Shown here in pieces: positions 1 to 64,000 of a DNA stretch of 64,000 nt. Both the position numbers and the translations under genes were made by a program. Position 1 is the stretch's first letter. The number at the start of each line of letters is the position of its first letter. The DNA comes from Terriglobales bacterium (GTDB taxonomy: Bacteria > Acidobacteriota > Terriglobia > Terriglobales > Acidobacteriaceae): contig JAICWP010000007.1 of NCBI GenBank assembly GCA_025934735.1, positions 186,001-250,000 on the forward strand, given 5' to 3'. Under the pieces are notes generated by a model. It did not search any database and was not told the DNA's origin. It saw only the letters and a list, made by a program, of their open reading frames with translations.

Positions 1-1
1 T

Positions 2-2212
2 TTCAGCAAGCGCCTGGTGGCGTTCTTCGGGCTGTTTTTTGTGGCCGCCTCATTGGCCGTGGTGTGGACCGTCGCCATCCGCTTCTGGTCGCTGTCGCAA
101 GCAGCCCCGCACACGGAAGTCCTCGCGCCCTGGATCATGGCCGGGGGCTTCACCGCTCATTTCGCCTTCTACCTCGACCAGCTTTCGCTCATCATGATCC
201 TGGTCGTCACCAACGTGGGCTTTCTCATTCACGTGTATTCGGTCGGCTATATGTGGGAAGAAGGCGGGTTCTACCGCTACTTCAGCTACCTGAACCTGTT
301 CATGTTTTTTATGCTGATCCTGGTCCTGGCCAACAACTACCTGCTGATGTTCATAGGCTGGGAAGGCGTGGGCCTGGCGTCCTACCTGCTGATTGGCTTC
401 TTCTTCGTGCGCGACTCGGCCGCCTCGGCGGGCAAAAAGGCGTTCATCGTCAACCGCATCGGCGACTTCGGTTTTCTGATCGCCCTGTTCCTGCTCATCC
501 AGCACTTCGGCACGCTTGACTTCGACAAAGTCTTCCCGGCGATCGCCAGCCTGCCGGTAGAAACGGCGGGCACGGGCCTGCTGACTGCCATCGGCCTGCT
601 GCTGTTGGCTGGCGCCTGCGGGAAGTCGGCGCAGATTCCCCTTTACGTGTGGCTGCCCGATGCCATGGAAGGCCCCACCCCGGTTTCCTCGCTGATCCAC
701 GCCGCCACCATGGTTACCGCGGGCGTATACATGGTGGCGCGCTCGAACGTCATCTTTGACCACGCCCCAGACGCTCTCATGGCCGTAGCCATCGTCGGGG
801 TCATCACCGCGCTGTTTGCCGCCATCATTGGCATGGCGCAGAACGACATTAAGAAAGTTCTGGCCTACTCCACCATTTCCCAGCTCGGCTACATGTTCCT
901 GGCCTGTGGCGTAGGCGCATTTTCCGCCGGCATTTTCCACCTGATGACCCACGCCTTCTTCAAGGGCCTGCTTTTCCTGGCCGCCGGCTCGGTTATCCAT
1001 GCCTTGGGAGGCGAGCAGGACATGCGCCACATGGGCGGCCTGCGCAAAGAAATTCCCTGGACCTTCTGGACCATGACCGCGGCCACCGTTGCCATAGCCG
1101 GTATCCCGTTTTTTAGCGGTTTCTTCAGCAAGGACGAAATTTTGTGGAAGTCGCTCTCCAGCCCATACGGCAGCCGTGCTTACTGGGCCATCGGCGTCTT
1201 TACCGCCCTGCTCACCTCCTTCTACATGTTCCGGCTGTGGTTTATGACCTTCTTCGGCGAGTATCGCGGCTCAGGCAGTCACGGTTACGAGCACGCCGGT
1301 CATACCCACCCCACGCTGGCCAGCGCCAAAGACGTTCTCGCGGAAATTGTGGTTCCCGCCGAATTCGTCAGCACGGTGATGAGCAACATCATCGAGCGCG
1401 GCGGCATGGTGGTCAGTTTTGAGGAGCGCGGCGGCATGACCATCCTTAGCGCCAGCGTGCCCGCCGCCAAAATGGTCCATTACGAAGAGTGGCTGCGCGA
1501 TCACACCAAAGCCCGCGGCACATGGTCGGAGCGCGCGCCGGACAAGCAAGGCAAGGCGGAAGTGCTGGTTCGCCCCCTGGCTGTGGAGCACGAGCACCGC
1601 GGCCACATTCACGAGAGCCCCAGGGTCATGCTGGTGCCTATGGTGATCCTGGCCATCCTGGCCGTCATCGGCGGCTACATCGGCGTGCCCGAAGCTCTGG
1701 GCGGTCACAACCGCTTTGATCACTTCCTGGCGCCAGTTTTCCGGACTGCGGCCGGCACGCTGCCCGCGGGCACGCCGGGAGGGGGCGAAGCGGCCGCTGA
1801 AGGCACCGCCGCCCGCCTTTCGGAAACCATGGCCACCGCCGTCTCCATCCTCATGGCCTTCCTCGGCCTCTTCTTCGCCTGGCTGCTTTACTACAAAAAG
1901 CGCGACCTGCCTGACCGCATTGCCGCCAGCCTGGGATGGCTCTACAACACGGTGCGAGACAAGTTCTACGTGGACGAGATTTACCAGGCCGTGATCGTCA
2001 CGCCTCTAGTCAAGGGCTCGGCTTTGGTGCTGTGGCGCGGCGTGGACGTCGCCGGCATTGATGCCACCGCTAACGACAGTGCCGACAGCGCCCGTTCGCT
2101 TTCCGATAAGTTCCGCCACATGCAGTCCGGCAATGTGCGCTCTTACGCGGCCTGGATCGCGGTCGGCGCGGCTGTGGCTATCGCTTACATGATCTGGATG
2201 GGAGTTCGATGA
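2..2212 (+). CDS. nuoL: NADH-quinone oxidoreductase subunit L (5' end outside window) with an inserted EF-G domain V-like module
   Basis: Large proton-pumping antiporter-like membrane subunit of complex I. The frame is open to the left edge (FSKRLVAFFG before the first internal GTG at 17), so roughly the first 20-25 residues are missing. Family signatures, numbered from that GTG: WEGVGLASYLLIGF (TM5 glutamate), GKSAQIPLYVWLPDAM (TM7 lysine region), HAATMVTAGVY, and GFFSKDEIL (TM12 lysine). After the helix ending FMTFFGE, the loop between two His-rich stretches (GYEHAGHTHP and EHRGHIHESP) holds an extra ~65-90 residues at about 442-530 that resemble the C-terminal domain of EF-G. The gene is therefore long for NuoL. 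The last codons overlap nuoM by ATGA, so translation is coupled. Identity is certain; the role of the insert is unknown. Confidence 0.97.
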   Translation, partial: FSKRLVAFFGLFFVAASLAVVWTVAIRFWSLSQAAPHTEVLAPWIMAGGFTAHFAFYLDQLSLIMILVVTNVGFLIHVYSVGYMWEEGGFYRYFSYLNLFMFFMLILVLANNYLLMFIGWEGVGLASYLLIGFFFVRDSAASAGKKAFIVNRIGDFGFLIALFLLIQHFGTLDFDKVFPAIASLPVETAGTGLLTAIGLLLLAGACGKSAQIPLYVWLPDAMEGPTPVSSLIHAATMVTAGVYMVARSNVIFDHAPDALMAVAIVGVITALFAAIIGMAQNDIKKVLAYSTISQLGYMFLACGVGAFSAGIFHLMTHAFFKGLLFLAAGSVIHALGGEQDMRHMGGLRKEIPWTFWTMTAATVAIAGIPFFSGFFSKDEILWKSLSSPYGSRAYWAIGVFTALLTSFYMFRLWFMTFFGEYRGSGSHGYEHAGHTHPTLASAKDVLAEIVVPAEFVSTVMSNIIERGGMVVSFEERGGMTILSASVPAAKMVHYEEWLRDHTKARGTWSERAPDKQGKAEVLVRPLAVEHEHRGHIHESPRVMLVPMVILAILAVIGGYIGVPEALGGHNRFDHFLAPVFRTAAGTLPAGTPGGGEAAAEGTAARLSETMATAVSILMAFLGLFFAWLLYYKKRDLPDRIAASLGWLYNTVRDKFYVDEIYQAVIVTPLVKGSALVLWRGVDVAGIDATANDSADSARSLSDKFRHMQSGNVRSYAAWIAVGAAVAIAYMIWMGVR
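1340..1535 (+). other. EF-G domain V-like (EFG_C, ferredoxin-like) insert inside NuoL
   Basis: The segment begins AEIVVPAEF, continues ERGGMVVSFEERGGMTI and VPAAKMVHYEEWLR, and ends THTKARGTWS-like (HTKARGTWS). The pattern E-[IV]-x2-P-x-E-[FY], then R-x-G, E-x-RG, VP-x-A-x-M-x2-Y-x3-LR-x2-T-x2-RG is the order and spacing I know from domain V of elongation factor G. By eye it aligns without gaps over about 60 residues. In the usual NuoL topology this loop, after the helix ending FMTFFGE, faces the cytoplasm. The frame stays open and normal NuoL sequence resumes at HESPRVMLVP, so this is an in-frame insertion rather than an artefact of a broken gene. Confidence 0.7.
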
Positions 2213-3726
2213 GCGGTTCGGCCTGGAATACGTGGATTCTGACGCTGGTCACCTTTATCCCGCTGGCCGGGGCGGTGCTGCTCCTGTTTTTGCCCCGGCG
2301 CGATCGCGACATCAAGTGGTTTGCCCTGTTCGTCTCGTTGATCACCTTCGCGCTCTCTCTTCACTTGCCCACTTACCTCCATCGCGGCCAGCCCGGGTTC
2401 CAGTTTGAAATTAATATCCCCTGGATCCCCACACCCAACATTCACTACCACCTGGGCGTGGATGGCATCTCCATGTGGCTGGTGGTGCTCACCACCTTCC
2501 TCACCCCCCTGTGCGTGCTCATCTCCTGGAAGTCTGTGCATGAGCGGGTGAAGGAATTCTTCATCCTCCTGCTCATTTTGGAAACCGCGCTGCTCGGGGT
2601 GTTCGTTTCCCTCGACCTCTTCCTCTTCTACTTCTTCTGGGAATTCACCCTCATCCCGATGGCGCTGATCATCGGCATGTATGGCCACGAGCGGCGCGTC
2701 TACGCGGCGGTGAAGTTCTTCCTCTTCACCATGATCGCCTCCGCCTTCATGCTGGCCTCCATCATCTTTCTTTACGCCAAGACCGGCAGCTTCGACTACG
2801 TCACCATTCAGAACGCGGTCCGCGATGGTGCCAGCTTCGGCATCACCGGCCACGCCCTCGGCTGGTTGTTTCTGGGATTCTTTGTCGCCTTCGCCGTAAA
2901 AGTGCCCATCTTCCCCCTGCACACCTGGCTGCCTGACGCCCACTTTGAAGCGCCCACCGCCGGCTCCGTCATGCTGGCCGGCGTGCTGCTGAAAATGGGC
3001 ACCTACGGCCTGCTCCGCTTCAACCTCGGGCTCTTCCCCGATCAGTCCCGCCAGAACCAGTCCTGGATTATGGTGCTGGCCATTATCGGCATCATCTATG
3101 GCGCACTCGTGGCCATGGTGCAGCCTAACTTGAAAAAGCTGGTCGCCTACTCTTCCGTCAGCCACCTGGGCTTCGTGGTGCTCGGCATCTTCAGCTTCAC
3201 CCAGCTGGGTGTGGATGGCGCGGTCTACCAGATGCTGAACCACGGCGTCTCGACGGGCGCGCTCTTCATGCTGGCCGGCATCATCTATGAGCGCCGCCAC
3301 ACCTTCGACCTCGACGAATTTGGCGGCCTGGCCACGCCCATGCCCATTTTTGCCGCGTTCTTCCTTTTCATAACTCTTTCTTCACTGGGATTGCCCTTGC
3401 TCAATGGATTTGTCGGCGAGTTCCTCGTCCTTAGCGGCGCCTTCCAGGCCAAAATGATTTGGGGCATTCTGGCCGCTTCCGGCGTCATCTGGAGCGCCTG
3501 CTACCTGCTGTGGATGTATCAGCGCGTCTTCTTCGGCAAGGTGAAGCATTCGGTCAACAATACCCTGCCTGACCTGAGCGCGCGTGAGCGCGCCGCCCTG
3601 TGGCCGGCTTCCATCGCCGCCCTGGTCATGGGCGTGGCTCCGGTGCTCTGGCTCAACATCATTGACCCGGCGGTGCACAGCGTGCTCGCGCCGTTGGCCC
3701 AGACCACGGCCCAGGTGGTGCGCTGA
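2209..3726 (+). CDS. nuoM: NADH-quinone oxidoreductase subunit M
   Basis: Second antiporter-like membrane subunit of complex I (505 aa, normal length). It shows the expected proton-path motifs: FYFFWEFTLIPMALIIGMYG with the TM5 glutamate; FAVKVPIFPLHTWLPDAHFEAPT with the TM7 lysine; LLKMGTYGLLRF; and PNLKKLVAYSSVSHLGFV. The C-terminal half has NGFVGEFLVLSGAF. The ATG is fixed by the 4-base ATGA overlap with nuoL, and the stop overlaps the nuoN ATG by one base (TGATG). The gene lies in the standard nuoL-M-N order that ends complex I operons. Confidence 0.97.
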   Translation: MSGSAWNTWILTLVTFIPLAGAVLLLFLPRRDRDIKWFALFVSLITFALSLHLPTYLHRGQPGFQFEINIPWIPTPNIHYHLGVDGISMWLVVLTTFLTPLCVLISWKSVHERVKEFFILLLILETALLGVFVSLDLFLFYFFWEFTLIPMALIIGMYGHERRVYAAVKFFLFTMIASAFMLASIIFLYAKTGSFDYVTIQNAVRDGASFGITGHALGWLFLGFFVAFAVKVPIFPLHTWLPDAHFEAPTAGSVMLAGVLLKMGTYGLLRFNLGLFPDQSRQNQSWIMVLAIIGIIYGALVAMVQPNLKKLVAYSSVSHLGFVVLGIFSFTQLGVDGAVYQMLNHGVSTGALFMLAGIIYERRHTFDLDEFGGLATPMPIFAAFFLFITLSSLGLPLLNGFVGEFLVLSGAFQAKMIWGILAASGVIWSACYLLWMYQRVFFGKVKHSVNNTLPDLSARERAALWPASIAALVMGVAPVLWLNIIDPAVHSVLAPLAQTTAQVVR

Positions 3727-5186
3727 TGATCGCCACTGCCGATTACATCCGCATCCTGCCGGAAATCGTGCTCACCCTCTTCGGCCTGATCGTGATGTTC
3801 GTGGACCCGCTGCTGCCGGAAAGCCGCAACGTCAAGCCGCTGGGCATCATCGCCCTTATCGGCTCGCTGGGTGCGGTGGCCGCCAGCATCTACCAGATGC
3901 GCTACCCCGGGCCCGCCTTCTGGAACTTCGTGGTCGTTGATAACTTCAGCATCTTCTTCCACCTCCTTGTCACTATCGCCGCCGCGCTCGTCATCATGGC
4001 CTCCTTCGAGTACCTGCGGGTGCAGGAAATACGCGCCGGCGAATATTTCGGTCTCATCCTGTTCGGCACCGTGGGCATGGCCCTTATGTCCTCGGCCGTC
4101 GAACTGGTGCTCATCTTCATCGCCCTGGAGATTTCCTCCATCTCCACCTACATCCTGGCCGGATTCCGCCGCCGCGATGCCGGCAGCGTGGAATCTTCGC
4201 TGAAGTATTTCCTGCTGGGCTCCTTCGCCACCGCCTTCTTCCTCTACGGCATTGCCCTGATGTTCGGAGCCACGGGCTCCACTGATATTCCCCAAATCGC
4301 CAGTGCGCTGCGCCTGAATGGCGCGCCCCTGCTGGCTTATGTGGCTTACGCTCTGATGTTTGTGGGCCTGGGCTTCAAGATCGCTTCCGCCCCCTTCCAC
4401 GTCTGGACGCCCGACGTTTACGAAGGTGCGCCTTCGCCGGTGGTGGCGTTCATGTCCACCGCGCCCAAGATGGCGGTCTTCGCCGTGCTGCTGCGCATTC
4501 TCTTCGTCACCGAAAGCCCCTCGCTGCTGGCGGGTTCGCGTCCAGTGTGGTTCTGGTGGGTGTGGGGTTCGGCAGCCGTCTCCATGACCCTGGGCAACCT
4601 GGGCGCGCTGGTACAGAACAACGTCAAGCGCATGCTGGCCTACTCCGCCATTGCCCACGCCGGTTACCTGCTGGTGGCCTTCGCCGCTGCCCCTGAGGCC
4701 GGCATTTCGGCCGCCATGTTCTACGCCGCTTCCTACACCGCCATGAACCTGGGCGCCTTTATCGTGGTCAGCCACTTCGCCAATGCCGGCGAGCGCTACG
4801 TCACCCTCGACGACTATACCGGCCTGGGCCGCCGCTCTCCGCTGCTGGCCATGACACTGACCATCTTCCTGATCTCTCTGATTGGAATTCCGGCCACCGC
4901 CGGCTTTTTCGCCAAGTTCTACGTCTTCAGCGCCGCGCTCAAAGCCAATCTGGTTTGGTTGACCATCATTGCGGTGGTCAATAGCGCTATCGGGGCCTAC
5001 TACTATCTGCGCGTGATTGTGGCGATGTACATGCGCGATTCCACGCAGGAGATTCCCGTGATGCGCGTGCCGGCCGGCGTCACCGCTACCCTGCTGTGCA
5101 GCGTGGCCGCTGTGATTTATTTGGGAATTCTACCCGGACGTGTACTGGAGTTCGCCACCCGCTCCGCGCAGTCCCTGCTGCGCTAG
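3726..5186 (+). CDS. nuoN: NADH-quinone oxidoreductase subunit N
   Basis: Third antiporter-like membrane subunit of complex I, 486 aa. Visible signatures: IALEISSISTYILAGF with the conserved glutamate; GLGFKIASAPFHVWTPDVYEG with the lysine of the proton path; APKMAVFAVLLRI; and NNVKRMLAYSAIAHAGYLL. It is translationally coupled to nuoM by a one-base overlap. It closes the complex I operon: the next gene is on the opposite strand, and the 171 bases after the stop hold only a GC-rich repeat. A stem CGCCTG/CAGGCG at 5226-5239 lies there, without a T-run. Confidence 0.97.
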   Translation: MIATADYIRILPEIVLTLFGLIVMFVDPLLPESRNVKPLGIIALIGSLGAVAASIYQMRYPGPAFWNFVVVDNFSIFFHLLVTIAAALVIMASFEYLRVQEIRAGEYFGLILFGTVGMALMSSAVELVLIFIALEISSISTYILAGFRRRDAGSVESSLKYFLLGSFATAFFLYGIALMFGATGSTDIPQIASALRLNGAPLLAYVAYALMFVGLGFKIASAPFHVWTPDVYEGAPSPVVAFMSTAPKMAVFAVLLRILFVTESPSLLAGSRPVWFWWVWGSAAVSMTLGNLGALVQNNVKRMLAYSAIAHAGYLLVAFAAAPEAGISAAMFYAASYTAMNLGAFIVVSHFANAGERYVTLDDYTGLGRRSPLLAMTLTIFLISLIGIPATAGFFAKFYVFSAALKANLVWLTIIAVVNSAIGAYYYLRVIVAMYMRDSTQEIPVMRVPAGVTATLLCSVAAVIYLGILPGRVLEFATRSAQSLLR

Positions 5187-5204
5187 CCGAACAATCGCTC
5201 GAAC

Positions 5205-5240
5205 CGTGTGGGCACAGAGCGCCCTCGCCTGTGCAGGCGT
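5205..5240. repeat. Dispersed GC-rich palindromic repeat, family A (partial copy)
   Basis: Reads accgtgtgggcacag then gcgccctcgcctgtgcaggcg. The same wording recurs at 9971-9990 (gcgccctcgcctgtgc) and 16013-16028 (accgtgtgggcacggg). It sits between the convergent nuoN and tadG-like genes and includes a 6-bp perfect stem with a short loop at 5226-5239. No T-run follows, so it is not a typical intrinsic terminator. Confidence 0.6.
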
Positions 5241-5357
5241 CCCACCCGCCGTCGCTAGGGCAGCTCGCCCTCGTGCGCTTCTCACGGATCAAACTCCTGA
5301 CCCTTAGATTGATTTGTGGCGCGGACGCCCCCGCGAATAGAAAATCGAAGCGGGGGC

Positions 5358-6701
5358 TTATGGATGAACCAGCCGCACCGGAATTGGCGAAAGCCCTCCG
5401 CCCGTGACAGGAGTGCCGCTCCCTCCCCCGCCGGTTCCTCCGCCTCCTCCTCCGCCACCCCCGCCTCCGCCACCCCCTCCTCCACCTACCGGGCACGCCG
5501 AAACATTGAGAATGGTGGCGGTGACATCGCCCGTGCTATTAACACTGTTGATAAACATCTGAAGAAATCCAACGATGGTAACTGTGCCCGTGCACGAAGT
5601 GCCTGGACAGAGTGGCGCGCCGTCGTAAACCGGAACGCTAACAATGGAGTCGCTGCTGGAAATCGGGACAACACCTCGTAACGCGGGGTTCGGATTGTTA
5701 CTCCCTCCTTTGATTTCGAAGGGTACCGGTGGGTTCGCAAGTAGGATGTCCTGCCCGGAGCCATTCGGCTGTTCGTGGATAAGGCAAGAAACTCCCTGCT
5801 TTGTGGGGCCTTGCATGTTGCCGGTCTGACTAGCCAAGGTGAGATCAATATTTCCTGATCCACCGCACACAAACTGGTTGGTATTGCAGCACTCAATGTT
5901 TTCGCGGTACGCAGAGCCGCCGGTCGAACCTCCTCCTCCGTTGGTCTGCGCGCATGCCGGACAAAGGGGGTTCGGCGAGAGCTGGATCTGGACTGGATAG
6001 TACTGGCCGGGGCTGGGAGCATTGGACGGTGTTCCCGGCTTCAGCACCCATGATTCACCAATTACGCCCCCAGAGTTCTGCACGCCCTGCCATAATCCGC
6101 GATTGCTGATGTTGCCGTTGTTCACAAAGCTGCCGTAACCCGCGCCGCACAGACTGTTCCCAGGGCTGCTATGCAGGGGATCGCAGTTGGGCAGTACCCA
6201 GGGCTTGAGACAGGTGACCGCCGCCGACTGACCAGTTCCCGAAGGATTGAACGCCTCGGCCGTTGCCTTGGCGCTCACATTACTAAATTGATATCCCCAC
6301 ATACGCGCGAAAAACGTCGGCACCGGGTTGCTGCGGGCCGACGATCTCTGCGCCACCACGGTAACCAGCGGATCTCCAGCTCGCGAGAAGTCAAAGGTTA
6401 CATCTGCATCGGTGATGGACGGCGCCTGTCCCGCCACCAGGTTCAGGGTTCCTACCGTCTTGGCCCGCTGGCGGGCGATCGTCTGCGCCACGGTGGCACT
6501 CACCAGCCCGGACGTATAGCCGTCGTCAACCAGGGATTGCGCCCCGGCCAAGGCGGCGGCATCGGCCGCTCTCTGCGCTTCGCTACGCGCCAGGTACAGG
6601 TGTACGCCATCAATGGCCAGCGCGGCCATAGCAACCATCACCAAAAGTAAAACCGCCGAGAGCACCAGGCTCACGCCGGCTTGCCGGTTCATTCTTTGCA
6701 T
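5358..6701 (-). CDS. TadG-like pilus-assembly / Flp-associated protein with poly-glycine tail
   Basis: 447 aa. The N-terminus (residues 1-60) is a TadE/G-type anchor: a short positive leader, one hydrophobic helix (VSLVLSAVLLLVMVAMAALAIDG) and then YLARSEAQRAADAAALAGAQ. That last stretch is the hallmark of the TadG N-terminal region of the Tad/Flp pilus machinery. The rest is an exported, Cys-containing domain without a von Willebrand A motif that I can see. Near the C-terminus there are long glycine runs (about residues 405-430), followed by SGTPVTGGG and a short tail. ATG at 6701 has AAGGAG at suitable spacing; MNRQ at 6692 is an alternative. It is the last gene of the flp-tadE-tadE-tadG string. 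The product probably sits in the inner membrane facing the periplasm. Confidence 0.75.
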   Translation of the reverse strand: MQRMNRQAGVSLVLSAVLLLVMVAMAALAIDGVHLYLARSEAQRAADAAALAGAQSLVDDGYTSGLVSATVAQTIARQRAKTVGTLNLVAGQAPSITDADVTFDFSRAGDPLVTVVAQRSSARSNPVPTFFARMWGYQFSNVSAKATAEAFNPSGTGQSAAVTCLKPWVLPNCDPLHSSPGNSLCGAGYGSFVNNGNISNRGLWQGVQNSGGVIGESWVLKPGTPSNAPSPGQYYPVQIQLSPNPLCPACAQTNGGGGSTGGSAYRENIECCNTNQFVCGGSGNIDLTLASQTGNMQGPTKQGVSCLIHEQPNGSGQDILLANPPVPFEIKGGSNNPNPALRGVVPISSSDSIVSVPVYDGAPLCPGTSCTGTVTIVGFLQMFINSVNSTGDVTATILNVSACPVGGGGGGGGGGGGGGGGGTGGGGSGTPVTGGGLSPIPVRLVHP

Positions 6702-6723
6702 TATTCCCCACTCCTTAGCGCTA

Positions 6724-7305
6724 CTAGGGAAGGTTCTGCATGTAGGCGTCAGTCGTAAGCTGCGTCAAGCCCCGGTAATTGGCGCCGGGCGCCACCAGGG
6801 TCGCAACTTTGCTGAACCGCCACTGGTACGGATACTTCAAAGTGACGTGAGTCATCAGGAGCGTTGTGCCGCCGCTCACCGTTGTAAGCCCCCGGTCTAC
6901 GATCAGCGTGAAATTCCCCGGGCATCCGGTGCTCGCCGTAAAGGTCCAACTCTGGAAGCCCGACGAACTCGGCGTCACTGACCCCAGGCCGCACACATTC
7001 ACATGCGCGTTGGTTAGGTAATTGACCACCACATCGCGCACTGAAAGGATGGAAGTGGGAGTGGTCTGCGACAAATCAATCGTGCCCTCGTTGATCGCCC
7101 AGCGCGTCCCTTCCCGCGCCGCGTTGTTCAGCTCTTGTTTCAGATTGAAAGCCGAACCGAAATCCAAAATTCCCACCAGCAGCACCGCTACGATGGGAAG
7201 CACCACCGCAAACTCCACCACCTCATTCGCTTCGTCGCAGTCCCATACCGACCGTAAGAACCGCCGCATCGTCCCGGCCATGGCTCCAATCCAACTGTTT
7301 TTCAT
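6724..7305 (-). CDS. TadE-like pilus-assembly protein
   Basis: 193 aa. A cytoplasmic positive N-terminus is followed by EANEVVEFAVVLPIVAVLLVGILDFGSAF, the TadE-type membrane segment with its conserved E-F-A-x-V-L-P signature, and then NAAREGTRWA, also typical of TadE. The remainder is an exported domain with Cys pairs. I chose ATG 7305, which overlaps the stop of the upstream tadE-like gene by one base and has AGGAG 6-7 bases ahead; GTG at 7308 would add one residue. Members of this family are minor pseudopilins of tight-adherence pili. Confidence 0.8.
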   Translation of the reverse strand: MKNSWIGAMAGTMRRFLRSVWDCDEANEVVEFAVVLPIVAVLLVGILDFGSAFNLKQELNNAAREGTRWAINEGTIDLSQTTPTSILSVRDVVVNYLTNAHVNVCGLGSVTPSSSGFQSWTFTASTGCPGNFTLIVDRGLTTVSGGTTLLMTHVTLKYPYQWRFSKVATLVAPGANYRGLTQLTTDAYMQNLP

Positions 7306-7793
7306 CACTGCTCCTGCCGCATCTGCACCTGGGTGAAGATGTTGACCTGCGTCAAATTCACCGAGGTAAAGGGAAGATAAAATGTGAACGGGTAATTAAA
7401 GCTGATCACCATGCCGGTTTCGCTAGGATTGGACGTGGGATTCAGCACTACACCCTGCTGAAAATTGAAATTCTTCACATTCGCAGGATCCAGGTGAGCC
7501 GCCTGCAACGCGGGATTCAGAAAGTTCGTTTGTACAGAGCTTTGGTTGTAGTACGTGTTCTGCGGTGTGCATAAAGCACAACTCGGAGCAGCGGCAGCGC
7601 GGCATGCTTCGCGCGCCGCGCGAGTAATTGTTTGGTAGGTAAAATAAGCCCGCCCCGCCCAGAACACGCCCAGCGTAAGCGTCAAGAACAGCGGGAAGAT
7701 GACCGCCATTTCCGCCACGGCCTGGCCGGCCTGGCGTCGTCTGCGGCCGCCACGGAGAGGGGAGGTGGAAACGCCCCTGGCAGCTAATTTCAT
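7305..7793 (-). CDS. TadE-like pilus-assembly protein
   Basis: 162 aa. The pattern is GQAVAEMAVIFPLFLTLTLGVFWAGRAYFTYQTITRAAREACRAAA: an acidic-start hydrophobic helix (EMAVIFPLF) followed by the ARE-rich stretch of TadE proteins. Cysteines ACRAAAAPSCALC form a cluster shortly after it. ATG 7793 is preceded by GAGGAG. It is the first of the three pseudopilin-type genes downstream of the Flp pilin and is coupled to the next gene by a stop/start overlap. It probably forms part of a Tad pilus or adhesin. No TadA ATPase, TadB/C or secretin genes lie in this window. Confidence 0.8.
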   Translation of the reverse strand: MKLAARGVSTSPLRGGRRRRQAGQAVAEMAVIFPLFLTLTLGVFWAGRAYFTYQTITRAAREACRAAAAPSCALCTPQNTYYNQSSVQTNFLNPALQAAHLDPANVKNFNFQQGVVLNPTSNPSETGMVISFNYPFTFYLPFTSVNLTQVNIFTQVQMRQEQ

Positions 7794-7821
7794 TTTTTAC
7801 TCCTCAAATCAACAGCAATAA

Positions 7822-7851
7822 TTCCCGGCACGCATTCCTGCATGCCGGGAA
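7822..7851 (-). promoter_or_regulatory. Stem-loop between flp pilin and tadE-like gene
   Basis: TTCCCGGCA at 7822-7830 pairs perfectly with TGCCGGGAA at 7843-7851, giving a 9-bp stem with a 12-base loop. Read on the minus strand it follows the pilin stop and precedes the tadE-like RBS. Only a weak T-rich stretch follows, so partial termination or 3'-end protection of the pilin mRNA is more likely than a full terminator. That function is inferred. Confidence 0.45.
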
Positions 7852-8003
7852 CCCTTATCGGAAATGTTCCAGTGACTCGCCGGGAAGCGAGCTTTTTACG
7901 GCAGGATGCTTACTTCATACCGACGCGAGCCTACAAAACCGAACCGCGAATCAGCAAGACCTCTGCAGCCTCGGAAACACCTCGCCAAGCTCCTTTCCGG
8001 AGC

Positions 8004-8165
8004 CTACCCGATCGAACTGGCCGTCTGAGAAAATACCGTATTGGCATTGCTGCCAATCAGCCGGATCGTGCCTACAACAATCACCAGAATCACCGCCAGC
8101 ATCACGGCGTATTCCGCAATGTCCTGACCAGATTCGTCCGTCCATACACGCTTCAACAAATCCAT
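8004..8165 (-). CDS. flp: Flp/Fap-type pilin (53 aa)
   Basis: Small prepilin of the type IVb Tad/Flp family. The product starts MDLLKRVWTDESG, followed by QDIAEYAVMLAVILVIVVG and a short polar tail ending in SSIG. Counting from the Gly as the processing site, Glu is at +5 and Tyr at +6, as in Flp pilins cut by TadV-type prepilin peptidase. ATG 8165 has AGGAGA upstream. It is the first gene of a minus-strand string with two TadE-like genes and a TadG-like gene. The 210-base gap and hairpin after it fit a pilin made in excess over the minor pseudopilins. It is the structural subunit of a thin adhesive pilus. Confidence 0.85.
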   Translation of the reverse strand: MDLLKRVWTDESGQDIAEYAVMLAVILVIVVGTIRLIGSNANTVFSQTASSIG

Positions 8166-8324
8166 AATGCTTTTCTCCTACTGGGGGGTGATTGAGATTA
8201 CGCGGCCCGGTGAAGTGCAGTCAAGAGAGCATTTCTGCTTCCAGAGTCCACGCCGATGAACGCCTTAGGTTTGTCCGCCTTAACCCGAAAACGCTGCATT
8301 TTTCGTGCAGTCCGGCATCACCCG

Positions 8325-9032
8325 TCACTCCACCGCTACGGCCACGTCTTTCCAGGAAAACAGCCAGGCTGAGGCCAGCCACAGCACCCCGGTTTCCCCC
8401 CAGGCCAGCAGCACCATCCACCCCCTTAGGGCCACGTCATGGCCGCTAAGATCAAGGAATCCCTGCAGGATGGCATATACCGGTATCACCGCCGCCCATG
8501 GACTTTTCCAGACGGCCGCCAGCAGCAGCGGGACGCCGACACTCACCATGGTGGCTCCAGTGGCCAGCAGGGGATGCAGGAAAATGGAGAAAAACAGCGC
8601 CAGGCACGCCGTCAGCAGCGAAGCCGTTAGCAGCCCCAGCAGCAGAAACCAGAAGCGGGCTGCCGGCACGCCGGCCTGCGGCAGCACCCAACTTCCCGCC
8701 GCCCCCAGCGCCAGGCAATAGACCACCACCGCTGTCACAATTCCCAGCAGCAGCCCGGCTATGTATTGCCGCCGCGATATGCCCTTGGACAGCACCGCCA
8801 AAATCCGCCGCGTCCGCAGTTCGTTGCGGATCGCGGAGGCCCCAAAAAACAAGCTGAAGACCAGGATGTACACCGCCACCTGCTGGAACATCATGAATAC
8901 GTCGTCAGGGGAGCGGCGCAAATCGGAGAATCCCGCCGCCGCCGAGAGCAACGCCACCCAGCCCAGCAGGATCACAATGGGCCACCGCTGCTCGCGCACA
9001 AAATTCCCTGCGATCAGCCATACGGGCTTCAT
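8325..9032 (-). CDS. ABC-2 type transporter permease
   Basis: 235 aa with about six hydrophobic segments (for example VILLGWVALLSAAAG, VAVYILVFSLFFGASAI, LLLGIVTAVVVYCLALG, LLLGLLTASLLTACLALFF). The motif SAIRNELRTRRILAVLSKGISRRQYIAGLLLG is the cytoplasmic coupling-region pattern of ABC-2 exporters. The correct ATG at 9032 overlaps the ATPase stop by ATGA; longer frames upstream of it read through the ATPase gene and are not coding. With the adjacent ATPase it forms a small two-gene exporter. The substrate cannot be told from sequence; lipid-type or drug export are possibilities. Confidence 0.85.
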   Translation of the reverse strand: MKPVWLIAGNFVREQRWPIVILLGWVALLSAAAGFSDLRRSPDDVFMMFQQVAVYILVFSLFFGASAIRNELRTRRILAVLSKGISRRQYIAGLLLGIVTAVVVYCLALGAAGSWVLPQAGVPAARFWFLLLGLLTASLLTACLALFFSIFLHPLLATGATMVSVGVPLLLAAVWKSPWAAVIPVYAILQGFLDLSGHDVALRGWMVLLAWGETGVLWLASAWLFSWKDVAVAVE

Positions 9033-9940
9033 GCGCCCTCTCCTCTGGCCTGCGTGACCTCCAAAAAGATTTGTTCCAGCGAGCGCTTCAACGGGTTCAC
9101 GCTCACCACTTCCCCGCCCAGCTTCCAGATTTGCTCCAGCACCTGCCGCTGGCTGGCGGTCGCGATGATAAAGCTGACCACGCCGTCGCTGGCTACGGCG
9201 CCGGGGAACGCCCCTGCCGCAATGCCCCGCGCCACCACCTGGGTTTGCTCTCTCGAGTGCAGCAGGTCCGCCGTCTTGCCCAGCCGCGCCAGCCGGCCCT
9301 GGTGCATCACCCCCACCCGGTCGCATACCAGCTCAACCTCCGACAGCAGGTGCGAGCTGAGGAAAACTGTCTTGCCCTCCCTTTTCAGCCGCAACAGCAG
9401 TTCGCGGATGACCACCCGCGCGATGGGATCGAGCGCCGAAGTGGGCTCGTCCAGGATCAGCAGCTCCGGGTCGTTCACCAGCGCCTGCGCCAGCCCGATG
9501 CGCTGCAACATCCCGCGCGAAAAGGCCGCCACGTTGCGCTCCGCGTCGCTGCCCAGATTCACCAATTCCAGCACATCGCGGGCGCGCTGCCGCAGCCGCG
9601 TCCCGCCCATCCCGTTCAGCGCCCCGTAAAATTGCACCAGATGCAGCGCCGGCCGGTGATATAAGGCGACATTCTCCGCCAGAAATCCCACCCGCCGCCG
9701 GGTGCGCGCCTCGCCAAATGGCCGTCCCAGCATCCTGCCCCGCCCGCTGTTGGCGCGCATGAAGCCCAGAGCCAGATGGATGGCGGTAGTCTTGCCCGCC
9801 CCGTTCGGCCCCAGAAAGCCGAAAATTTCCCCCGCCTCCACCTGCAGGGAAAAATTATCCAGCGCCCGCACCGGCGGCCGCCGAGAAAGCCACCCGCCAT
9901 AGTGCTTGCTGACTTCTTCGAACTCCAGCACCGCCGCCAT
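9029..9940 (-). CDS. ABC transporter ATP-binding protein
   Basis: 303 aa ATPase for the permease encoded immediately downstream. Walker A GPNGAGKT at 44-51; signature FSRGMLQ at 140-146 in place of LSGGQ; Walker B LLILDE at 160-165; and the switch histidine in FLSSHLLSE. This arrangement, with LAEN at the Q-loop position, is the CcmA/NatA-like type that partners ABC-2 permeases. The C-terminal ~80 residues form the regulatory extension common in that group. ATG 9940 gives MAAVLEFEEVSKHYGG. The gene is divergent from the exported propeller gene at 10179. Confidence 0.93.
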   Translation of the reverse strand: MAAVLEFEEVSKHYGGWLSRRPPVRALDNFSLQVEAGEIFGFLGPNGAGKTTAIHLALGFMRANSGRGRMLGRPFGEARTRRRVGFLAENVALYHRPALHLVQFYGALNGMGGTRLRQRARDVLELVNLGSDAERNVAAFSRGMLQRIGLAQALVNDPELLILDEPTSALDPIARVVIRELLLRLKREGKTVFLSSHLLSEVELVCDRVGVMHQGRLARLGKTADLLHSREQTQVVARGIAAGAFPGAVASDGVVSFIIATASQRQVLEQIWKLGGEVVSVNPLKRSLEQIFLEVTQARGEGA

Positions 9941-9970
9941 TGCCAGCTATTGTAGGGGATTGCGTGCGCC

Positions 9971-10080
9971 CAGGCGCCCTCGCCTGTGCTGGGAATATGT
10001 GGCGACGGGGCTCTGCCCCGTCCAGGGCGAGCGTGTGGCGACGGGGCTGTGCCCCGTCCAGGGCGAGCGCAGCTCGCCTA
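9971..10080. repeat. Family A repeats, including a 36-nt tandem duplication
   Basis: Two adjacent 36-base units (9998-10033 and 10034-10069) differ at one position. Each contains the palindrome GACGGGGC/GCCCCGTC with a 3-base loop, followed by cagggcgagcg. A related fragment (gcgccctcgcctgtgc) precedes them. The block lies in the 238-base divergent region between the ABC ATPase and the propeller protein. Only two units are present and there are no spacers, so it is not a CRISPR array. Confidence 0.8.
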
Positions 10081-10178
10081 TAAAGAACCGGTACTCGAAC
10101 GAACTCAGAGCTGGATTGCCTCTCCCCTGCCCACTGGAATACGATACTAGGCTCGAATATTCCCTGGAGAACTCATCA

Positions 10179-13100
10179 ATGCGCTTCCCTCGCCTAGCGA
10201 CCTCCCTTTTCGCCCTACTGGCACTCCTCACTCTTATACCGGGTTCTGCCTTCGCCCAGCAGCGCAGCGAAAAAGCCGCCGAAGCTACGGCGGAAAGCCA
10301 GCCTAAGACTCAGAAATCGCCCACCAAGGAGAAGGAAGAGAAAAAGGAAGAAGAAAAGGGCATGCGCTACCGCATGGTCGGTCCCTACCGCGGCGGGCGT
10401 TCGCTCACTGCGGTTGGCGTTCCCGGCGACCCTGATACCTACTACTTCGGCGCCACCGGTGGAGGCGTCTGGAAGTCCACCGACGGCGCCCTCAGCTGGA
10501 AGCCCATCTTCGACCATGAAGGCTCGTCTTCCATCGGCAGCATGGCCGTCTCCGATTCCGATCCCAACATCCTCTACGTGGGCACCGGCGAGGCCTGCAT
10601 CCGCGGCAATCTCGCCCAGGGTGATGGCGTTTATAAATCGCTCGACGGCGGCAAGACCTGGACCAACGTCGGCTTGAAGGACACCCGCTCCATCGGCAAG
10701 CTCATCATCAATCCCAAGGACCCCAACATCGTGTTCGTTGCCGCTCTCGGGCATCCTTACGGGCCCAACACGGAGCGCGGCATCTTCCGCACCACGGATG
10801 GCGGCAAGACCTGGGACAAGGTGCTCTACAAAGATGAAAATACCGGGGGCGTGGACGTCGCCTTCGATCCCAATAATCCCAACATCCTCTTCGCCGCCCT
10901 GTGGCAGGCGCGGCGCACGCCCTGGACCCTGAGCAGCGGCGGTCCCGGCAGCGGCCTTTACCGTTCCTCCGATGGCGGCACCACCTGGAAGCAGCTTACC
11001 GGCCATGGCCTGCCTGCCGGGCCCTGGGGAAAAATTGGCGTCTCCGTTGCCTCCAATTCGGAGCGCGTTTATGCCCTCATCGAAGCCAAGGATGCCGGTC
11101 TCTTCCGCTCCGACGACGGTGGCGACAAGTGGGAACTGGTCAACCCCGACCACCGCTATACCCAGCGCGCCTGGTACTACATGCACGTCTTCGCCGACCC
11201 CAAGGATCCGGACACGCTTTACATCATGAATGTTGATTTCCATAAATCCACCGATGGTGGCCGCACCTTTAACAAGGTGCACGTGCCCCACGGCGATAAT
11301 CACGGCCTGTGGATTGATCCTTCTGATACCAAGCGCATGATCGCCGCCAATGACGGCGGCGTCACCGTCACCGTGGACGGCGGCTCCACCTGGACCAAGC
11401 AGGATAACCAGCCCACGGCGCAGTTCTACCACGTCATTACCGATAATCGTTTTCCCTACTACATCTACGGCGCCCAGCAGGACAACACCACCGTTGGCAT
11501 CGCCAGCCGCGGCTCCATTGGTGGCATCACCGAGCGGGACTGGTACCCGGTGGGCGGAGGCGAATCCGGCTACATCGCTCCCTATCCCCCCGACCCCGAA
11601 ATCGTTTATGCCGGCGAGTACCAGGGCCAGATCACTCGTTTCGACAAGCACACCGGCGAAGTGAAGGACATCTCCCTTCTGCCCCAGCTCACCGACGCCG
11701 TGGGCGCGGCCCAGCTCGAGCACCGCTTCCAGTGGACCGCCCCGCTGCTCCTTTCCCCGCACGATCCCAACCTGCTCTACTACGCCGGCGAGCGCCTGTT
11801 TGAGACCACCGACCAGGGCCAGCATTGGCAGGCCATCAGCCCCGACCTCACCCGCAACGACAAGAGCAAGCAGCAGCCTTCCGGCGGGCCCATCACCATT
11901 GACGACACCGGCACCGAGTACTACGACACCATCTTTGCCGTCGCCGAATCTCCGCTGCAGAAAGGCCTGATCTGGGCCGGCACCGACGATGGCCTGGTGC
12001 AACTGACCCGCGATGGCGGCAAGAACTGGACCAATATCACTCCCAAGCAGATGCCCGAGTGGAGCCGCGTGGACCTGATCGAAGCTTCGCCCCACGAAGC
12101 CGGCACCGCCTATGTCGCCGTGGACCGCCACCAGAACGATGACATGCGCCCTTACATTTTCAAGACCACCGACTTCGGCAAGACCTGGAACAAGATCACC
12201 AACGGCATTCCGGAAACTACTTTTGTGCGCGCTGTCCGCGAAGATCCGAAGAAGAAGGACCTGCTCTTCGCCGGCACCGAAACCGGCGTCTTCGTCTCCT
12301 ACGATGGCGGCCGCCAGTGGCAGTCTCTGCAGCTCAACCTGCCCACCACTCCCGTGCACGACCTCGTCATCCACGATAATGACCTGGTCCTCGCCACCCA
12401 CGGGCGCGCGTTCTGGGTGCTCGACGACATCACTCCGCTGCGCCAGTACAGCACCGCCATCACCCAGCAGGATGCCCACCTTTACACCCCGGCAGCGGCT
12501 TACCGCGTCCGCATGCCGCACAGCTGGGGCAAGCCTCTCGATGAAGGCGAGAATCCGCCCAATGGCGCCGAAATTTACTTCAACCTGAAATCCCTGCCCA
12601 AGGAAGCTTCCATTGAAATTTTGGACTCCAGGGGCCAACTGGTGCGCAAGGTCACCAGCAAGGATGTGAAGGACCTGGACGAGCCCGCCGATCCCGATGA
12701 CGAAAAGCCCAAGAAGCAAATGGAGCTGCAGGCTGGCATGAATCGCTTCGTCTGGGACCTGCGTTACCAGGAAGTGCCCCGCCTGCCCAATTACTTCCTG
12801 TACGAATATCAGGACGGTACCCGCGGCCCCATGGTGCTGCCTGGCGAGTACCAGGTGCGTCTCACGGTGGATGGCAAGAGCTACACCGCACCGCTGCAAG
12901 TCAAGCTGGACCCGCGCGAGCACGTTTCCCTGGCCGATTTGGAGAAGCAGATCACGCTAACTCGCCAGATCCAGGCCGAGCTGACGCGTGTGTATGACGC
13001 GGTCAACCAAATCTGGGACCTGCGCGCCCAGACCCACGAACTGCAGAAGCACCTGGCCAGCAGTGAAGGCGGTGCCAAGCTGGTGTACACCGCCAGCCAG

Positions 13101-13430
13101 CAACTGGACCGCAAGGTGGCCGATGTGGAAGACGCCCTGGTGCAGATGAAAATCTCCGCCAACGAGGATTCGCTGCGCTATGCTCCCGGGCTTGACGCCA
13201 AGCTCTCCTACCTGGCTGCCTACGTGGAGGGCGACAATGATTCCGCCCCCACCGCGGTCGCTTATCAGGAGTTCGATAATTTAAAGAAACAGAGCGACGA
13301 GCAGCTGGCCCGCTGGTCCGGCATCGTCAACACCGACTTGGCCAACTTCGAAAACCTTATGCAGCAAGAAAAGGTCAGGGCTCTGTTCGTCACTCAGGCG
13401 GCTCCCAGCTCCCGCGGCCCCGCCAAGTAG
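10179..13430 (+). CDS. Exported Vps10/sortilin-like multi-Asp-box beta-propeller protein
   Basis: 1083 aa from ATG 10179, which has GGAGA upstream and starts a clear signal peptide (MRFPRLATSLFALLALLTLI... ending AFA-QQ). A Lys/Glu-rich linker follows (about 30-60). The body to about residue 800 holds many Asp-box/BNR motifs: KSTDGALSW, KSLDGGKTW, RTTDGGKTW, RSSDGGTTW, RSDDGGDKW, KSTDGGRTF, VTVDGGSTW, LTRDGGKNW, KTTDFGKTW, VSYDGGRQW. This is the ten-bladed sortilin/xyloglucanase-like propeller architecture. The C-terminal ~250 residues include a segment like the Ig/FlgD-type region and helices. Such proteins are annotated as glycosyl hydrolases or Vps10 proteins; I cannot see a catalytic pair that would prove hydrolysis. 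A frame opening 273 bases earlier runs through repeat DNA and is not the start. Confidence 0.85.
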   Translation: MRFPRLATSLFALLALLTLIPGSAFAQQRSEKAAEATAESQPKTQKSPTKEKEEKKEEEKGMRYRMVGPYRGGRSLTAVGVPGDPDTYYFGATGGGVWKSTDGALSWKPIFDHEGSSSIGSMAVSDSDPNILYVGTGEACIRGNLAQGDGVYKSLDGGKTWTNVGLKDTRSIGKLIINPKDPNIVFVAALGHPYGPNTERGIFRTTDGGKTWDKVLYKDENTGGVDVAFDPNNPNILFAALWQARRTPWTLSSGGPGSGLYRSSDGGTTWKQLTGHGLPAGPWGKIGVSVASNSERVYALIEAKDAGLFRSDDGGDKWELVNPDHRYTQRAWYYMHVFADPKDPDTLYIMNVDFHKSTDGGRTFNKVHVPHGDNHGLWIDPSDTKRMIAANDGGVTVTVDGGSTWTKQDNQPTAQFYHVITDNRFPYYIYGAQQDNTTVGIASRGSIGGITERDWYPVGGGESGYIAPYPPDPEIVYAGEYQGQITRFDKHTGEVKDISLLPQLTDAVGAAQLEHRFQWTAPLLLSPHDPNLLYYAGERLFETTDQGQHWQAISPDLTRNDKSKQQPSGGPITIDDTGTEYYDTIFAVAESPLQKGLIWAGTDDGLVQLTRDGGKNWTNITPKQMPEWSRVDLIEASPHEAGTAYVAVDRHQNDDMRPYIFKTTDFGKTWNKITNGIPETTFVRAVREDPKKKDLLFAGTETGVFVSYDGGRQWQSLQLNLPTTPVHDLVIHDNDLVLATHGRAFWVLDDITPLRQYSTAITQQDAHLYTPAAAYRVRMPHSWGKPLDEGENPPNGAEIYFNLKSLPKEASIEILDSRGQLVRKVTSKDVKDLDEPADPDDEKPKKQMELQAGMNRFVWDLRYQEVPRLPNYFLYEYQDGTRGPMVLPGEYQVRLTVDGKSYTAPLQVKLDPREHVSLADLEKQITLTRQIQAELTRVYDAVNQIWDLRAQTHELQKHLASSEGGAKLVYTASQQLDRKVADVEDALVQMKISANEDSLRYAPGLDAKLSYLAAYVEGDNDSAPTAVAYQEFDNLKKQSDEQLARWSGIVNTDLANFENLMQQEKVRALFVTQAAPSSRGPAK

Positions 13431-13769
13431 CGCGGCCGCAGCTTGATGCCAGTGCTCTGTCCTCCTCACCGAATTGTTTTACTCTGTCATGTTGAGCGAG
13501 GGCGCACGCCCGAGTCGAAACACCCCTACCGAGATGGATCCGCTCGTGCTGCCTTGGGGAATTTCTGCCCGGACCTCAACCTCACCGGGGTAAGCTCGGA
13601 AAGCGGCCCCGGCGTGATACAGAACTGCAACTCCGCTAATAATGGCAGGAACGATTCGTATCAGGGCACGCCTTCAGGCGTGCCGAACAGGCCATCCAAA
13701 GAACCGCGGCTTCAGCCGCTGGCCGGTTCTGGGTTTCACTGTGCCTCTGTTTTTCCGTGCTGAAACGCC
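13431..13769. repeat. Intergenic region with dispersed repeats
   Basis: This 339-base stretch between the convergent propeller and lacI-type genes has no credible gene. It holds a family C element at 13484-13526 (tgtcatgttgagcgagg, then the stem GGGCG/CGCCC, then gagtcgaaa). It also holds a perfect 8-bp hairpin GGCACGCC/GGCGTGCC with loop ttca at 13665-13684, and a related imperfect stem gaaccgcggcttcagccg at about 13701-13730. The hairpins could end both convergent transcripts, but no T-run is attached. Confidence 0.6.
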
Positions 13770-14801
13770 TTACTCGCCGCCCGGCGCGGCGGCGGAATCC
13801 CTCACCCGCAACGTGGCTTTCATCACCACCTGCTGTGTGGGAACATCCTCCCCGCGCAAGCGTTCAAACAACAGCGCTGCCGCTCGCGCTCCCATTTGGT
13901 AGGCCGGTTGCGCCACCGTTGTCAGCGCCGGATTGGTGAAGCTGGCAATCTCCTGGTCGTCGAAGCCGACCAGAGAAACATCTTCCGGACAGCGCAGTCC
14001 CATCTCGCGCAGCGCTGCCAGCACGCCCAGCGCCACCAGGTCATTAGCCGCCACAATCGCCGTCGGGCGCGGCGAAAACTGCAGCAGCATCAGCCCCTTC
14101 TCGTACCCGCTCAGGCGGTCGAAGCGCCCCTCCTGAATGTATTCCGGGGCAATGCTGACGCCGGCTTCGCGCAGCGCCCGCTTGAACCCCTTCAATCGTT
14201 CCACCCCGCTGGTCACATGCAGTTGCCCGGCAATTGTGGCAATCCGCCGGTGCCCCAGCTCCAGCAAATACCGCGCCGCCTGGTAAGCGCCTTCTGCGTT
14301 GTCCACGGTCACCGTGTCGCCCTTCCAGCCTTCCGGGCACCGGTCCAGGCAAATCACCGGAATTTCACCTCCGCTGGCTGCTGCCATCGGCACCAGGCGG
14401 CTATCCGCGGATGGAATCACGATCAGCCCCGCCATGCGGTACGCCCGTAGCTCGTCAAAGTACACCTGCTCCTTTTGCGCATCGTTGTCTGTGTTGCACA
14501 GCATCAGGCGGTAGGAGTTCTGGTAGGCGATGTCCTCCACCCCGCGCACCACCAGCGGAAAGAAGGGATTGGAAATGTCGGGAATGATCATTCCCAGGAT
14601 GGTGGTCTGGTTGCGCCGCAGGCCCCGGGCCAGCAGGCTGGGCTGGTACCCCAGCCGCTCAATGGCGTCCAGCACCCGTTTGCGCACCTCCTCCCGTACC
14701 CCGGCGCTGTTGTTGATGACGTGCGAAACCGTCCCCACCGATACCCGCGCCCGCGCTGCAATCTGCCGCATCGTCACCCGCTTGCTTCCGCGCGTCGCCA
14801 T
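13770..14801 (-). CDS. LacI-family transcriptional regulator
   Basis: 343 aa. The N-terminal helix-turn-helix is typical: [45 protein letters not shown], the hinge sequence following at about residue 55. From about 65 to 335 a periplasmic-binding-protein-like sensor domain follows ([27 protein letters not shown]-like [39 protein letters not shown]). ATG 14801 has GGAGGA ahead. It is transcribed away from ribokinase across 175 bases, so ribose or another pentose/nucleoside sugar is the likely inducer and rbsK the likely target. That regulatory link is inferred from position. Confidence 0.92.
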
Positions 14802-14902
14802 CGTTCCTCCGGAACCTTACACCGGGTAAAAACATGGGATTTACGCCCCACGCTTGGTCTCGTTCCGATTCTAGTATCGCAAGCGCCCAAAGTACAAAAA
14901 TC

Positions 14903-14931
14903 TTGGCAAGCCGTCATAGGGGGTTTAGTAT
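14903..14931 (+). promoter_or_regulatory. Candidate sigma-70 promoter for ribokinase
   Basis: TTGGCA at 14903-14908, a 17-base spacer and TAGTAT at 14926-14931 lie 45 bases before the rbsK ATG, giving a predicted leader of about 39 bases. The -35 matches consensus at five positions and the -10 at four. No clear LacI-type palindrome could be fixed in the shared divergent region. Confidence 0.4.
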
Positions 14932-14976
14932 TACGCCCTCCTGTCCTTTCCTGTGCCCGGAAGGTTCTTGAAGGCT

Positions 14977-15939
14977 ATGCCCAAACCTGTGCTCGTGATC
15001 GGCAGTATCAACCTGGACGTGGTCGCCGCCGTTCCCCACATTCCCCTGCCCGGGGAAACCATTTCCGGCACCAGCCTGGAGCGGTTTTTTGGCGGCAAGG
15101 GCGCCAATCAGGCGGTCAGCGTGGCCCGCCTGGATTATCCCGTGCATATGATCGCCAAGGTCGGCGATGATGACAATGGCGAACTGCTCCGCCGCGGCCT
15201 GCGCCAGGCCGGAGTGGAGGTTCGCGGCGTCACCACCGCTCCGGAAACACCTTCCGGCACCGCCCTCATCTTCACCGACCCTGCCGGCCGCAACAGCATC
15301 GTCATCGTGGCGGGCGCCAATGGCAAGCTCCTGCCTGTGGATCTGGCCAAGTTCGAAACTCTTATCAACTCCGCCGGCATCATCCTGCTGCAACTGGAAG
15401 TGCCCCTGCAAACTGTCATCTATGTCGCCGAGATGGGATACCGCAAGAACATCCCAGTCATGCTGGACCCGGCGCCCGCCCGCGATCTGCCTGCCAAACT
15501 CCTGCTGCAGCTCGCCTGGCTCACTCCCAATGAAGTCGAGGCCAGCTACCTATGCGGCCACCCCGGACAGCCGGTTCCGCCCGACCAGGTGGCGCAATCT
15601 GCCGAGGACTTGCTCTCCCGCGGCCCCCGTAACGTGCTCATCAAGCTCGGCAGCCAGGGCGCTTACCTGGCCACCCGCGACGGCCTGCGCCAGCACATTC
15701 CTCCTTACAAGGTGCGCGCCCTGGATAGTACCGCCGCCGGCGATGCCTTCAATGGCGCGCTCGCTGTTGCTTTAATGCAGGGCAAGAACCCGGTGGATGC
15801 CGCCGCCTTTGCTTCCGCCGTGGCCGCCCTGTCCGTCACGAAGAAAGGCGCGCAGCCCTCCCTGCCCACCGCCCAGGATGTCAGCAAGTTCCTCAAAAAA
15901 GCCAAGGTGAGCAATAGCCCCGTTCTCGCCAGTGTCTGA
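14977..15939 (+). CDS. rbsK: Ribokinase (PfkB family)
   Basis: Phosphorylates ribose at O5 with ATP. 320 aa from ATG 14977. N-terminal VIGSINLDVVAAVPHIPLPGETI and FFGGKGANQAVSVARL (substrate-binding GGKGAN), then C-terminal LDSTAAGDAFNGALAVAL, the PfkB signature whose aspartate is the catalytic base. The nearer ATG is preferred to GTG 14953 because ribokinases begin directly before the first strand and GAAGG lies just ahead. It is monocistronic and divergent from a LacI-type regulator. No ribose transporter is adjacent, so it may serve nucleoside-derived ribose. Confidence 0.9.
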   Translation: MPKPVLVIGSINLDVVAAVPHIPLPGETISGTSLERFFGGKGANQAVSVARLDYPVHMIAKVGDDDNGELLRRGLRQAGVEVRGVTTAPETPSGTALIFTDPAGRNSIVIVAGANGKLLPVDLAKFETLINSAGIILLQLEVPLQTVIYVAEMGYRKNIPVMLDPAPARDLPAKLLLQLAWLTPNEVEASYLCGHPGQPVPPDQVAQSAEDLLSRGPRNVLIKLGSQGAYLATRDGLRQHIPPYKVRALDSTAAGDAFNGALAVALMQGKNPVDAAAFASAVAALSVTKKGAQPSLPTAQDVSKFLKKAKVSNSPVLASV

Positions 15940-16012
15940 TTACCCCGTCTTGAGCGCTGGCATAGGTGAGCGCGGACGACGGACGAAGAACCTCTCCATA
16001 GTTTGAGATCTA

Positions 16013-16178
16013 ACCGTGTGGGCACGGGACTCCGCCCCGTGCACGGCGAGCGCGGCTCGCCTGGTTCTCACCGAACGGCATCCTGCTGAGAGCCTTCAGC
16101 CCCGAAGCATCTCGCGTGCTCCACCGGAGGTTTAATTCCGAAATCCTCTGCGTCCTTCGCGTCCTCTGCGGTTTTCAT
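16013..16178. repeat. Family A element followed by a family D stretch
   Basis: 16013-16061 is a family A copy (accgtgtgggcacggg, with GCACGGG/CCCGTGC pairing at 16022-16042, then ggcgagcgcggctcgcc). 16097-16130 resembles part of family B (ccttcagccccgaag ... tctcgcgtgc). 16144-16177 is family D (cctctgcgtcc, ttcgcgtcctctgcggttt). The block fills most of the 235 bases between the convergent rbsK and pheA and contains no gene. Confidence 0.6.
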
Positions 16179-16984
16179 TGGGCTTCCGGATACACCCCCA
16201 GCACCTTCACCCACTCCGCCACTTCCTCCAAATGCCGCAGACCGCGCTCCCGGGCCGCTGCATCCTTCCCTGAGATGTCCACATAAAACACGTACTCCCA
16301 GGGCTTGCCTCGCACCGGCCGCGATTCAATCTTCACCAGGTTCAGATCGCGCAACGCAAATACGCTCAGCGCCTTGAACAGCGCCCCCGGAATATTCTTT
16401 AAGGAAAACGCAATGGACGCCTTGTTCGCCCCAGGCAAAATGCGCTTCTTCCTCGAAACCAGAAAAAAGCGGGTGAAGTTTTGCCGGTCGTCTTCCAGGT
16501 CCGACTGCAGAATGTGTCCCTTGTACTCCGCCGCGGCCTGCCTCGGTCCAATCCCTGCGGCATCGGGCAAGCGCTCCTCAACCACGCGCTTCACGCTCCC
16601 TGCCGTGTCGTAAAACGGCTCCGGCCGGATCTGCGGATGCTGGTGGAAAAACTCGCGGCACTGGTCCAGCGCCACGGGATGGGAGAACGCCCGCCGCAAA
16701 TCCTTTAGCTTCACTCTGGGAGCGGCGATCAGGTGATGGTTGATGCGCAGCCGGTACTCGCGCTCGACGAACACACCATGGCTTAGCAGCAGGTCAAAAT
16801 GCTCCAGCACTGACCCCGCCAGCGAGTTCTCGATAGGAATGACTGCGGCTGTCACCGTCCCATGCTGCAGCCGCTCAAAAACTTCGCGCGAGCGCGTGCA
16901 GGGCACCACTTCGCACTTGGGCGCCAGCTTCAGCGCCGCCTCATGGCTGAAGCAGCCGCGTTCCCCCTGGATGGCAACTTTCAC
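16175..16984 (-). CDS. pheA: Prephenate dehydratase with C-terminal ACT domain
   Basis: Converts prephenate to phenylpyruvate for phenylalanine synthesis. 269 aa, monofunctional (no chorismate mutase domain). N-terminal VAIQGERGCFSHEAA and VIPIENSLAGSV; a central catalytic segment EPFYDTAGSVKRV with the conserved Thr; then from about residue 195 an ACT domain with KNIPGALFKALSVFALRDLNLVKIESRP. ESRP is the phenylalanine-binding motif, so end-product inhibition is expected. The start is GTG 16984, overlapping the aroF stop by four bases (GTGA), so the two enzymes are translationally coupled and share the attenuator-like leader upstream. Confidence 0.95.
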   Translation of the reverse strand: MKVAIQGERGCFSHEAALKLAPKCEVVPCTRSREVFERLQHGTVTAAVIPIENSLAGSVLEHFDLLLSHGVFVEREYRLRINHHLIAAPRVKLKDLRRAFSHPVALDQCREFFHQHPQIRPEPFYDTAGSVKRVVEERLPDAAGIGPRQAAAEYKGHILQSDLEDDRQNFTRFFLVSRKKRILPGANKASIAFSLKNIPGALFKALSVFALRDLNLVKIESRPVRGKPWEYVFYVDISGKDAAARERGLRHLEEVAEWVKVLGVYPEAQ

Positions 16985-18012
16985 TGCGCGCTGGCGCTCA
17001 GGGCGCGGGCAATCGCCGGCAGTGGCGCGTACAGCGCCTGCATGGTTTCCGCAAAGCCCTTGAAGTCCAGCGACTGCGCGCCATCAGAAAGCGCGCGCTC
17101 CGGGCAGGGGTGCACTTCGATGATGACTCCGTCTGCGCCCAGCGCGAAAGCGGCTCGGCAAAGCGGCGCAATCAGGCTGCGCCGCCCCGTGCCGTGCGAA
17201 GGATCGGCCATCACCGGCAGGTGGGAAAGCTCGCGCGCCAGCGCCACCGCCGCCAGGTCCAGCGTGTTGCGCGTTTCCGTTTCGAAAGTCTTGATGCCGC
17301 GCTCGCACAGCACCACCTGCGAGTTGCCGCCGGCCAGCAGGTATTCCGCGGCCAGCAGCCATTCCTTGACCGTGGCCGAGGGCCCGCGCTTGAGCAGCAC
17401 CGGCTTGTTGACCACCGCCAGCTTGCGCAGCAGCGCGAAGTTCTGCATGTTGCGCGCTCCCACCTGCAGCATGTCCGCGTGCTCGCAGATCAGGTCAATG
17501 TCTTCCATGCTCATGACCTCGGTCACTACCGGCATGCCCGTCTCGCGCCGCACCGCACTCAAAATCTCCAGCGCCTCCAGCCCCAGGCCCTGGAAGTCGT
17601 AGGGTGAGGTGCGCGGCTTGTAAGCGCCGCCCCGCAGCATCACCGCCCCCGCTTCTTTCACCGCCTGCGCTGTGGCCAGCATCTGTTCCCGCGATTCCAC
17701 TGAGCACGGCCCCGCGATCACCACGAATTCTCCGCCGCCAATTCGCACTCCACCCACGTCCACCACCGTGCGGTGCGGCTTGGTCTGCCGGTTCACCAGC
17801 TTGAACGGCGTGGCGATGGTAACCACGTCTTCCACACCCGCCGCCGCCTTCAGCGCCTCCAGTTCGTGCCGCCGGCCGTTGCTGCCTACCGCGGCCACGA
17901 TGGTCTTGGTTTCCCCGCGGGTCACGTGCGCCTGGAACCCAGCCTCGCGGATGCGATCGATCACGTGCTCGATTTCCTGTTCGCTTGCCCCTTCCGCCAT
18001 GTTCACGATCAT
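16981..18012 (-). CDS. aroF: 3-deoxy-7-phosphoheptulonate synthase (type I-beta, with N-terminal ferredoxin-like domain)
   Basis: First enzyme of the shikimate pathway: phosphoenolpyruvate plus erythrose 4-phosphate gives DAHP. 343 aa. Residues 1-70 are the ferredoxin-like regulatory domain found in Thermotoga-type enzymes (MIVNMAEGASEQEIEHVI). The barrel follows: VIAGPCSVES, LRGGAYKPRTSPYDFQGLG, MPVVTEVMSMEDIDL, QVGARNMQNF, LLKRGPSATVKEW, VMADPSHGTGRRSL. ATG 18012 has AAGGAG eight bases ahead. It forms an operon with pheA. A terminator and an aromatic-rich leader peptide lie between its promoter and its start. Confidence 0.95.
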   Translation of the reverse strand: MIVNMAEGASEQEIEHVIDRIREAGFQAHVTRGETKTIVAAVGSNGRRHELEALKAAAGVEDVVTIATPFKLVNRQTKPHRTVVDVGGVRIGGGEFVVIAGPCSVESREQMLATAQAVKEAGAVMLRGGAYKPRTSPYDFQGLGLEALEILSAVRRETGMPVVTEVMSMEDIDLICEHADMLQVGARNMQNFALLRKLAVVNKPVLLKRGPSATVKEWLLAAEYLLAGGNSQVVLCERGIKTFETETRNTLDLAAVALARELSHLPVMADPSHGTGRRSLIAPLCRAAFALGADGVIIEVHPCPERALSDGAQSLDFKGFAETMQALYAPLPAIARALSASAQ

Positions 18013-18122
18013 AAACAGCTCCTTAATTTCCCAATGTCATCCAGTTTCCAATGTCATCCTGAGCGAGTGCCTGTCGAGCTATGCGAGGCGAGGCACAATT
18101 CGAACAACCTTGCGTTTCTACA

Positions 18123-18156
18123 ATAAAAAAGCCGCGATCCCTGAGAGATCGCGGCT
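18123..18156 (-). terminator. Intrinsic terminator in the aroF leader (attenuator)
   Basis: On the minus strand AGCCGCGATC pairs perfectly over 10 bp with GATCGCGGCT (arms 18147-18156 and 18130-18139, 7-base loop), followed directly by TTTTTTATT. This is a textbook rho-independent terminator. It lies 24 bases after the stop of the leader peptide and about 110 bases before the aroF ATG. As placed, it would end both ilvC read-through and transcripts from the aroF promoter unless antitermination occurs. Confidence 0.85.
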
Positions 18157-18180
18157 GCTTGGCTAGAACCTTTGGGCTAC

Positions 18181-18270
18181 TTATGCTGCCCGGGCACACG
18201 GTTCGCCGGCGCCGCTACTCTCCAAGTAGTAGCGGTAAAATCGCCGCCAGCTAAATCGCGCCGTATGCAT
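18181..18270 (-). CDS. Aromatic-amino-acid-rich leader peptide (29 aa), candidate attenuator
   Basis: Tiny ORF starting MHTAR, continuing FSWRRFYRYY and ending ARAA-stop, so two Phe, one Trp and three Tyr fall within ten codons. It lies just after a near-consensus promoter and just before an intrinsic terminator, upstream of DAHP synthase and prephenate dehydratase. An 8-bp hairpin (CCGCTACT/AGTAGCGG, 18212-18219 with 18228-18235) overlaps the Tyr codons, as in classical ribosome-mediated attenuators. Its ATG is only about 3 bases from the predicted transcript start, so translation may be leaderless; no Shine-Dalgarno is visible. A long competing antiterminator was not obvious: only GCGGC/GCCGC pairing between the leader hairpin and the terminator arm. 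Confidence 0.65.
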   Translation of the reverse strand: MHTARFSWRRFYRYYLESSGAGEPCARAA

Positions 18271-18278
18271 GGTCCGTG

Positions 18279-18307
18279 AATATACCTGCCCTTCGTTTCT
18301 ATGTCAA
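18279..18307 (-). promoter_or_regulatory. Sigma-70 promoter of the aroF-pheA operon
   Basis: On the minus strand TTGACA (18307-18302), a 17-base spacer and TATATT (18284-18279) match consensus at 11 of 12 positions. The predicted transcript start is near 18273, eight bases after the ilvC stop (18315) region and just ahead of the leader-peptide ATG. This indicates that aroF-pheA is transcribed separately from the ilv genes. Confidence 0.8.
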
Positions 18308-18314
18308 CAATGCC

Positions 18315-19349
18315 TTACGCCGGCACCGCCGTGCGCTTGCTCTCCTGCTTCACTACTACCGGATCCAGGAACTTCATCATGGCCCGCAGCCGCGCTCCCA
18401 CTTCTTCGATCAGTTGCTCCTGCTCGCTGGCACGCTTGCCTTCAAACCACTCCCGTCCCGTCTTGTTCTCCTCGATCCACTTGCGGGCGTAGGTGCCGTC
18501 CTGGATCTCGCGCAGCATCTGCCGCATGGTCTTGCGCGTCTCATCGGTGATCACGCGCGGCCCGCCCGTGTAATCTCCGTGCTCGGCGGTGTCGCTCACC
18601 GAGTACCGCATGTAGTTCAGCCCGCCGCGGTAGATCAGGTCCACAATCAGCTTCAGCTCGTGCAGGCACTCAAAGTAGGCGATCTCCGGCTGGTATCCCG
18701 CCTCCACCAGCGTATTGAACCCAGCCTTGATCAGCTCGCTCACTCCGCCGCAGAGCACGGTCTGCTCGCCAAACAGGTCAGTTTCTGTCTCTTCGGCGAA
18801 AGTGGTTTCCAGCACCCCGGCGCGCGCCGCTCCAATCGCCTTCGCGTAGGAGAGCGCCTGCTCGCGGGCGCGACCGCTGGCGTCCTGATGCACGGCCAGC
18901 AGCGCCGGCGTGCCCCCGCCTTCCACAAACACTTCGCGGACGCGGTGTCCCGGCGCCTTAGGCGCCACCATCGTCACATCCACATCCTTCGGACAAGCAA
19001 TGGTGCCGTAGCGGATGTTGAACCCGTGTGCGAACATCAGCGTCTTGCCCGCGGTCAAGGCCGGGCGAATTTCTTTCTCGTAAACTTCCGGCTGGGTGGT
19101 GTCTGGAATCAGGATCATGACCACATCGCCCCAGCGCGCGGCCTCGGCTACCGAGGTCACGGTCAGCCCTGCCGCCTGCGCCTTCGCCCGCGAGCGGCTG
19201 CCTTCGTGCAATCCCACCCGCACGCTTACCCCGCTGTCCTTTAGGTTGAGGGCATGGGCATGGCCCTGCGAACCGTAGCCTATGATGGCCACCTTCTTCG
19301 CCCGGATTAGTGCCAGGTCCGCATCTTCGTCGTGATAAATCTTCGCCAT
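18315..19349 (-). CDS. ilvC: Ketol-acid reductoisomerase (NADP+)
   Basis: Isomerises and reduces acetolactate or acetohydroxybutyrate in valine and isoleucine synthesis. 344 aa, class I. Visible motifs: [24 protein letters not shown] (nucleotide-binding GxGxxG), [11 protein letters not shown] (phosphate-binding loop favouring NADPH), [22 protein letters not shown], and the metal-site segment [19 protein letters not shown] with the later helix [21 protein letters not shown] 19349 ([12 protein letters not shown]) has AAGGA nine bases ahead. The frame stays open upstream to 19439 through a repeat element, but that extension (MTGFARQ...) is not like the family. Last gene of the ilvDBNC cluster. 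Confidence 0.96.
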
Positions 19350-19390
19350 GGAGGAATATCCTTTCGTCTTGCGATTCGAAATCTGCTGAA

Positions 19391-19438
19391 CTCGTGTAGG
19401 GGCGGAGCTCTGCTTCGCCTGACGGGCGAAGCCCGTCA
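19391..19438. repeat. Palindromic repeat between ilvN and ilvC
   Basis: tgtaggggcggagctctgc is followed by GCTTCGCC, a 5-base loop and GGCGAAGC, resembling family A in layout. It occupies half of the 90-base gap between ilvN and ilvC and is open in the ilvC frame. It could modulate relative expression of the last gene, or it may simply be a tolerated insertion. Confidence 0.55.
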
Positions 19439-19439
19439 T

Positions 19440-19994
19440 TTAAACTGAATACGAAACTGTCCCCGAGGCCGGCGCAGCATCCGCCGCATCAGCCCCCGCA
19501 CTGGCGCCATTGGCCGCTTTTCCCCCGCGCCGCATCGCCACCCTCCCGGTGCGCACCATTTCCAGCACGCCGTAGCCTTGCAGCACCTGCAGCAGCCCCT
19601 CAATCTTATCCTCGGTGCCGGTGATTTCGATCATCATCGACTCCGGCGAAACGTCCACCACCTTGGCTCGGAACACTTCCACTAGGTCCATGATGTGCGA
19701 CCGTTGCGAGGCGCTCGCCGTCACCCGAATCATCGCCAGCTCGCGGTATACCGCCGCCTCGGCCGTCACATTCTCCACCAGCAGCACGTTGATCAGCTTG
19801 TAGAGGTGCGCTTCCAGCCGCCGCGCGCCAGTTTCATCCGTATCCACCACGATGGTCATGCGCGAAACGCCCGTCTTCTCCGTGCGTCCCACGGTCAAAG
19901 AGTCAATGTTGAAGGCCCGCCGCCGGAACAGTGACGCCACCCGCGCCAGCACGCCCGGCTTGTCTTCCACGTAAACCACGAAGGTGTTCAGCAT
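19440..19994 (-). CDS. ilvN: Acetolactate synthase small (regulatory) subunit
   Basis: 184 aa. N-terminal ACT domain: TFVVYVEDKPGVLARVASLFRRRAFNIDSLTVG, the valine-binding pattern of IlvN/IlvH. A second ACT-like half follows (ELAMIRVTASASQRSHIMDLVEVFRAKVVDVS, then VLEMVRTGRVAM). The C-terminal ~25 residues are an unusual Ala/Gly-rich tail (GKAANGASAGADAADAAPA). It activates IlvB and confers valine feedback inhibition. Nine bases separate it from the ilvB stop, so the subunits are co-translated. Confidence 0.95.
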   Translation of the reverse strand: MLNTFVVYVEDKPGVLARVASLFRRRAFNIDSLTVGRTEKTGVSRMTIVVDTDETGARRLEAHLYKLINVLLVENVTAEAAVYRELAMIRVTASASQRSHIMDLVEVFRAKVVDVSPESMMIEITGTEDKIEGLLQVLQGYGVLEMVRTGRVAMRRGGKAANGASAGADAADAAPASGTVSYSV

Positions 19995-20003
19995 GTTTGC
20001 CCT

Positions 20004-21722
20004 TTACTCGTCCGCGGCGGTTTCCACCAGCACGCCCGGCCGCCGGATCATCTGGTGCAGATCGGCGCCCGCCGCCACCATGGGGTAAACCGAATCTTCC
20101 TGCTCCACCTGGAAATCAATCAGCACCGGCCCTTCGTGCTGCCGCGCCGCTTCGATGGCCGGCACCACTTCGGCGCGCTGCTTCACCGCCGTGCTGCGGA
20201 TGCCGAATGCCTCCGCCAGCTTCACAAAGTCCGGGTTCAGCAGTGGCGTTGACTCGTAGTTCCGATCGTAGAAAAACTCCTGCCACTGCCGCACCATGCC
20301 CAAATACCCGTTGTTGATGATGGCGATATTGATCTTCACCTTTTCCTGCACCATGGTGGCCAGTTCCGCCATCGTCATCTGGAAGCCGCCGTCGCCCACC
20401 ACCACCCAGACCTCAGCCTCGGGTCTCGCCACTTTGGCGCCAATCGCCGCCGGCAGCGCAAAGCCCATCGTGCCCAGCCCGCCGGACGTAATCAGCGAGC
20501 GCGGCGTCTCGTGGTGGTAATACTGCGCCTCCCACATCTGGTGCTGGCCCACGTCCGTGACCACTAGCGCCTTGCCCTCAGTGGTCCGCCAAAGGTCGTT
20601 GATCACGTGTGCCGCATAAAGATGCCCGCTGTCCGGCAGGTTCTGAATGTCGCGTACCGCCGAATCGCCCTTCAGCTTGCGAAGATAATCCAGCCACTCG
20701 CGGTGTTGGCACGGCTCCAGCTCTTCCAATAGTTCCTGCAAAACCGCGCGCAGATCGCCCACCAGCGCCACATCCACCCGCACGTTCTTGTTGATCTCCG
20801 CGGGGTCAATTTCGACGTGAATCTTTTTGGCATTGCGCGCGTAGGTCTTCAAATTGCCGGTCACGCGGTCGTCGAAGCGCATGCCCAGCGCGATCAGCAG
20901 GTCGGCTTCCTGGATCATGGTGTTCACCCAGGCCTCGCCGTGCATGCCCATCATCCCCAGGTTGAGCTGGTGCGACGCGGGAAATGCCCCCAGTCCCAGC
21001 AGCGTCAGCGCCACCGGGATCTGCGCCCGCTCCGCGAATTGCAGCAGTTCCCCGCCGGCTCCGGAAACCAGGATGCCGTGGCCGGCGAGGATCACCGGGC
21101 GTTTAGCTTGATGAATCAATTCCATCGCCTGCTCGTACTCGTCAGGCTTGGGTGAAAGGTCAGGACGGTAGCCGGGCAACTGCGGCGCCGCGGCCTCCCA
21201 GTCGAACTCGCAGCTGGACTGCTGCGCGTCCTTGGTCACGTCAATCAGCACCGGCCCCGGACGGCCCGACTTCGCAATATAGAACGCTTCCCGGATGGTG
21301 CGAACCACTTCATCCGCGCGCGTCACCAGGTAATTGTGCTTGGTGATGGGCAGCGTGATGCCGGTGATGTCCGTTTCCTGGAACGCATCCGAGCCGATCA
21401 GCTTGCTTCCCACCTGGCCCGTGATGCACACGATGGGCGAAGAATCCATCATCGCCGTGGCAATCCCGGTCACCATGTTGGTGGCGCCGGGCCCTGAGGT
21501 CGCAATCGCCACGCCCACGCCGCCGGAAGCCCGCGCGTAGCCGTCAGCCATGTGCGTGGCCCCCTGCTCGTGCCGCACCAGCACGTGATGAATCGAGCTG
21601 TGCTGCAGCGCGTCGTAGGCGGGAAGAATGGCCCCGCCGGGATACCCGAAGACGTGCTTCACGCCTTCGCGTTCCAGGCACTTCCAGATAATTTCTGCTC
21701 CGGTTTTCCGTTCCTTGCTCAT
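20004..21722 (-). CDS. ilvB: Acetolactate synthase large (catalytic) subunit
   Basis: ThDP-dependent synthesis of acetolactate or acetohydroxybutyrate from pyruvate and 2-ketobutyrate. 572 aa. TGAEIIWKCLEREGVKHVFGYPGGAILPAYDAL; RHEQGATHMADGYARASG with the catalytic glutamate; ATSGPGATNMVTGIATA; FAD-binding middle domain ALGMRFDDRVTGN; and the C-terminal ThDP site VVGDGGFQMTMAELATMVQEKVKINIAIINNGYLGMVRQWQE. ATG 21722 (MSKERKTG) lies 2 bases after the ilvD stop. A longer frame to 21854 runs through ilvD and is not used. Second gene of ilvDBNC. Confidence 0.97.
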   Translation of the reverse strand: MSKERKTGAEIIWKCLEREGVKHVFGYPGGAILPAYDALQHSSIHHVLVRHEQGATHMADGYARASGGVGVAIATSGPGATNMVTGIATAMMDSSPIVCITGQVGSKLIGSDAFQETDITGITLPITKHNYLVTRADEVVRTIREAFYIAKSGRPGPVLIDVTKDAQQSSCEFDWEAAAPQLPGYRPDLSPKPDEYEQAMELIHQAKRPVILAGHGILVSGAGGELLQFAERAQIPVALTLLGLGAFPASHQLNLGMMGMHGEAWVNTMIQEADLLIALGMRFDDRVTGNLKTYARNAKKIHVEIDPAEINKNVRVDVALVGDLRAVLQELLEELEPCQHREWLDYLRKLKGDSAVRDIQNLPDSGHLYAAHVINDLWRTTEGKALVVTDVGQHQMWEAQYYHHETPRSLITSGGLGTMGFALPAAIGAKVARPEAEVWVVVGDGGFQMTMAELATMVQEKVKINIAIINNGYLGMVRQWQEFFYDRNYESTPLLNPDFVKLAEAFGIRSTAVKQRAEVVPAIEAARQHEGPVLIDFQVEQEDSVYPMVAAGADLHQMIRRPGVLVETAADE

Positions 21723-21724
21723 GA

Positions 21725-23437
21725 TTAGTGTTTTGCGGTTGCCATTTCCGCCGCTGCTGCCGGCGTGGTGATCGCGCCTTCCGAGGCGGATGAAACCTGG
21801 CTGGCGTACTTGGCGAACACGCCTCGCGTGAACCGCGGCGCGGGCGCGTTCCATTTGCGCAGGCGGGCTGCTACCTCGCCCTGGCTGAGTTCCACCGTCA
21901 GTTCGCGGCGCGACAGGTCAATGCTGATCATGTCGCCGTCCCGCACCGCCGCGATCGGCCCGCCCACAAAGGCTTCTGGGGCAACGTGCCCGATCATCAG
22001 CCCGCGGGTGGCGCCGGAAAAACGTCCATCAGTGATCAGCGCCACTGATTCGCCCAATCCTGCGCCCACAATCGCTGCCGTTACTACCAGCATTTCTCGC
22101 ATGCCTGGACCGCCGCGCGGCCCCTCATAGCGGATTACCACCACGTCGCCCTTGCGCAGCTGGTTTTTCTCCACCGCCGCAAACGCCGCTTCTTCGCTGT
22201 CGAAGACCCGTGCCGGACCCTGAAAAGTATCGCCGTGATGGTGCGCCACCTTCACCACGCAGCCCTCTGGTGCCAGATTGCCTTTCAGAATCGCCAAACC
22301 CCCGGTCGGGCTCAAAGGTTTTGTCGCCGGACGAACCACTTCCTGGCCGGGCGTTTCTTTCCCCTCTGCCGCCTCCTCCCCCAGCGTCCGCCCCGTCGTG
22401 GTCATGGCCTTCGAATGCAGCAGCCCCGCCTCGTGCAGCCGTTTGGCCAGCAACTGCGTGCCCCCCGCACGATACAGATCGGTAGCCATGAACCGCCCCG
22501 CCGGCTTCAAGTCGGCCAGCAGTGGCACCTTTTCGCTGATGGGATTGAAATCGTCCATGCTGAGCGGAATACCCATCTCGGCGGCAATCGCCAAAAGATG
22601 AAGCACCGCGTTGGTGGAGCCGCCGGAAGCGCACACGCTCGCAATCGCGTTCTCCAGCGCCTGCCGCGTGATAATTGCCTTCGGTCGCAGATCACGGCGG
22701 TAGAGTTCCATCACCTGCCGGCCGGCTTGCCGCGCAACCTCATGTTTTGCCGCATCAGTGGCGGGCACGCTGGCGCTGCCCAGCGGCGAAATCCCCAAAA
22801 ACTCCGTGGCCATCGCCATGGTATTGGCGGTGAACTGCCCGCCACATGCCCCTGCCCCGGGACAGGCGTTGTCTTCCAGGCAGGCCAGCCGCTCGTTCGA
22901 CATGGTGCCGCGTGCGTGCGCTCCCACCGCCTCAAAAACATCCTGGATGGAAACGTCTTTGCCTTCAAAATTTCCCGGCGCAATGGAGCCGCCATAAATC
23001 ATCAGCGACGGTATATCCAGTCGGCACAGCGCCATCACCGTCCCCGGAATAGTCTTGTCGCAGCCGGAAAGTGCGATCATCCCGTCGAACAAGTTGCCAC
23101 GTCCCACCAGCTCGATCGAATCGGCAATCACCTCGCGGCTCACCAGCGAAGCCTTCATGCCTTCGCTGCCCATGGTGATGCCGTCGGAGATGGAAACCGT
23201 GTTGAACTCCAGCGGCGTCCCCCCGGCCTCGCGAATGCCCTGCTTCACATATTCGGCAAGTTCGCGCAGGTGCAGGTTGCAGGGGCCGATCTCAATCCAG
23301 GTGTTGGCCACGCCGATCAGCGGCTTTTCCAGGTCTTCCCGGCTGAAGCCGGCGGCGTGCAGCATGGCTCGCGCAGGCGCGCGGTTCCACCCCTCGACAA
23401 GAGGGGCGCTGTGGCGTTTTCCATTGTGGCTGGACAT
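21725..23437 (-). CDS. ilvD: Dihydroxy-acid dehydratase
   Basis: Fe-S enzyme that dehydrates dihydroxy-isovalerate and dihydroxy-methylvalerate to the keto acids. 570 aa from ATG 23437 ([12 protein letters not shown]). Cluster ligand regions [31 protein letters not shown] and [20 protein letters not shown]-terminal [25 protein letters not shown] carries the catalytic-site Ser loop. A TTG at 23479 would add 14 residues, but it lies almost at the predicted transcription start, so the ATG is preferred. First gene of ilvD-B-N-C. No leader peptide rich in Leu/Ile/Val is visible upstream, unlike the aroF operon. Confidence 0.96.
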
Positions 23438-23491
23438 CAGAACCTGTTTCCCGATTGCTGGCCCGGCTGGAGCAGGCAAGGCGTAGGAGGA

Positions 23492-23545
23492 ACTATCGCA
23501 GGTTGAAACTGATTAGTCAAGCTTATGATATTTATATCACCATAA
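23492..23545 (-). promoter_or_regulatory. Candidate ilv operon promoter and upstream palindrome
   Basis: On the minus strand TTGACT (23520-23515), a 17-base spacer and GATAGT (23497-23492) give a predicted start near 23485, about 48 bases before the ilvD ATG. Immediately upstream lies an AT-rich imperfect palindrome with arms CTTATG and CATAAG (about 23522-23545). It stands out in GC-rich DNA and could be an operator or UP-like element. Confidence 0.45.
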
Positions 23546-23568
23546 GTGTGGCTAATAGACTCATGCGC

Positions 23569-24003
23569 TCAGGAATGTCGCTGCGGCTTGGCGAGATACG
23601 GTACGCGAAGCACGTGCCGGTTCTCTCCTCCTCTCCATTGCAGCTCGCACACCGCCTGCGCTCCCCAACGGCAAAGGCCCACGGCCCCCGCCGCCAGGAG
23701 CAAGTCGAACGGCTTAAGCCAGGAGTATGCCAGCGAAGCTGCCACTGTTCCCCACAGCAGCGGCGTGGCCATCCAAATAAACCATTGCCCGATAAAAGTG
23801 TAGGGCTCGCGTTTCGGTTCGGAAACAGGGTCCGCGATGCACAGGGCGGACAGCGCGGAACCGGCCACCGCCAGCGCCACAGCCAGCCAGAACGAGGCTG
23901 CCCCCGCCAGAGCGCTGAATTGTGCGCTGCCCGGCGCCAGCCCGATAGCTGCGGCTAAGCCGATGCTCGGGGAAACCCGCATTGTGGCCTGCGGAAATCG
24001 CAT
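23569..24003 (-). CDS. Small hypothetical membrane protein
   Basis: 144 aa, not recognised. Three to four hydrophobic segments are visible (SIGLAAAIGLAPG, FWLAVALAVAGSALSALCIA, FIGQWFIWMATPLLWGTVAASLAY, FDLLLAAGAVGLCRWG) with a basic C-terminal tail ending LAKPQRHS. Starts at ATG 24003, or at the internal ATG 23982 (MRVSPSIGL). It ends just before the ilv promoter region on the same strand. Gene reality rests on the long hydrophobic pattern and normal base composition. Confidence 0.55.
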   Translation of the reverse strand: MRFPQATMRVSPSIGLAAAIGLAPGSAQFSALAGAASFWLAVALAVAGSALSALCIADPVSEPKREPYTFIGQWFIWMATPLLWGTVAASLAYSWLKPFDLLLAAGAVGLCRWGAQAVCELQWRGGENRHVLRVPYLAKPQRHS

Positions 24004-24193
24004 ACCGGGTTCCTACTCCCTTGTATTGGCGTTTAGAAATTGGAAGGGTCGAGCCGCCCTAGGGTGCCTTCCCGGAGGGAGATGACGCTCAGTCGAGTAC
24101 AGGCGGAGCGCCCACTCCGCATCGAAGTGGAGGTCCACAACCACTCGCCCCAGCCTCGAAGCTCATTCCGCCTCGCTGTAGTAGCCTTCTACC

Positions 24194-24643
24194 GTGGCCT
24201 GGAACCGGCGGCAGCGCATCTTTGGCGTGATATCCCGAACCTGCATCGCGGCTTATGGACGCTTCCCCGTTTTCGGCCGCTTGCGTGGCTCGGTCGCGGT
24301 AATCCGCCGCCAAAACCGCTTCCTGATGCTCGACCGCAGCGATGATCTCGGGCTGGCGTTCCCGGGCGGCTTGGCCCTGCCCTGGGAGTCCGACGAGAAG
24401 ACCCTGCTTCGCGAAGTAGCAGAGGAAACTGGCCTGCGCCTTAGTTCCTACACTCTGCTGTTCCGTTATGACAACTCTCTTCCCTATCCCGCCCGGGTTT
24501 CGGTCTATGGCGCTGACGCTGAAGGCGAGTTGCACCCATCCTGGGAAGACATTCCCTGCTGGGTGGAACTCTCCGACGTCCAGCATCGTCTCATGCCCAA
24601 CCAGCGGCCAATTTTGGAACGCGTTCTGGAAGAGAGGAACTGA
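24194..24643 (+). CDS. Nudix hydrolase
   Basis: 149 aa. A perfect Nudix box is present: G-L-A-L-P-W-E, seven residues, then REVAEETGL, which binds divalent metal for hydrolysis of a nucleoside-diphosphate-linked substrate. The flanking strands are GSVAVIRRQNRFLMLDRSDDLGLAFPGG and LLFRYDNSLPYPARVSVYGADAEGEL. GTG 24194 is the first start after an in-frame stop at 24184. The N-terminal 27 residues before the domain are short and basic. The substrate cannot be inferred. Followed by low-complexity and family B repeats. Confidence 0.88.
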   Translation: MAWNRRQRIFGVISRTCIAAYGRFPVFGRLRGSVAVIRRQNRFLMLDRSDDLGLAFPGGLALPWESDEKTLLREVAEETGLRLSSYTLLFRYDNSLPYPARVSVYGADAEGELHPSWEDIPCWVELSDVQHRLMPNQRPILERVLEERN

Positions 24644-24649
24644 GAGTTG

Positions 24650-24759
24650 GGATCTCAAGGTTTCTTGGGTTTCTGGGGTTTCTTAGGTTTCAAGATTTCT
24701 AAAACGACTCGGCGTCATTCCGAGGGGCTTTAGCCCCGAGGAATCTCCGCATGCGTGCA
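24650..24759. repeat. Low-complexity stretch plus family B palindromic element
   Basis: Directly after the Nudix stop, ggtttcttgggtttct-type septamers repeat imperfectly (about 24655-24695). Then comes ggcgtcattccgagg with GGGGCT/AGCCCC pairing and gaatctc (24711-24750), a family B copy found again at 27470 and 27809. The palindrome could terminate both convergent genes. Confidence 0.65.
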
Positions 24760-26001
24760 TCACTCATACCTCAACGCTTCGATCGGATCTAGCCTTGCCG
24801 CCTTGATCGCGGGAATCATGCCGCTCAAGATGCCCACGAACCCCAGGATGAGTGTGGCCGCCACCAGCGTGGTGGCGTTGATGGTCAGGTGAATGTCGCC
24901 TTCCGAGGCATCCTCGATGAATGCGCTCCACAAGGTCAGCGAGCCTACCGACCAGGAAACCAGGTACGCCAATGCTATCCCCGCCAGCCCACCCAAAAAA
25001 GTAATGGCCAGCGCCTCCGCCAGGAACTGAACCAGAATGTGCCGCTTGCGCGCCCCCAGCGCCTTCTCCACCCCGATCTCGCGGGTGCGCTGCGTCACCG
25101 AAACCAGCATGATGTTCATCAGCCCCACGCCCCCGATGCCCAGCGTCAGCAGCCCGATGAAACCCAGCAGCACCTTGATCCCGACCGTAATGACGCGCAA
25201 TTCCTTGAACTCTTCGATGCTGTCGAAAACAAACACTGCCCGCCGGTCTTCGGGATTGAAGTTGTGGTGGAACGCCAGCGACTGCCGCACCGCCTTGGCC
25301 ACCCGCGCGTGCTCCGGCCCTTCGTACTCCAGTACCACGTCATCAATGTGATAGCTGTCGCGCAAGTCGCCCACCGCGCTGAAGGGCACGTAAATTTTGC
25401 TGTTGGTGTTGTCGTCGCCGTTCTGGATCAGCCGCCGCAGCACTCCTATCACGGTGTAGGAAACCCCGTCCACCCGAATGGTTTCGCCCAGCGCCTCGCG
25501 CCCGGAAAACAGCTTCTTCTTCACGTCCGAGCCCAGCACCGCCACCCGGGTGTGGGTATGGTCGTCCTGGTCGCTGAAGAAGCTGCCCTCCGCCACGTCC
25601 AGGCGCCGAATGTGCTGGAACGCGGAATAAACTCCCGCCACCTGGAACAGGGCTGAGCGGTTCAGGTAGGCCGCCGTGCACTGCTTGCCTGCCTCTGGCG
25701 AAACTCGTTTCAGAAATGGCACTTCGTTTCGCAGGTATTCCAGGTCGTCGGTGGTCAGCTTCACCTCCACTCCCGCCTTGCTCCCGCCTGCCTGCATCGA
25801 AGTGTGGCCGGGAAAAACCGCCACCATGTTGCCGGAAAAAGTTTCAAAGGCCACCATCAGCCCACGCTCGAACCCCGCCCCGTAGGCCAGCAGCAGCACC
25901 ACCGTGGCGATGCCCCAGGCCATGCCCAGCATGGTGAGCAGGCTGCGCCGCCGGTTGTGGCGCAGCGCCCCGTAAGCCTGTTTGAGCAGATCGCCGGTCA
26001 T
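24760..26001 (-). CDS. MacB/FtsX-type ABC transporter permease
   Basis: 413 aa. Layout: TM1 (RRSLLTMLGMAWGIATVVLLLAYG), a large extracytoplasmic MacB-PCD domain (about 45-280), then three C-terminal helices with the FtsX-family signature NIMLVSVTQRTREIGVEKALGARKRHILVQFLAEA and the ending GMIPAIKAARLDPIEALRYE. ATG 26001 (MTGDLLKQAY) is one base after the stop of the preceding permease; the longer frame to 26124 reads through that gene. Paralogous to its neighbour, so the two likely form a heterodimer. No ATPase or membrane-fusion gene is adjacent. Confidence 0.9.
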   Translation of the reverse strand: MTGDLLKQAYGALRHNRRRSLLTMLGMAWGIATVVLLLAYGAGFERGLMVAFETFSGNMVAVFPGHTSMQAGGSKAGVEVKLTTDDLEYLRNEVPFLKRVSPEAGKQCTAAYLNRSALFQVAGVYSAFQHIRRLDVAEGSFFSDQDDHTHTRVAVLGSDVKKKLFSGREALGETIRVDGVSYTVIGVLRRLIQNGDDNTNSKIYVPFSAVGDLRDSYHIDDVVLEYEGPEHARVAKAVRQSLAFHHNFNPEDRRAVFVFDSIEEFKELRVITVGIKVLLGFIGLLTLGIGGVGLMNIMLVSVTQRTREIGVEKALGARKRHILVQFLAEALAITFLGGLAGIALAYLVSWSVGSLTLWSAFIEDASEGDIHLTINATTLVAATLILGFVGILSGMIPAIKAARLDPIEALRYE

Positions 26002-26002
26002 G

Positions 26003-27250
26003 CTATTCCTGCCGCAGCGCCTCCACCGGTTCCAGCTTGGCCGCCTTGCTCGCCGGATACAGCCCGGCGGCGATCCCCGCCACCGCCAACGATAAAATGG
26101 CCGCCACCGCGGAGAGCGGCACAATGCGCGGCGTATCGAATCCTTCCGGCGCCGGCAGCGTGGCCAGCGCCTTGATCAGCCCGTAAGTGATCGTCGCTCC
26201 AATCCCCCCGCTCAGCCCGGTCAGAAACGCGCCTTCCACAAAGAATTGCATCAGGATGTCTCGCCGGGTAGCGCCCAGCGCCTTGCGCAGGCCGATTTCC
26301 CGCGTGCGCTCGCTCACGGAAACCAGCATGATGTTGATGATCCCAATCGCTCCCAGCGCCAGCGTCACCAGCCCCACCGCGCCCAGGAACGAGTCCATGG
26401 CGTCGAAAATCAGGCCCACTCGCCGCGAGCCCTCGATGGTGTCCCAGTCCTCGAACGCGTCTTCCGATTTGGCGCTGAAGTTGTGCCGCCGCGCAATTAT
26501 CTGGTGTACCTCCTGCTTGGCCGCCACGTGCTCCTCCCGCGTACGCGGCTGGTAATTCAGGAAGGAGATGCCGTCTTCGCTGTTTTGCTCCTTCAGCGGA
26601 AACAGTACCCGCATGGTATTCAGCGGCATAAATATGCGGATATTGGTGCCGTTGTGCCCTTCCTTGCCCAGTTGCGCCAGCACCCCAATCACCTTAAACT
26701 CGGCGCCGTTCAGCAGGATGGTATTACCCACCGCCGCGCGCCCCGGAAACATGTCTTTCAGCAGTTCCCAGCCCACCACCGCCACCCGCCGCCGCTCGTT
26801 GTTATCCTCGTCATTCATCCAGCGCCCGTTGCCCATGGGAATATTGCGGATCTGGTTGTAATCGGGCATTACGCCAAACACCTGGCCGCTGGTGCTGCGG
26901 TAATCGCTGCTGGCTCGGATATCGTCGCGCTCCAGCACCGGCGAGACGGCGCCTATGTGCTGCGCCTCCGCCCGGATCGCCAGAAAATCACCATAGGTGA
27001 TGTGGTAGGGCTGCGCCGAGGCCAGGCTCCCCTCCACCGCCGGAATGCGCCCCGCGAAGGTGAACATGATGTTGCGCCCCATCTCCGCCATGTTCTTTTC
27101 CTGACCTGAGCGGAAACCCTCGCCCAGACCCACCAATAGCAGCAGCGACCCCACTCCCCAGGCAATGCCGAACATGGTGAGGAACGAGCGCAGCTTGTGC
27201 GCCCACAACGTCTGCAACGATTGCCGCAGGATTTCCCTCAGTACATTCAT
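26003..27250 (-). CDS. MacB/FtsX-type ABC transporter permease
   Basis: 415 aa with the same four-helix MacB layout as the downstream gene: HKLRSFLTMFGIAWGVGSLLLLVGLGEGF, a periplasmic domain of about 240 residues, then NIMLVSVSERTREIGLRKALGATRRDILMQFFVEGAFLTG and a terminal GLYPASKAAKLEPVEALRQE. It is translated first and is coupled to the second permease by a one-base gap. Such pairs normally need a LolD/MacB-like ATPase, which must be supplied from elsewhere. Role in lipoprotein, peptide or drug export is unresolved. Confidence 0.9.
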   Translation of the reverse strand: MNVLREILRQSLQTLWAHKLRSFLTMFGIAWGVGSLLLLVGLGEGFRSGQEKNMAEMGRNIMFTFAGRIPAVEGSLASAQPYHITYGDFLAIRAEAQHIGAVSPVLERDDIRASSDYRSTSGQVFGVMPDYNQIRNIPMGNGRWMNDEDNNERRRVAVVGWELLKDMFPGRAAVGNTILLNGAEFKVIGVLAQLGKEGHNGTNIRIFMPLNTMRVLFPLKEQNSEDGISFLNYQPRTREEHVAAKQEVHQIIARRHNFSAKSEDAFEDWDTIEGSRRVGLIFDAMDSFLGAVGLVTLALGAIGIINIMLVSVSERTREIGLRKALGATRRDILMQFFVEGAFLTGLSGGIGATITYGLIKALATLPAPEGFDTPRIVPLSAVAAILSLAVAGIAAGLYPASKAAKLEPVEALRQE

Positions 27251-27902
27251 AAGCGGGCCGCCAGGGCCCCTCCGGCGCAGACTTCCACACTCTCACATAC
27301 GTGGCTCATGCGCGCTAAGTTCCGCCTTCTATTGTCAATCGCCGGAGCTTACCATTATGTGACGAAGGCCACAGGGGTTGGATAGCAAGGGGAACACGGT
27401 CTCAGCGTTTCAACGCTCCAGAAATCTGTGAAACCTTTGAAAACCGTTCTTCTTAAGATTTAAAAACTCGGCGTCATTCCGTGGGGCTTTAGCCCCGAGG
27501 AATCTCGCGTGCAGAACCAAGTACCCTGCCACATGACTTCAGAAACCTTGAAACTTGAAGCTTTGAACCTCGAGACCATCAGCCTGTAATGTTGAGCGAG
27601 GGCGCACGCCCGAGTCGAAATTGAGGCGCTTAGCGGGCGTCCGAGCCCGCTGCCGAAATCCTGAGCGCAGCGTAGGACCTCGCATCCAGAACCATCAGCC
27701 TGTCATGTTGAGCGAGGGCGCACGCCCGAGTCGAAACACCCCTGCACCGCTCGCCCTCCCGCGCTGACCAAGGGAGTTTCTACTGTTCTTCTTTAGATTA
27801 AAAAAACCGGCGTCATTCCGAGGGGCTTTAGCCCTGAGGAATCTCGCGTGCAGTACCACGACCTATACTGACACACGCAACGCTCCCGCATGCCGCGTCG
27901 AA
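27251..27902. repeat. 652-base intergenic region made mostly of dispersed repeats
   Basis: No credible gene. Two long composite copies lie here. Family B elements are at 27470-27514 and 27809-27853, each preceded by a gttcttctt... T/A-rich lead. Family C elements are at 27577-27620 and 27691-27742, both starting accatcagcctgt. Between them are low-complexity runs such as gaaaccttgaaacttgaagc (27538-27575) and a stem gcgggcgtccgagcccgc near 27635. The order B-C-C-B suggests repeated local duplication or insertion at this site. Confidence 0.75.
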
Positions 27903-28643
27903 ATGCTAACTACTAACTACCGACTCCCGTCTTTTTCCGTGCTAACCTATGCGAAAGTGCGGGAACAACTCCTACCCATTTTTCAGGAAAGCTACCGCGA
28001 GCTGCGGCCGCGCGCGCCCATGCCGGAATTAGCGGTGGAGTTTTTCGCCTTCGCCAACGTCAACAACACCATCAGGCTGCGCGAGGGCAGACTGCTGGTC
28101 CGCCTTTCCGACCTGCTGGAGGGCGCGCCGGAAGCGGTGCTGCGCGCCATCGCCCATATCTTGCTGGCCAAGATGTACCGCAAGCCCATCGAGGCGGCGC
28201 ACGCCACCCGTTATCGCCGCTATGTTTCCAGCCACGAAATCGCTAACAAGGCCAACCAGGTGCGGCAACTGCGCGGCTGGAAGAAATTCCAGTCTCCGCG
28301 CGGCCACATTTATCATTTGGATGAAATTTTTGAAGACCTGAACCGGCGTTTCTTTTACGGGCTGATGGCGCGGCCCCTGCTCACCTGGAGCCAGCAGCGC
28401 GCCCGCAACGCCCTGGGCCATTACGATCCGGCGCACAACACAATCGTCATCAGCCGCATTTTCGACCATCCGCACATACCCCGATACGCGGTCGAGTACA
28501 TCCTGTACCACGAGATGCTGCACCTGAAGCACCCGGTGAAGTTGCGGGGCAGCCGCCGCTGCGTGCACTCCGCGGAATTTCAGGCGGAAGAGCGGCTGTT
28601 TCCTCACTTGGAGGAGGCAAAGACTTTTTTGAAGCGGCTGTAG
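27903..28643 (+). CDS. SprT-like zinc metalloprotein
   Basis: 246 aa. The C-terminal half carries YHEMLHLKHPV, an HExxH zinc site (H203, E204, H207) with a likely third ligand in VHSAEF (H222). Around it is the SprT-like pattern: DLNRRFFYGLM, LGHYDPAHNTIVISRIFDHPHIPRYAVEYILYHE. SprT-family proteins are predicted DNA-protein-crosslink or general metalloproteases; the bacterial role is poorly known. The N-terminal ~120 residues are helical and lack motifs. The start is uncertain: ATG 27903 has no obvious RBS, and GTG 27939 is an alternative. Confidence 0.8.
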   Translation: MLTTNYRLPSFSVLTYAKVREQLLPIFQESYRELRPRAPMPELAVEFFAFANVNNTIRLREGRLLVRLSDLLEGAPEAVLRAIAHILLAKMYRKPIEAAHATRYRRYVSSHEIANKANQVRQLRGWKKFQSPRGHIYHLDEIFEDLNRRFFYGLMARPLLTWSQQRARNALGHYDPAHNTIVISRIFDHPHIPRYAVEYILYHEMLHLKHPVKLRGSRRCVHSAEFQAEERLFPHLEEAKTFLKRL

Positions 28644-28922
28644 GGGAATAGAACGAGTCACCGCCGAGGCGCCGAGCTCACAGACAATCCTTGACTCTTA
28701 ACGATCGCCTAGCAGCGCTACCAGGCTGCTCGACGAGCCAAAAACTCAAAAAGAATTCTCGGCGGTCTCTGCGCCTCGGCGGTAGAACCGTTTTGCTTTT
28801 ACCTTGAAACCTGCGAAACCTTGGAACTTCAAAACTGCCAGCCGATGTAAATGAGTTTCGAAGCTTATTGTAATTCTCGGCGTCCTCTGTGTCGACGGTA
28901 AAAACGGTTTTGCTTTTGCGTT
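28644..28922. repeat. Intergenic inverted copies of family D repeat
   Basis: accgccgaggcgccgag (28662-28678) is the near-inverse of ctctgcgcctcggcggt (28768-28784), about 90 bases apart. A third related copy (ctctgtgtcgacggt followed by aaaacggttttgc) is at 28878-28917. Low-complexity ccttgaaacctgcgaaaccttgg lies between. No gene is visible in these 279 bases. Confidence 0.6.
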
Positions 28923-29906
28923 TTACGCCGCCAGCATTTCCTGCTCTTCAAATCCGCCCACCCGGCCCAGCACCTCCCGCGAGCACTCCACCCTGAACAG
29001 CGGCACATGAGATGTGGCCAGGCGGGTCTTGTGGGGCTGCTCTCCGGTCATGTAGTCGCAGTTCAGCCCTTCTTCCAGGCTTTGCCGCGTCACTTCAAAA
29101 AGCAGCACCATCCCCGGCGAGAAGTGCGCCCAGGCGTGGTCATAATATGTCGTGTAGAAGCGCCGGGTGGTTCCATCGCGGAAAGTGACCAACGCGGCCA
29201 CCAGGGTTGCGCCCTGGCTGAGCGTGTACACATCGCAAGGCGCAGGCCCGTTTTCCGCGGCGGTCACCAGAAACTGGCTGCGGGCCGAGTCGCGGAACAG
29301 GTTGGCGGGAACCTGCGACGCCTTCAACTGATAAATGAGCCGCAGCAGTTCCGCCGAGGGCCGCGGTTCGTGCCGGAACTCCACTCCCTGGCGCAGGATC
29401 TTGCGCCAGCGGCTGCCGATGCGCGTGTGGGTGGTCATCAGCTGTTCTGCGGAGGTGTTACGGGTAAGCACGCAGGGAGCGTTGACAAAGGGCAGGGGCG
29501 AAAAATCTTCCCACGCAAGGCGGCGCTCTTCCCCACGCAGGGCGGCAAAAAACATTGGCAGCTTCAGTACCGCCACCTCCTGCCAGGCATGGCGCAGCAC
29601 TGCTGGATCGCCTTGCGAGAGAACGTCGCGGTAGTCGAACAGCGCTTCACCCAGGAAGGTAAAACCGTGGTCGGCAATGGCGCCGGGGATCAGGGCCGCC
29701 CCGGCATCGCTCTCCACCAGCACCACGTAGGGCTCTTCCCTGCCGGCAAACATTTCCGCTGCCAGGCGGTTCCAGGAAAAGCTTTGAAATAGGGTGGAGG
29801 GACAGGCGCTGTACAGGTTCTCCCAGACCGGGCGCAAACGGTCTATTTCGGCGGGCGAGCGCGCCACCACTTTGCGAAGCAAACGCTTCTCTCCTCCGTC
29901 GTCCAT
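28923..29906 (-). CDS. GNAT-fold (FemAB/CelD-like) acyltransferase
   Basis: 327 aa. Residues ~30-170 resemble the N-terminal half of BcsL/CelD-type GNAT proteins (LYSACPSTLFQSFSWNRLAAEMF, PYVVLVESDAGAALIPGAI). The C-terminal half has the acceptor-domain pattern RFYTTYYDHAWAHFSPGMVLLFEVTRQSLEEGLNCDYMTGEQPHKTRLA, where the D-x-M-x-G-x-x-P-x-K-x-R element is typical. Members are linked to exopolysaccharide synthesis or to peptidoglycan-like aminoacyl transfer. Substrate unknown. It stands alone and is divergent from the iron operon. Confidence 0.75.
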   Translation of the reverse strand: MDDGGEKRLLRKVVARSPAEIDRLRPVWENLYSACPSTLFQSFSWNRLAAEMFAGREEPYVVLVESDAGAALIPGAIADHGFTFLGEALFDYRDVLSQGDPAVLRHAWQEVAVLKLPMFFAALRGEERRLAWEDFSPLPFVNAPCVLTRNTSAEQLMTTHTRIGSRWRKILRQGVEFRHEPRPSAELLRLIYQLKASQVPANLFRDSARSQFLVTAAENGPAPCDVYTLSQGATLVAALVTFRDGTTRRFYTTYYDHAWAHFSPGMVLLFEVTRQSLEEGLNCDYMTGEQPHKTRLATSHVPLFRVECSREVLGRVGGFEEQEMLAA

Positions 29907-30063
29907 CAGGTTAGACGCGGACGATTAGCGGCTGGATGTTTTGCGCCGGCAGGATTTCCCCGGTCGCCGGGTTTATCGCCTGCCGATGCGCCGGCTGGCG
30001 GTGCCATTCAGCGCGGCAGAGGCGCCGTGGGATGCATATCACAGCCGTCGGTGACCTCGCGCG

Positions 30064-30093
30064 TTGACCGGGGTTGCCGCCGGGCAGTATCCT
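30064..30093 (+). promoter_or_regulatory. Candidate promoter of the iron-transport operon
   Basis: TTGACC (30064-30069), an 18-base spacer and TATCCT (30088-30093) would place the transcript start near 30100, directly at the edge of the Fur-like palindrome. A repressor bound there would block initiation or escape. Confidence 0.45.
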
Positions 30094-30099
30094 TAGAAG

Positions 30100-30122
30100 T
30101 TGAAAATGAAATTCATTTTCAA
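30100..30122. promoter_or_regulatory. Fur-box-like operator (11-1-11 perfect palindrome)
   Basis: TTGAAAATGAA, one central A, then TTCATTTTCAA: both 11-base arms are exact inverse copies. This matches the form of Fur-family operators (GATAATGAT-N-ATCATTATC) in symmetry and AT content. It ends 17 bases before the ATG of the FTR1 permease gene. Iron-dependent repression of the whole operon is the natural reading. A DtxR-type protein encoded in the same operon is an alternative binder, although DtxR boxes usually differ. Confidence 0.75.
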
Positions 30123-30139
30123 TTTGCCCGCGCCTTGCC

Positions 30140-31387
30140 ATGATTGATGCCTTCATTATTACCCTGCGCGAAGGCGTAGAGGCCGCCCTTATCGTCGGCA
30201 TTACCCTGGCCTACCTGGCCAAGATCGGCCGCAACGACCTGCGCCGCGCCGTCTACGCCGCCTTGGCTGCCGCTTTCCTGGGCAGCATTGGCGCCGCCGT
30301 CATCGTCTCCCGCCTCGACCTCAACCAGGACATCCTGGAAGGCTGGGTCATGCTGGCCGCCGCCTTCTTCGTGGTCACCATGGTGGTCTTCATGATGAAG
30401 ACCGCGCGCAGCCTGAAAGGCAAGATTGAGGGCAAGGTCGGCCTGCTAGCCAACCGCGGTTCCCAGCTCGGCCTCTTCCTCTTTGTATTCCTCATGGTGC
30501 TGCGCGAAGGCGTGGAGACGGTCCTCATCCTCTCCGCCGTTTCCCTGAATTCCAGCGCCCTCATGAGCTTTCTGGGAACGCTGCTGGGCATCATTCTGGC
30601 TGTCGTCTTTGGCGTGATGTTCGTGAAGGGCTCGGTGCGCGTCAACCTGCGCAAATTCTTCCGCATCACCAGCGTGATCCTCATCTTCGTAGGCGTGCAG
30701 CTGGTGGTCTCCGGCCTGCACGAGCTCTCGGAAAACGGCGTGCTTCCCTCCAGTAAGCGCGAGATGGCGCTGATTGGGCCCATCGTCAGCAACGAAGTTT
30801 TCTTCTTCGTGACCATCCTGGCGCTGGCCGCGCTGATGGTGCTGCTGGAAATGAAGCGCCGCCAGCCCTCGCTCGAACCGGCTTCCGCGGCCGAGCGCCG
30901 CAAAGCCCTATGGAGCGCCCGCCGCGAGCGCCTGTGGATGGTTTCCGTCTACGCCAGCTGCTTCCTGTTCATTGTGCTGGTGACGGCCGAATTCGTTTAC
31001 ACCAAGAGCGTGAGCGCGCTCTCGCCCGCCACTCCGGTGGCCTTCAGCAACGGGCACATCAGCATTCCCGTGTCTCAGGTCTCCGATGGCGGCCTGCACC
31101 GCTACGTGGCCACGGAGCAAGGCGTGCCGGTGCGCTTCTGGCTTTATCGCAAGCCGGATGGCAGCGTAGCCACGGTGTTTGACGCCTGCGAAATCTGCGG
31201 CGGCGTGGGCTATTACAAGACCAGCAACGGCGTGGTCTGCAAGAACTGCGCCGCGCCGATCAATGGTTCCACGGTGGGCCATGCCGGCGGGTGCAATCCC
31301 GTTCCCCTCCAAGCCACGGTGAGCGGCGGGGTAGTGCTGATCACGGAGGCGGAAGTGGCGGCGGGAACGCGCTACTTCCAGAAATAG
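30140..31387 (+). CDS. FTR1-family iron permease fused to a DUF2318 iron-sulfur-like domain
   Basis: 415 aa. N-terminal FTR1 part with about seven membrane helices and the two iron-transport motifs LREGVEAAL (R10-E14) and LREGVETVL (R122-E126). After a last helix (about 275-300) comes an extracytoplasmic DUF2318 domain with C350-x2-C353 and C367-x2-C370 in CEICGG and CKNC. This is the FetM-type architecture: FTR1 channel plus DUF2318. First gene of a four-gene operon: two FtsX-type permeases follow 2 bases later and an ATPase-repressor fusion comes last. The layout recalls the Campylobacter P19/FTR1 iron loci, but no P19 gene is present here. Confidence 0.9.
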   Translation: MIDAFIITLREGVEAALIVGITLAYLAKIGRNDLRRAVYAALAAAFLGSIGAAVIVSRLDLNQDILEGWVMLAAAFFVVTMVVFMMKTARSLKGKIEGKVGLLANRGSQLGLFLFVFLMVLREGVETVLILSAVSLNSSALMSFLGTLLGIILAVVFGVMFVKGSVRVNLRKFFRITSVILIFVGVQLVVSGLHELSENGVLPSSKREMALIGPIVSNEVFFFVTILALAALMVLLEMKRRQPSLEPASAAERRKALWSARRERLWMVSVYASCFLFIVLVTAEFVYTKSVSALSPATPVAFSNGHISIPVSQVSDGGLHRYVATEQGVPVRFWLYRKPDGSVATVFDACEICGGVGYYKTSNGVVCKNCAAPINGSTVGHAGGCNPVPLQATVSGGVVLITEAEVAAGTRYFQK

Positions 31388-31389
31388 CC

Positions 31390-32655
31390 ATGTTCGGACG
31401 CCTGGTGTTTGAATCCTTCCGGCGTCAGCGGCGGCGCAAGCTGCTGGCCGGAATAGCCGTCGCTCTGGGCGTAGCCGTAGCCACCGCCATGATCGCCGTG
31501 GCCACCAACATCGGCGACAAAATTAACCAGGAACTGCGCAGCTACGGCGCCAACCTGCTGATTACTCCGCAAGCCGACACGCTGGATGTAGAAATCGGCG
31601 GGGTGGACCTGAAGCCGCCCAGCGATGGCGCCTTCCTCAGGGAAGCCGACGTGCTCCGAATCAAGGGTACGTTCTGGAAAAACAACATTGTCGGTTTCGC
31701 CCCCATGCTGCCAGTCCGTGCGAATCTCGGCACCGGCGCGCAAAGCCAATCCGTGGAACTCGTCGGCACCTATTTCGCCAAGCAATTGGCCTATGACCAT
31801 GAATCCTTCATCACCGGTGTGCGCACCACCAACCCGTGGTGGAAAGTGAGCGGCGCGTGGCCGGGCGATGATTCCTCTGATGTATTGCTGGGCCAAACCC
31901 TGGCTGAGAAACTGGGCCGCAAGCCGGGCGACAGCATCGAAATCAACGGTCAGGCCCGGCGTGTGACCGGCATCCTGACCACCGGCGGTGCCGAAGACGG
32001 CCAGGTGGTCGCCCCGCTGCATGTAGCGCAGGAAATTCTGGGCCGCCCGGGCGCGGTACGCCGGGTCTACGTGAGCGCGCTGACCAAGCCGCAAGATGCG
32101 CTCGCCCTCCGCGATCCCAAGACCATGTCGCCAGCCATGCTGGAGCGCTGGTCCTGCTCGCCTTACGTGCAATCCATCGCCTATGTCCTGCAGCAGTCGC
32201 TCCCCCACGCGCGTGTAGAGCCTATCCGCCAGGTGGCCAGCACGGAAGGCACGGTGCTGGAGCGCATCAAAGGCCTGATGCTGCTGATCACGGTGGCCGC
32301 GCTGCTGGCCTCGGTGCTGGCCGTTTCCGCCGCCATGGCCACCGCCATCTTTGAGCGTCGCAACGAGATTGGACTGATGAAGGCGCTGGGCGCAGCCAAC
32401 ATTACGGTCGCCTCAGTTTTCTTTGCCGAAGCGGTTTTGCTGGCCGTGATGGGCGGAATCATCGGCTTCTTCGGCGGCGGCCTGCTCGCCCGCGAAATCG
32501 GCCGCAGCATCTTCAATTCGCAGATCAGTGTGGAGCCCGTGCTCTTCCCTGTCATCCTGGGGATTGCCACGTTGGTGACTTTTGCCGGCAGCGCTGCCGC
32601 CATCCTCCGCGCCATGCGCTTCGATCCGGTATACGCGTTAAAGGCAGACGCATGA
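31390..32655 (+). CDS. FtsX/MacB-type ABC permease of the iron operon
   Basis: 421 aa from ATG 31390 (MFGRLVFESFRRQRRRK), two bases after the FTR1 stop; the longer frame from 31291 reads through the FTR1 end. TM1 KLLAGIAVALGVAVATAMIAVATNI, an extracytoplasmic domain of about 230 residues with AMLP-like repeats and two Trp-rich segments, then three helices carrying AAMATAIFERRNEIGLMKALGAANITVASVFFAEAVLLAVMGG, the FtsX signature. In P19-type iron systems paired FtsX permeases and an ATPase accompany FTR1 and DUF2318, and are thought to help deliver or process iron. Substrate is not established. Confidence 0.88.
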   Translation: MFGRLVFESFRRQRRRKLLAGIAVALGVAVATAMIAVATNIGDKINQELRSYGANLLITPQADTLDVEIGGVDLKPPSDGAFLREADVLRIKGTFWKNNIVGFAPMLPVRANLGTGAQSQSVELVGTYFAKQLAYDHESFITGVRTTNPWWKVSGAWPGDDSSDVLLGQTLAEKLGRKPGDSIEINGQARRVTGILTTGGAEDGQVVAPLHVAQEILGRPGAVRRVYVSALTKPQDALALRDPKTMSPAMLERWSCSPYVQSIAYVLQQSLPHARVEPIRQVASTEGTVLERIKGLMLLITVAALLASVLAVSAAMATAIFERRNEIGLMKALGAANITVASVFFAEAVLLAVMGGIIGFFGGGLLAREIGRSIFNSQISVEPVLFPVILGIATLVTFAGSAAAILRAMRFDPVYALKADA

Positions 32656-33782
32656 GCACCACGCCCCGAACTCGCCGTTCCGGCAAGCACGGGATGTTCT
32701 TGCGCATGCTGCTGCGCGCTACGCTGGTGCGCCGCGGGCGTGCTCTCTCCGCACTGCTGGCCGTGGTAGTTGCCGCGGCCGTCGCCACCGCCATGCTGAA
32801 CCTCTACGTGGATGTTCAGGCTAAGCTGCGCACCGAATTTCGTAAATACGGCGCCAACATTGTGGTGGTCGCCAAACAAGGCCAGCCCCTTCCCGCGGAC
32901 GCTCTGCTCCGCGTGCAAACAGCGCTGGCTGGCCGTGGCATCGCCGTTCCTTTTGCCTACGTAGTGGCCAGCACCAGCGATGGTTCGCCAATCGTGGTCG
33001 CCGGGACGGACATGCAGACCGTTCGCCGCCTCGATTCCTGGTGGGCCGTTTCCGCCTGGCCAAACGCTGCCGGTGAAGCCCTGCTCGGTTCGCGGGCCGC
33101 AGCCACAGTCAGTCCCCAGGGCCAGCCTTTCGATTTGAGCTTCCAGGGCCGGACGCTCCACCTGAACGCCGCCGGCACCCTGACCACCGGCGCCGCCGAA
33201 GACAGCCGGGTATATCTGCCCTTGAAAGACTTCACCGCGTGGACCGGAGTGCAGCCCTCGACCATCGAGATTGCCGCAAACGGCTCAGCCGCCCAGGTCA
33301 CGGTTATCCTGCAGCAGGTGACAACCGCAGTTCCCGGCGCCGAGGTTCGCCCCGTGCGCCAGATCATGGAAGCCGAGGGCCGGGTGCTGGGCAAGACGCG
33401 CTCCACCTTGCTGGCGGCCGCCGCGCTGATCATCCTGACCGCCGCGTTGTGCGTGCTCGCCACTCTCACCGCTTGGGTACTGGACCGCCGCCGCGACTTT
33501 GCCATCATGAAGGCGCTGGGCGCCTCTGAGCGGCTGATCAGCGGCTTTTTTGCCGCGGAGGCCGCGTCCATCGGGGCGATCGGGGCCCTGTTGGGCTATG
33601 GCATCGGCATTGGCGCCGCCGCCTGGATTGGCCGCGCCAACTTCCAGGCATCTATTTCGCCACGTCTCAGCGTCCTTCCCAGCGTGTTCCTGGGCAGCAT
33701 TATGGTAGCCTTGCTCTCCGCTGCCTTGCCCATGGCCCTGCTGCGGAGGGTGCAGCCGGCCACGATCCTGCGAGGGGAATAA
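32652..33782 (+). CDS. Second FtsX/MacB-type ABC permease of the iron operon
   Basis: 376 aa, coupled by an ATGA overlap to the preceding permease and homologous to it. TM1 ALSALLAVVVAAAVATAMLNLYVDV, central extracytoplasmic domain, then VLDRRRDFAIMKALGASERLISGFFAAEAASIGAIGALLGYG and a terminal LLRRVQPATILRGE. It ends 2 bases before the ATPase-DtxR gene. The pair should form the transmembrane heterodimer for that ATPase. Confidence 0.88.
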   Translation: MSTTPRTRRSGKHGMFLRMLLRATLVRRGRALSALLAVVVAAAVATAMLNLYVDVQAKLRTEFRKYGANIVVVAKQGQPLPADALLRVQTALAGRGIAVPFAYVVASTSDGSPIVVAGTDMQTVRRLDSWWAVSAWPNAAGEALLGSRAAATVSPQGQPFDLSFQGRTLHLNAAGTLTTGAAEDSRVYLPLKDFTAWTGVQPSTIEIAANGSAAQVTVILQQVTTAVPGAEVRPVRQIMEAEGRVLGKTRSTLLAAAALIILTAALCVLATLTAWVLDRRRDFAIMKALGASERLISGFFAAEAASIGAIGALLGYGIGIGAAAWIGRANFQASISPRLSVLPSVFLGSIMVALLSAALPMALLRRVQPATILRGE

Positions 33783-33784
33783 CC

Positions 33785-35008
33785 ATGATTCGACTGGAAC
33801 ACGTCAGCAAGCTCTACCCGGCGAAAGCCGAGGAGACCGGCGGCGTCATTCGCGCGCTGGACGACGTGTCCCTCACCGTCATGCCCGGCGAGTGGCTGGC
33901 CATCATGGGTCCCTCCGGCTCTGGCAAGTCCACCCTGGTGAACCTGATCGGCTGCCTCGACCGGCCGAGCAGCGGCAACGTCTGGCTGGCCGGGCAAAAC
34001 GTGGCCGGGCTTAACACCGCCGAATTGACCCGGGTACGCGCGGAAAGAATCGGCTTTGTCTTCCAGCAGTTTCATTTGATTTCCTACCTCACGGCTCTCG
34101 AGAACGTCATGCTGGCGCAGTACTTCCACAGCATGACCGATGAGCAGGAAGCGCTCGAGGCGCTGGAGCGGGTGGGGTTGAAGGACCGCGCGCATCACTT
34201 GCCCGCACACCTGTCAGGCGGCGAGCAGCAGCGGGTGTGCATTGCCCGTGCCCTCATCAATGATCCCAAAATCGTGCTGGCCGACGAACCCACCGGCAAC
34301 CTGGATGCGCAGAACGAGGAAATTGTGCTTCGCCTCCTGCGCGAACTGCACCAGCAGGGCCGCACCATCATTATGGTGACCCATGACGAGCTCGTGGCCC
34401 GCCTGGCCGACCGCCGCGTGGAGCTGCACCACGGCAAGATCGCCACCGAAGAAGTCTTCGCCATGTCCGACCAGGAGCAGTTCGACGAAGTTCTGGAAGA
34501 AATCTGGGTCATCGAGGAACACGGCGAGCCCGCCGAACTGGGCAGCATGGATGTGCACGGCGGTGTGCCGGTGAGCATCGCCGTTGAGAAGATGGCGGAA
34601 CTGGGCCTGGTGACCACCCGCCCCCACCCCTCGCAGCCGCACGCCCACAAAGCGGTCATCAATCCCTGCCATGACGCGCTGGGCCACATTTCGCAACGCG
34701 TAGCCGACGGCGACCTGATGATCGAGTTCACTCCCACCGGCCGCCAGCGGGCCGCCGACGTCATCCGCCGCCACCGCCTGGCCGAGCGCCTCTTCACCGA
34801 GAGCCTGGGCATGGATGATCCCGCGGAAGTCGAAGAGCAGGCCTGCAAGTTCGAGCACATTCTCTCCCCCGAGGCCACCGACCGCATCTGCGCCTTTCTG
34901 GGCCATCCCCGCTCCTGCCCCCACGGGGCCCCCATCCCTCCCGGCACCTGTTGCACTCTGCGCGACGTGGAGCACGCGGATGTTCGCGTGGCGCGCAAAT
35001 TGAAATAA
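33785..35008 (+). CDS. LolD/MacB-type ABC ATPase fused to a DtxR/MntR-type metal-dependent repressor
   Basis: 407 aa. Residues 1-225 are a complete MacB/LolD-type ATPase: Walker A GPSGSGKST 42-50, Q-loop VFQQFH 92-97, signature LSGGEQQR 143-150, Walker B VLADEPT 164-170, H-loop TH 199-200. Residues 228-407 are a complete DtxR-family protein. The winged helix is EQFDEVLEEIWVIEEHGEP, with PVSIAVEKMAELGLV as recognition-helix region and then DLMIEFTPTGRQRA. The dimerisation/metal domain is RRHRLAERLFTE, EEQACKFEHILSPE and HPRSCPHGAPIP. Metal ligands expected from DtxR are present: H330, E334, C354, E357, H358. A His/Cys-rich insertion (281-301) replaces the wing turn. Met227 (34463) lies exactly at the junction, so internal initiation could give a free repressor. 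Confidence 0.9.
   Translation: MIRLEHVSKLYPAKAEETGGVIRALDDVSLTVMPGEWLAIMGPSGSGKSTLVNLIGCLDRPSSGNVWLAGQNVAGLNTAELTRVRAERIGFVFQQFHLISYLTALENVMLAQYFHSMTDEQEALEALERVGLKDRAHHLPAHLSGGEQQRVCIARALINDPKIVLADEPTGNLDAQNEEIVLRLLRELHQQGRTIIMVTHDELVARLADRRVELHHGKIATEEVFAMSDQEQFDEVLEEIWVIEEHGEPAELGSMDVHGGVPVSIAVEKMAELGLVTTRPHPSQPHAHKAVINPCHDALGHISQRVADGDLMIEFTPTGRQRAADVIRRHRLAERLFTESLGMDDPAEVEEQACKFEHILSPEATDRICAFLGHPRSCPHGAPIPPGTCCTLRDVEHADVRVARKLK
34463..35008 (+). other. DtxR-type repressor module within the ATPase gene (possible internal start)
   Basis: From the in-frame ATG at 34463 (MSDQEQFDEVLEEI) to the shared stop the product would be 181 aa, a full-length DtxR/MntR-like protein. Only a weak purine stretch (gaagaag) lies about 12 bases upstream, so separate translation is a hypothesis. 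Confidence 0.35.
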
Positions 35009-35145
35009 TCGTGGGGACGGGGCTCTGCCCCGCCCATGCCCGGGGCGAAGCCCCGCGCCCACACATGACCCGTAAGTCAGCACTGTCAATTCTTTAAACC
35101 TCTGCGCACTCTGCCTCCTCTGCGGTTTTAATTCTCTTTGTTTCC
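35009..35145. repeat. Family A and family D repeats between iron operon and ilvE
   Basis: 35009-35064 is a family A copy: gtggggacggggctctgcc, then CGGGGC-GAA-GCCCCG and gcgcccacac. 35097-35145 is family D (cctctgcgcactctgcc, tcctctgcggttttaat). The stem after the ATPase-DtxR stop could act as a terminator, but no T-run follows it. Confidence 0.6.
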
Positions 35146-35212
35146 TCTACTTGCCCAATCCCGCGCCCAGACGGTACTCTGAAGACTCCGCATTGCACAC
35201 GAGGACCTCAAC

Positions 35213-36163
35213 ATGCCATCTGCCCCGCGCTATGTCTGGATGGATGGTGGCCTGGTCGCATCCCAGGACGCCAACCTGCACTTTATCTCCGCCGGCCTGC
35301 ACTACGGCATCAGCGTGTTCGAAGGAATTCGCTGCTACGCCACGGACCGCGGCCCCGCCATTTTTCGCCTGCCGGAACATGTGGACCGGCTGCTCGATTC
35401 GGCCAATGTCATCGGATTCCGCGACCTGCCCTGGACCCGCGAGCAGCTGATTTCCGCCATTGACCAGACCGTGGCGGCCAATGGTTTTGGCGACTGCTAC
35501 ATTCGCCCGCTCATCTGGCTGGATGGCGCCATGAACATGGTGGTGGACTCGGGCAAGCTGCGCCTGGGCATTGCGGTATGGGAGTGGGGCCACTTCCTTG
35601 GGGCGGAGGCCAAAGAGCGCGGCATTCGTGCCAATGTTTCTTCCTTCACCCGCCATCACCCCAACATCGCCATGACCAAAGCGAAAATTTCCGGCAACTA
35701 TGTCAACTCGGTGCTGGCCAAGAGCGAATCGCTCCGCCTGGGCTTCGATGAGGCCATCATGCTCGACCCGGAAGGTTACGTGGCCGAGTGCACGGGTGAA
35801 AATATTTTCGTTGTGCGCCGCGGTACTGTGTACACGCCACACACCGCCGCCATACTGGAAGGCATCACCCGCGATGCCGTGCTCACGTTGTGCCGCGATT
35901 TGGGCCATCCGATTGTGGAACAGCCGGTCTCGCGCGACCAGCTTTACGTGGCCGAGGAAGTATTCGTTTGCGGTACCGCCGCGGAGGTGATTGGCCTGCG
36001 CGAAATTGATATGCGCAAGGTGGGCGCAGGTAAGACCGGGCCCGTTACCAAGGCAGTGCAGCACGCCTTCGAGCAGTTGACCCGCGGCCGCCATCCGCGC
36101 TCGGCGGAATGGCTGCACCTTGTCGCTTCCGCTGAGGTGGCGCAAACCGCTCGGCGCGGCTGA
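35213..36163 (+). CDS. ilvE: Branched-chain amino-acid aminotransferase
   Basis: PLP enzyme for the last step of valine, leucine and isoleucine synthesis. 316 aa, fold type IV. SAGLHYGISVFEGIRCY, YIRPLIWLDG, TKAKISGNYVNSVLAKSESLRLGFDEAIMLD with the PLP lysine K158 in AKISGNY, AECTGENIFVVRRGTVYTP, EGITRDAVLTLC, and EVFVCGTAAEVIGL. ATG 35213 has GAGGA seven bases ahead. Single gene, separate from the ilvDBNC cluster in this window. Confidence 0.95.
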   Translation: MPSAPRYVWMDGGLVASQDANLHFISAGLHYGISVFEGIRCYATDRGPAIFRLPEHVDRLLDSANVIGFRDLPWTREQLISAIDQTVAANGFGDCYIRPLIWLDGAMNMVVDSGKLRLGIAVWEWGHFLGAEAKERGIRANVSSFTRHHPNIAMTKAKISGNYVNSVLAKSESLRLGFDEAIMLDPEGYVAECTGENIFVVRRGTVYTPHTAAILEGITRDAVLTLCRDLGHPIVEQPVSRDQLYVAEEVFVCGTAAEVIGLREIDMRKVGAGKTGPVTKAVQHAFEQLTRGRHPRSAEWLHLVASAEVAQTARRG

Positions 36164-36178
36164 TCCTCCGGGGCGCTC

Positions 36179-38635
36179 CTACTCGTAGTGCAGCGCCACC
36201 ATGGGATCAACGCGCATGGCGCGCCGCGCCGGAATCGCGCACGCGGCCAACGCTACCAGCGTTAGCAGCACCGAAACGGCCACGTAGGTCACGGGATCAG
36301 TGGGGCTTACCGCCAGGAAGGTTCCCACCACGCGGGCGGCAGCCAGCGCAGCCAACACGCCCAATACCAGGCCGATTGCAACTATGACGATTCCCTGCCG
36401 TAAGATCATGCGCAAAATTTGCCTGGGCTGCGCTCCCAGCGCCATGCGCACACCAATTTCATGCGACCTCTGGCTAGCCGTGTAGGAGATCACGCCGTAC
36501 ACCCCGACCACGGAAAGCACCAGCCCCAAAATGCCAATGGCGGCTGCCAGCCCGGCCGCTACCTCATAGGCTAGGAAACCGTTCAGCGTATACAGCGCCT
36601 CGGTCATGGTTTTCACTTCAAACACCGGAAGATCGGGCGCCACAGATTCAATCGCGCGCTCCAGTTCCGGGATCATGGCCTTTGGATCTCCCCCCGTGCG
36701 CACTTGCAGTGTCTCCAGGCTGGTGCCTGCGTGCTGGGCGAAGGGGAAATACACCAGGGGATATTCGGGACCGCGCACAAAGATGTAACGAGCATCTTTG
36801 GCCACTCCCACCACCTCGATGGAATGGGTGGGATCATTCACCGAACGGAAGTGCCGGCCGATCGGATCCTGGTGCGGCCAGTACTGCTTTACGAAGGTTT
36901 CGTTCACGATCGCGACGTAGGGAGCTTTCTCGTCATCGCGGTCCGTGAAGTCCCGCCCGCGGAGCAGAGGGATCCCCAGAGTCTCAAAGTTCCCGGGGGA
37001 GACGGGATTCACCACCGCGACCGGCGCGGGCTGCCCGGCAGGCGCCTGATGCCCGTCAATGGCTAGCGTGGCTCCATTGCTGTAATAGCCCAGCGGCACG
37101 GAAAAAGCGGTGCTGGCGGCGGTCACACCGGGCAGTGCCCGAACCCGCTGCAGAAGGTTATGGTAAAACTCGCGGGTTTGCGCTTCGTGATACCCGATTT
37201 CCTGCGGGTCCATGGTCAGGTTCACCACGTGCGCAGGGTCGAATCCCAGATCGGTGCGCTGCGCCTGGCCCAGGCTGCGGGCGAACAGGGCGGCAATGAT
37301 CAGCAGCATCAGCGAGCCGCCCACCTGCGCCACTACCAGCGCGCTGCGCACCTTTTGTCCTCCCCCCACCAGCCCGCGGCCACCCTGATGGAGCACCTGA
37401 TTCAGGTCGCGGCGTCCCGCCCGCAATGCCGGGAAGATGGCAACCAGGACTCCGGCTGCCATAGCCATGCCCAAGGCATAAATGAACACCCGCCAATCGA
37501 AGCGAAAGTCCAGCTGAATGGGAAAGTCGGTGTGCAGGTTGATGGAGCGCAGTGCCGCGCCGCCCCAGGTTCCCAGGACCAATCCGGCTGCTCCGCCAAC
37601 GATTGCCAGCAGGACGCCTTCCGCCAGCAGCAATCGCATCAGGTGTCCGCGCCCGGCGCCCAGCGCCGCCCGGATGGCGAGTTCCCTCTCCCGCACCGTG
37701 GCCCGCACCAGCAGAACATTGCCCACATTCACACAGGCCAGGAGCAACACCAGGATCGCGAGTCCAAGAAACAACGCCGAAAGCAAGGGCGTGTTGGTGA
37801 TGCGGGGATCGCCCAGGCGCGCGTTAGCTTCGGGAAAAACCAGCGCTTTCACGTTCTTATCTATTTCCGGATACTGTTGCGAAAGCCGTTGTGAAACTAC
37901 GGTAAGCGCCGCCTGCGCCTGCTGGAGACTCACGCCTTTCCGCAGGCGTCCCACCACCGACAGGCCGCGCTCTCCCCGGTTTTCCATGAAGCCGGGAGGC
38001 TGCGTGATCGCCGCCATGCCCAGCGGCAGATACCCCGCGATGGTTAAAATCGGTTGAACTCCCTGGAAACCTTGGGGTGCCACCCCGACCACGGTGACGG
38101 GATGGCCATCGAAAGAAACCTTTTTACCGATGATGCCAGGATCTCCGCCCAGATGCTGCTTCCAGTAGGAGTAGCTCAGAACTATCACCGGATCGGCGCC
38201 CGGCGCGTTTCCTTCCGCGGGTAGAATCAGGCGCCCCAATGCAGGCTTGATCCCCAGTACGGAAAAGAAATTCCCCGTCACGTAATTGGTAACGACGCGG
38301 GCGGCCTTGCCGCCATCAACGCTCAGCCCATCCAGGCTCAATTCGTATCCGGCCAGGCCGTCGAATACTGCCGTGGTCTGGCCCCGAATGTCCCGATAGT
38401 CGGGAATGGAAAGCGTGGCCAGGAGAATATCCAAATTCTGCTGCAAGCGCAGAACGGTGATCTGCCCGGGGTCCTTGACCGGCAGCGGTCGCAACAGGAG
38501 CCAGTCCACCATGCTGAAAATCGCCACATTGGCGCCGATGCCTAAGGCAAGGGTAAGAATCGCCACTGCGGCAAATGCCGGCGTCCGCCGCATCTGTCGG
38601 GCCGCGTGACGAAAATCCTGCAGCAGGGTTCGCAT
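36179..38635 (-). CDS. Long MacB/FtsX permease, acidobacterial duplicated orphan permease (ADOP) type
   Basis: 818 aa with two tandem MacB-like halves. First half: LLQDFRHAARQMRRTPAFAAVAILTLALGIGANVAIFSMVDWLLLRPLPV, the diagnostic start of these acidobacterial permeases, a periplasmic domain, and VRERELAIRAALGAGRGHLMRLLLAEGVLLAIVGG. Second half: VRSALVVAQVGGSLMLLIIAALFARSL, another periplasmic domain, then ASQRSHEIGVRMALGAQPRQILRMILRQGI. Ends CAIPARRAMRVDPMVALHYE. The chosen ATG 38635 has GGAGG five bases ahead; the frame to 38761 adds an unrelated 42 residues. Family members have no adjacent ATPase and unknown substrate. Convergent with ilvE. Confidence 0.92.
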   Translation of the reverse strand: MRTLLQDFRHAARQMRRTPAFAAVAILTLALGIGANVAIFSMVDWLLLRPLPVKDPGQITVLRLQQNLDILLATLSIPDYRDIRGQTTAVFDGLAGYELSLDGLSVDGGKAARVVTNYVTGNFFSVLGIKPALGRLILPAEGNAPGADPVIVLSYSYWKQHLGGDPGIIGKKVSFDGHPVTVVGVAPQGFQGVQPILTIAGYLPLGMAAITQPPGFMENRGERGLSVVGRLRKGVSLQQAQAALTVVSQRLSQQYPEIDKNVKALVFPEANARLGDPRITNTPLLSALFLGLAILVLLLACVNVGNVLLVRATVRERELAIRAALGAGRGHLMRLLLAEGVLLAIVGGAAGLVLGTWGGAALRSINLHTDFPIQLDFRFDWRVFIYALGMAMAAGVLVAIFPALRAGRRDLNQVLHQGGRGLVGGGQKVRSALVVAQVGGSLMLLIIAALFARSLGQAQRTDLGFDPAHVVNLTMDPQEIGYHEAQTREFYHNLLQRVRALPGVTAASTAFSVPLGYYSNGATLAIDGHQAPAGQPAPVAVVNPVSPGNFETLGIPLLRGRDFTDRDDEKAPYVAIVNETFVKQYWPHQDPIGRHFRSVNDPTHSIEVVGVAKDARYIFVRGPEYPLVYFPFAQHAGTSLETLQVRTGGDPKAMIPELERAIESVAPDLPVFEVKTMTEALYTLNGFLAYEVAAGLAAAIGILGLVLSVVGVYGVISYTASQRSHEIGVRMALGAQPRQILRMILRQGIVIVAIGLVLGVLAALAAARVVGTFLAVSPTDPVTYVAVSVLLTLVALAACAIPARRAMRVDPMVALHYE

Positions 38636-38875
38636 GTAGCCTCCAGGCTCTCCAGTTGGTTTCGCACCTGAATCGCCAAACCAGATATCCAGACAAGATG
38701 CTGAAAATAAATGATTAAACATGATTCGGATGGGGATTGGATATCTTCCAGGTGTCCACATGTGAATTTCACTGTTCGGAATCGGACAGGCGCGTGGGCA
38801 GGTTTGTCATATAGGCCGCAATTCAGAGATAATTCGCGGCGCAAGAGCTTTGGAGACTTCCACTTAGGAATGGTG

Positions 38876-40261
38876 ATGGAGAAAAAAGATACGCCCGCCG
38901 AGCTTGGCGCCGACAGCAACAGCGGTTTGAATCGCAGAGCGTTTCTGAAAGCTGGGAGCATGGCCCTGGCCACTTCCGCGCTGGGCATGCCGGCCAGTTC
39001 CTATGCCCGCATTCTCGGCGCCAATGACCGCATCCGCCTGGGCCAGCTAGGCTGTGGCGATCGTAGCGGCGGGCACGTGCACATGCTGCAGCTCGCCTCC
39101 GCCAAGATTCCCGTGGAGACTGTGGCCGTGTGCGACCTGTGGAGCCGAGCCCGCGAGCGCCGCGCCGCTGACGTCCAGAAGCGCTTCGGGCAGGCGCCGC
39201 GGCAGTACAAATATTCCGAAGAATTGCTCAAGCAGCCCGACATTGACGGAGTGATGATCGCCACCGGCGATTTCCAGCATGCCAAGCTGTGCACGGAGGT
39301 GGTGCGCGCAGCCAAGGACTGCTACGTCGAAAAGCCTTTCGCCAACGTGCTGCAGGAAGCTAAAGACGCGCGCGCGGCCGTCAAGGCGTCGAAGCAGGTG
39401 GTGCAGATGGGCACGCAGCACCGCAGCCAGCCGTACCCTCTGGCGGCGCGCGACATCGTGCGCAGTGGGCGCATCGGCAAGGTTATGCGGGTTGAGCAGG
39501 AATGGAACGTCAATCACGAGCGCTGGCGTGGCCGCCCGGAAGTGGGAGAATTAAAAGAGCAGGACACGGACTGGAATCGCTGGCTGCTGGGCAAGCCTTA
39601 TCAGCCATTTGACCCGAAGGTGTACCTCGAATTCCGGCTGTATAAGAAATTCTCGTCCGGCATTTTCGACCAGTGGATGAGCCACGGCGTGGATCTGGTG
39701 CACCTGTGGACCGACGCTGCCGCTCCCCACAGTGTTGTCGCCAACGGCGGAGTTTTCGTTTGGAAGGATGGACGGGAAAACGGCGACACGGTCAGCACCA
39801 CCATGACTTATCCCCAAGGTTTCCTCTACACGTACTCCACCACCTTCGGCAACAGCTACCGTCCTTTCAGCCGCATACAGGGAACCAAGGGCACCATCGT
39901 GAACTATGGCGGCGAGGGCGCCTCCCTTTTCGTGGTGACCGGCGAAGGCCAGGAGCACGATCCCCAGTCCTACGACGCGCCTCCGGGCAATGGACCGGCT
40001 GCCGACAAGGCGGAAATCGTGCGCGTGGATGGAATACCAGCCAATACCGACGGTCCCGATGACGACGATCCACTGCATGTTTCCAATTGGCTGCGCGCCA
40101 TGCAGGACCGACGCCAGCCCAATGCCAACGTAGACCATGGCTTTTCGCACGCGGTGGCCTGCATCATGGCGGCCGAGGCTTACTGGAGCGGCAAGCGGTT
40201 GTATTGGGACGCGGAAAAAGAAGAAATTGTGGATAGCGAACCGGCTACGAAAGCTGGCTAG
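38876..40261 (+). CDS. Tat-exported Gfo/Idh/MocA-family oxidoreductase
   Basis: 461 aa. The start is a choice: ATG 38876 has AGGA seven bases ahead, while ATG 38870 lies too near it. The N-terminal twin-arginine signal LNRRAFLKAGSMALATSALG is typical of acidobacterial and planctomycete Gfo/Idh enzymes. Rossmann part IRLGQLGCGDRSGGHVHML, DIDGVMIATGDFQHAKLC, and the EKP motif in CYVEKPFANVLQEA. C-terminal domain with VQMGTQHRSQPYPL, MSHGVDLVHLWT and the final HGFSHAVACIMAAEAYWSGKRL. Probably NAD(P)-dependent oxidation of a sugar or inositol derivative, acting outside the cytoplasm. Substrate unknown. Confidence 0.88.
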   Translation: MEKKDTPAELGADSNSGLNRRAFLKAGSMALATSALGMPASSYARILGANDRIRLGQLGCGDRSGGHVHMLQLASAKIPVETVAVCDLWSRARERRAADVQKRFGQAPRQYKYSEELLKQPDIDGVMIATGDFQHAKLCTEVVRAAKDCYVEKPFANVLQEAKDARAAVKASKQVVQMGTQHRSQPYPLAARDIVRSGRIGKVMRVEQEWNVNHERWRGRPEVGELKEQDTDWNRWLLGKPYQPFDPKVYLEFRLYKKFSSGIFDQWMSHGVDLVHLWTDAAAPHSVVANGGVFVWKDGRENGDTVSTTMTYPQGFLYTYSTTFGNSYRPFSRIQGTKGTIVNYGGEGASLFVVTGEGQEHDPQSYDAPPGNGPAADKAEIVRVDGIPANTDGPDDDDPLHVSNWLRAMQDRRQPNANVDHGFSHAVACIMAAEAYWSGKRLYWDAEKEEIVDSEPATKAG

Positions 40262-40292
40262 CTATCTAGCTGTCTGGCTGACTAGCTATTTG
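40258..40292. repeat. Low-complexity ctagct-type run after a stop codon
   Basis: ggctagctatctagctgtc and tggctgactagctattt overlap the stop of the oxidoreductase gene. They consist of imperfect ctagct/ctggct units. Confidence 0.5.
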
Positions 40293-40366
40293 TCTCGCGA
40301 GAAGGGTTGTTATCCCGAGCATGGGCAGAATCCAAGCCGTAGGATATCTGAGCGACTGGGGGTCTT

Positions 40367-40987
40367 ATGACGGGACGTTTACTGCTGCTTTGGTTCGTGA
40401 TTGCGTTCACCGTCTCCTCGCTCGCGCAGAGTGGTCCCAAATCGAAAACGGCCACCAAGACGATCCGCGCGCGCTCGTTCGTTGGAGAGGTCCCCACGTC
40501 CATCGCCGCAAGCGTCGGCGACACGCTCGCCTTCATCGAAGGCAGCTTCCTCGGCGTCGCCGAGGCCATGCCGGAAGACAAGTACAATTTCATTCCCACT
40601 CGGGGCAATTTCGCGGGGGTGCGCACGTTCGCTGAGCAGGTGAAGCATGTCGCCTGCGCTCAGGTTGCCTTTTTCAACGAGTTCGAGGGCAAACAGCCTC
40701 CCGGCGACTGCGAAAAAGGCGGTCATTCGCCTGCGAAGAGCAAGGCCGAGCTCATCCGCTATCTGAAGGACTCGTTTGATTACGGCAACCACGTTCTCGG
40801 CGGCCTGACCGCCGCCAATTCGCTCGATCGCGTTGAGGGACGCTACGCAGGCCCGAACACAAAATTAGGGATCTCCGTCGTCGCCGCGTGGCACATCACT
40901 GACCACTACGGCCAGCTTGTCGAGTACCTGCGAATGAACGGCATCGTCCCGCCCATGACACAAAAATACGGCTTAAAAGTGCGGTAG
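40367..40987 (+). CDS. Secreted DinB-like four-helix protein
   Basis: 206 aa. A signal peptide is visible (LLLLWFVIAFTVSSLAQS). The remainder matches the DinB/YfiT-like metal-binding bundle: AEQVKHVACAQVAFFNEFEG gives the first His, and VVAAWHITDHYGQLVEYLRMNGIVPP gives the His-x3-His pair and the characteristic ending. DinB-like proteins bind a divalent metal and many act as thiol-dependent transferases, but the exported acidobacterial ones have no known role. ATG 40367 has a G-rich RBS (gggggt). Separated from the oxidoreductase by 105 bases that include ctagct-type low-complexity DNA. Confidence 0.82.
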   Translation: MTGRLLLLWFVIAFTVSSLAQSGPKSKTATKTIRARSFVGEVPTSIAASVGDTLAFIEGSFLGVAEAMPEDKYNFIPTRGNFAGVRTFAEQVKHVACAQVAFFNEFEGKQPPGDCEKGGHSPAKSKAELIRYLKDSFDYGNHVLGGLTAANSLDRVEGRYAGPNTKLGISVVAAWHITDHYGQLVEYLRMNGIVPPMTQKYGLKVR

Positions 40988-41093
40988 AGAACGCGAGCGG
41001 TGCAGGTGGCCTGCCGATCCAGAGACTTGCATGTGTTCCAGCAGGGGGGGATCATAGGCGAAATCAACAATTTCATTCTTCACGGAGGTTCGC

Positions 41094-41324
41094 ATGCCAA
41101 TTCCCTCAACCTCCCACAAACGGAAAACTCAGCAAACCGATCCTGCCGAACTGCAAGAAAAAATCCGCAGCCGGGCGCATGAGATATACGAGCAGCGCAA
41201 TCGGACAGAAGGACACGATCTGGAAGACTGGCTGCAAGCCGAAGCGGAACTCACTGGAACAAAAACTCAGCAGCCACTTGACCAATGGGTGGCATATGAC
41301 GGGTGGCACTGCACCCAAGAATGA
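41094..41324 (+). CDS. DUF2934 protein
   Basis: 76 aa. The central pattern IRSRAHEIYEQRNRTEGHDLEDWLQAEAEL is the DUF2934 signature, a short helical family found widely in acidobacteria and proteobacteria and without known function. A basic N-terminus and WVAYDGWHCTQE tail flank it. ATG 41094 follows GGAGG. It lies 12 bases before the NmrA-like gene and is likely co-transcribed. A fragment of similar sequence (EDWLLADQEL) appears directly after that next gene. Confidence 0.85.
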   Translation: MPIPSTSHKRKTQQTDPAELQEKIRSRAHEIYEQRNRTEGHDLEDWLQAEAELTGTKTQQPLDQWVAYDGWHCTQE

Positions 41325-41335
41325 AGGAGACACTT

Positions 41336-42100
41336 ATGAAAATCGTAGTGATCGGCGGTACTGGACTCATTGGATCAAAGCTTGTCAAAAAGCTGCGTGA
41401 GCACGGGCATGAAGCTGTAGCGGCAGCGCCCAACACAGGGGTCAACACACTCACTGGCGAGGGACTGGCCGAAGTGCTGAAAGGCGCCTCGGTAGTCGTT
41501 GACGTATCAAACTCTCCCTCCTGGGAGGACGCAGCGGTGCTGAAGTTCTTCGAAACATCAACTCGTAACCTTCTCACCTATGAAGCCTCTGCAGGGGTAG
41601 GACATCACGTTGCGTTATCAGTGGTGGGAACCGACCGGCTATCCGAAAGCGGTTACTTCCGCGCTAAGATCGCTCAAGAGAAACTGATCAAAGAATCTTC
41701 CATCCCCTACTCCATCGTGCACGCGACGCAGTTCTTCGAGTTCCTCAAGGGGCTTGCCGATATTTCCATGGTTGGCAACCAGGTGCATTTGCCTCCTGTG
41801 CTTTTCCAGCCGATGGCTGCCGACGATGTCGCGAGTGGGGTGGCCAGGGTCGCGGTAGGCGCGCCGCTCAATGGCACGGTCGAAATAACGGGGCCGGAAC
41901 AGTTTCGCGTGGATGAACTAGTTCGGCGGCGCTTGGCCGCACTCAAAGATTCCCGCGAAGTCATCGCTGATCCAAACGCGCGTTACGCTGGGGCGAAACT
42001 CAGCGAGAAAACACTGGTCCCGGGCAGTAACGCACGACTGGGCGAAACCCGTTTCGAAACCTGGCTCACTCAGTCCACACGGCAAATTGCGGCTGCGTGA
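41336..42100 (+). CDS. NmrA-like NAD(P)-binding protein (atypical SDR)
   Basis: 254 aa from ATG 41336, which has AAGGAG ahead; the longer frame from 41303 is not supported. MKIVVIGGTGLIGSKLVKKL is the GxxGxxG dinucleotide site. VVVDVSNSPSWED, GVGHHVALSVVGTDRLSESGYFRAKIAQEKLI and SIPYSIVHATQFFEFL are typical of NmrA/NAD(P)H-binding proteins that sense redox or act on small molecules. The classical SDR Tyr-x3-Lys is replaced (YFRAKIAQEK), as in this subgroup. Second gene of a small cluster with DUF2934 and an alpha/beta hydrolase. Confidence 0.85.
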   Translation: MKIVVIGGTGLIGSKLVKKLREHGHEAVAAAPNTGVNTLTGEGLAEVLKGASVVVDVSNSPSWEDAAVLKFFETSTRNLLTYEASAGVGHHVALSVVGTDRLSESGYFRAKIAQEKLIKESSIPYSIVHATQFFEFLKGLADISMVGNQVHLPPVLFQPMAADDVASGVARVAVGAPLNGTVEITGPEQFRVDELVRRRLAALKDSREVIADPNARYAGAKLSEKTLVPGSNARLGETRFETWLTQSTRQIAAA

Positions 42101-42288
42101 AGATTGGCTGCTGGCCGACCAGGAACTCGTGCGGCACTACGCGTAACGGCGACGTGCCGACCAAGACACGCTGAAATGGGCGAAATTTGTCGTGTTCCTC
42201 GTGAAGGGCGAAGGCGCTCCGGTACTGGTGCCCGCCAAATCAAACATGAAACTGCGAGCGGTTCTGTTCGCACAAAGTTAAGGAGAGA
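42098..42288 (+). pseudogene. Possible DUF2934-like remnant and short untranslated frame
   Basis: Directly overlapping the end of the NmrA-like gene, one frame reads REDWLLADQELVRHYA then stop. It resembles the EDWLQAEAEL core of DUF2934. The same frame continues past the stop with TLKWAKFVVFLVKGEG and [16 protein letters not shown]. No start codon precedes the first part. This may be the decayed end of a second DUF2934-type gene, or chance. Confidence 0.3.
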
Positions 42289-42294
42289 ATTCAT

Positions 42295-43140
42295 ATGAGC
42301 ACGATTACGGTAAAAGATGGCACGACGATCTATTACAAGGACTGGGGCAAGGGCCCGGCCGTCATGTTTTCGCACGGATGGCCGCTGAATGCGGATGCAT
42401 GGGACGGCCAACTACTTTTCCTCGCCCAGAATGGTTTTCGCGTGGTGGCGCACGACCGGCGTGGCCATGGCCGCTCGAGCCAGGCCTGGTCCGGGAACGA
42501 CATGAATGGGTACGCCGACGATCTGGCCGCTGTCGTCGAGGCGCTGGATCTCAACGATGTCACCCTGGTGGGTCACTCCACCGGCGGAGGCGAAGTTGCG
42601 CGCTACATCGGACGGCACGGCACAAAGCGGGTTTCCGCAGCCGTCCTGATCGCTGCGGTGCCGCCGATCCTGGTGAAGTCCGCTGCCAACCCTGAAGGCA
42701 TCCCAATCGAAGTGTTTGACGGATTGCGAAGCAGTCTTGCCAAGGATCGTTCGCAGTTCTACAAAGACTTTGCCGTAATGTTCTATGGCGCCAATCGGCC
42801 GGGTGCGAGCGTCTCGCAGGGGATGCTGGACCAGTTCTGGCTATGGAGCATGCAGGGCGGGCTCAAGAACGTCTACGACAGCATCAAGGCATTCTCCGAG
42901 ACCGACTTTACCGAGAACCTCAAAAAATTCGACGTGCCGACGCTGGTCATGCACGGTGAAGACGACCAGGTTGTGCCTATCAAAGACTCAGCGAAGAAAT
43001 CGGCCAGGCTCATCAAGGGAGCGAAGGAAATTTACTATCCGGGCAGGCCCCACGGCCTCACGGCTACTCACCAGGATGAAGTCAACGCCGACCTGCTGAA
43101 ATTTCTAAGGTCGGTCCAACAAGCTCGCAAGGCTGCCTGA
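42295..43140 (+). CDS. Alpha/beta hydrolase (non-heme haloperoxidase-like)
   Basis: 281 aa. [21 protein letters not shown] (oxyanion region), [11 protein letters not shown], nucleophile elbow [17 protein letters not shown] with S95, acid [11 protein letters not shown], and histidine [22 protein letters not shown]. The whole pattern is that of cofactor-free chloroperoxidase-type esterases, which can hydrolyse esters and perform perhydrolysis with peroxide. ATG 42295 follows AAGGAG. Last gene of the DUF2934-NmrA-hydrolase string, a set often tied to oxidative or general stress in soil bacteria (inference). Confidence 0.9.
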
Positions 43141-43446
43141 ATCTTTATGGCGCGGCAGGTCGCAACCCCTTTGCCGGTCTGCCGCGTTCCCGGATCGTAT
43201 CGCAGTGGAAAGGAGTGTAGGAAGAACTTGAGAGCTTCTGCGGGAAAACAATATCAGTAGGCATTGCCACCCATGCCGAAAGTCGAATCAGCGTGCGTGG
43301 GAGGGATCGGCGCGGCTGAAGCCGCTCAGGATGTTCCTGTTCCCGTAAGTTGCTGTCAATCAAGGACCAATTCATGCTTTCGTCACGCGGTTGTGTGCCG
43401 TACGTCACTGAAGTCTCACGATATATCTAGTAAAAATGTAAATTGA
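43141..43446. other. Intergenic stretch with a GC stem-loop only
   Basis: No gene seen. CGCGGCAG (43151-43158) pairs with CTGCCGCG (43179-43186) shortly after the hydrolase stop and may act as a weak terminator or 3' stabiliser without a T-run. The rest, up to an AT-rich segment at about 43415-43445, shows nothing I recognise. Confidence 0.4.
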
Positions 43447-43531
43447 CTGGGTACGTCTGGGCCCCTTGATTTCATCGTGCATGTAGTACAGCGGACGATG
43501 AAGTGAAGAGGAAGACGTACCCAGCTTTTTT
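43447..43531 (+). ncRNA. Candidate small structured RNA or MITE-like hairpin ending in an intrinsic terminator
   Basis: CTGGGTACGTCT (43447-43458) is the exact inverse of AGACGTACCCAG (43513-43524). Inside, TTCATCGT (43471-43478) pairs with ACGATGAA (43495-43502). The outer stem is followed at once by CTTTTTTG. The result is an ~80-base double hairpin with a terminator-like end. An AT-rich stretch (atatatctagtaaaaatg) just upstream could hold a promoter. Alternatives: a transcription terminator with an unusually long loop, or a miniature inverted-repeat element. Confidence 0.45.
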
Positions 43532-43617
43532 GTGCGGCTGAATTGACTGCAGGCAAGGCTGGGTGCGAATTGTAAAGGCTTGGACCTGCCCCGCCGGGCG
43601 CTCCTCTCGCGGGCTTG

Positions 43618-43623
43618 TATAAT
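43618..43623 (+). promoter_or_regulatory. Candidate -10 box of the RND efflux operon
   Basis: A perfect TATAAT lies 91 bases before the lipoprotein ATG in otherwise GC-rich DNA. No good -35 box is present at 16-18 bases, so an activator may be needed. Weak evidence. Confidence 0.3.
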
Positions 43624-43713
43624 TTCTAGTCTGGAAGAATTGCTCGCGGCTGGTACGAGCCAGCACGCCACAGCCTTCGCCTGCCAGGTCAACGGATCCA
43701 GCCGTCTCACAAC

Positions 43714-44820
43714 ATGAAGCGCTTGCTACAGTCAATTTTCATTCTCTGGCCCCTGAGCCTTCTCCTGCTCACCGGTTGCGCGGAAAAGGCCTCGCCGGCA
43801 CCGGTGGCCGACGCGGTTCCTATCATGGCGGCCAAGGCGGTGGTCAAGTCCATGCCGGTGGAATTGCATGCCATCGGCACGGGCGAGGCGTTCAAAACCG
43901 TGTCCGTGGAATCGCAGGTGGCCGGCATCGTAAGCGCGGTGCATTACCAGCAGGGCCAATATGTGAAGCAGGGTGATTTACTGGTGAGCCTGGATGACCG
44001 GCCATTCGCAGCCGCGCTCAAGCAGGCGCAAGCCAATCTGGCCAAGGACAAAGCTCAAGCGGAGTTGGCCAGGGTGGAGGTGGAGCGCTACAGCAAGCTC
44101 TCGCAGGCGGGCGTGGTGCCCAAGGAACAATACGATCAGCAGCGCGCCAACTTCGATGCCGCGCAGGCGGCGGTCCAGGCCGACGAAGCCAACATCCTGA
44201 CGGCGAAGCTCAACGTGGCTTACTGCTCCATTTACGCGCCCATCAGCGGGCGCACCGGCAGCCAGCTGATATATCCGGGTACGGTGGTGAAAGCCAATGA
44301 CTTGCCCGTGCTGGTGGTGATCAATGAAGTTTCGCCGCTGTATGTTGATTTCACCGTTCCCCAGCAGTACCTGAACCAGATCAAAGCCTACATGGCCAAA
44401 GGGCGGCTGCCGGTGCAAGCCATGCCCTCGGATAATTCCCGGACCGAAGCCGGGTATCTCAGCTTCGTGGACAACACGGTGGATGCTTCGACCGGCAACA
44501 TCAAGCTGAAAGCCACCTTCAGCAATTCCGGTCTGCGGTTGTGGCCGGGCGAATTCGTCAACGTGGTGCTGCGGCTTACACAGCAGGAAAACGCGGTGGT
44601 GGTGCCGGCGCAGGCGGTATTGACGGGGCAGCAGGGCGACTACATTTTCTTCGTCAAGCCGGACATGACCGTGGACTCGCGCCCGGTGAAGGTGCTGCGC
44701 ACGATTAATGGGGAATCGGTGCTCGCCTCCAATGATGTTCAGCCGGGGCAGACCGTCGTCACTGACGGCCAGGTGCGCCTGGTGCCCGGGGTGAAAGTCA
44801 GCATCAAAAACAGCCTGTGA
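43714..44820 (+). CDS. RND efflux periplasmic adaptor (membrane-fusion) lipoprotein
   Basis: 368 aa. Lipobox LLLLTGC-AE gives a lipid-anchored N-terminus. Barrel-sandwich/lipoyl halves: VSVESQVAGIVSAVHYQQGQYVKQGDLLVSLDDRPFAAALKQAQANLAKDKAQ, then an alpha-hairpin (about 105-160) and YCSIYAPISGRTGSQLIYPGTVV. Beta-barrel and membrane-proximal parts follow (GYLSFVDNTVDASTGNIKLKATFSN, LWPGEFVNVVLRL, VVVPAQAVLTGQQGDYIFFV). This is the MdtA/AcrA type. The RND pump gene starts 19 bases downstream. Confidence 0.93.
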   Translation: MKRLLQSIFILWPLSLLLLTGCAEKASPAPVADAVPIMAAKAVVKSMPVELHAIGTGEAFKTVSVESQVAGIVSAVHYQQGQYVKQGDLLVSLDDRPFAAALKQAQANLAKDKAQAELARVEVERYSKLSQAGVVPKEQYDQQRANFDAAQAAVQADEANILTAKLNVAYCSIYAPISGRTGSQLIYPGTVVKANDLPVLVVINEVSPLYVDFTVPQQYLNQIKAYMAKGRLPVQAMPSDNSRTEAGYLSFVDNTVDASTGNIKLKATFSNSGLRLWPGEFVNVVLRLTQQENAVVVPAQAVLTGQQGDYIFFVKPDMTVDSRPVKVLRTINGESVLASNDVQPGQTVVTDGQVRLVPGVKVSIKNSL

Positions 44821-44839
44821 GGACTAATAAGGGATCGCA

Positions 44840-47800
44840 ATGAGCGTCGCCGAGGATTTCATACGCCGGCCGGTAATGACCAGCCTGATCATGCTGGCCA
44901 TTCTGCTGTTCGGCCTGGTGGCCTACCGCGACCTCGCCGTCAGCGACCTGCCCAACGTTGATTTCCCCACCATCACGGTTTCCGCCAACCTGCCGGGCGC
45001 CAGCCCAGACACCATGGCTTCGGCGATCGCCACGCCGCTGGAAAAGCAATTCACCACCATCGCCGGCCTGGATTCGATGACCTCGACCAGCGCCATGGGC
45101 ACAACCCAGATCACGCTGCAGTTCGACCTGACGCGGAACATTGATGCCGCGGCGCAGGATGTGCAAACCGCCATCACCGCCGCTTCCAATCAATTGCCGC
45201 AGGGCATGCCCACTCCGCCCACCTACCGCAAGGTGAACCCGGCGGACGAACCGGTTCTGTACCTGGCGCTGACCTCGCCCACCCTGCCGCTTTCGCAGGT
45301 GGACGAGTATGCGGAAACCCTGCTGGGCGAGCAGATTTCCATGGTCAAGGGCGTGGCCCAGGTGCAGATCTACGGCTCGATGAAGTATGCGGTGCGCATT
45401 GACCTGGACGCGGGCGCGCTGGCCAGCCGGCAAATCGGCATCAACGAAGTGGCGCAGGCGGTGCAGAACAGCAACGTGAACCTGCCCACCGGCACCATGT
45501 ACGGCGCGAACAAAGCATTCACCGTATATGCAAACGGACAGTTGACTAAGGCGGCGCTCTACAAGCCGCTGATCGTGGCCTACCGCAACGGCTCGCCGGT
45601 GCGCCTGGACGAAGTCGGCCAGGTGTATGACAGCGTGCAGGACACCAAGATCGCCAACTGGATCAATGCCGTTCCCGGCATCATCCTGGCGGTGCAGCGC
45701 CAGCCCGGCACCAACACCATCGAGATTGTCAGAGCCATCAACAAGCTGCTGCCGCGGTTCCGGGCCATCATGCCGCCGGCGATGCATCTGACGACGGAAT
45801 ATGACAAGTCCATCTCCATTCAGCAATCGGTCAACGATGTAAAGTTCAGCCTGTTCCTGGCCATCATCCTGGTGGTGCTGGTCATTTTCCTGTTCCTGCG
45901 CAACCTGTCCGCCACCATCATTCCCAGCCTGGCGCTGCCCATGTCCATCATCGGGACGTTTGCCGTGATGTACCTGCTGGGCTACACGGAAGACAACCTG
46001 TCGCTTTTGGCGCTGACGCTTTCAGTAGGCTTCGTGGTGGATGACGCCATCGTCATGCTGGAAAACATCGTTCGCCACATGGAGCAGGGCGAAGGCGTGT
46101 TCGAGGCGGCGGTGAGCGGCTCGCGCGAGATCGGCTTCACCATCGTTTCCATGACCATCTCGCTGGCAGCGGTGTTCCTGCCTGTGTTCTTCATGGGCGG
46201 CATTCTGGGACGGCTGCTGCACGAGTTCGCGGTGGTGATCATCTCCGCCATCCTGGTTTCGGGCGTGGTTTCCCTAAGCCTGACGCCGATGCTGTGCAGC
46301 CGTTTCCTGCGGCCACACCTGGGAGAGCGGCACGGGCGCACCTACAACGCGCTGGAAGGCGTGTTCGACGGAAGCCTGCGCTGGTATGACGTGACGCTGC
46401 AGTGGGCGATGCGCCACCGCGTGACCGTGATGGTGATTGGCCTGGGGCTGCTGGTGGCCACGGCCTGGCAGTTCTGGGTGATTCCCAAGGGCTTCCTGCC
46501 GGAAGAAGATATCGCCGAAATTGTCGGGTTCAGCGAGGCACTGCAGGGCATTTCCTTCGACGCCATGAAGCAGCACCAGGAACAGCTGAACCGGATCGTC
46601 TGGAACGATCCCAATACGCTGCAGTTCTTCTCCAGCGTGAGCGATAACGGCACTTCCGGCCTGAACATCGGGCGGATGTACATCCATTTGAAGGACCTGC
46701 CACAACGCCCGTACACCAAGAACGCTTTCTATGACCGGCTGGATGGCAACTACGGGAAAGTTCCGGTGCTGGGCTGGGCGGTGCACGCGATCCGGCCGGC
46801 GTTTGAACATCATATGGGGATCGCGGACATCATGCAGGAGCTGCAGCCCAAGCTCGATACGGTCACCGGCGTGCGGGTTTACCTGCAGAACCCGCCTTCC
46901 ATCCGCATCGGGGGGCAGCTCACCAAAAGCCTCTATCAATACACGCTGGTGAGCCCGCAAACCGACCAGCTCTACAAGTACGCGCAGCAGATGGCGGCCC
47001 GAATGACAACCCTGCCCGGCCTGCAGGACGTGACTACCGATCTGCAGATCAAGAACCCACAGGCCAATGTGGTGATTGACCGGGACAAGGCTTCGGCGCT
47101 GGGCGTCACCCCACAGCAGATCGAAGACGCGCTCTACACTGCTTATGGCCAGCGCCAGATTTCCACCATCTACGCGCCCAACAACGAGTACTGGGTGGTG
47201 ATGGAGTTGGAAGACAAGTACCAGCGCGACCCGCAGATGCTCTCCTACCTGTACATCCGCTGCGCCAACGGGCAACTGGTGTCGCTGAGCACGGTGGCCA
47301 AGCTGGTGACGAACCTGGGACCGCTGACAGTCAACCACATGGGGCAGCTGCCCTCGGTGACCATTTCGTTCAACCTGCAGCCGGGGGTGGCCATCGGCGA
47401 CGCGGTGAATGAAATTTCGCGCCTGGCGGCGAACACCTTGCCTCTCACCATCTCCACCAGCTTCCAGGGCAGCGCGCAAGCCTTCCAGCAATCGCTGAGC
47501 GGATTGGGCATGCTGCTGGGCATGGCCATTCTGGTGATCTACATCGTGCTAGGAATTTTGTACGAGAGCTTCATCCACCCGCTGACCATTCTTTCCGGGC
47601 TGCCGGCGGCGGCGTTTGGCGCGCTGCTGACGCTGATGGCGTTCCATATGCAGCTCGACCTGTTCGGCTTTGTGGGCATCATCATGCTGATTGGCATCGT
47701 GAAGAAGAACGCCATCATGGTGGTGGACTTCGCTCTGGAACTGGAACGGAGCGGCGGGCGCACGCCGGCGGAGGCGGTTTACCAGGGCTGCCTCATCCGC

Positions 47801-48079
47801 TTCCGTCCCATCATGATGACCACTATGGCCGCGATCATGGGTACTCTGCCCATTGCCTTGGGCATGGGCGCAGGGGCGGATGCCCGCCGGCCGCTCGGCC
47901 TCTCCGTGGTGGGCGGGCTGGTGTTCGCGCAGATTGTTACCCTCTATCTCACTCCGGTTTTCTACACCTACATGGATTCGCTGCAGAATTACCTGGGGCG
48001 TGGCGCGCGCAAGCGCTTCGCCCAGCCCGCCCTGCAGGAGCCCCTGCTGACCGAGCATTCGCAGCAGGTGGGGGATTGA
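44840..48079 (+). CDS. RND multidrug efflux transporter (AcrB/MdtBC-like)
   Basis: 1079 aa, inner-membrane trimeric pump of the HAE1 type. N-terminal FIRRPVMTSLIMLAILLFGLVAYRDLAVSDLPNVDFPTITV; the TM4 proton-relay aspartates in SVGFVVDDAIVMLENIVRHME; TM10-11 IMLIGIVKKNAIMVVDFALE, with Lys typical of the relay; and C-terminal MTTMAAIMGTLPIALGMGAGADARRPLGLSVVGGL. Porter domains lie between. No outer-membrane TolC-type gene lies next to it, so it must use a channel encoded elsewhere. Probably drug or lipophile export. Confidence 0.95.
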   Translation: MSVAEDFIRRPVMTSLIMLAILLFGLVAYRDLAVSDLPNVDFPTITVSANLPGASPDTMASAIATPLEKQFTTIAGLDSMTSTSAMGTTQITLQFDLTRNIDAAAQDVQTAITAASNQLPQGMPTPPTYRKVNPADEPVLYLALTSPTLPLSQVDEYAETLLGEQISMVKGVAQVQIYGSMKYAVRIDLDAGALASRQIGINEVAQAVQNSNVNLPTGTMYGANKAFTVYANGQLTKAALYKPLIVAYRNGSPVRLDEVGQVYDSVQDTKIANWINAVPGIILAVQRQPGTNTIEIVRAINKLLPRFRAIMPPAMHLTTEYDKSISIQQSVNDVKFSLFLAIILVVLVIFLFLRNLSATIIPSLALPMSIIGTFAVMYLLGYTEDNLSLLALTLSVGFVVDDAIVMLENIVRHMEQGEGVFEAAVSGSREIGFTIVSMTISLAAVFLPVFFMGGILGRLLHEFAVVIISAILVSGVVSLSLTPMLCSRFLRPHLGERHGRTYNALEGVFDGSLRWYDVTLQWAMRHRVTVMVIGLGLLVATAWQFWVIPKGFLPEEDIAEIVGFSEALQGISFDAMKQHQEQLNRIVWNDPNTLQFFSSVSDNGTSGLNIGRMYIHLKDLPQRPYTKNAFYDRLDGNYGKVPVLGWAVHAIRPAFEHHMGIADIMQELQPKLDTVTGVRVYLQNPPSIRIGGQLTKSLYQYTLVSPQTDQLYKYAQQMAARMTTLPGLQDVTTDLQIKNPQANVVIDRDKASALGVTPQQIEDALYTAYGQRQISTIYAPNNEYWVVMELEDKYQRDPQMLSYLYIRCANGQLVSLSTVAKLVTNLGPLTVNHMGQLPSVTISFNLQPGVAIGDAVNEISRLAANTLPLTISTSFQGSAQAFQQSLSGLGMLLGMAILVIYIVLGILYESFIHPLTILSGLPAAAFGALLTLMAFHMQLDLFGFVGIIMLIGIVKKNAIMVVDFALELERSGGRTPAEAVYQGCLIRFRPIMMTTMAAIMGTLPIALGMGAGADARRPLGLSVVGGLVFAQIVTLYLTPVFYTYMDSLQNYLGRGARKRFAQPALQEPLLTEHSQQVGD

Positions 48080-48276
48080 GACAGGCAGCAGGCAGCAGTT
48101 AGCAATTAGCAGTTAGCACTTGGCCTGTGATAGGTCAGCGTGGGTACTCGTACGAACTATACACAGCCCGCAGAGAGCGTCCCCCAGGGGCTAAAGCCGG
48201 TGTATTCGAGGGCGCTGTACGGCACGGCTGAGGCCTTTGGTAGGCTCAGGACAGGCTGCGCCTTTCCGAAACACAC
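48080..48276. repeat. Low-complexity gcagttagca-type run after the RND stop
   Basis: ggcagcaggcagcagttagc and aattagcagttagcacttgg (about 48083-48122) are imperfect tandem units. Then a stretch with ggggctaaagccggtg, related in wording to family B. No gene. Confidence 0.5.
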
Positions 48277-49248
48277 TCACGACGTAGTTATTACCACTTT
48301 GCCGCGAGCGTGCCCTTGCTCGAGATAGCGTATAGCCTCAGGCACCTCACTCAGCCCGTAACACCTGTCAATTACGGGTGTGACTTTCCCGGCCTGCATG
48401 AGATCGGCCATGGTGCCCAGGTCTTCTTTGCTCAGTTTCGCCCCAAAAACGGAGAACCTCTGGCTAACGAACCATGACAAGAAACGCCCGGTGATCAAAC
48501 GAGTCAGAAGAGTGACCACCGAACGCCCCGGTCCTACTCCGGCCACGATGTACATCCCCTTAGGGCTCAAGACGCGGCGATATGCGGACAAGGAATGGTT
48601 CGCCACCAGATCGAAAATCAGGTCGTAACATTGGCCGCTTTTGGTGAAGTCCTCGCGGGTGTAGTCAATGACACGATCGGCGCCAAGGGAGCGGACCATG
48701 TCCAAATTCCTGGTGCTGCATACGGCGCTCACCTCTGCGCCAAAGGATTTGGCGATCTGCACCGCGAACGTGCTAACGCCTCCCGCCGCGCCGTTGATCA
48801 ACACTTTCTGGCCGGGCTGAATGTGTCCCTTGTCGCGAAGACACTGCAGCGCGGTGAGGGCCGCAATCGGCACCGCAGCGGCCTGCTCATAGGTGATGTT
48901 GTCCGGCTTGCTGGCGAATCCCGACTCGGAAGCACACACGTACTCGGCAAAGGCACCCCGGCAGGTGCCGAACACCGCGTCACCCGGTTTGAATTGGATT
49001 ACCTTGCTGCCAACCGCTTCCACCTGGCCGGCAACGTCAACCCCTAAGCGGGTGACCCTGGGCTTGAGCAACCCCGCCTGTATGCGCATCGCATACGGAT
49101 CGCCTCGCATGAAGTGCCAATCATAAGGATTGATGGAAGCCGCACGAATTCTTAATAAGACCTCCTCGTCTTTTGCGATGGGCGTTGCCACCTCTTCACA
49201 CCTGAGAACATCCGGTGAACCGTAATGGTGATAAACAATGGCTTTCAT
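48277..49248 (-). CDS. MDR-family quinone/zinc-type oxidoreductase
   Basis: 323 aa from ATG 49248 (MKAIVYHHYGSPDVLRCEEV). GroES-like N-terminal domain with RIRAASINPYDWHFMRGD, LGVDVAGQVEAVGSKVIQFKPGDAVFGTCRGAFAEY, and a Rossmann site VLINGAAGGVSTFAVQIAKSFGAEVSAV. Then SLGADRVIDYTREDF, GKVTPVIDRCYGLSEVPEAIRYLEQGHARGKVVI. The structural-zinc cysteines are absent, so this is the zinc-independent quinone-reductase-like branch (NADPH-dependent). The longer frame to 49314 adds 22 residues without an RBS and is not favoured. Confidence 0.9.
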   Translation of the reverse strand: MKAIVYHHYGSPDVLRCEEVATPIAKDEEVLLRIRAASINPYDWHFMRGDPYAMRIQAGLLKPRVTRLGVDVAGQVEAVGSKVIQFKPGDAVFGTCRGAFAEYVCASESGFASKPDNITYEQAAAVPIAALTALQCLRDKGHIQPGQKVLINGAAGGVSTFAVQIAKSFGAEVSAVCSTRNLDMVRSLGADRVIDYTREDFTKSGQCYDLIFDLVANHSLSAYRRVLSPKGMYIVAGVGPGRSVVTLLTRLITGRFLSWFVSQRFSVFGAKLSKEDLGTMADLMQAGKVTPVIDRCYGLSEVPEAIRYLEQGHARGKVVITTS

Positions 49249-49618
49249 CGGGAATCCCGTTTCACACCGCTGAAGAACCCGGCAAACCGTGCTGACGAAA
49301 GGCACGTCCAGCATCAGAGCCGCAGGAGTACTGACGCTGGCTTGATCATACGGCGATTTACACGGAGTACCACAACAAGGTCAAAAGTAGGCTAGCATTT
49401 GGCCAGCCCCGTTATTTCCCAAACCTGGCAATATCTTTAAAGGGCTTAAGTGGTGACTGCTGAGTGCTGACTGCTGCCCTTGAGGCACACCCACGTGACA
49501 CCCGTCACAGCCGCGATCCCATCGAGCGCATAACCTGAAAGAGGGACGGGAGCCCCGGCCACACAGCTTCCTGCGGCGTCGAACCGCCCATAGGTTGTGT
49601 GCGCAGAAAGGAGGGCCT
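49249..49618. other. Divergent intergenic region
   Basis: 370 bases without a credible gene. A palindrome cgggaatcccg sits just upstream of the MDR start (49250-49260). Low-complexity tggtgactgctgagtgctg lies at about 49451-49480. No promoter could be fixed. Confidence 0.4.
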
Positions 49619-50050
49619 ATGAAGCCCTTCAGCTTGCTGCTAGGCAGTATTCTCTCCGTCGCCGTGATAGCCGTGTTGCTGCTGACCTTCGGAGTGAAAC
49701 CGCGAGGGCCGACGGAACAGGGCACGGCACTTTACAACGTTGCCACCGAGACCACAGTCAAGGGGGTAGTGCGCGCGGTCGAGGACTTCACCTGTCCGGT
49801 GAGCGAAGCCGAGATCGGCCGGCATCTCCTTTTGCAGACGGCCAGCGGCAGGTTCCAGATTCACCTGGCGCCGGCGCGGGTGATGCGCAGCCAGAAGTTC
49901 AGCTTCTCACCTGACGACCAGATCGAAGTTGCCGGCTCCAAGCTCAGCCTGCAGGGCCAGGAGTCCATCATCGCGCGCGACATTACGCGTGGCAACGAGA
50001 GCTTCTTTATCCGTGACCGCGCCGGCAAGCTTCTGCTGATACAGCAGTAG
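49619..50050 (+). CDS. Small exported or membrane-anchored hypothetical protein
   Basis: 143 aa, not recognised. MKPFSLLLGSILSVAVIAVLLLTFG is a signal-anchor or uncleaved signal. The exported part has strand-rich text: VKGVVRAVEDFTCPVSEAEIGRHLLLQTASGRFQIHLAP, FSPDDQIEVAGSKLSLQGQESIIARDITRGNESFFIRDRAGKLLL. This alternation, with GxVxxVEDF at the start, looks like a small OB-fold (compare NirD/DUF5666-type exported OB proteins). ATG 49619 has AAAGGAGG ahead. Followed 25 bases later by a phosphoribosyltransferase. Confidence 0.7.
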   Translation: MKPFSLLLGSILSVAVIAVLLLTFGVKPRGPTEQGTALYNVATETTVKGVVRAVEDFTCPVSEAEIGRHLLLQTASGRFQIHLAPARVMRSQKFSFSPDDQIEVAGSKLSLQGQESIIARDITRGNESFFIRDRAGKLLLIQQ

Positions 50051-50075
50051 ATTAGCGCCGGCTGAGGGCGCGCAT

Positions 50076-50747
50076 GTGACGGAGCCGCAGGAGCACAACA
50101 TACTTCCCTTCCGTGACCGGGCGGAAGCCGGGCGGATGCTGGGAAGCGCGCTGAGCGCTTATGCCGGGCAGCCAGATTTGCTGGTGCTGGCGTTGCCCCG
50201 CGGAGGAGTGCCCGTAGGTTATGAGGTGGCGCGGGCGCTGGGCGCGCCGCTGGATATCTTCGTGGTGCGCAAGCTGGGCGTCCCGGGGAACGCGGAGTTG
50301 GCCATGGGCGCGGTGGGTCCCGGCGGAGTTTGCATCCTGCGGGAGGAGATCATAACCGAGGTGGGAATCCCGACTGATCGCGTGGCCGCCATCGCCGCGC
50401 ACGAAGAAGAAACGCGGCGGGAAAGCGAAGCACTATACCGGCACAACCTGCCGGCACAAGCCATCGCCGGCGTCACCGTGGTTCTGGTGGATGATGGTAT
50501 CGCCACCGGCGCCACCCTGCGGGCCGCCATTGCCGCGCTGCGCCGCTTGCAAGCCCGGCGGATTGTAGTCGCGGCGCCCGTGGTCCCCGCCTCTGCACGC
50601 CACGAACTGGAGGCTCTGGCCGACCAGATGGTCTGCCTGGCTGTCCCGGAGATTTTCTTCACTGTAGGCCAGTGGTACGTAAATTTCGAGCAGGTGAGCG
50701 ATGAAAAAGTGGTTGCCTTGCTCGAACAACTCTCCACCACCGTTTAA
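50076..50747 (+). CDS. Phosphoribosyltransferase-domain protein
   Basis: 223 aa. The PRPP-binding loop is clear: VVLVDDGIATGATLRAAIAAL. N-terminal part LVLALPRGGVPVGYEVARALGAPLDIFVVRKLGVPGNAELAMGAVG is characteristic of the predicted PRTases often found next to hydrolase or stress genes. A helical insertion (about 95-120) separates the halves. Starts at GTG 50076 (the ATG overlapping it is followed at once by a stop), with GAGGG ahead. The base acted on is unknown. Confidence 0.88.
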   Translation: MTEPQEHNILPFRDRAEAGRMLGSALSAYAGQPDLLVLALPRGGVPVGYEVARALGAPLDIFVVRKLGVPGNAELAMGAVGPGGVCILREEIITEVGIPTDRVAAIAAHEEETRRESEALYRHNLPAQAIAGVTVVLVDDGIATGATLRAAIAALRRLQARRIVVAAPVVPASARHELEALADQMVCLAVPEIFFTVGQWYVNFEQVSDEKVVALLEQLSTTV

Positions 50748-50774
50748 CAAGGACCCGCTTACAAAGGAGCCGCC

Positions 50775-51257
50775 ATGCCGCTGCAGAGACTGAAGGAATT
50801 GCTGGATCGCTACGGAGTCCACTACGAGTCCATCGTCCACCTCCCCGCCTACACCGCCCAGGGAATTGCCACCATGACGCACATTTCAGGCAAGGAAGTG
50901 GCCAAAACTGTGATTGTGAAACTGGATGGCTCCCTGGCGCTGGCGGTGGTTCCGGCGTCGCATCGGATTGACCTGCGGCTGCTGCAAGCGGCCACCGGTG
51001 TAGCCAAGGCCATGCTGGCCAGCGAGGAAGAATTCAAAGATGCCTTCCCCGGCTGCGAAACCGGAGCCATGCCTCCCTTTGGCAGTCTCTACGGCTTGCC
51101 GGTGCTGGTGGATGAAACCGTCACGCATGACCGGGAGATCGTGTTCAATGCCGGGTCGCACACGGAACTGATTCGCCTGGCCTACGAAGACTTCGCCCGG
51201 CTGGAGGGACCGAAGGTGCTGAGATTCTCCACGGGGGCGTCCACCGCGGCCGCTTAG
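50775..51257 (+). CDS. YbaK/ProX-type aminoacyl-tRNA deacylase
   Basis: 160 aa. Residues 3-150 match the YbaK editing fold: LKELLDRYGVHYESIVHLPAYTAQGIATMTHISGKEVAKTVIVKLDGSLALAVVPASHRIDL, then LASEEEFKDAFPGCETGAMPPFGSLYGLPVLVDETV and EIVFNAGSHTELIRLAYEDFARL. The lysine in AKTVIVK is the conserved active-site residue of this family. These proteins hydrolyse mischarged aminoacyl-tRNAs in trans. ATG 50775 has AAAGGAG upstream. Co-directional with the PRTase gene, 27 bases apart. Confidence 0.9.
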   Translation: MPLQRLKELLDRYGVHYESIVHLPAYTAQGIATMTHISGKEVAKTVIVKLDGSLALAVVPASHRIDLRLLQAATGVAKAMLASEEEFKDAFPGCETGAMPPFGSLYGLPVLVDETVTHDREIVFNAGSHTELIRLAYEDFARLEGPKVLRFSTGASTAAA

Positions 51258-51510
51258 CCGATGGTGAAGGACTGCGGGAGTGTGCCTGGCAGGTGGGAGG
51301 GAGAGCTCCAAGAGTAACCTCCCAGCTGCTCGCCGGCATTTGACGGCCTGCGAAGGACTGCCCAATAATCAACACGCGCGCCACAAGCCGTTTCACATCT
51401 ACGAAATGGCATTACCTGAAGTTACTTGCGGTTTGGTATGTCACTAAATTTCCCGAGACACTGGCCGGGAATTTAGCGTCTAAAGGTTTACGTCCAATTG
51501 GGGAGGTCCG

Positions 51511-53271
51511 ATGAACCGTGCGTGGAGCCTGATGGCTGCGGCGGCCGCTCTGTTGCTGGCCAGTTGCGGGGGCGGGTCGTCGCCGCCGCCGCCGTCGGTA
51601 GCGGTGAGCGTGTCGCCCCGGTCGGTGACGCTGGCGCCGAGCACCTCCCAGATATTCAAAGCCTCGGTGACTAACACGTCGAACCCCACTGTCACCTGGC
51701 AGGTGAACAACATCCCCGGAGGGAACAGCAAGCTGGGAACCGTGGATTCATTTGGAGTGTACGTAGCGCCGGCCACGGAGCCCAGCCCGCCTACGGTGAA
51801 CGTGAAGGCAATTTCGCAAGCCGATCCGAGTAGAGCGGGAACGGCCCTGGTCACCATAGGTCAACCGGCCGGGGCTGCCAACCAGCAGGCGCAAGGGTTT
51901 CCCATCAAGCTGGGCACATCGGGAGGGGACAGCCTGGACATGACGACCGGCGGGAACACCGTTACCTGCTGCTCGGGAACGTTGGGATCGCTGGTCCAAC
52001 GCGGCAGCACGTTTTACATCCTAAGCAACAACCACGTGCTGGCCCGCTCGGATCAAGGTAAAAAAGGTGTCGATCCGATTACCCAGCCCGGATTGGTGGA
52101 CACCAATTGCACTCCGGGCACAACCGTCGCCACCTTAACCGACTTCGTAAACTTGCCGCAGGGCGGCACCAGCACCGCTCCGAAGCCCGGAACCGTGGAC
52201 GCGGCCATCGCCCAGATTGTCTCCTCCGCGGCGGTTGACACTTCGGGCAGCATCCTAGAGCTGGGCACGGCGAGCTCGACCCCCAATGTCCCCAATCCGG
52301 CGCCTCCAGCCAGCACAATCGAAACCACTCCCGTGCCGGGCACAACCCGAGTAGCTAAAGCGGGGCGCAGTTCGGGACTAACCTGCTCGACTATCAGCTC
52401 CGTGAATACAGCCGTGGATATTGATTACTCGACCAGTTGCAGCGGTGGCACTTCGTTCACTGTCCAGTTCAACAATCAGATCGTGATTGGGGGAGGCAGC
52501 TTCAGCGCAGCGGGCGATTCCGGATCGCTGGTTGTTGACGCCACAACCGCCCAGCCAGTGGGCCTGCTCTATGGGGGAGACAACACCAGCACGGTAGCCA
52601 ATCCCATCGGGGCGGTGCTGAATGCATTCAGCGGCGGCCCGTTGACGATGGTGGGCGGGGCGCCGCATGCCGTGGTGTGCCCCAAGCCCGCAACCGTCGC
52701 TCCTGCCGCCGCGCAGGCTGCCGCGCCGCTGGCGGCCACGGAAGTGGCCCATGCCGCGGACGTTTCCAACCGCCAGGCCACGCGGCTGATGGCAAACCCT
52801 GATGTAGCGGGGATCGCCGTCGGCCGCAGCCAGGACGCAGCGGACAGCGCCGCGGTCATTATTTACGTCAAGTCCATTCCCGAGCCCGGCATCTTTCCGG
52901 CGGAACTGGAGGGCGTACGGACGAAGATTGTGCCAGTTTCGTCAGCCGAGGCGCATTCCACGTCCGCGTCAGCACCCGGTGTGACTGCGCTTTCGCAACA
53001 GGAGGTCGCGCGCGTTTCGGCGGTGAAGGAGCAGTGGGCACAGCGGCTAATGCGGGAGAATCCGGCGGTTTTCGGAGTGGGCGTGGGCGCCAGCGAGGAC
53101 AGCCCGGGAGAGGCCGCCGTGTCCGTATTTGTAGATAAGGATCTGTCTTATACGCCGCCGCCGGTGCTGGACGGAGCTCGAACCCGGGTGGTGCGTGCCG
53201 ACCGCTTCCGCGCCTGGGGATGGAATGAGCACCAGCAGCCACGCTCATGTTCCACTGCCCAGCGCCGCTAG
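51511..53271 (+). CDS. Trypsin-fold lipoprotein with duplicated C-terminal domain
   Basis: 586 aa. Lipoprotein signal with LLLASC (C19), then a Gly/Pro linker and a bacterial Ig-like domain (about 30-118: VAVSVSPRSVTLAPSTSQIFKASV). Residues ~130-395 hold a chymotrypsin-like core with a plausible triad: H175 in LSNNHVLA, D230 in GTVDAAIAQI, S337 in AAGDSGSLVV. The C-terminal part contains two similar units, one around 415-480 (QATRLMANPDVAGIAVGRSQDA ... LEGVRTKIVPV) and one around 505-575 (QRLMRENPAVFGVGVGASED ... LDGARTRVVRAD). ATG 51511 has GGGAGG ahead. Whether it is an active protease is not shown. Confidence 0.75.
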   Translation: MNRAWSLMAAAAALLLASCGGGSSPPPPSVAVSVSPRSVTLAPSTSQIFKASVTNTSNPTVTWQVNNIPGGNSKLGTVDSFGVYVAPATEPSPPTVNVKAISQADPSRAGTALVTIGQPAGAANQQAQGFPIKLGTSGGDSLDMTTGGNTVTCCSGTLGSLVQRGSTFYILSNNHVLARSDQGKKGVDPITQPGLVDTNCTPGTTVATLTDFVNLPQGGTSTAPKPGTVDAAIAQIVSSAAVDTSGSILELGTASSTPNVPNPAPPASTIETTPVPGTTRVAKAGRSSGLTCSTISSVNTAVDIDYSTSCSGGTSFTVQFNNQIVIGGGSFSAAGDSGSLVVDATTAQPVGLLYGGDNTSTVANPIGAVLNAFSGGPLTMVGGAPHAVVCPKPATVAPAAAQAAAPLAATEVAHAADVSNRQATRLMANPDVAGIAVGRSQDAADSAAVIIYVKSIPEPGIFPAELEGVRTKIVPVSSAEAHSTSASAPGVTALSQQEVARVSAVKEQWAQRLMRENPAVFGVGVGASEDSPGEAAVSVFVDKDLSYTPPPVLDGARTRVVRADRFRAWGWNEHQQPRSCSTAQRR

Positions 53272-53299
53272 TACCAGGGACCGAAGGGCTTGCCCGTGT

Positions 53300-53683
53300 T
53301 CAGGCTGAACCGCGCTCGATCCGCAGCGCCACGCAACGCAGCAATTCGTCAGGGTGAATGGGCTTGTTCAATATCTCGAAGCCGTGGCCGGCCGCACGGG
53401 CCCGCTCCATCGTGTCAACCGCCGCCGCCTGGCCGGTGAGCAGCAGGATCTGGCAAGCGGGGAGCAATTCCCGCACGCGGATGGCAACCTCAACCCCGTT
53501 CATGTCGGGCATCATCACGTCGCTGATCAGCAAAGCGGGTTTGAAGTCGAGGCTCTGCTCGAGGGCGGCGCGGCCGGAGTAGGCCACGCGGCATTCGTAG
53601 CCGCCCTGGCGCAGGATGAGGCCGAGGGTATCAGCAATGATGATCTCGTCGTCGGCGATCAGCACTTTAAGCTGCGCGTCCAT
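53300..53683 (-). CDS. Single-domain response regulator (CheY-like receiver)
   Basis: 127 aa, receiver only, no output domain. Acid pocket D11-D12 in LIADDEIII, phosphoacceptor D55 in LLISDVMMPDMNG, T83 in LLLTGQA, K107 in ILNKPIHPDELL. Likely partner histidine kinase is not in the window. It lies 31 bases downstream of a small HTH gene on the same strand and probably shares the promoter at 53950-53977. Confidence 0.9.
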   Translation of the reverse strand: MDAQLKVLIADDEIIIADTLGLILRQGGYECRVAYSGRAALEQSLDFKPALLISDVMMPDMNGVEVAIRVRELLPACQILLLTGQAAAVDTMERARAAGHGFEILNKPIHPDELLRCVALRIERGSA

Positions 53684-53714
53684 GGAAATTCCCGAGGTTT
53701 ACTCAGGCCGCGAT

Positions 53715-53906
53715 TCAGAGGCTGCGGATACGCTTCAGTTCCGCGCGCAGCGCCTCTTCCACGCGCTTCGAGCGCCTCTCCCCGCGGGCCACACGGCTGA
53801 CGTAGGAACGGTCTACGCCCAATCGGCGCGCCACGCGGGCATACAATCCGCGGTACCGAGCGTAGCGCGCCACTTCGCGACTCTTGCCGCTGTGTCTTGT
53901 CACCAT
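53715..53906 (-). CDS. Small helix-turn-helix DNA-binding protein
   Basis: 63 aa. RGLYARVARRLGVDRSYVSRVARGERRSKRVEEALRAELKRI is an XRE/Cro-type HTH with a basic flank. No other domain. It is preceded by a strong promoter whose spacer holds a 14-base perfect palindrome, suggesting autoregulation, and is followed by a receiver-domain gene. Base composition is Arg-rich like its surroundings. Confidence 0.8.
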   Translation of the reverse strand: MVTRHSGKSREVARYARYRGLYARVARRLGVDRSYVSRVARGERRSKRVEEALRAELKRIRSL

Positions 53907-53949
53907 TGATGACAGAAGCTGGTTCAGATTGGCGTCCGGATTACCGATT

Positions 53950-53977
53950 ACTATAACGCTAGCGTTAGTTCTGTCAA
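53950..53977 (-). promoter_or_regulatory. Promoter with a 14-bp palindrome in the spacer
   Basis: On the minus strand TTGACA (53977-53972), a 16-base spacer and TATAGT (53955-53950) form a near-consensus promoter about 45 bases before the HTH gene. TAACGCTAGCGTTA at 53954-53967 is a perfect palindrome lying between and touching the two boxes, an ideal position for a repressor operator. Confidence 0.7.
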
Positions 53978-54378
53978 GCGCGGCGTGTAGACGTTTACAT
54001 TTGGAACCAGGAACCTGGCAGAGAGAGCACTTGAGGATTGAACACGGACAGGGCGGGATTCCTGTGGAGCTATTGTGTCGCCCCGCGGGGGCTCGGTTTG
54101 GTTGCGGCTTGTACCCACGGCTAACGCCGTGGGCTACATTCTTACGGCGCTTTCGCGCCTGAGGCCATATTCAATTCCCAGATCCCAGGCAGCGTGAATA
54201 CGCCAAGGTGTGTACGAAATTGGGTGCAGACCACAGCATGTTCCTGGAGAGGCATTACGAGCTAGAGGCATGACCAGCCAGGGCCTTACCAGCTAGAGGC
54301 AATACAGCTACAAGCGTTTTAGGCAGAAGCTTGCGGCGGTGAACCACTACGGGTCTACCAATCTGGAATCAGCAATCT
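53978..54378. repeat. Intergenic region with hairpin repeat and low-complexity DNA
   Basis: No gene. CCCACGGC and GCCGTGGG (about 54115-54134, loop taac) form a perfect 8-bp hairpin followed by acggcgctttcgcgcctgag, a layout like the other GC palindromes. Imperfect agctagaggca-type units fill about 54255-54320. Confidence 0.5.
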
Positions 54379-57141
54379 TCAATCCTGCGAATGCCGAGGC
54401 GCAGGCATGGGCCGGTTACCCATGCGATCGCGCCAAAGGATGGCGTTCAGGCGCTGCGCGGGAGCGGCATCGGCGTGGGTGAAATCCATTTTCATGGACT
54501 CCTCCGCGCCGGGCGCATTAGCCGGGTTGGTGCGATAGAGCAGCCCGTTCTCCCGGTTGCGGTAATCGGCCTGGAAGGGCGGCTGTCCCGATCCGCTGAA
54601 CAGAGGCGCCATAAGCGGCGCCAGCGCGTCGTTGTTGTTCATGGGCGGCAGCCCCAGCAGCGCTTCCATGGTGTGGATCACGCTCACGGTGGTGTAAAAG
54701 TGGTGGTCCACGTAAGGACTGGCAGCCAACCCAGGCGAATATTTGCTGATCACGAACGCGATGCTGCGGTGCGCATCCACGTGGTCAGCGCCGTCCTGGG
54801 CGTCATCTTCGAGGATGAAAATCGCGGTGTCGTCCCAGTAGGGGCTGTGCGAGAGCGCCTCCACGACTCGGCCCACCGCCAGATCGTTGTCGGCGACTGA
54901 GGCCGCCGGCGTGGGCAAACCGGGCCGCGTGCCCGCAGTGTGGTCATTGGGCAAGCGCAGCAAAGTAAAGGCCGGCAGCAGTTCTCCTTTACCCTCCTGG
55001 CGGGCGCGCACAAACTGCTGGAAGTCGTTGAGGAATTCGTCCACCCGCAACTGGTCGGGGTAATCCAGGCGGAAGTCGGCAAACTTGCCATCAAAGTGCC
55101 CGCGCAGTTCCGGCTTAGTGGGCACGTCCCGGGCCAGCATGGGCAACGGCCAGGGCCACGGGCTGGGAGAGCCGTGCGGCTGTCCGACGTTGGGCGGCAG
55201 CGGCTCACCCTTGTGGATACGTGGCCTACGGCAGGGCTCCTCTGGCTCCTCAGGCGTGCCCATGCGAGGCGAAGGAGCGCCGCTCTTCTCTCCGCACCAG
55301 ATGCTGGCCACAAACTCTCCATAGTGACGGTAAGTGAGGCTGTGGCGCGCCAAATTGCCCCACAGATATCCGGTTTCCGGCTCATTGACGTCGGCTTCGT
55401 GATGCTGCAAGGGAAACTCGCCCGCCACTTCGCCTTCATAGTCGTAACTACGCTCGCGGCCGCGATAGCTGATCTGCCATGTCTTTTCCGTGTAGTCGGA
55501 AGTGATAGCCGCAGTGGACCACACGTGCCCGTCGCCGGAAACCTCGCCGCTGTCGTAGAAGTTGTCGAGGATGCCGAACTGGCGGGCCAGGGTATGCTCG
55601 TTGGGGGTAACGTCTTCACCGTACATGGTGAGCGAGGGATCGCCGTCGCCGGGCTTCAGATCGCCCAGTATCTGGTCGTAGGTGCGGTTCTCCTTGATGA
55701 TGTAGATGACATGGCGAATGGGGTTTTTTCCGGACCGGAACACCATCTGCCCGGGCTCGCTCTTCATCAGGTTGCTGTCTTCCACCTCGCGGGTGAACTC
55801 GGCCAGTTGCGGTTCCGCCTGGCTTATGCGCAAGCGCGCCACCGACCCGTGCAGCAGCGTGGCAATGTAGCCGGTATCGTTTCCCCGCTGCGTGTGATCC
55901 GGGTTGGCACCGGTACCTGTACCCTTGCCGCTGGCAATCAGCAGGTCATCGCCATGAACCGCCAGCGCTGTGGGGTACCACTGGGTGGGAATAAAGCCCA
56001 AGGCGGCCTGAGGAGCGGGTTCCTGCCCCATGCCCGCTTTTAGGCCGGAAATGTCAAAAACTGCTATCGCATCCGAGGAGGCGTCCGCCACGAACAGGCG
56101 CTTGCCGTCGCTTGATTGCGCCAGCGCATTGGGAAAGGTGCCGCCAAAGTTCTGTCCCGGCAAGCGGGTGGAAAGCAGCCGCACAAGCTTGCCTGCCGCG
56201 GTATCCACCACGGCCACGGCATCACTGTTGGAGAGCGTAACGAAGAGCAGCGTTCCGTCCGAACTTAAGAGCATTGCCGTAGGATGGGAACCGGGTTCGA
56301 TGGCGGAGTTCGGCCTCAATAGCGGAATACGGCGCAAGACTTTGCCGCGCTCCAGGTCCAGTTCGGCCACTTGCGAGGCGTTCCACAGGCTGCAAAAGGC
56401 ACGCCGGCCGTCCCGCGCTACCACTACGGTGTAGGGAAAGGCGGAGGGCAGTTCCCTGCCCGCGCTCAGATCAAAGCGTCGCAGCAGCTTGCCTTGGGCA
56501 TCGAGCAGAACGGCGTTGTCGGAAAGATTATTGGCCACCAGCAATTCTTCCCTTCCGTCGTGCGAAAAAGCCGCAATGCCCGCAGGGTAAGGAATGGCTT
56601 CTCCCGGCGGCACCCTGGATAACTGATAGGCAACGTGCTTGCGGCCCGAGACCGGCTGCAAGCCAACAGGAATAACAGCCTGCGCGGATAGTTTTCCCTC
56701 TCTGAAACGATAGACGATGATCCCGTTGCCGGTATCGCCCTTCTCCTCGCCGCTGGGATCAGTGATCGAGCCCACGGTGGCGTAGAGGCGCGCGCCATCC
56801 GGGCTGAAGGCCAGGCCGAGAAACACCGCTTGCCGCGCGTGCGCTCCCAGGCGCGGATCGGGATAATCCTTCAGCTCGTTAGTCTGGAGGTCAAGGATGG
56901 CGATAGATTGCCGGTAGTGCGATTCTTCCGTGCCGAACCCGGCGTTCAGCAGCGCCAGGTAGCGGCCGCTGGGATCGAGCACAGCCGCTACGGGCAGGCC
57001 ATTGGTGCGCTGCGGATTGCCCGGGGGCGCCAGCAAACGCTTGCTGCTGGGCAGGGAAATGATTTTCTGTTCAGCAAGCTTTTTCTGGTAACCCAAGGCC
57101 AGCGATGCGATCAATAGGAGCAGGACAAATCCACGCTTCAA
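54379..57141 (-). CDS. Exported YVTN beta-propeller / phosphoesterase fusion
   Basis: 920 aa. Start is TTG 57141, giving the signal peptide KRGFVLLLLIASLALG. Residues ~25-450 are a YVTN/Nhl-type beta-propeller: VAAVLDPSGRYLALLNAG, LAFSPDGARLYATVG, LLVANNLSDNAVLLDAQGKLL, LFVTLSNSDAVAVVDTAAGKL, LFVADASSDAIAVFDIS. The second half is a phosphoesterase of the PF04185 kind: PIRHVIYIIKENRTYDQILGDL, NEHTLARQFGILDNFYDSGEVSGDGHVWST, LPNDHTAGTRPG, FILEDDAQDGADHVDAHRSIAFVISKYSP, with Asp/His metal ligands. Such proteins hydrolyse phosphodiesters or phosphomonoesters outside the cell and may scavenge phosphate. Divergent from the glucoamylase gene. Confidence 0.88.
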   Translation of the reverse strand: MKRGFVLLLLIASLALGYQKKLAEQKIISLPSSKRLLAPPGNPQRTNGLPVAAVLDPSGRYLALLNAGFGTEESHYRQSIAILDLQTNELKDYPDPRLGAHARQAVFLGLAFSPDGARLYATVGSITDPSGEEKGDTGNGIIVYRFREGKLSAQAVIPVGLQPVSGRKHVAYQLSRVPPGEAIPYPAGIAAFSHDGREELLVANNLSDNAVLLDAQGKLLRRFDLSAGRELPSAFPYTVVVARDGRRAFCSLWNASQVAELDLERGKVLRRIPLLRPNSAIEPGSHPTAMLLSSDGTLLFVTLSNSDAVAVVDTAAGKLVRLLSTRLPGQNFGGTFPNALAQSSDGKRLFVADASSDAIAVFDISGLKAGMGQEPAPQAALGFIPTQWYPTALAVHGDDLLIASGKGTGTGANPDHTQRGNDTGYIATLLHGSVARLRISQAEPQLAEFTREVEDSNLMKSEPGQMVFRSGKNPIRHVIYIIKENRTYDQILGDLKPGDGDPSLTMYGEDVTPNEHTLARQFGILDNFYDSGEVSGDGHVWSTAAITSDYTEKTWQISYRGRERSYDYEGEVAGEFPLQHHEADVNEPETGYLWGNLARHSLTYRHYGEFVASIWCGEKSGAPSPRMGTPEEPEEPCRRPRIHKGEPLPPNVGQPHGSPSPWPWPLPMLARDVPTKPELRGHFDGKFADFRLDYPDQLRVDEFLNDFQQFVRARQEGKGELLPAFTLLRLPNDHTAGTRPGLPTPAASVADNDLAVGRVVEALSHSPYWDDTAIFILEDDAQDGADHVDAHRSIAFVISKYSPGLAASPYVDHHFYTTVSVIHTMEALLGLPPMNNNDALAPLMAPLFSGSGQPPFQADYRNRENGLLYRTNPANAPGAEESMKMDFTHADAAPAQRLNAILWRDRMGNRPMPAPRHSQD

Positions 57142-57278
57142 TTTGCGTCAGCCCTTTCTGCGGGAGTGGCCGATCATTGTAGCGGATACTCGCGGTTGAG
57201 GTTTCAGATTCGCGGCTTTCCGCCAACATCTCAGGCGGGCTTCGGTATTAAAATTAGCAATTCATTTCTCATGAGATT

Positions 57279-59684
57279 ATGAGCAGCCCAACATCGAGCA
57301 ACCCTCCCGGCGCGCCAGGCATTCCACCGCGCTGGACCTCAAGCGCCAAATCCGGAGTAGGAACAGCACTCAGCCCTTCCAGCCGGGTCTGGTTCACGCT
57401 TAGCCACGGCATTGTCAATGAAATTTACTTTCCGCGGGTGGATATTGCCTGCACCCGCGATATGGGATTGATTGTCACCGACGGCCGTTTTTATTTTTCC
57501 GAAGAGAAACGACATGCCGCGTCGGTGGTGAACTACCTGGCGCCGGGCGTGCCCGCTTATCGCCTGGTCAACATGGCGATGGACGGCCGTTACCGTATCG
57601 AGAAGGAAATCTGCACCGATCCCTGCCGCCACGTCTGCCTGCAGAAGATTCGTTTCCAGCCACTGCAAGGCCGGCTCGCCGACTACCACCTTTACGTGCT
57701 GCTGGCTCCGCACCTGGCGAATTTCGGGTACGGCAACACTGGAATTATCGGCGATTACAAGGGCACGCCCATGCTGTACGCCTCGCGCGACGGGCACGCG
57801 CTGGCGCTGGCTTCCTCCACCGGCTGGCTGAAGCGCTCCGCCGGTTACGTGGGCACCTCCGACGGCTGGCAGGATCTCTTTTCCAATTATGAAATGACCT
57901 GGGAGTATCCGAAGGCGGAAAACGGCAACGTGGCCCTGACCGGGGAGGTGGACCTGGCGGGCTGCGGCGGGGAGTTCGTGCTCTCCCTGGGCTTTGGCCA
58001 GGTCGCCTCCGAAGCCGGCGCCCATGCGCTGGCCAGCCTGCTGGAAGGATACGACACCGTGTGCCGGGAATACGTCCAGGGCTGGCAGGACTGGCTGGAA
58101 AAAGTTGACCCGCCCGACAGCGAGAGCAATCACGACCTGTTCCGGATCAGCGCCTGCGTGCTGCGCACCCACGAGGAAAAGACTTTTCCCGGCGGCATTA
58201 TCGCCAGCCTGTCCATTCCCTGGGGATTCTCCAAAGGCGATGAGGACCTGGGCGGTTATCACCTGGTGTGGCCGCGCGACCTGGTGGAAACCGCCAGTGG
58301 CCTGCTGGCGTTCGAAGCGACGCAGGATGCCGTGCGGGTGCTCGGCTACCTGCGGGTGACCCAGGAAGCCGATGGCCACTGGCCGCAGAACATGTGGCTG
58401 GATGGAACTTCCTACTGGCAGGGCATTCAGATGGACGAAACGGCGCTTCCCATCCTGCTGGTGGACCTGCTGCGGCGAGAGGGCGCTCTCAGCGATGGCC
58501 AGCTGGCTGAGTTCTGGCCCATGGTGCGACGCGCCGCGGGATTTGTGGTGCGCAATGGCCCGGTGACGCAGCAGGATCGCTGGGAGGAGGACCCCGGGTA
58601 TTCGCCCTTCACGCTGGCGGCAGAGATCGCCGGCCTGCTGGTGGGGGCTGAGTTGGCGGAAATACATCATGAGCCCGCGCTGGCTGTTCTTTTTCGCGAA
58701 ACCGCGGATGCGTGGAATGCCAACGTTGAGCGCTGGATTTACCAGGTCGGCGGCCCCTTGGCGCGCAAGCTCAACATTGACGGCTACTACGTGCGCGTGG
58801 CTCCACCGGACACCGCTGACCCGGATTGCACATCCGCACTCGAGGGCTATGTGCCGATCAAGAATCGCCCCCCGGCCGATACTCTGGAGCCCGCCAGCAG
58901 CATCGTGAGTCCGGATGCGCTGGCGCTGGTGCGCTTTGGCCTGCGCGCTCCCGACGATGCGCGCATCATCTCAACGGTCAAAGCAATCGACGCGCTGCTG
59001 AAAGTGGACCTGCCGCAGGGGCCCTCCTGGCACCGTTACAACGACGACGGCTACGGCGAGCACGAAGATGGCTCGGCCTTCGACGGCACCGGCACTGGGC
59101 GAGCCTGGCCGCTGCTGACCGGCGAGCGCGCCCACTATGAATTGGCAGCGGGAAGGCGGGCTGCGGCCGAATCGCTGCTGCACACCATGGAAAAATCCGC
59201 CGACGAGAGCGGCCTGATTCCCGAGCAGGTGTGGGATGCTCCCGACATCGCGCCGCTCGAGCTGTCCTTTGGGCGGCCATCAGGCTCAGCGCGGCCCCTG
59301 GTGTGGGCCCATGCCGAATATCTGAAGCTGCGGCGTTCGTTGCGCGACGGCAAAGTATTCGACCAGCCGCCGCAAACCTACCAGCGCTATGTGGTGGAAA
59401 AACAGCCGTGCTCGATATTCATTTGGAGCTTCAATCACAAGGTGCGCAGCATGCCGCCGGGGTTGAAATTGCGCATGCAGATTTTGGCGCCAGCCAGCGT
59501 GCACTGGAGCACCGACGCTTGGCGCACCGCCCAGGACACCAACTCGCGCGACACCGGAGTCGGTGTGCACCTGATAGATCTGCCAACGGACAAGCTGGCG
59601 GCGGGCAGCCGCGTGGTATTTACGTTTTATTGGACGGAGGAGAAGCGCTGGGAAGGGACGAATTTCGAGGTGTGCGTGGGGTAA
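57279..59684 (+). CDS. GH15 glucoamylase / glucodextranase-like glucan 1,4-alpha-glucosidase
   Basis: 801 aa, no signal peptide. Residues ~20-290 are the glucodextranase N-type beta-sandwich (SSRVWFTLSHGIVNEIYFPRVDIACTRDMGLIVTDGR). The (alpha/alpha)6 GH15 barrel follows: GGIIASLSIPWGFSKGDEDLGGYHLVWPRDLVETA, GHWPQNMWLDGTSYWQGIQMDETALPI with the general acid E387, and GLIPEQVWD with the general base E649. The last ~110 residues form the C-terminal beta domain. It releases glucose from the non-reducing ends of starch or glycogen-like glucans, probably inside the cell given no signal. ATG 57279 lacks a strong RBS. Confidence 0.92.
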   Translation: MSSPTSSNPPGAPGIPPRWTSSAKSGVGTALSPSSRVWFTLSHGIVNEIYFPRVDIACTRDMGLIVTDGRFYFSEEKRHAASVVNYLAPGVPAYRLVNMAMDGRYRIEKEICTDPCRHVCLQKIRFQPLQGRLADYHLYVLLAPHLANFGYGNTGIIGDYKGTPMLYASRDGHALALASSTGWLKRSAGYVGTSDGWQDLFSNYEMTWEYPKAENGNVALTGEVDLAGCGGEFVLSLGFGQVASEAGAHALASLLEGYDTVCREYVQGWQDWLEKVDPPDSESNHDLFRISACVLRTHEEKTFPGGIIASLSIPWGFSKGDEDLGGYHLVWPRDLVETASGLLAFEATQDAVRVLGYLRVTQEADGHWPQNMWLDGTSYWQGIQMDETALPILLVDLLRREGALSDGQLAEFWPMVRRAAGFVVRNGPVTQQDRWEEDPGYSPFTLAAEIAGLLVGAELAEIHHEPALAVLFRETADAWNANVERWIYQVGGPLARKLNIDGYYVRVAPPDTADPDCTSALEGYVPIKNRPPADTLEPASSIVSPDALALVRFGLRAPDDARIISTVKAIDALLKVDLPQGPSWHRYNDDGYGEHEDGSAFDGTGTGRAWPLLTGERAHYELAAGRRAAAESLLHTMEKSADESGLIPEQVWDAPDIAPLELSFGRPSGSARPLVWAHAEYLKLRRSLRDGKVFDQPPQTYQRYVVEKQPCSIFIWSFNHKVRSMPPGLKLRMQILAPASVHWSTDAWRTAQDTNSRDTGVGVHLIDLPTDKLAAGSRVVFTFYWTEEKRWEGTNFEVCVG

Positions 59685-59713
59685 GAGCAGCAGCCAGCAT
59701 CCAACCCAGGCTG

Positions 59714-60382
59714 TTACCCAAGCAGTACCTGCAGCGAACCGTCGCCATCCAGTCGCGCTCGCACCTGCGAGAAGTCAGAGATGACCGCATCGGCGTGGGC
59801 AAGATCGGCAGCGGGATAGGTGGTAGCCAGCGCCACCGCAATCATGCCCGCTGCGTGCGCGGCTTCGATGCCCGCGGGCGCGTCCTCAAATACCAGGCAT
59901 TCCCGCGGCGGAAAGCGCAGCAGTTCCGCACCCTTCAGGTAGGGCTCGGGATGGGGCTTGCCCTGGCTGACTTCATCGGCGGTAACGAAGACGCCGGGCG
60001 TGGGCAAACCATTGGTGGCGAGCCGCCGCGTGGCCAGATAGCGCGTGCCGGAGGTCACCACCGCCCAGCGCTGCGCGGGCAAGGAAGAAAGCATCTCCAG
60101 CGCTCCCTTGATGCGCCCGACCCCGTCGGTGTCATCCGCTTCGCGAGCCTCCAGGCGCAGCGTTTCAGTTTCGGCATCCAGATGGGGCGCGAGCAGGCGA
60201 ATGGTTTCCACGGTGCGGCGGCCGTGCGCGACGCGCACCGCCTCTTCCACCGGCACGTTGTGCTCCGCCGCCCAAATGGCCCACTGGCGCGCCACGGAAC
60301 GAGTCGAGTCCACCAGCACGCCATCCAGGTCAAACAGGATGGCGGCACAGCGGAAGATGCGCTGGGAAGGAGCAGGAATCAT
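59714..60382 (-). CDS. HAD-superfamily sugar-phosphatase-like hydrolase
   Basis: 222 aa from ATG 60382, which overlaps the EcsC-like stop by ATGA; longer upstream frames read through that gene. Motif I AAILFDLDGVLVDST with the nucleophile Asp, motif II AVVTSGTRY, motif III lysine in QGKPHPEPYLKGA, motif IV CLVFEDAPAGIEAAHAAGM. A helical cap (about 25-90) marks the subclass I beta-phosphoglucomutase/GPP-like group, which acts on small sugar phosphates. Convergent with the GH15 gene, from which it may take related substrates (inference). Confidence 0.9.
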   Translation of the reverse strand: MIPAPSQRIFRCAAILFDLDGVLVDSTRSVARQWAIWAAEHNVPVEEAVRVAHGRRTVETIRLLAPHLDAETETLRLEAREADDTDGVGRIKGALEMLSSLPAQRWAVVTSGTRYLATRRLATNGLPTPGVFVTADEVSQGKPHPEPYLKGAELLRFPPRECLVFEDAPAGIEAAHAAGMIAVALATTYPAADLAHADAVISDFSQVRARLDGDGSLQVLLG

Positions 60383-61050
60383 GACGAGGGAGCCGGAGCC
60401 AGCGCCAGCCGTTCGCGCAAGGCCAGGTGCTTCTGGCGGAAGTGGGCATTGGCGCGCTCGCCCCAGGCACGCACGAAGTAGTAATTCAAGCCGCCGCCGA
60501 TGAACGAGCTGGCGACCGGAATCAGCCGCCCCGACCACTTCTCCACCACTTCAGTGCTGGCTTGCACGGCAATGCTACGAATCAGGCGAGGCACCATGCG
60601 GCCCACCACCTCTTTTTCCAGCAGCTCGCGGCTAAGGTCCACGCCGGCGGCGCTGGCGGTGGCCAGCCAGAGCTCGGCGGTCTCCTCGTCGGTGTTGAAT
60701 TCGAAGCCGTAAACCAGGCTCAGCTTCTGGATGGTGCGCAGGGTAATGGCGGCCAGGATGCTCAGGTCGGGCAGAACGGTCAGGATGCCACCCAGGCCCA
60801 GGCCCGCGCCTTCTACGGCCGCAATCTTCATGGCGCCGCGGATGGTCTGCGCGGCCACTTCGTCGAGCTGCGCCATCTCCAGCGAATACACGCCCCGATA
60901 AGTGGAGATCGGGAGGCCATGCGCCGCCTGCAGCTGCAGCAGGAAGCGCCCCGGATCCACCTTCACCGTTTCGTAGGCTTCGGTGAAGCCACGGCGCAGC
61001 GCGGACTGCGCCCGCCGCATCAGCCAGGAATTTTTGTTCACACCCGACAT
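60379..61050 (-). CDS. EcsC-family protein
   Basis: 223 aa. Matches the EcsC family: TIRGAMKIAAVEGAGLGLGGILTVLPDLSILAAITLRTIQKLSLVYGFEFNTDEE, then SVAVQAS-like IRSIAVQASTEVVEKWSGRLIPVASSFIGGGLNYYFVRAWGERANAHFRQKHL. The Gly-rich helices suggest membrane association. The family is named after a third gene of a Bacillus ABC operon but has no known activity. Translationally coupled to the HAD gene. Confidence 0.85.
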   Translation of the reverse strand: MSGVNKNSWLMRRAQSALRRGFTEAYETVKVDPGRFLLQLQAAHGLPISTYRGVYSLEMAQLDEVAAQTIRGAMKIAAVEGAGLGLGGILTVLPDLSILAAITLRTIQKLSLVYGFEFNTDEETAELWLATASAAGVDLSRELLEKEVVGRMVPRLIRSIAVQASTEVVEKWSGRLIPVASSFIGGGLNYYFVRAWGERANAHFRQKHLALRERLALAPAPSS

Positions 61051-61209
61051 CTTTTAACACCTTACCGCATCCCTCGGACGCGAGCCAAGCACCAGCAGTG
61101 CTGACCGCGGTGCGCAGTTGCCGGCATACGAAGTGCGTGCTGCGCCCCGGAAGTCAATTCGTCGAACTTGCCATGGTGAAGCCGGCGATTGTAACCTTGC
61201 CCTTCCGGC

Positions 61210-63066
61210 ATGGCTTTAGCAACTGGCAAGAGCCCGACCTCATTTTCCCGCAGCAACTTTCTCCTTATTTCCTTGTGGTGGGGACTGTTAACCGGCCTGG
61301 CAGAAGGATATTGGGCGCCAACCTACATCTGGCGTGACCTGATGCGCGCCGGAGTGGAAGTGGAGCCCTGGTTGTTTTTGGGGTTGGGGCTGGTCCTGCT
61401 TGCGGTGAAGCGCCGCCGCGCGTTAGGCGGTAATGATCTGATGCAGGCCACATTCCTGTTCGGCGGCTTGACGCTGTTCGCGTGGCTGAGCCGGTCGCCG
61501 CTGGCTTCTCCCTTTGTCGTCATCGAGCTTTTGATCGCGATCGCCGGCGCTTCCCTGCTGGCATTCCTATGGCTGCTGCGCGGGTCCACGCTGATGCGAT
61601 GGCAGAAGCGCACGCTGCCGGTGCTGGTTGTTCTGGCACTATGGTGCATAGTTGCTTTCCCTATCAAGCAGCGCATTCATGAGCAGCGGGAAACGGCAAA
61701 GCTGCCGGCAGCTGCCGAACGCGCGCCCAATGTGCTGCTGATCGTGGTAGACACGCTGCGAGCCGATCATCTTTCCACTTACGGATACGCGCGGCCGACC
61801 AGCCCGCATCTGACGCAGCTGGCCGCGCAAGGCACACTTTTCGAGAACGCCATCGCGCCCTCTTCCTGGACGCTACCGGTGCACGCTTCGCTGCTCACCG
61901 GCTTGTATCCGCGGGAGCATAAAGTGGACAATGATGGCGCGCTGCTGGGCTGGGACTATCCGGTTCTGGGAGACGCATTTAGAGCGCGCGGCTATCGCAC
62001 CGCCGCCTTTTCGGCCAACACCCTACTGTTCTGCCGACGCCGCGGATTCGGCCGCGGATTTATCCATTTCGAAGACGACTTCCAGTCGCTGGGCAGCAGC
62101 TTCGCGCAAACTTTTTATGGAGACTTGATCAAGCACCTGCTTTTTCAGCTGCAGTGGAAGCGCGATTTGTTTGGCCGGCGCAGTGCGGAGCAGATTAACC
62201 AGCATGCCTTGCGCTGGATTGACGGCGGGCACAGACCCTTCTTTGTGTTCCTGAATTACATGGATGTGCACGATCCTTACCGCCCGCCGGAGCCCTACTT
62301 GCATCGTTACACGAAAATGCGGGATCCGGGCAGCCGCGCATCCGAACACTGGGATTGGTTCGAGCACCTGACGCCTCAGCAGCGGCAAGGCGCCGTGGAC
62401 GCCTACGACGGCGCAATCAATTACGTGGATGACCATCTGCAAGAGCTCATGCGGAACCTGAAAGAGCGCGGCTTGGATGGCAACACCCTGGTGGTGATCA
62501 CCTCCGATCACGGAGAGAGCTTCGGCGAGCATGGGCTGATGACTCACGGCAATGCTCTCTACCGCGAGCTGATCCATGTGCCCCTGGTTCTGTGGGAACC
62601 GGGGAAGATTCCGGCGGGAAAGAGAATTAATACGCCGGTGAGCCTGACTTCAATTCCCGCCACCCTGCTGGAGGAAGCAGGCGGGGCCGACGATTCGCAT
62701 TTTCCGCCTTTTTCTCAACCTTCCCTGGCTGGCTTGGTGTGCGGCGAGCATTCGGCAGTTGCTCTGCCTGACCCGATTTCCCAGCTGGCCCAGCTCGACT
62801 GGAATCCGAGTTTTCCCGACTATTACGGGCCCATGGAATCTGTCAGCACCCTGCATTGGCACTACATTCGCGGGGGCAAGGAGGGCGAAGAACTGTTCGC
62901 CTGCTGTGACCAGGAACCAGAACAGATTAATCTGGCGGGCACAGTGGTTGGCCGGGAGCTGGCCATGCGCTTCGACCGTGAACTGGCATCCGCCGCGGGC
63001 GAGCGCAGAGAAACGAGGAACGACCAACCTGGAAGATCCGGCATTTGCCGGCGAAGCTCACAATGA
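61210..63066 (+). CDS. Membrane-anchored sulfatase-superfamily protein
   Basis: 618 aa. N-terminal ~150 residues have four to five membrane helices (FLLISLWWGLLTGLAEGYW, WLFLGLGLVLLAV, FVVIELLIAIAGASLLAFLWLL, VLVVLALWCIVAF). An extracytoplasmic sulfatase domain then starts APNVLLIVVDTLRADHLSTYGYARPTSPHL with the metal-binding Asp. The nucleophile segment is SSWTLPVHASLLTG, so the Cys/Ser-x-Pro-Ser-Arg formylglycine motif is absent and Thr or Ser would have to serve. TSDHGESFGEHG provides the second metal site, NYMDVHDPY another ligand region. It may be a phosphoglycerol- or phosphoethanolamine-transferase-like enzyme rather than a true sulfatase. The tail after about residue 595 is unusually basic. 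Confidence 0.85.
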   Translation: MALATGKSPTSFSRSNFLLISLWWGLLTGLAEGYWAPTYIWRDLMRAGVEVEPWLFLGLGLVLLAVKRRRALGGNDLMQATFLFGGLTLFAWLSRSPLASPFVVIELLIAIAGASLLAFLWLLRGSTLMRWQKRTLPVLVVLALWCIVAFPIKQRIHEQRETAKLPAAAERAPNVLLIVVDTLRADHLSTYGYARPTSPHLTQLAAQGTLFENAIAPSSWTLPVHASLLTGLYPREHKVDNDGALLGWDYPVLGDAFRARGYRTAAFSANTLLFCRRRGFGRGFIHFEDDFQSLGSSFAQTFYGDLIKHLLFQLQWKRDLFGRRSAEQINQHALRWIDGGHRPFFVFLNYMDVHDPYRPPEPYLHRYTKMRDPGSRASEHWDWFEHLTPQQRQGAVDAYDGAINYVDDHLQELMRNLKERGLDGNTLVVITSDHGESFGEHGLMTHGNALYRELIHVPLVLWEPGKIPAGKRINTPVSLTSIPATLLEEAGGADDSHFPPFSQPSLAGLVCGEHSAVALPDPISQLAQLDWNPSFPDYYGPMESVSTLHWHYIRGGKEGEELFACCDQEPEQINLAGTVVGRELAMRFDRELASAAGERRETRNDQPGRSGICRRSSQ

Positions 63067-63111
63067 GGTGGCGTTCCGCAATCAGGTAGAACGCTCATCG
63101 CCGTTGGTCAG

Positions 63112-64000
63112 CTACTGCGACCTGACGGAATCATTCTGCTGCTCGTTGATTGGCTCAACGAGGGCGGAAGGCCGGCCGGTCCACTGCAATGCAATAGTGT
63201 GGCGGCTTTGCTGCGGTGCAGGTTCGCTGGTACGCCGAGCCGTCAGGTCTTGCCTTCCGTAGGCCAATTGGATTGCAGGAGTTAATCCCGTCAGAAAAAA
63301 CCGCACCCCACAGAGTTCAATTGGCATATCGGCTATAACAAATTCGGAGTTACGCGGCGGGGAAGGCTCCATGCGTTGGAGTTCAGCGAGAAACTGATGC
63401 GTAATTCTTGTGTTGGAACGCCAGGCTGAAAGGTTATGCCAGAGGCCAAGCAGAAAACAGATGAGCAGCAGGAGGGTCCACACGCGCCGCAGGCGCAGGT
63501 CTGGAATGCCGCTCAGTAGGGCAGCCAACAAAATGGCCAATCCAATAGCACTGATGTAGAGAACTCGCGACCAGAGCAGAGCTACATCGGCGGTCCAAAG
63601 CAGCGAATGGGCCGGCAACACCGCAAGCACTATCCAACCCAGCGCAAACCAGGCCAGCCTGCGGCGGCAAGGGTCTGGCCTGCTGAGCAGAACAAGAGAA
63701 AGCGCGACCGCGGTGGTGGCGGCTGCGATCGCGATGATGCGCCAGACCGGGGCCTGATGCCAGTTGTAGCCCAGCAGGGTCTCCGCCGGCCCCCGTATCA
63801 ATACTGCAGCCAGTGCTTTGCGCCCAACGGTGAGGACCGCCGGGGAGCCAGTAGTATTTTGATAGCCGCCCATGCCGTGCAGGACTTGCCAACGATAGGC
63901 AAAGGTGGCGGCGGCAACGGCGAAGAACCCGCAATCCGCTTTCCAGAGGCGGCGGGGCATAACCATGAGTTCGAGCCAAACAATCAAAAGAGGCAGGACG
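63112..64000 (-). CDS. Polytopic membrane protein, N-terminus outside window
   Basis: The frame is open through the right edge (VLPLLIVWLELMVMPRR), so only about 296 C-terminal residues are seen. Five or six hydrophobic helices: FFAVAAATFAYRWQVL, IIAIAAATTAVALSLVLL, LAWFALGWIVLAVLPAHSLL, LLWSRVLYISAIGLAILLAALL, VWTLLLLICFLLGLWH, then a soluble tail. The pattern and the AHSLLW element recall C-terminal parts of PMT-like or DUF-type membrane glycosyltransferases found near sulfatase or polysaccharide genes, but I do not recognise the family with confidence. Confidence 0.6.
   Translation of the reverse strand, partial: VLPLLIVWLELMVMPRRLWKADCGFFAVAAATFAYRWQVLHGMGGYQNTTGSPAVLTVGRKALAAVLIRGPAETLLGYNWHQAPVWRIIAIAAATTAVALSLVLLSRPDPCRRRLAWFALGWIVLAVLPAHSLLWTADVALLWSRVLYISAIGLAILLAALLSGIPDLRLRRVWTLLLLICFLLGLWHNLSAWRSNTRITHQFLAELQRMEPSPPRNSEFVIADMPIELCGVRFFLTGLTPAIQLAYGRQDLTARRTSEPAPQQSRHTIALQWTGRPSALVEPINEQQNDSVRSQ

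Follow-up and report, generated by a model that had tools for sequence, protein, structure and literature searches.

The locus described here lies within a window of 64,000 nucleotides (the whole stretch of DNA that was analysed) from a genome of the Acidobacteriota which, judging by its named relatives, is placed near Terriglobia. A leader region occupies positions 18307 to 18125 on the minus strand, between the end of ilvC at 18315 and the beginning of aroF at 18012. It carries a promoter, a short open reading frame (ORF) rich in aromatic codons and an intrinsic terminator, and it precedes two overlapping genes of aromatic amino acid biosynthesis. The features are the following:

18279–18307, minus strand: σ70-type promoter TTGACA-17-TATATT, with TTGACA at 18307–18302, 17 nt, and TATATT at 18284–18279.
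18181–18270, minus strand: leader peptide ORF MHTARFSWRRFYRYYLESSGAGEPCARAA, ATG start, 29 codons (29 aa) plus stop.
18226–18255, minus strand: control-codon block FSWRRFYRYY, with Phe6, Trp8, Phe11, Tyr12, Tyr14 and Tyr15; aromatic content kept in relatives.
18212–18235, minus strand: 1:2 hairpin CCGCUACU-loop-AGUAGCGG (anti-antiterminator or pause hairpin), exactly 8 bp, over the Tyr codons.
18211–18222, minus strand: antiterminator segment 2 GAGAGUAGCGGC, read as GAGAG-UA-GCGGC.
18143–18155, minus strand: antiterminator segment 3 GCCGCGAUCUCUC, read as GCCGC-GAU-CUCUC; terminator 5' arm and loop.
18125–18156, minus strand: intrinsic terminator (3:4), 12-bp stem (8 G-C), 3-nt loop, then TTTTTT.
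16981–18012, minus strand: aroF, type I-beta DAHP synthase, predicted first regulated gene (NF006421, E 2.4e-144).
16175–16984, minus strand: pheA, prephenate dehydratase (NF008865, E 6e-66), overlapping aroF by 4 nt.

Most of this anatomy had been proposed in the initial annotation of the DNA. The near-consensus promoter, the 29-codon ORF and the 8-bp hairpin over the Tyr codons were all recovered, and curated profiles confirmed the DAHP synthase and the prephenate dehydratase downstream. The terminator with its T-run is likewise present, with six T residues, but its stem is 12 bp long rather than the 10 bp first reported.

The promoter matches the consensus at 11 of 12 positions and is the sole match of this kind in 800 bases, against an expectation of 0.2 ± 0.5. 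In the window, 8 nt separate the end of the -10 box from the leader ATG, and the promoter-to-ATG spacing is the same in most relatives. Across most leaders, this distance is 6–12 nt, most commonly 8 or 9; in some (L032, L111, L150, L152 and L154), 34–41 nt lie there instead. Transcription usually starts 6–8 nt past the -10 box, so that the 5' end of the RNA would fall at the AUG or a few nucleotides ahead of it. Given the position of the -10 box, the window transcript is predicted to start at the AUG or 1–3 nt upstream, that is, leaderless or nearly so, as the initial annotation had already remarked, and the leader ORF is presumably translated. A transcript arriving from ilvC would lack any obvious ribosome site at the AUG of the leader and would be prone to termination; we infer from this that regulation in the window acts mainly on transcripts from the local promoter, read-in from ilvC being mostly terminated. 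Near the start of the ORF, the motif CGATTTA(G/C) (Arg-Phe-Ser/Thr; 18253–18259, minus strand) is near-invariant in the close group and is explained by neither the 1:2 nor the 2:3 pairing.

The 5' arm of the 1:2 hairpin is built of the Tyr-Arg-Tyr codons, and the leader as a whole folds with a z of -3.55 relative to shuffles. Plain folding alone was insufficient to reveal the antiterminator, which emerged when the leader was paired against the 5' half of the terminator: the GAGAG and GCGGC blocks of segment 2 pair with the CUCUC and GCCGC blocks of segment 3. Segment 2 is thus part of both the antiterminator and the Tyr-codon hairpin, and segment 3 of both the antiterminator and the terminator, which is the classical attenuator arrangement. 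The same antiterminator recurs in other letters in related leaders, as GAGGA-A-GCGGC with GCCGC-GA-UCCUC (L002), GGAGU-G-GCGGC with GCCGC-G-AUUCC (L004) and GAGU-A-GCGGC with GCCGC-G-ACUC (L005).

Considering this anatomy, the element is very probably a classical ribosome-mediated transcription attenuator that pools Phe and Tyr, and usually Trp, its response to amino acids being deduced from the sequence. Transcription would begin at the AUG or 1–3 nt ahead of it, and a ribosome would load on the leaderless end. When charged tRNA-Phe, tRNA-Tyr and tRNA-Trp are plentiful, the ribosome would clear the aromatic block, segment 2 would be covered or held in the 1:2 hairpin, segment 3 would pair with segment 4, and transcription would stop at the U-run ahead of aroF. 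When the charged aromatic tRNAs are scarce, the ribosome would stall at one of the six aromatic codons and occlude arm 1, leaving segments 2 and 3 to pair and allowing read-through into aroF-pheA. The initial annotation had recognised the logic of ribosome-mediated attenuation; the conserved competing pairings support it and add the antiterminator, which had not been named.

The mutually exclusive 1:2, 2:3 and 3:4 pairings are kept in relatives, in which the compensatory changes sought were found. When 13 near leaders were aligned, both-side changes in the consensus hairpins (1:2 and terminator) numbered 15, as compared with 4.8 in shuffles; the proportion of paired cells was 96.5%, and 34–54% when the alignment was slid. 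As a control for the pairings between leader and terminator, the leader of each species was paired with the terminator arm of every other species. The native 2:3 pairing was equalled in 1 of 20000 such permutations in the near set and in none of 20000 with all leaders, and the native 1:2 pairing in 49 and 0 of 20000, respectively; the 1:3 pairing, not expected under the model, did not reach significance in the same test.

The effect of a stalled ribosome was assessed by masking its footprint at each codon in turn and folding the transcript through the end of segment 3, an equilibrium and not a kinetic estimate. The window leader gave the expected switch: segment 3 formed 12–13 expected pairs with the leader when the ribosome stood on Phe6 to Tyr12, 7–8 pairs when it stood on the last two Tyr codons, and 2–7 beyond the block (5 at the stop). 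In the ribosome-free window leader, the 2:3 pairing was already partly formed at equilibrium (8.4 pairs). Stalling on the control codons likewise freed segment 2 in most of the 13 leaders; the switch was weak in L004 and absent in L007 and L111.

Comparison of aroF orthologues revealed that the leader accompanies the operon. Among 15 close orthologues (67–100% identity), 14 belong to operons headed by such a leader, 11 of them with the aromatic-rich leader and terminator directly before aroF and three (L031, L111 and L112) with the leader heading an operon whose first gene is aroQ. In the remaining one, L006, from a half-complete genome, no leader was seen, and aroF lies behind a cupin-like gene and ilvC. 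The sequence drifts among relatives, but the aromatic content and the terminator are kept, so that the proposal passes both of the computational refutation tests set by the initial annotation; individual aromatic codons are not fixed, their positions drifting among Phe, Tyr and Trp. Distant families and Bryobacterales carry shorter forms, such as MTRRFSRYYWFTCQVGG and MRKAYVSSFTYRYWRWAR. Under fixed rules, in which an aromatic-rich small ORF has 6 or more F/W/Y in 14 residues, 30 of 135 regions upstream of DAHP synthase genes contain such an ORF followed by a terminator (score ≥6). At the same cut-off, the reverse strands gave 0 of 135, and shuffles at a laxer cut-off of 5 gave 1 of 1080. No leader was found ahead of the DAHP-synthase paralogues located behind a chorismate mutase gene (L019–L030).

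These data bear on the notion that the terminator merely ends the upstream ilvC operon and that the ORF is a chance frame. The ilvC gene does end only 8 nt ahead of the -35 box, and L002 has the identical neighbour. Nevertheless, the leader and terminator follow the aromatic operon whatever gene lies upstream (a pilin-like gene, a ferredoxin-like gene and others), they stand elsewhere at aroK, trpB and aroQ, and the conjunction of aromatic ORF and terminator is far above chance, all of which makes this explanation highly improbable. Beyond the Acidobacteriota, Phe/Tyr-rich leader ORFs followed by terminators were also observed ahead of DAHP synthase genes in Clostridia, Calditrichota and Planctomycetota (L061, L062, L063, L075, L080, L097 and L103), some with plausible antiterminator pairings; this kind of leader may thus reach beyond the phylum.

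To explore the distribution of the element, a covariance model was built from the 13 near leaders, and matches to the terminator alone (model positions 116–153) were ignored. Among 200 genomes of the class, 59 gave matches, several of them at two or three sites; in the genome of the window, the aroF copy is the sole match. Of 49 model loci examined, 46 have an aromatic gene immediately downstream: aroK in 14, trpB in 13, aroQ in 10, aroF in 8 and pheA in 1. Within the phylum, aromatic operons of no fewer than five kinds are thus preceded by related leaders. The other three loci are all counted against the 46: L181 and L191 are weak matches with no aromatic gene nearby, and L144 was left unclassified by the script, which does not handle the offset of its DAHP synthase frame. 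The model recognises the near group well and Bryobacterales-type leaders weakly or not at all, and these counts are therefore lower bounds outside the family. As for the neighbours of these genes, aroK behind a leader is usually followed by a gene for an AI-2E-family permease (L151, L153, L156–L158, L174, L176, L178, L180, L182, L185 and L190), an adjacency that is possibly a clue to the substrate of AI-2E-type transporters. In L146 and L148, an lpxC-like frame comes after the leader and aroQ, a neighbour that would not be expected next to an aromatic gene.

Action of a terminated leader or its peptide in trans has been reported for rnTrpL/peTrpL of Sinorhizobium, and the anatomy of the window leader predicts a terminated RNA of about 150 nt that might work mainly on other messages, as a small RNA or as a free peptide. 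Each regulated operon nonetheless has its own cis copy of the element, and it is in cis that the antiterminator pairing is conserved, so that we give this possibility little credence as the main function; trans action could be an additional role besides attenuation. A leader with a terminator ahead of an amino acid operon is also common to T-boxes and amino acid riboswitches, in which case the reading frame would be fortuitous. The conservation tracks codons and two pairings rather than a compact aptamer, and Rfam returned no family at threshold in the window leader or in the loci of 14 relatives, a permissive search yielding weak unrelated matches; we consider a member of these classes as implausible as a terminator belonging to ilvC.

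The codon content of the leaders is consistent with attenuation by aromatic amino acids. In 25 aroF-type leaders, Phe, Tyr and Trp account for 12.5, 9.8 and 4.2% of residues, respectively, as compared with 2.4, 1.5 and 0.2% in aroF itself (26.5% against 4.1% aromatic residues overall). Phe codons in the leaders are strongly biased towards TTT (57 TTT and 23 TTC), in contrast to aroF (45 and 148). The interchange of Phe, Tyr and Trp at aromatic positions suggests that the leader reads a pooled aromatic supply. Moreover, among distinct leaders, Trp codons occur in 28 of 32 headed by aroF, 13 of 13 by aroK and 11 of 11 by trpB (52 of 56 together), but in only 1 of 13 headed by aroQ, which encodes chorismate mutase, the enzyme that opens the branch to Phe and Tyr alone. 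Uncorrected for relatedness, this contrast has a Fisher value of 2.5e-9 (7e-7 for aroQ- versus aroF-headed leaders alone), and it is also seen within the families labelled f1, f5 and f7. Trp codons thus follow the branch of the operon, as codon-specific sensing predicts. The initial annotation had matched the peptide to all three end products of the pathway, which holds for Phe and Tyr; since 4 of the 32 aroF-headed leaders lack Trp, the input is better described as Phe and Tyr, usually with Trp.

The codon evidence also weighs on an arrest-peptide mechanism, in which the nascent chain inside the exit tunnel would itself detect a metabolite, much as TnaC does with Trp, and codon supply would not be the signal. 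In its favour stand the motif F-[ST]-[YF]-R-[YF]-W, which recurs, and the near-invariant CGATTTA of the close group. Across groups, though, no residue is invariant; RNA arms 1 and 2 (CCGC, GUAGCGGC) explain the Arg of YRY as well as the Val-Ala-Ala or Ser-Gly that comes after the block; and the tracking of Trp content with the operon branch is a direct prediction of codon sensing. An arrest peptide is therefore unlikely, even if it is the least improbable of the alternatives weighed here, and codon-dependent attenuation is retained as the preferred reading.

The mechanism itself is already known from trp, pheA and the aroR-aroF region of Corynebacterium glutamicum. In the last, a leader with Phe-Tyr-Phe lies ahead of aroF and answers to Phe but not to Tyr (PMC4046766, PMC11802643), the attenuator being credited to Neshat et al. 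2014 as cited in PMC11802643. This very similar arrangement, an aromatic-codon leader before a DAHP synthase gene with ribosome-mediated attenuation, had not been mentioned in the initial annotation and is taken as a functional analogy only. C. glutamicum belongs to a different phylum; in the window leader, the aromatic codons number six and are of three kinds, and related copies stand ahead of aroK, trpB and aroQ. A leader peptide made without a ribosome site is described for C. glutamicum ilvBNC (Morbach 2000, as cited in PMC4046766). The pheA (pheL) and trp (trpL) leaders of E. coli share the four-segment logic, with a 1:2 hairpin, a 2:3 antiterminator, a 3:4 terminator and control codons in arm 1 (PMC11802643), but they are single-amino-acid leaders with a Shine-Dalgarno site and do not precede DAHP synthase. 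Comparative genomics has likewise defined attenuator families in the ilvB-type uORF motifs, known from Corynebacterium among other bacteria, whose peptides vary and are enriched in several amino acids of a single pathway; these motifs concern the branched-chain pathway and are unlinked to aromatic genes (PMC10272879). A 2005 survey of Actinobacteria reported no conserved RNA element ahead of phenylalanine or tyrosine operons (PMC1262725). In agreement with the initial annotation, which knew of no example in the phylum, the literature searched describes no such element in Acidobacteriota; a 2010 comparative survey (Lopatovskaya et al.) fell outside this search and could contain related predictions.

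The family of elements, its distribution over several operons, its conserved leaderless start and its phylum appear unreported in the literature searched. We favour, with moderate confidence, a wider proposal in which Terriglobia run much of aromatic biosynthesis (the aroF, aroK, aroQ-pheA and trpB operons) through one leaderless attenuator family in which the choice of codons is adapted to each branch, with Phe, Tyr and Trp before the common pathway and trpB, and Phe and Tyr without Trp before chorismate mutase. If true, an attenuator regulon would do the work performed elsewhere by TyrR, TrpR or T-boxes, with one design serving at least five kinds of aromatic operon and its codons tracking the branching of the pathway. 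In Acidobacteriota, a phylum that dominates in soil and for which few genetic tools exist, the element would provide a concrete mechanism for amino acid control. The leader set also suits questions on the pooling of several tRNA signals, on leaderless translation-transcription coupling and on the evolution of control codons.

Elsewhere in the genome of the window, no attenuator leader was found upstream of trpE, leuA, pheS or ilvD. Within the window, other small frames rich in W or in S/F near terminators, at 29749 and 10363 (minus strand), were dropped as candidates, as they lie inside longer genes or frames. Just ahead of two genes, we observed near-palindromes, TTATGGTGATATAAATATCATAAG upstream of ilvD (minus strand, about 23480–23600) and CTTATGATAATGCAAAGAATTATAAG upstream of leuA (L139), which look like a LysR-type operator shared by these branched-chain genes. 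The sole Rfam match in the window is an Acido-Lenti-1 RNA (RF01687) at 54114–54160 on the plus strand, with 42.8 bits.
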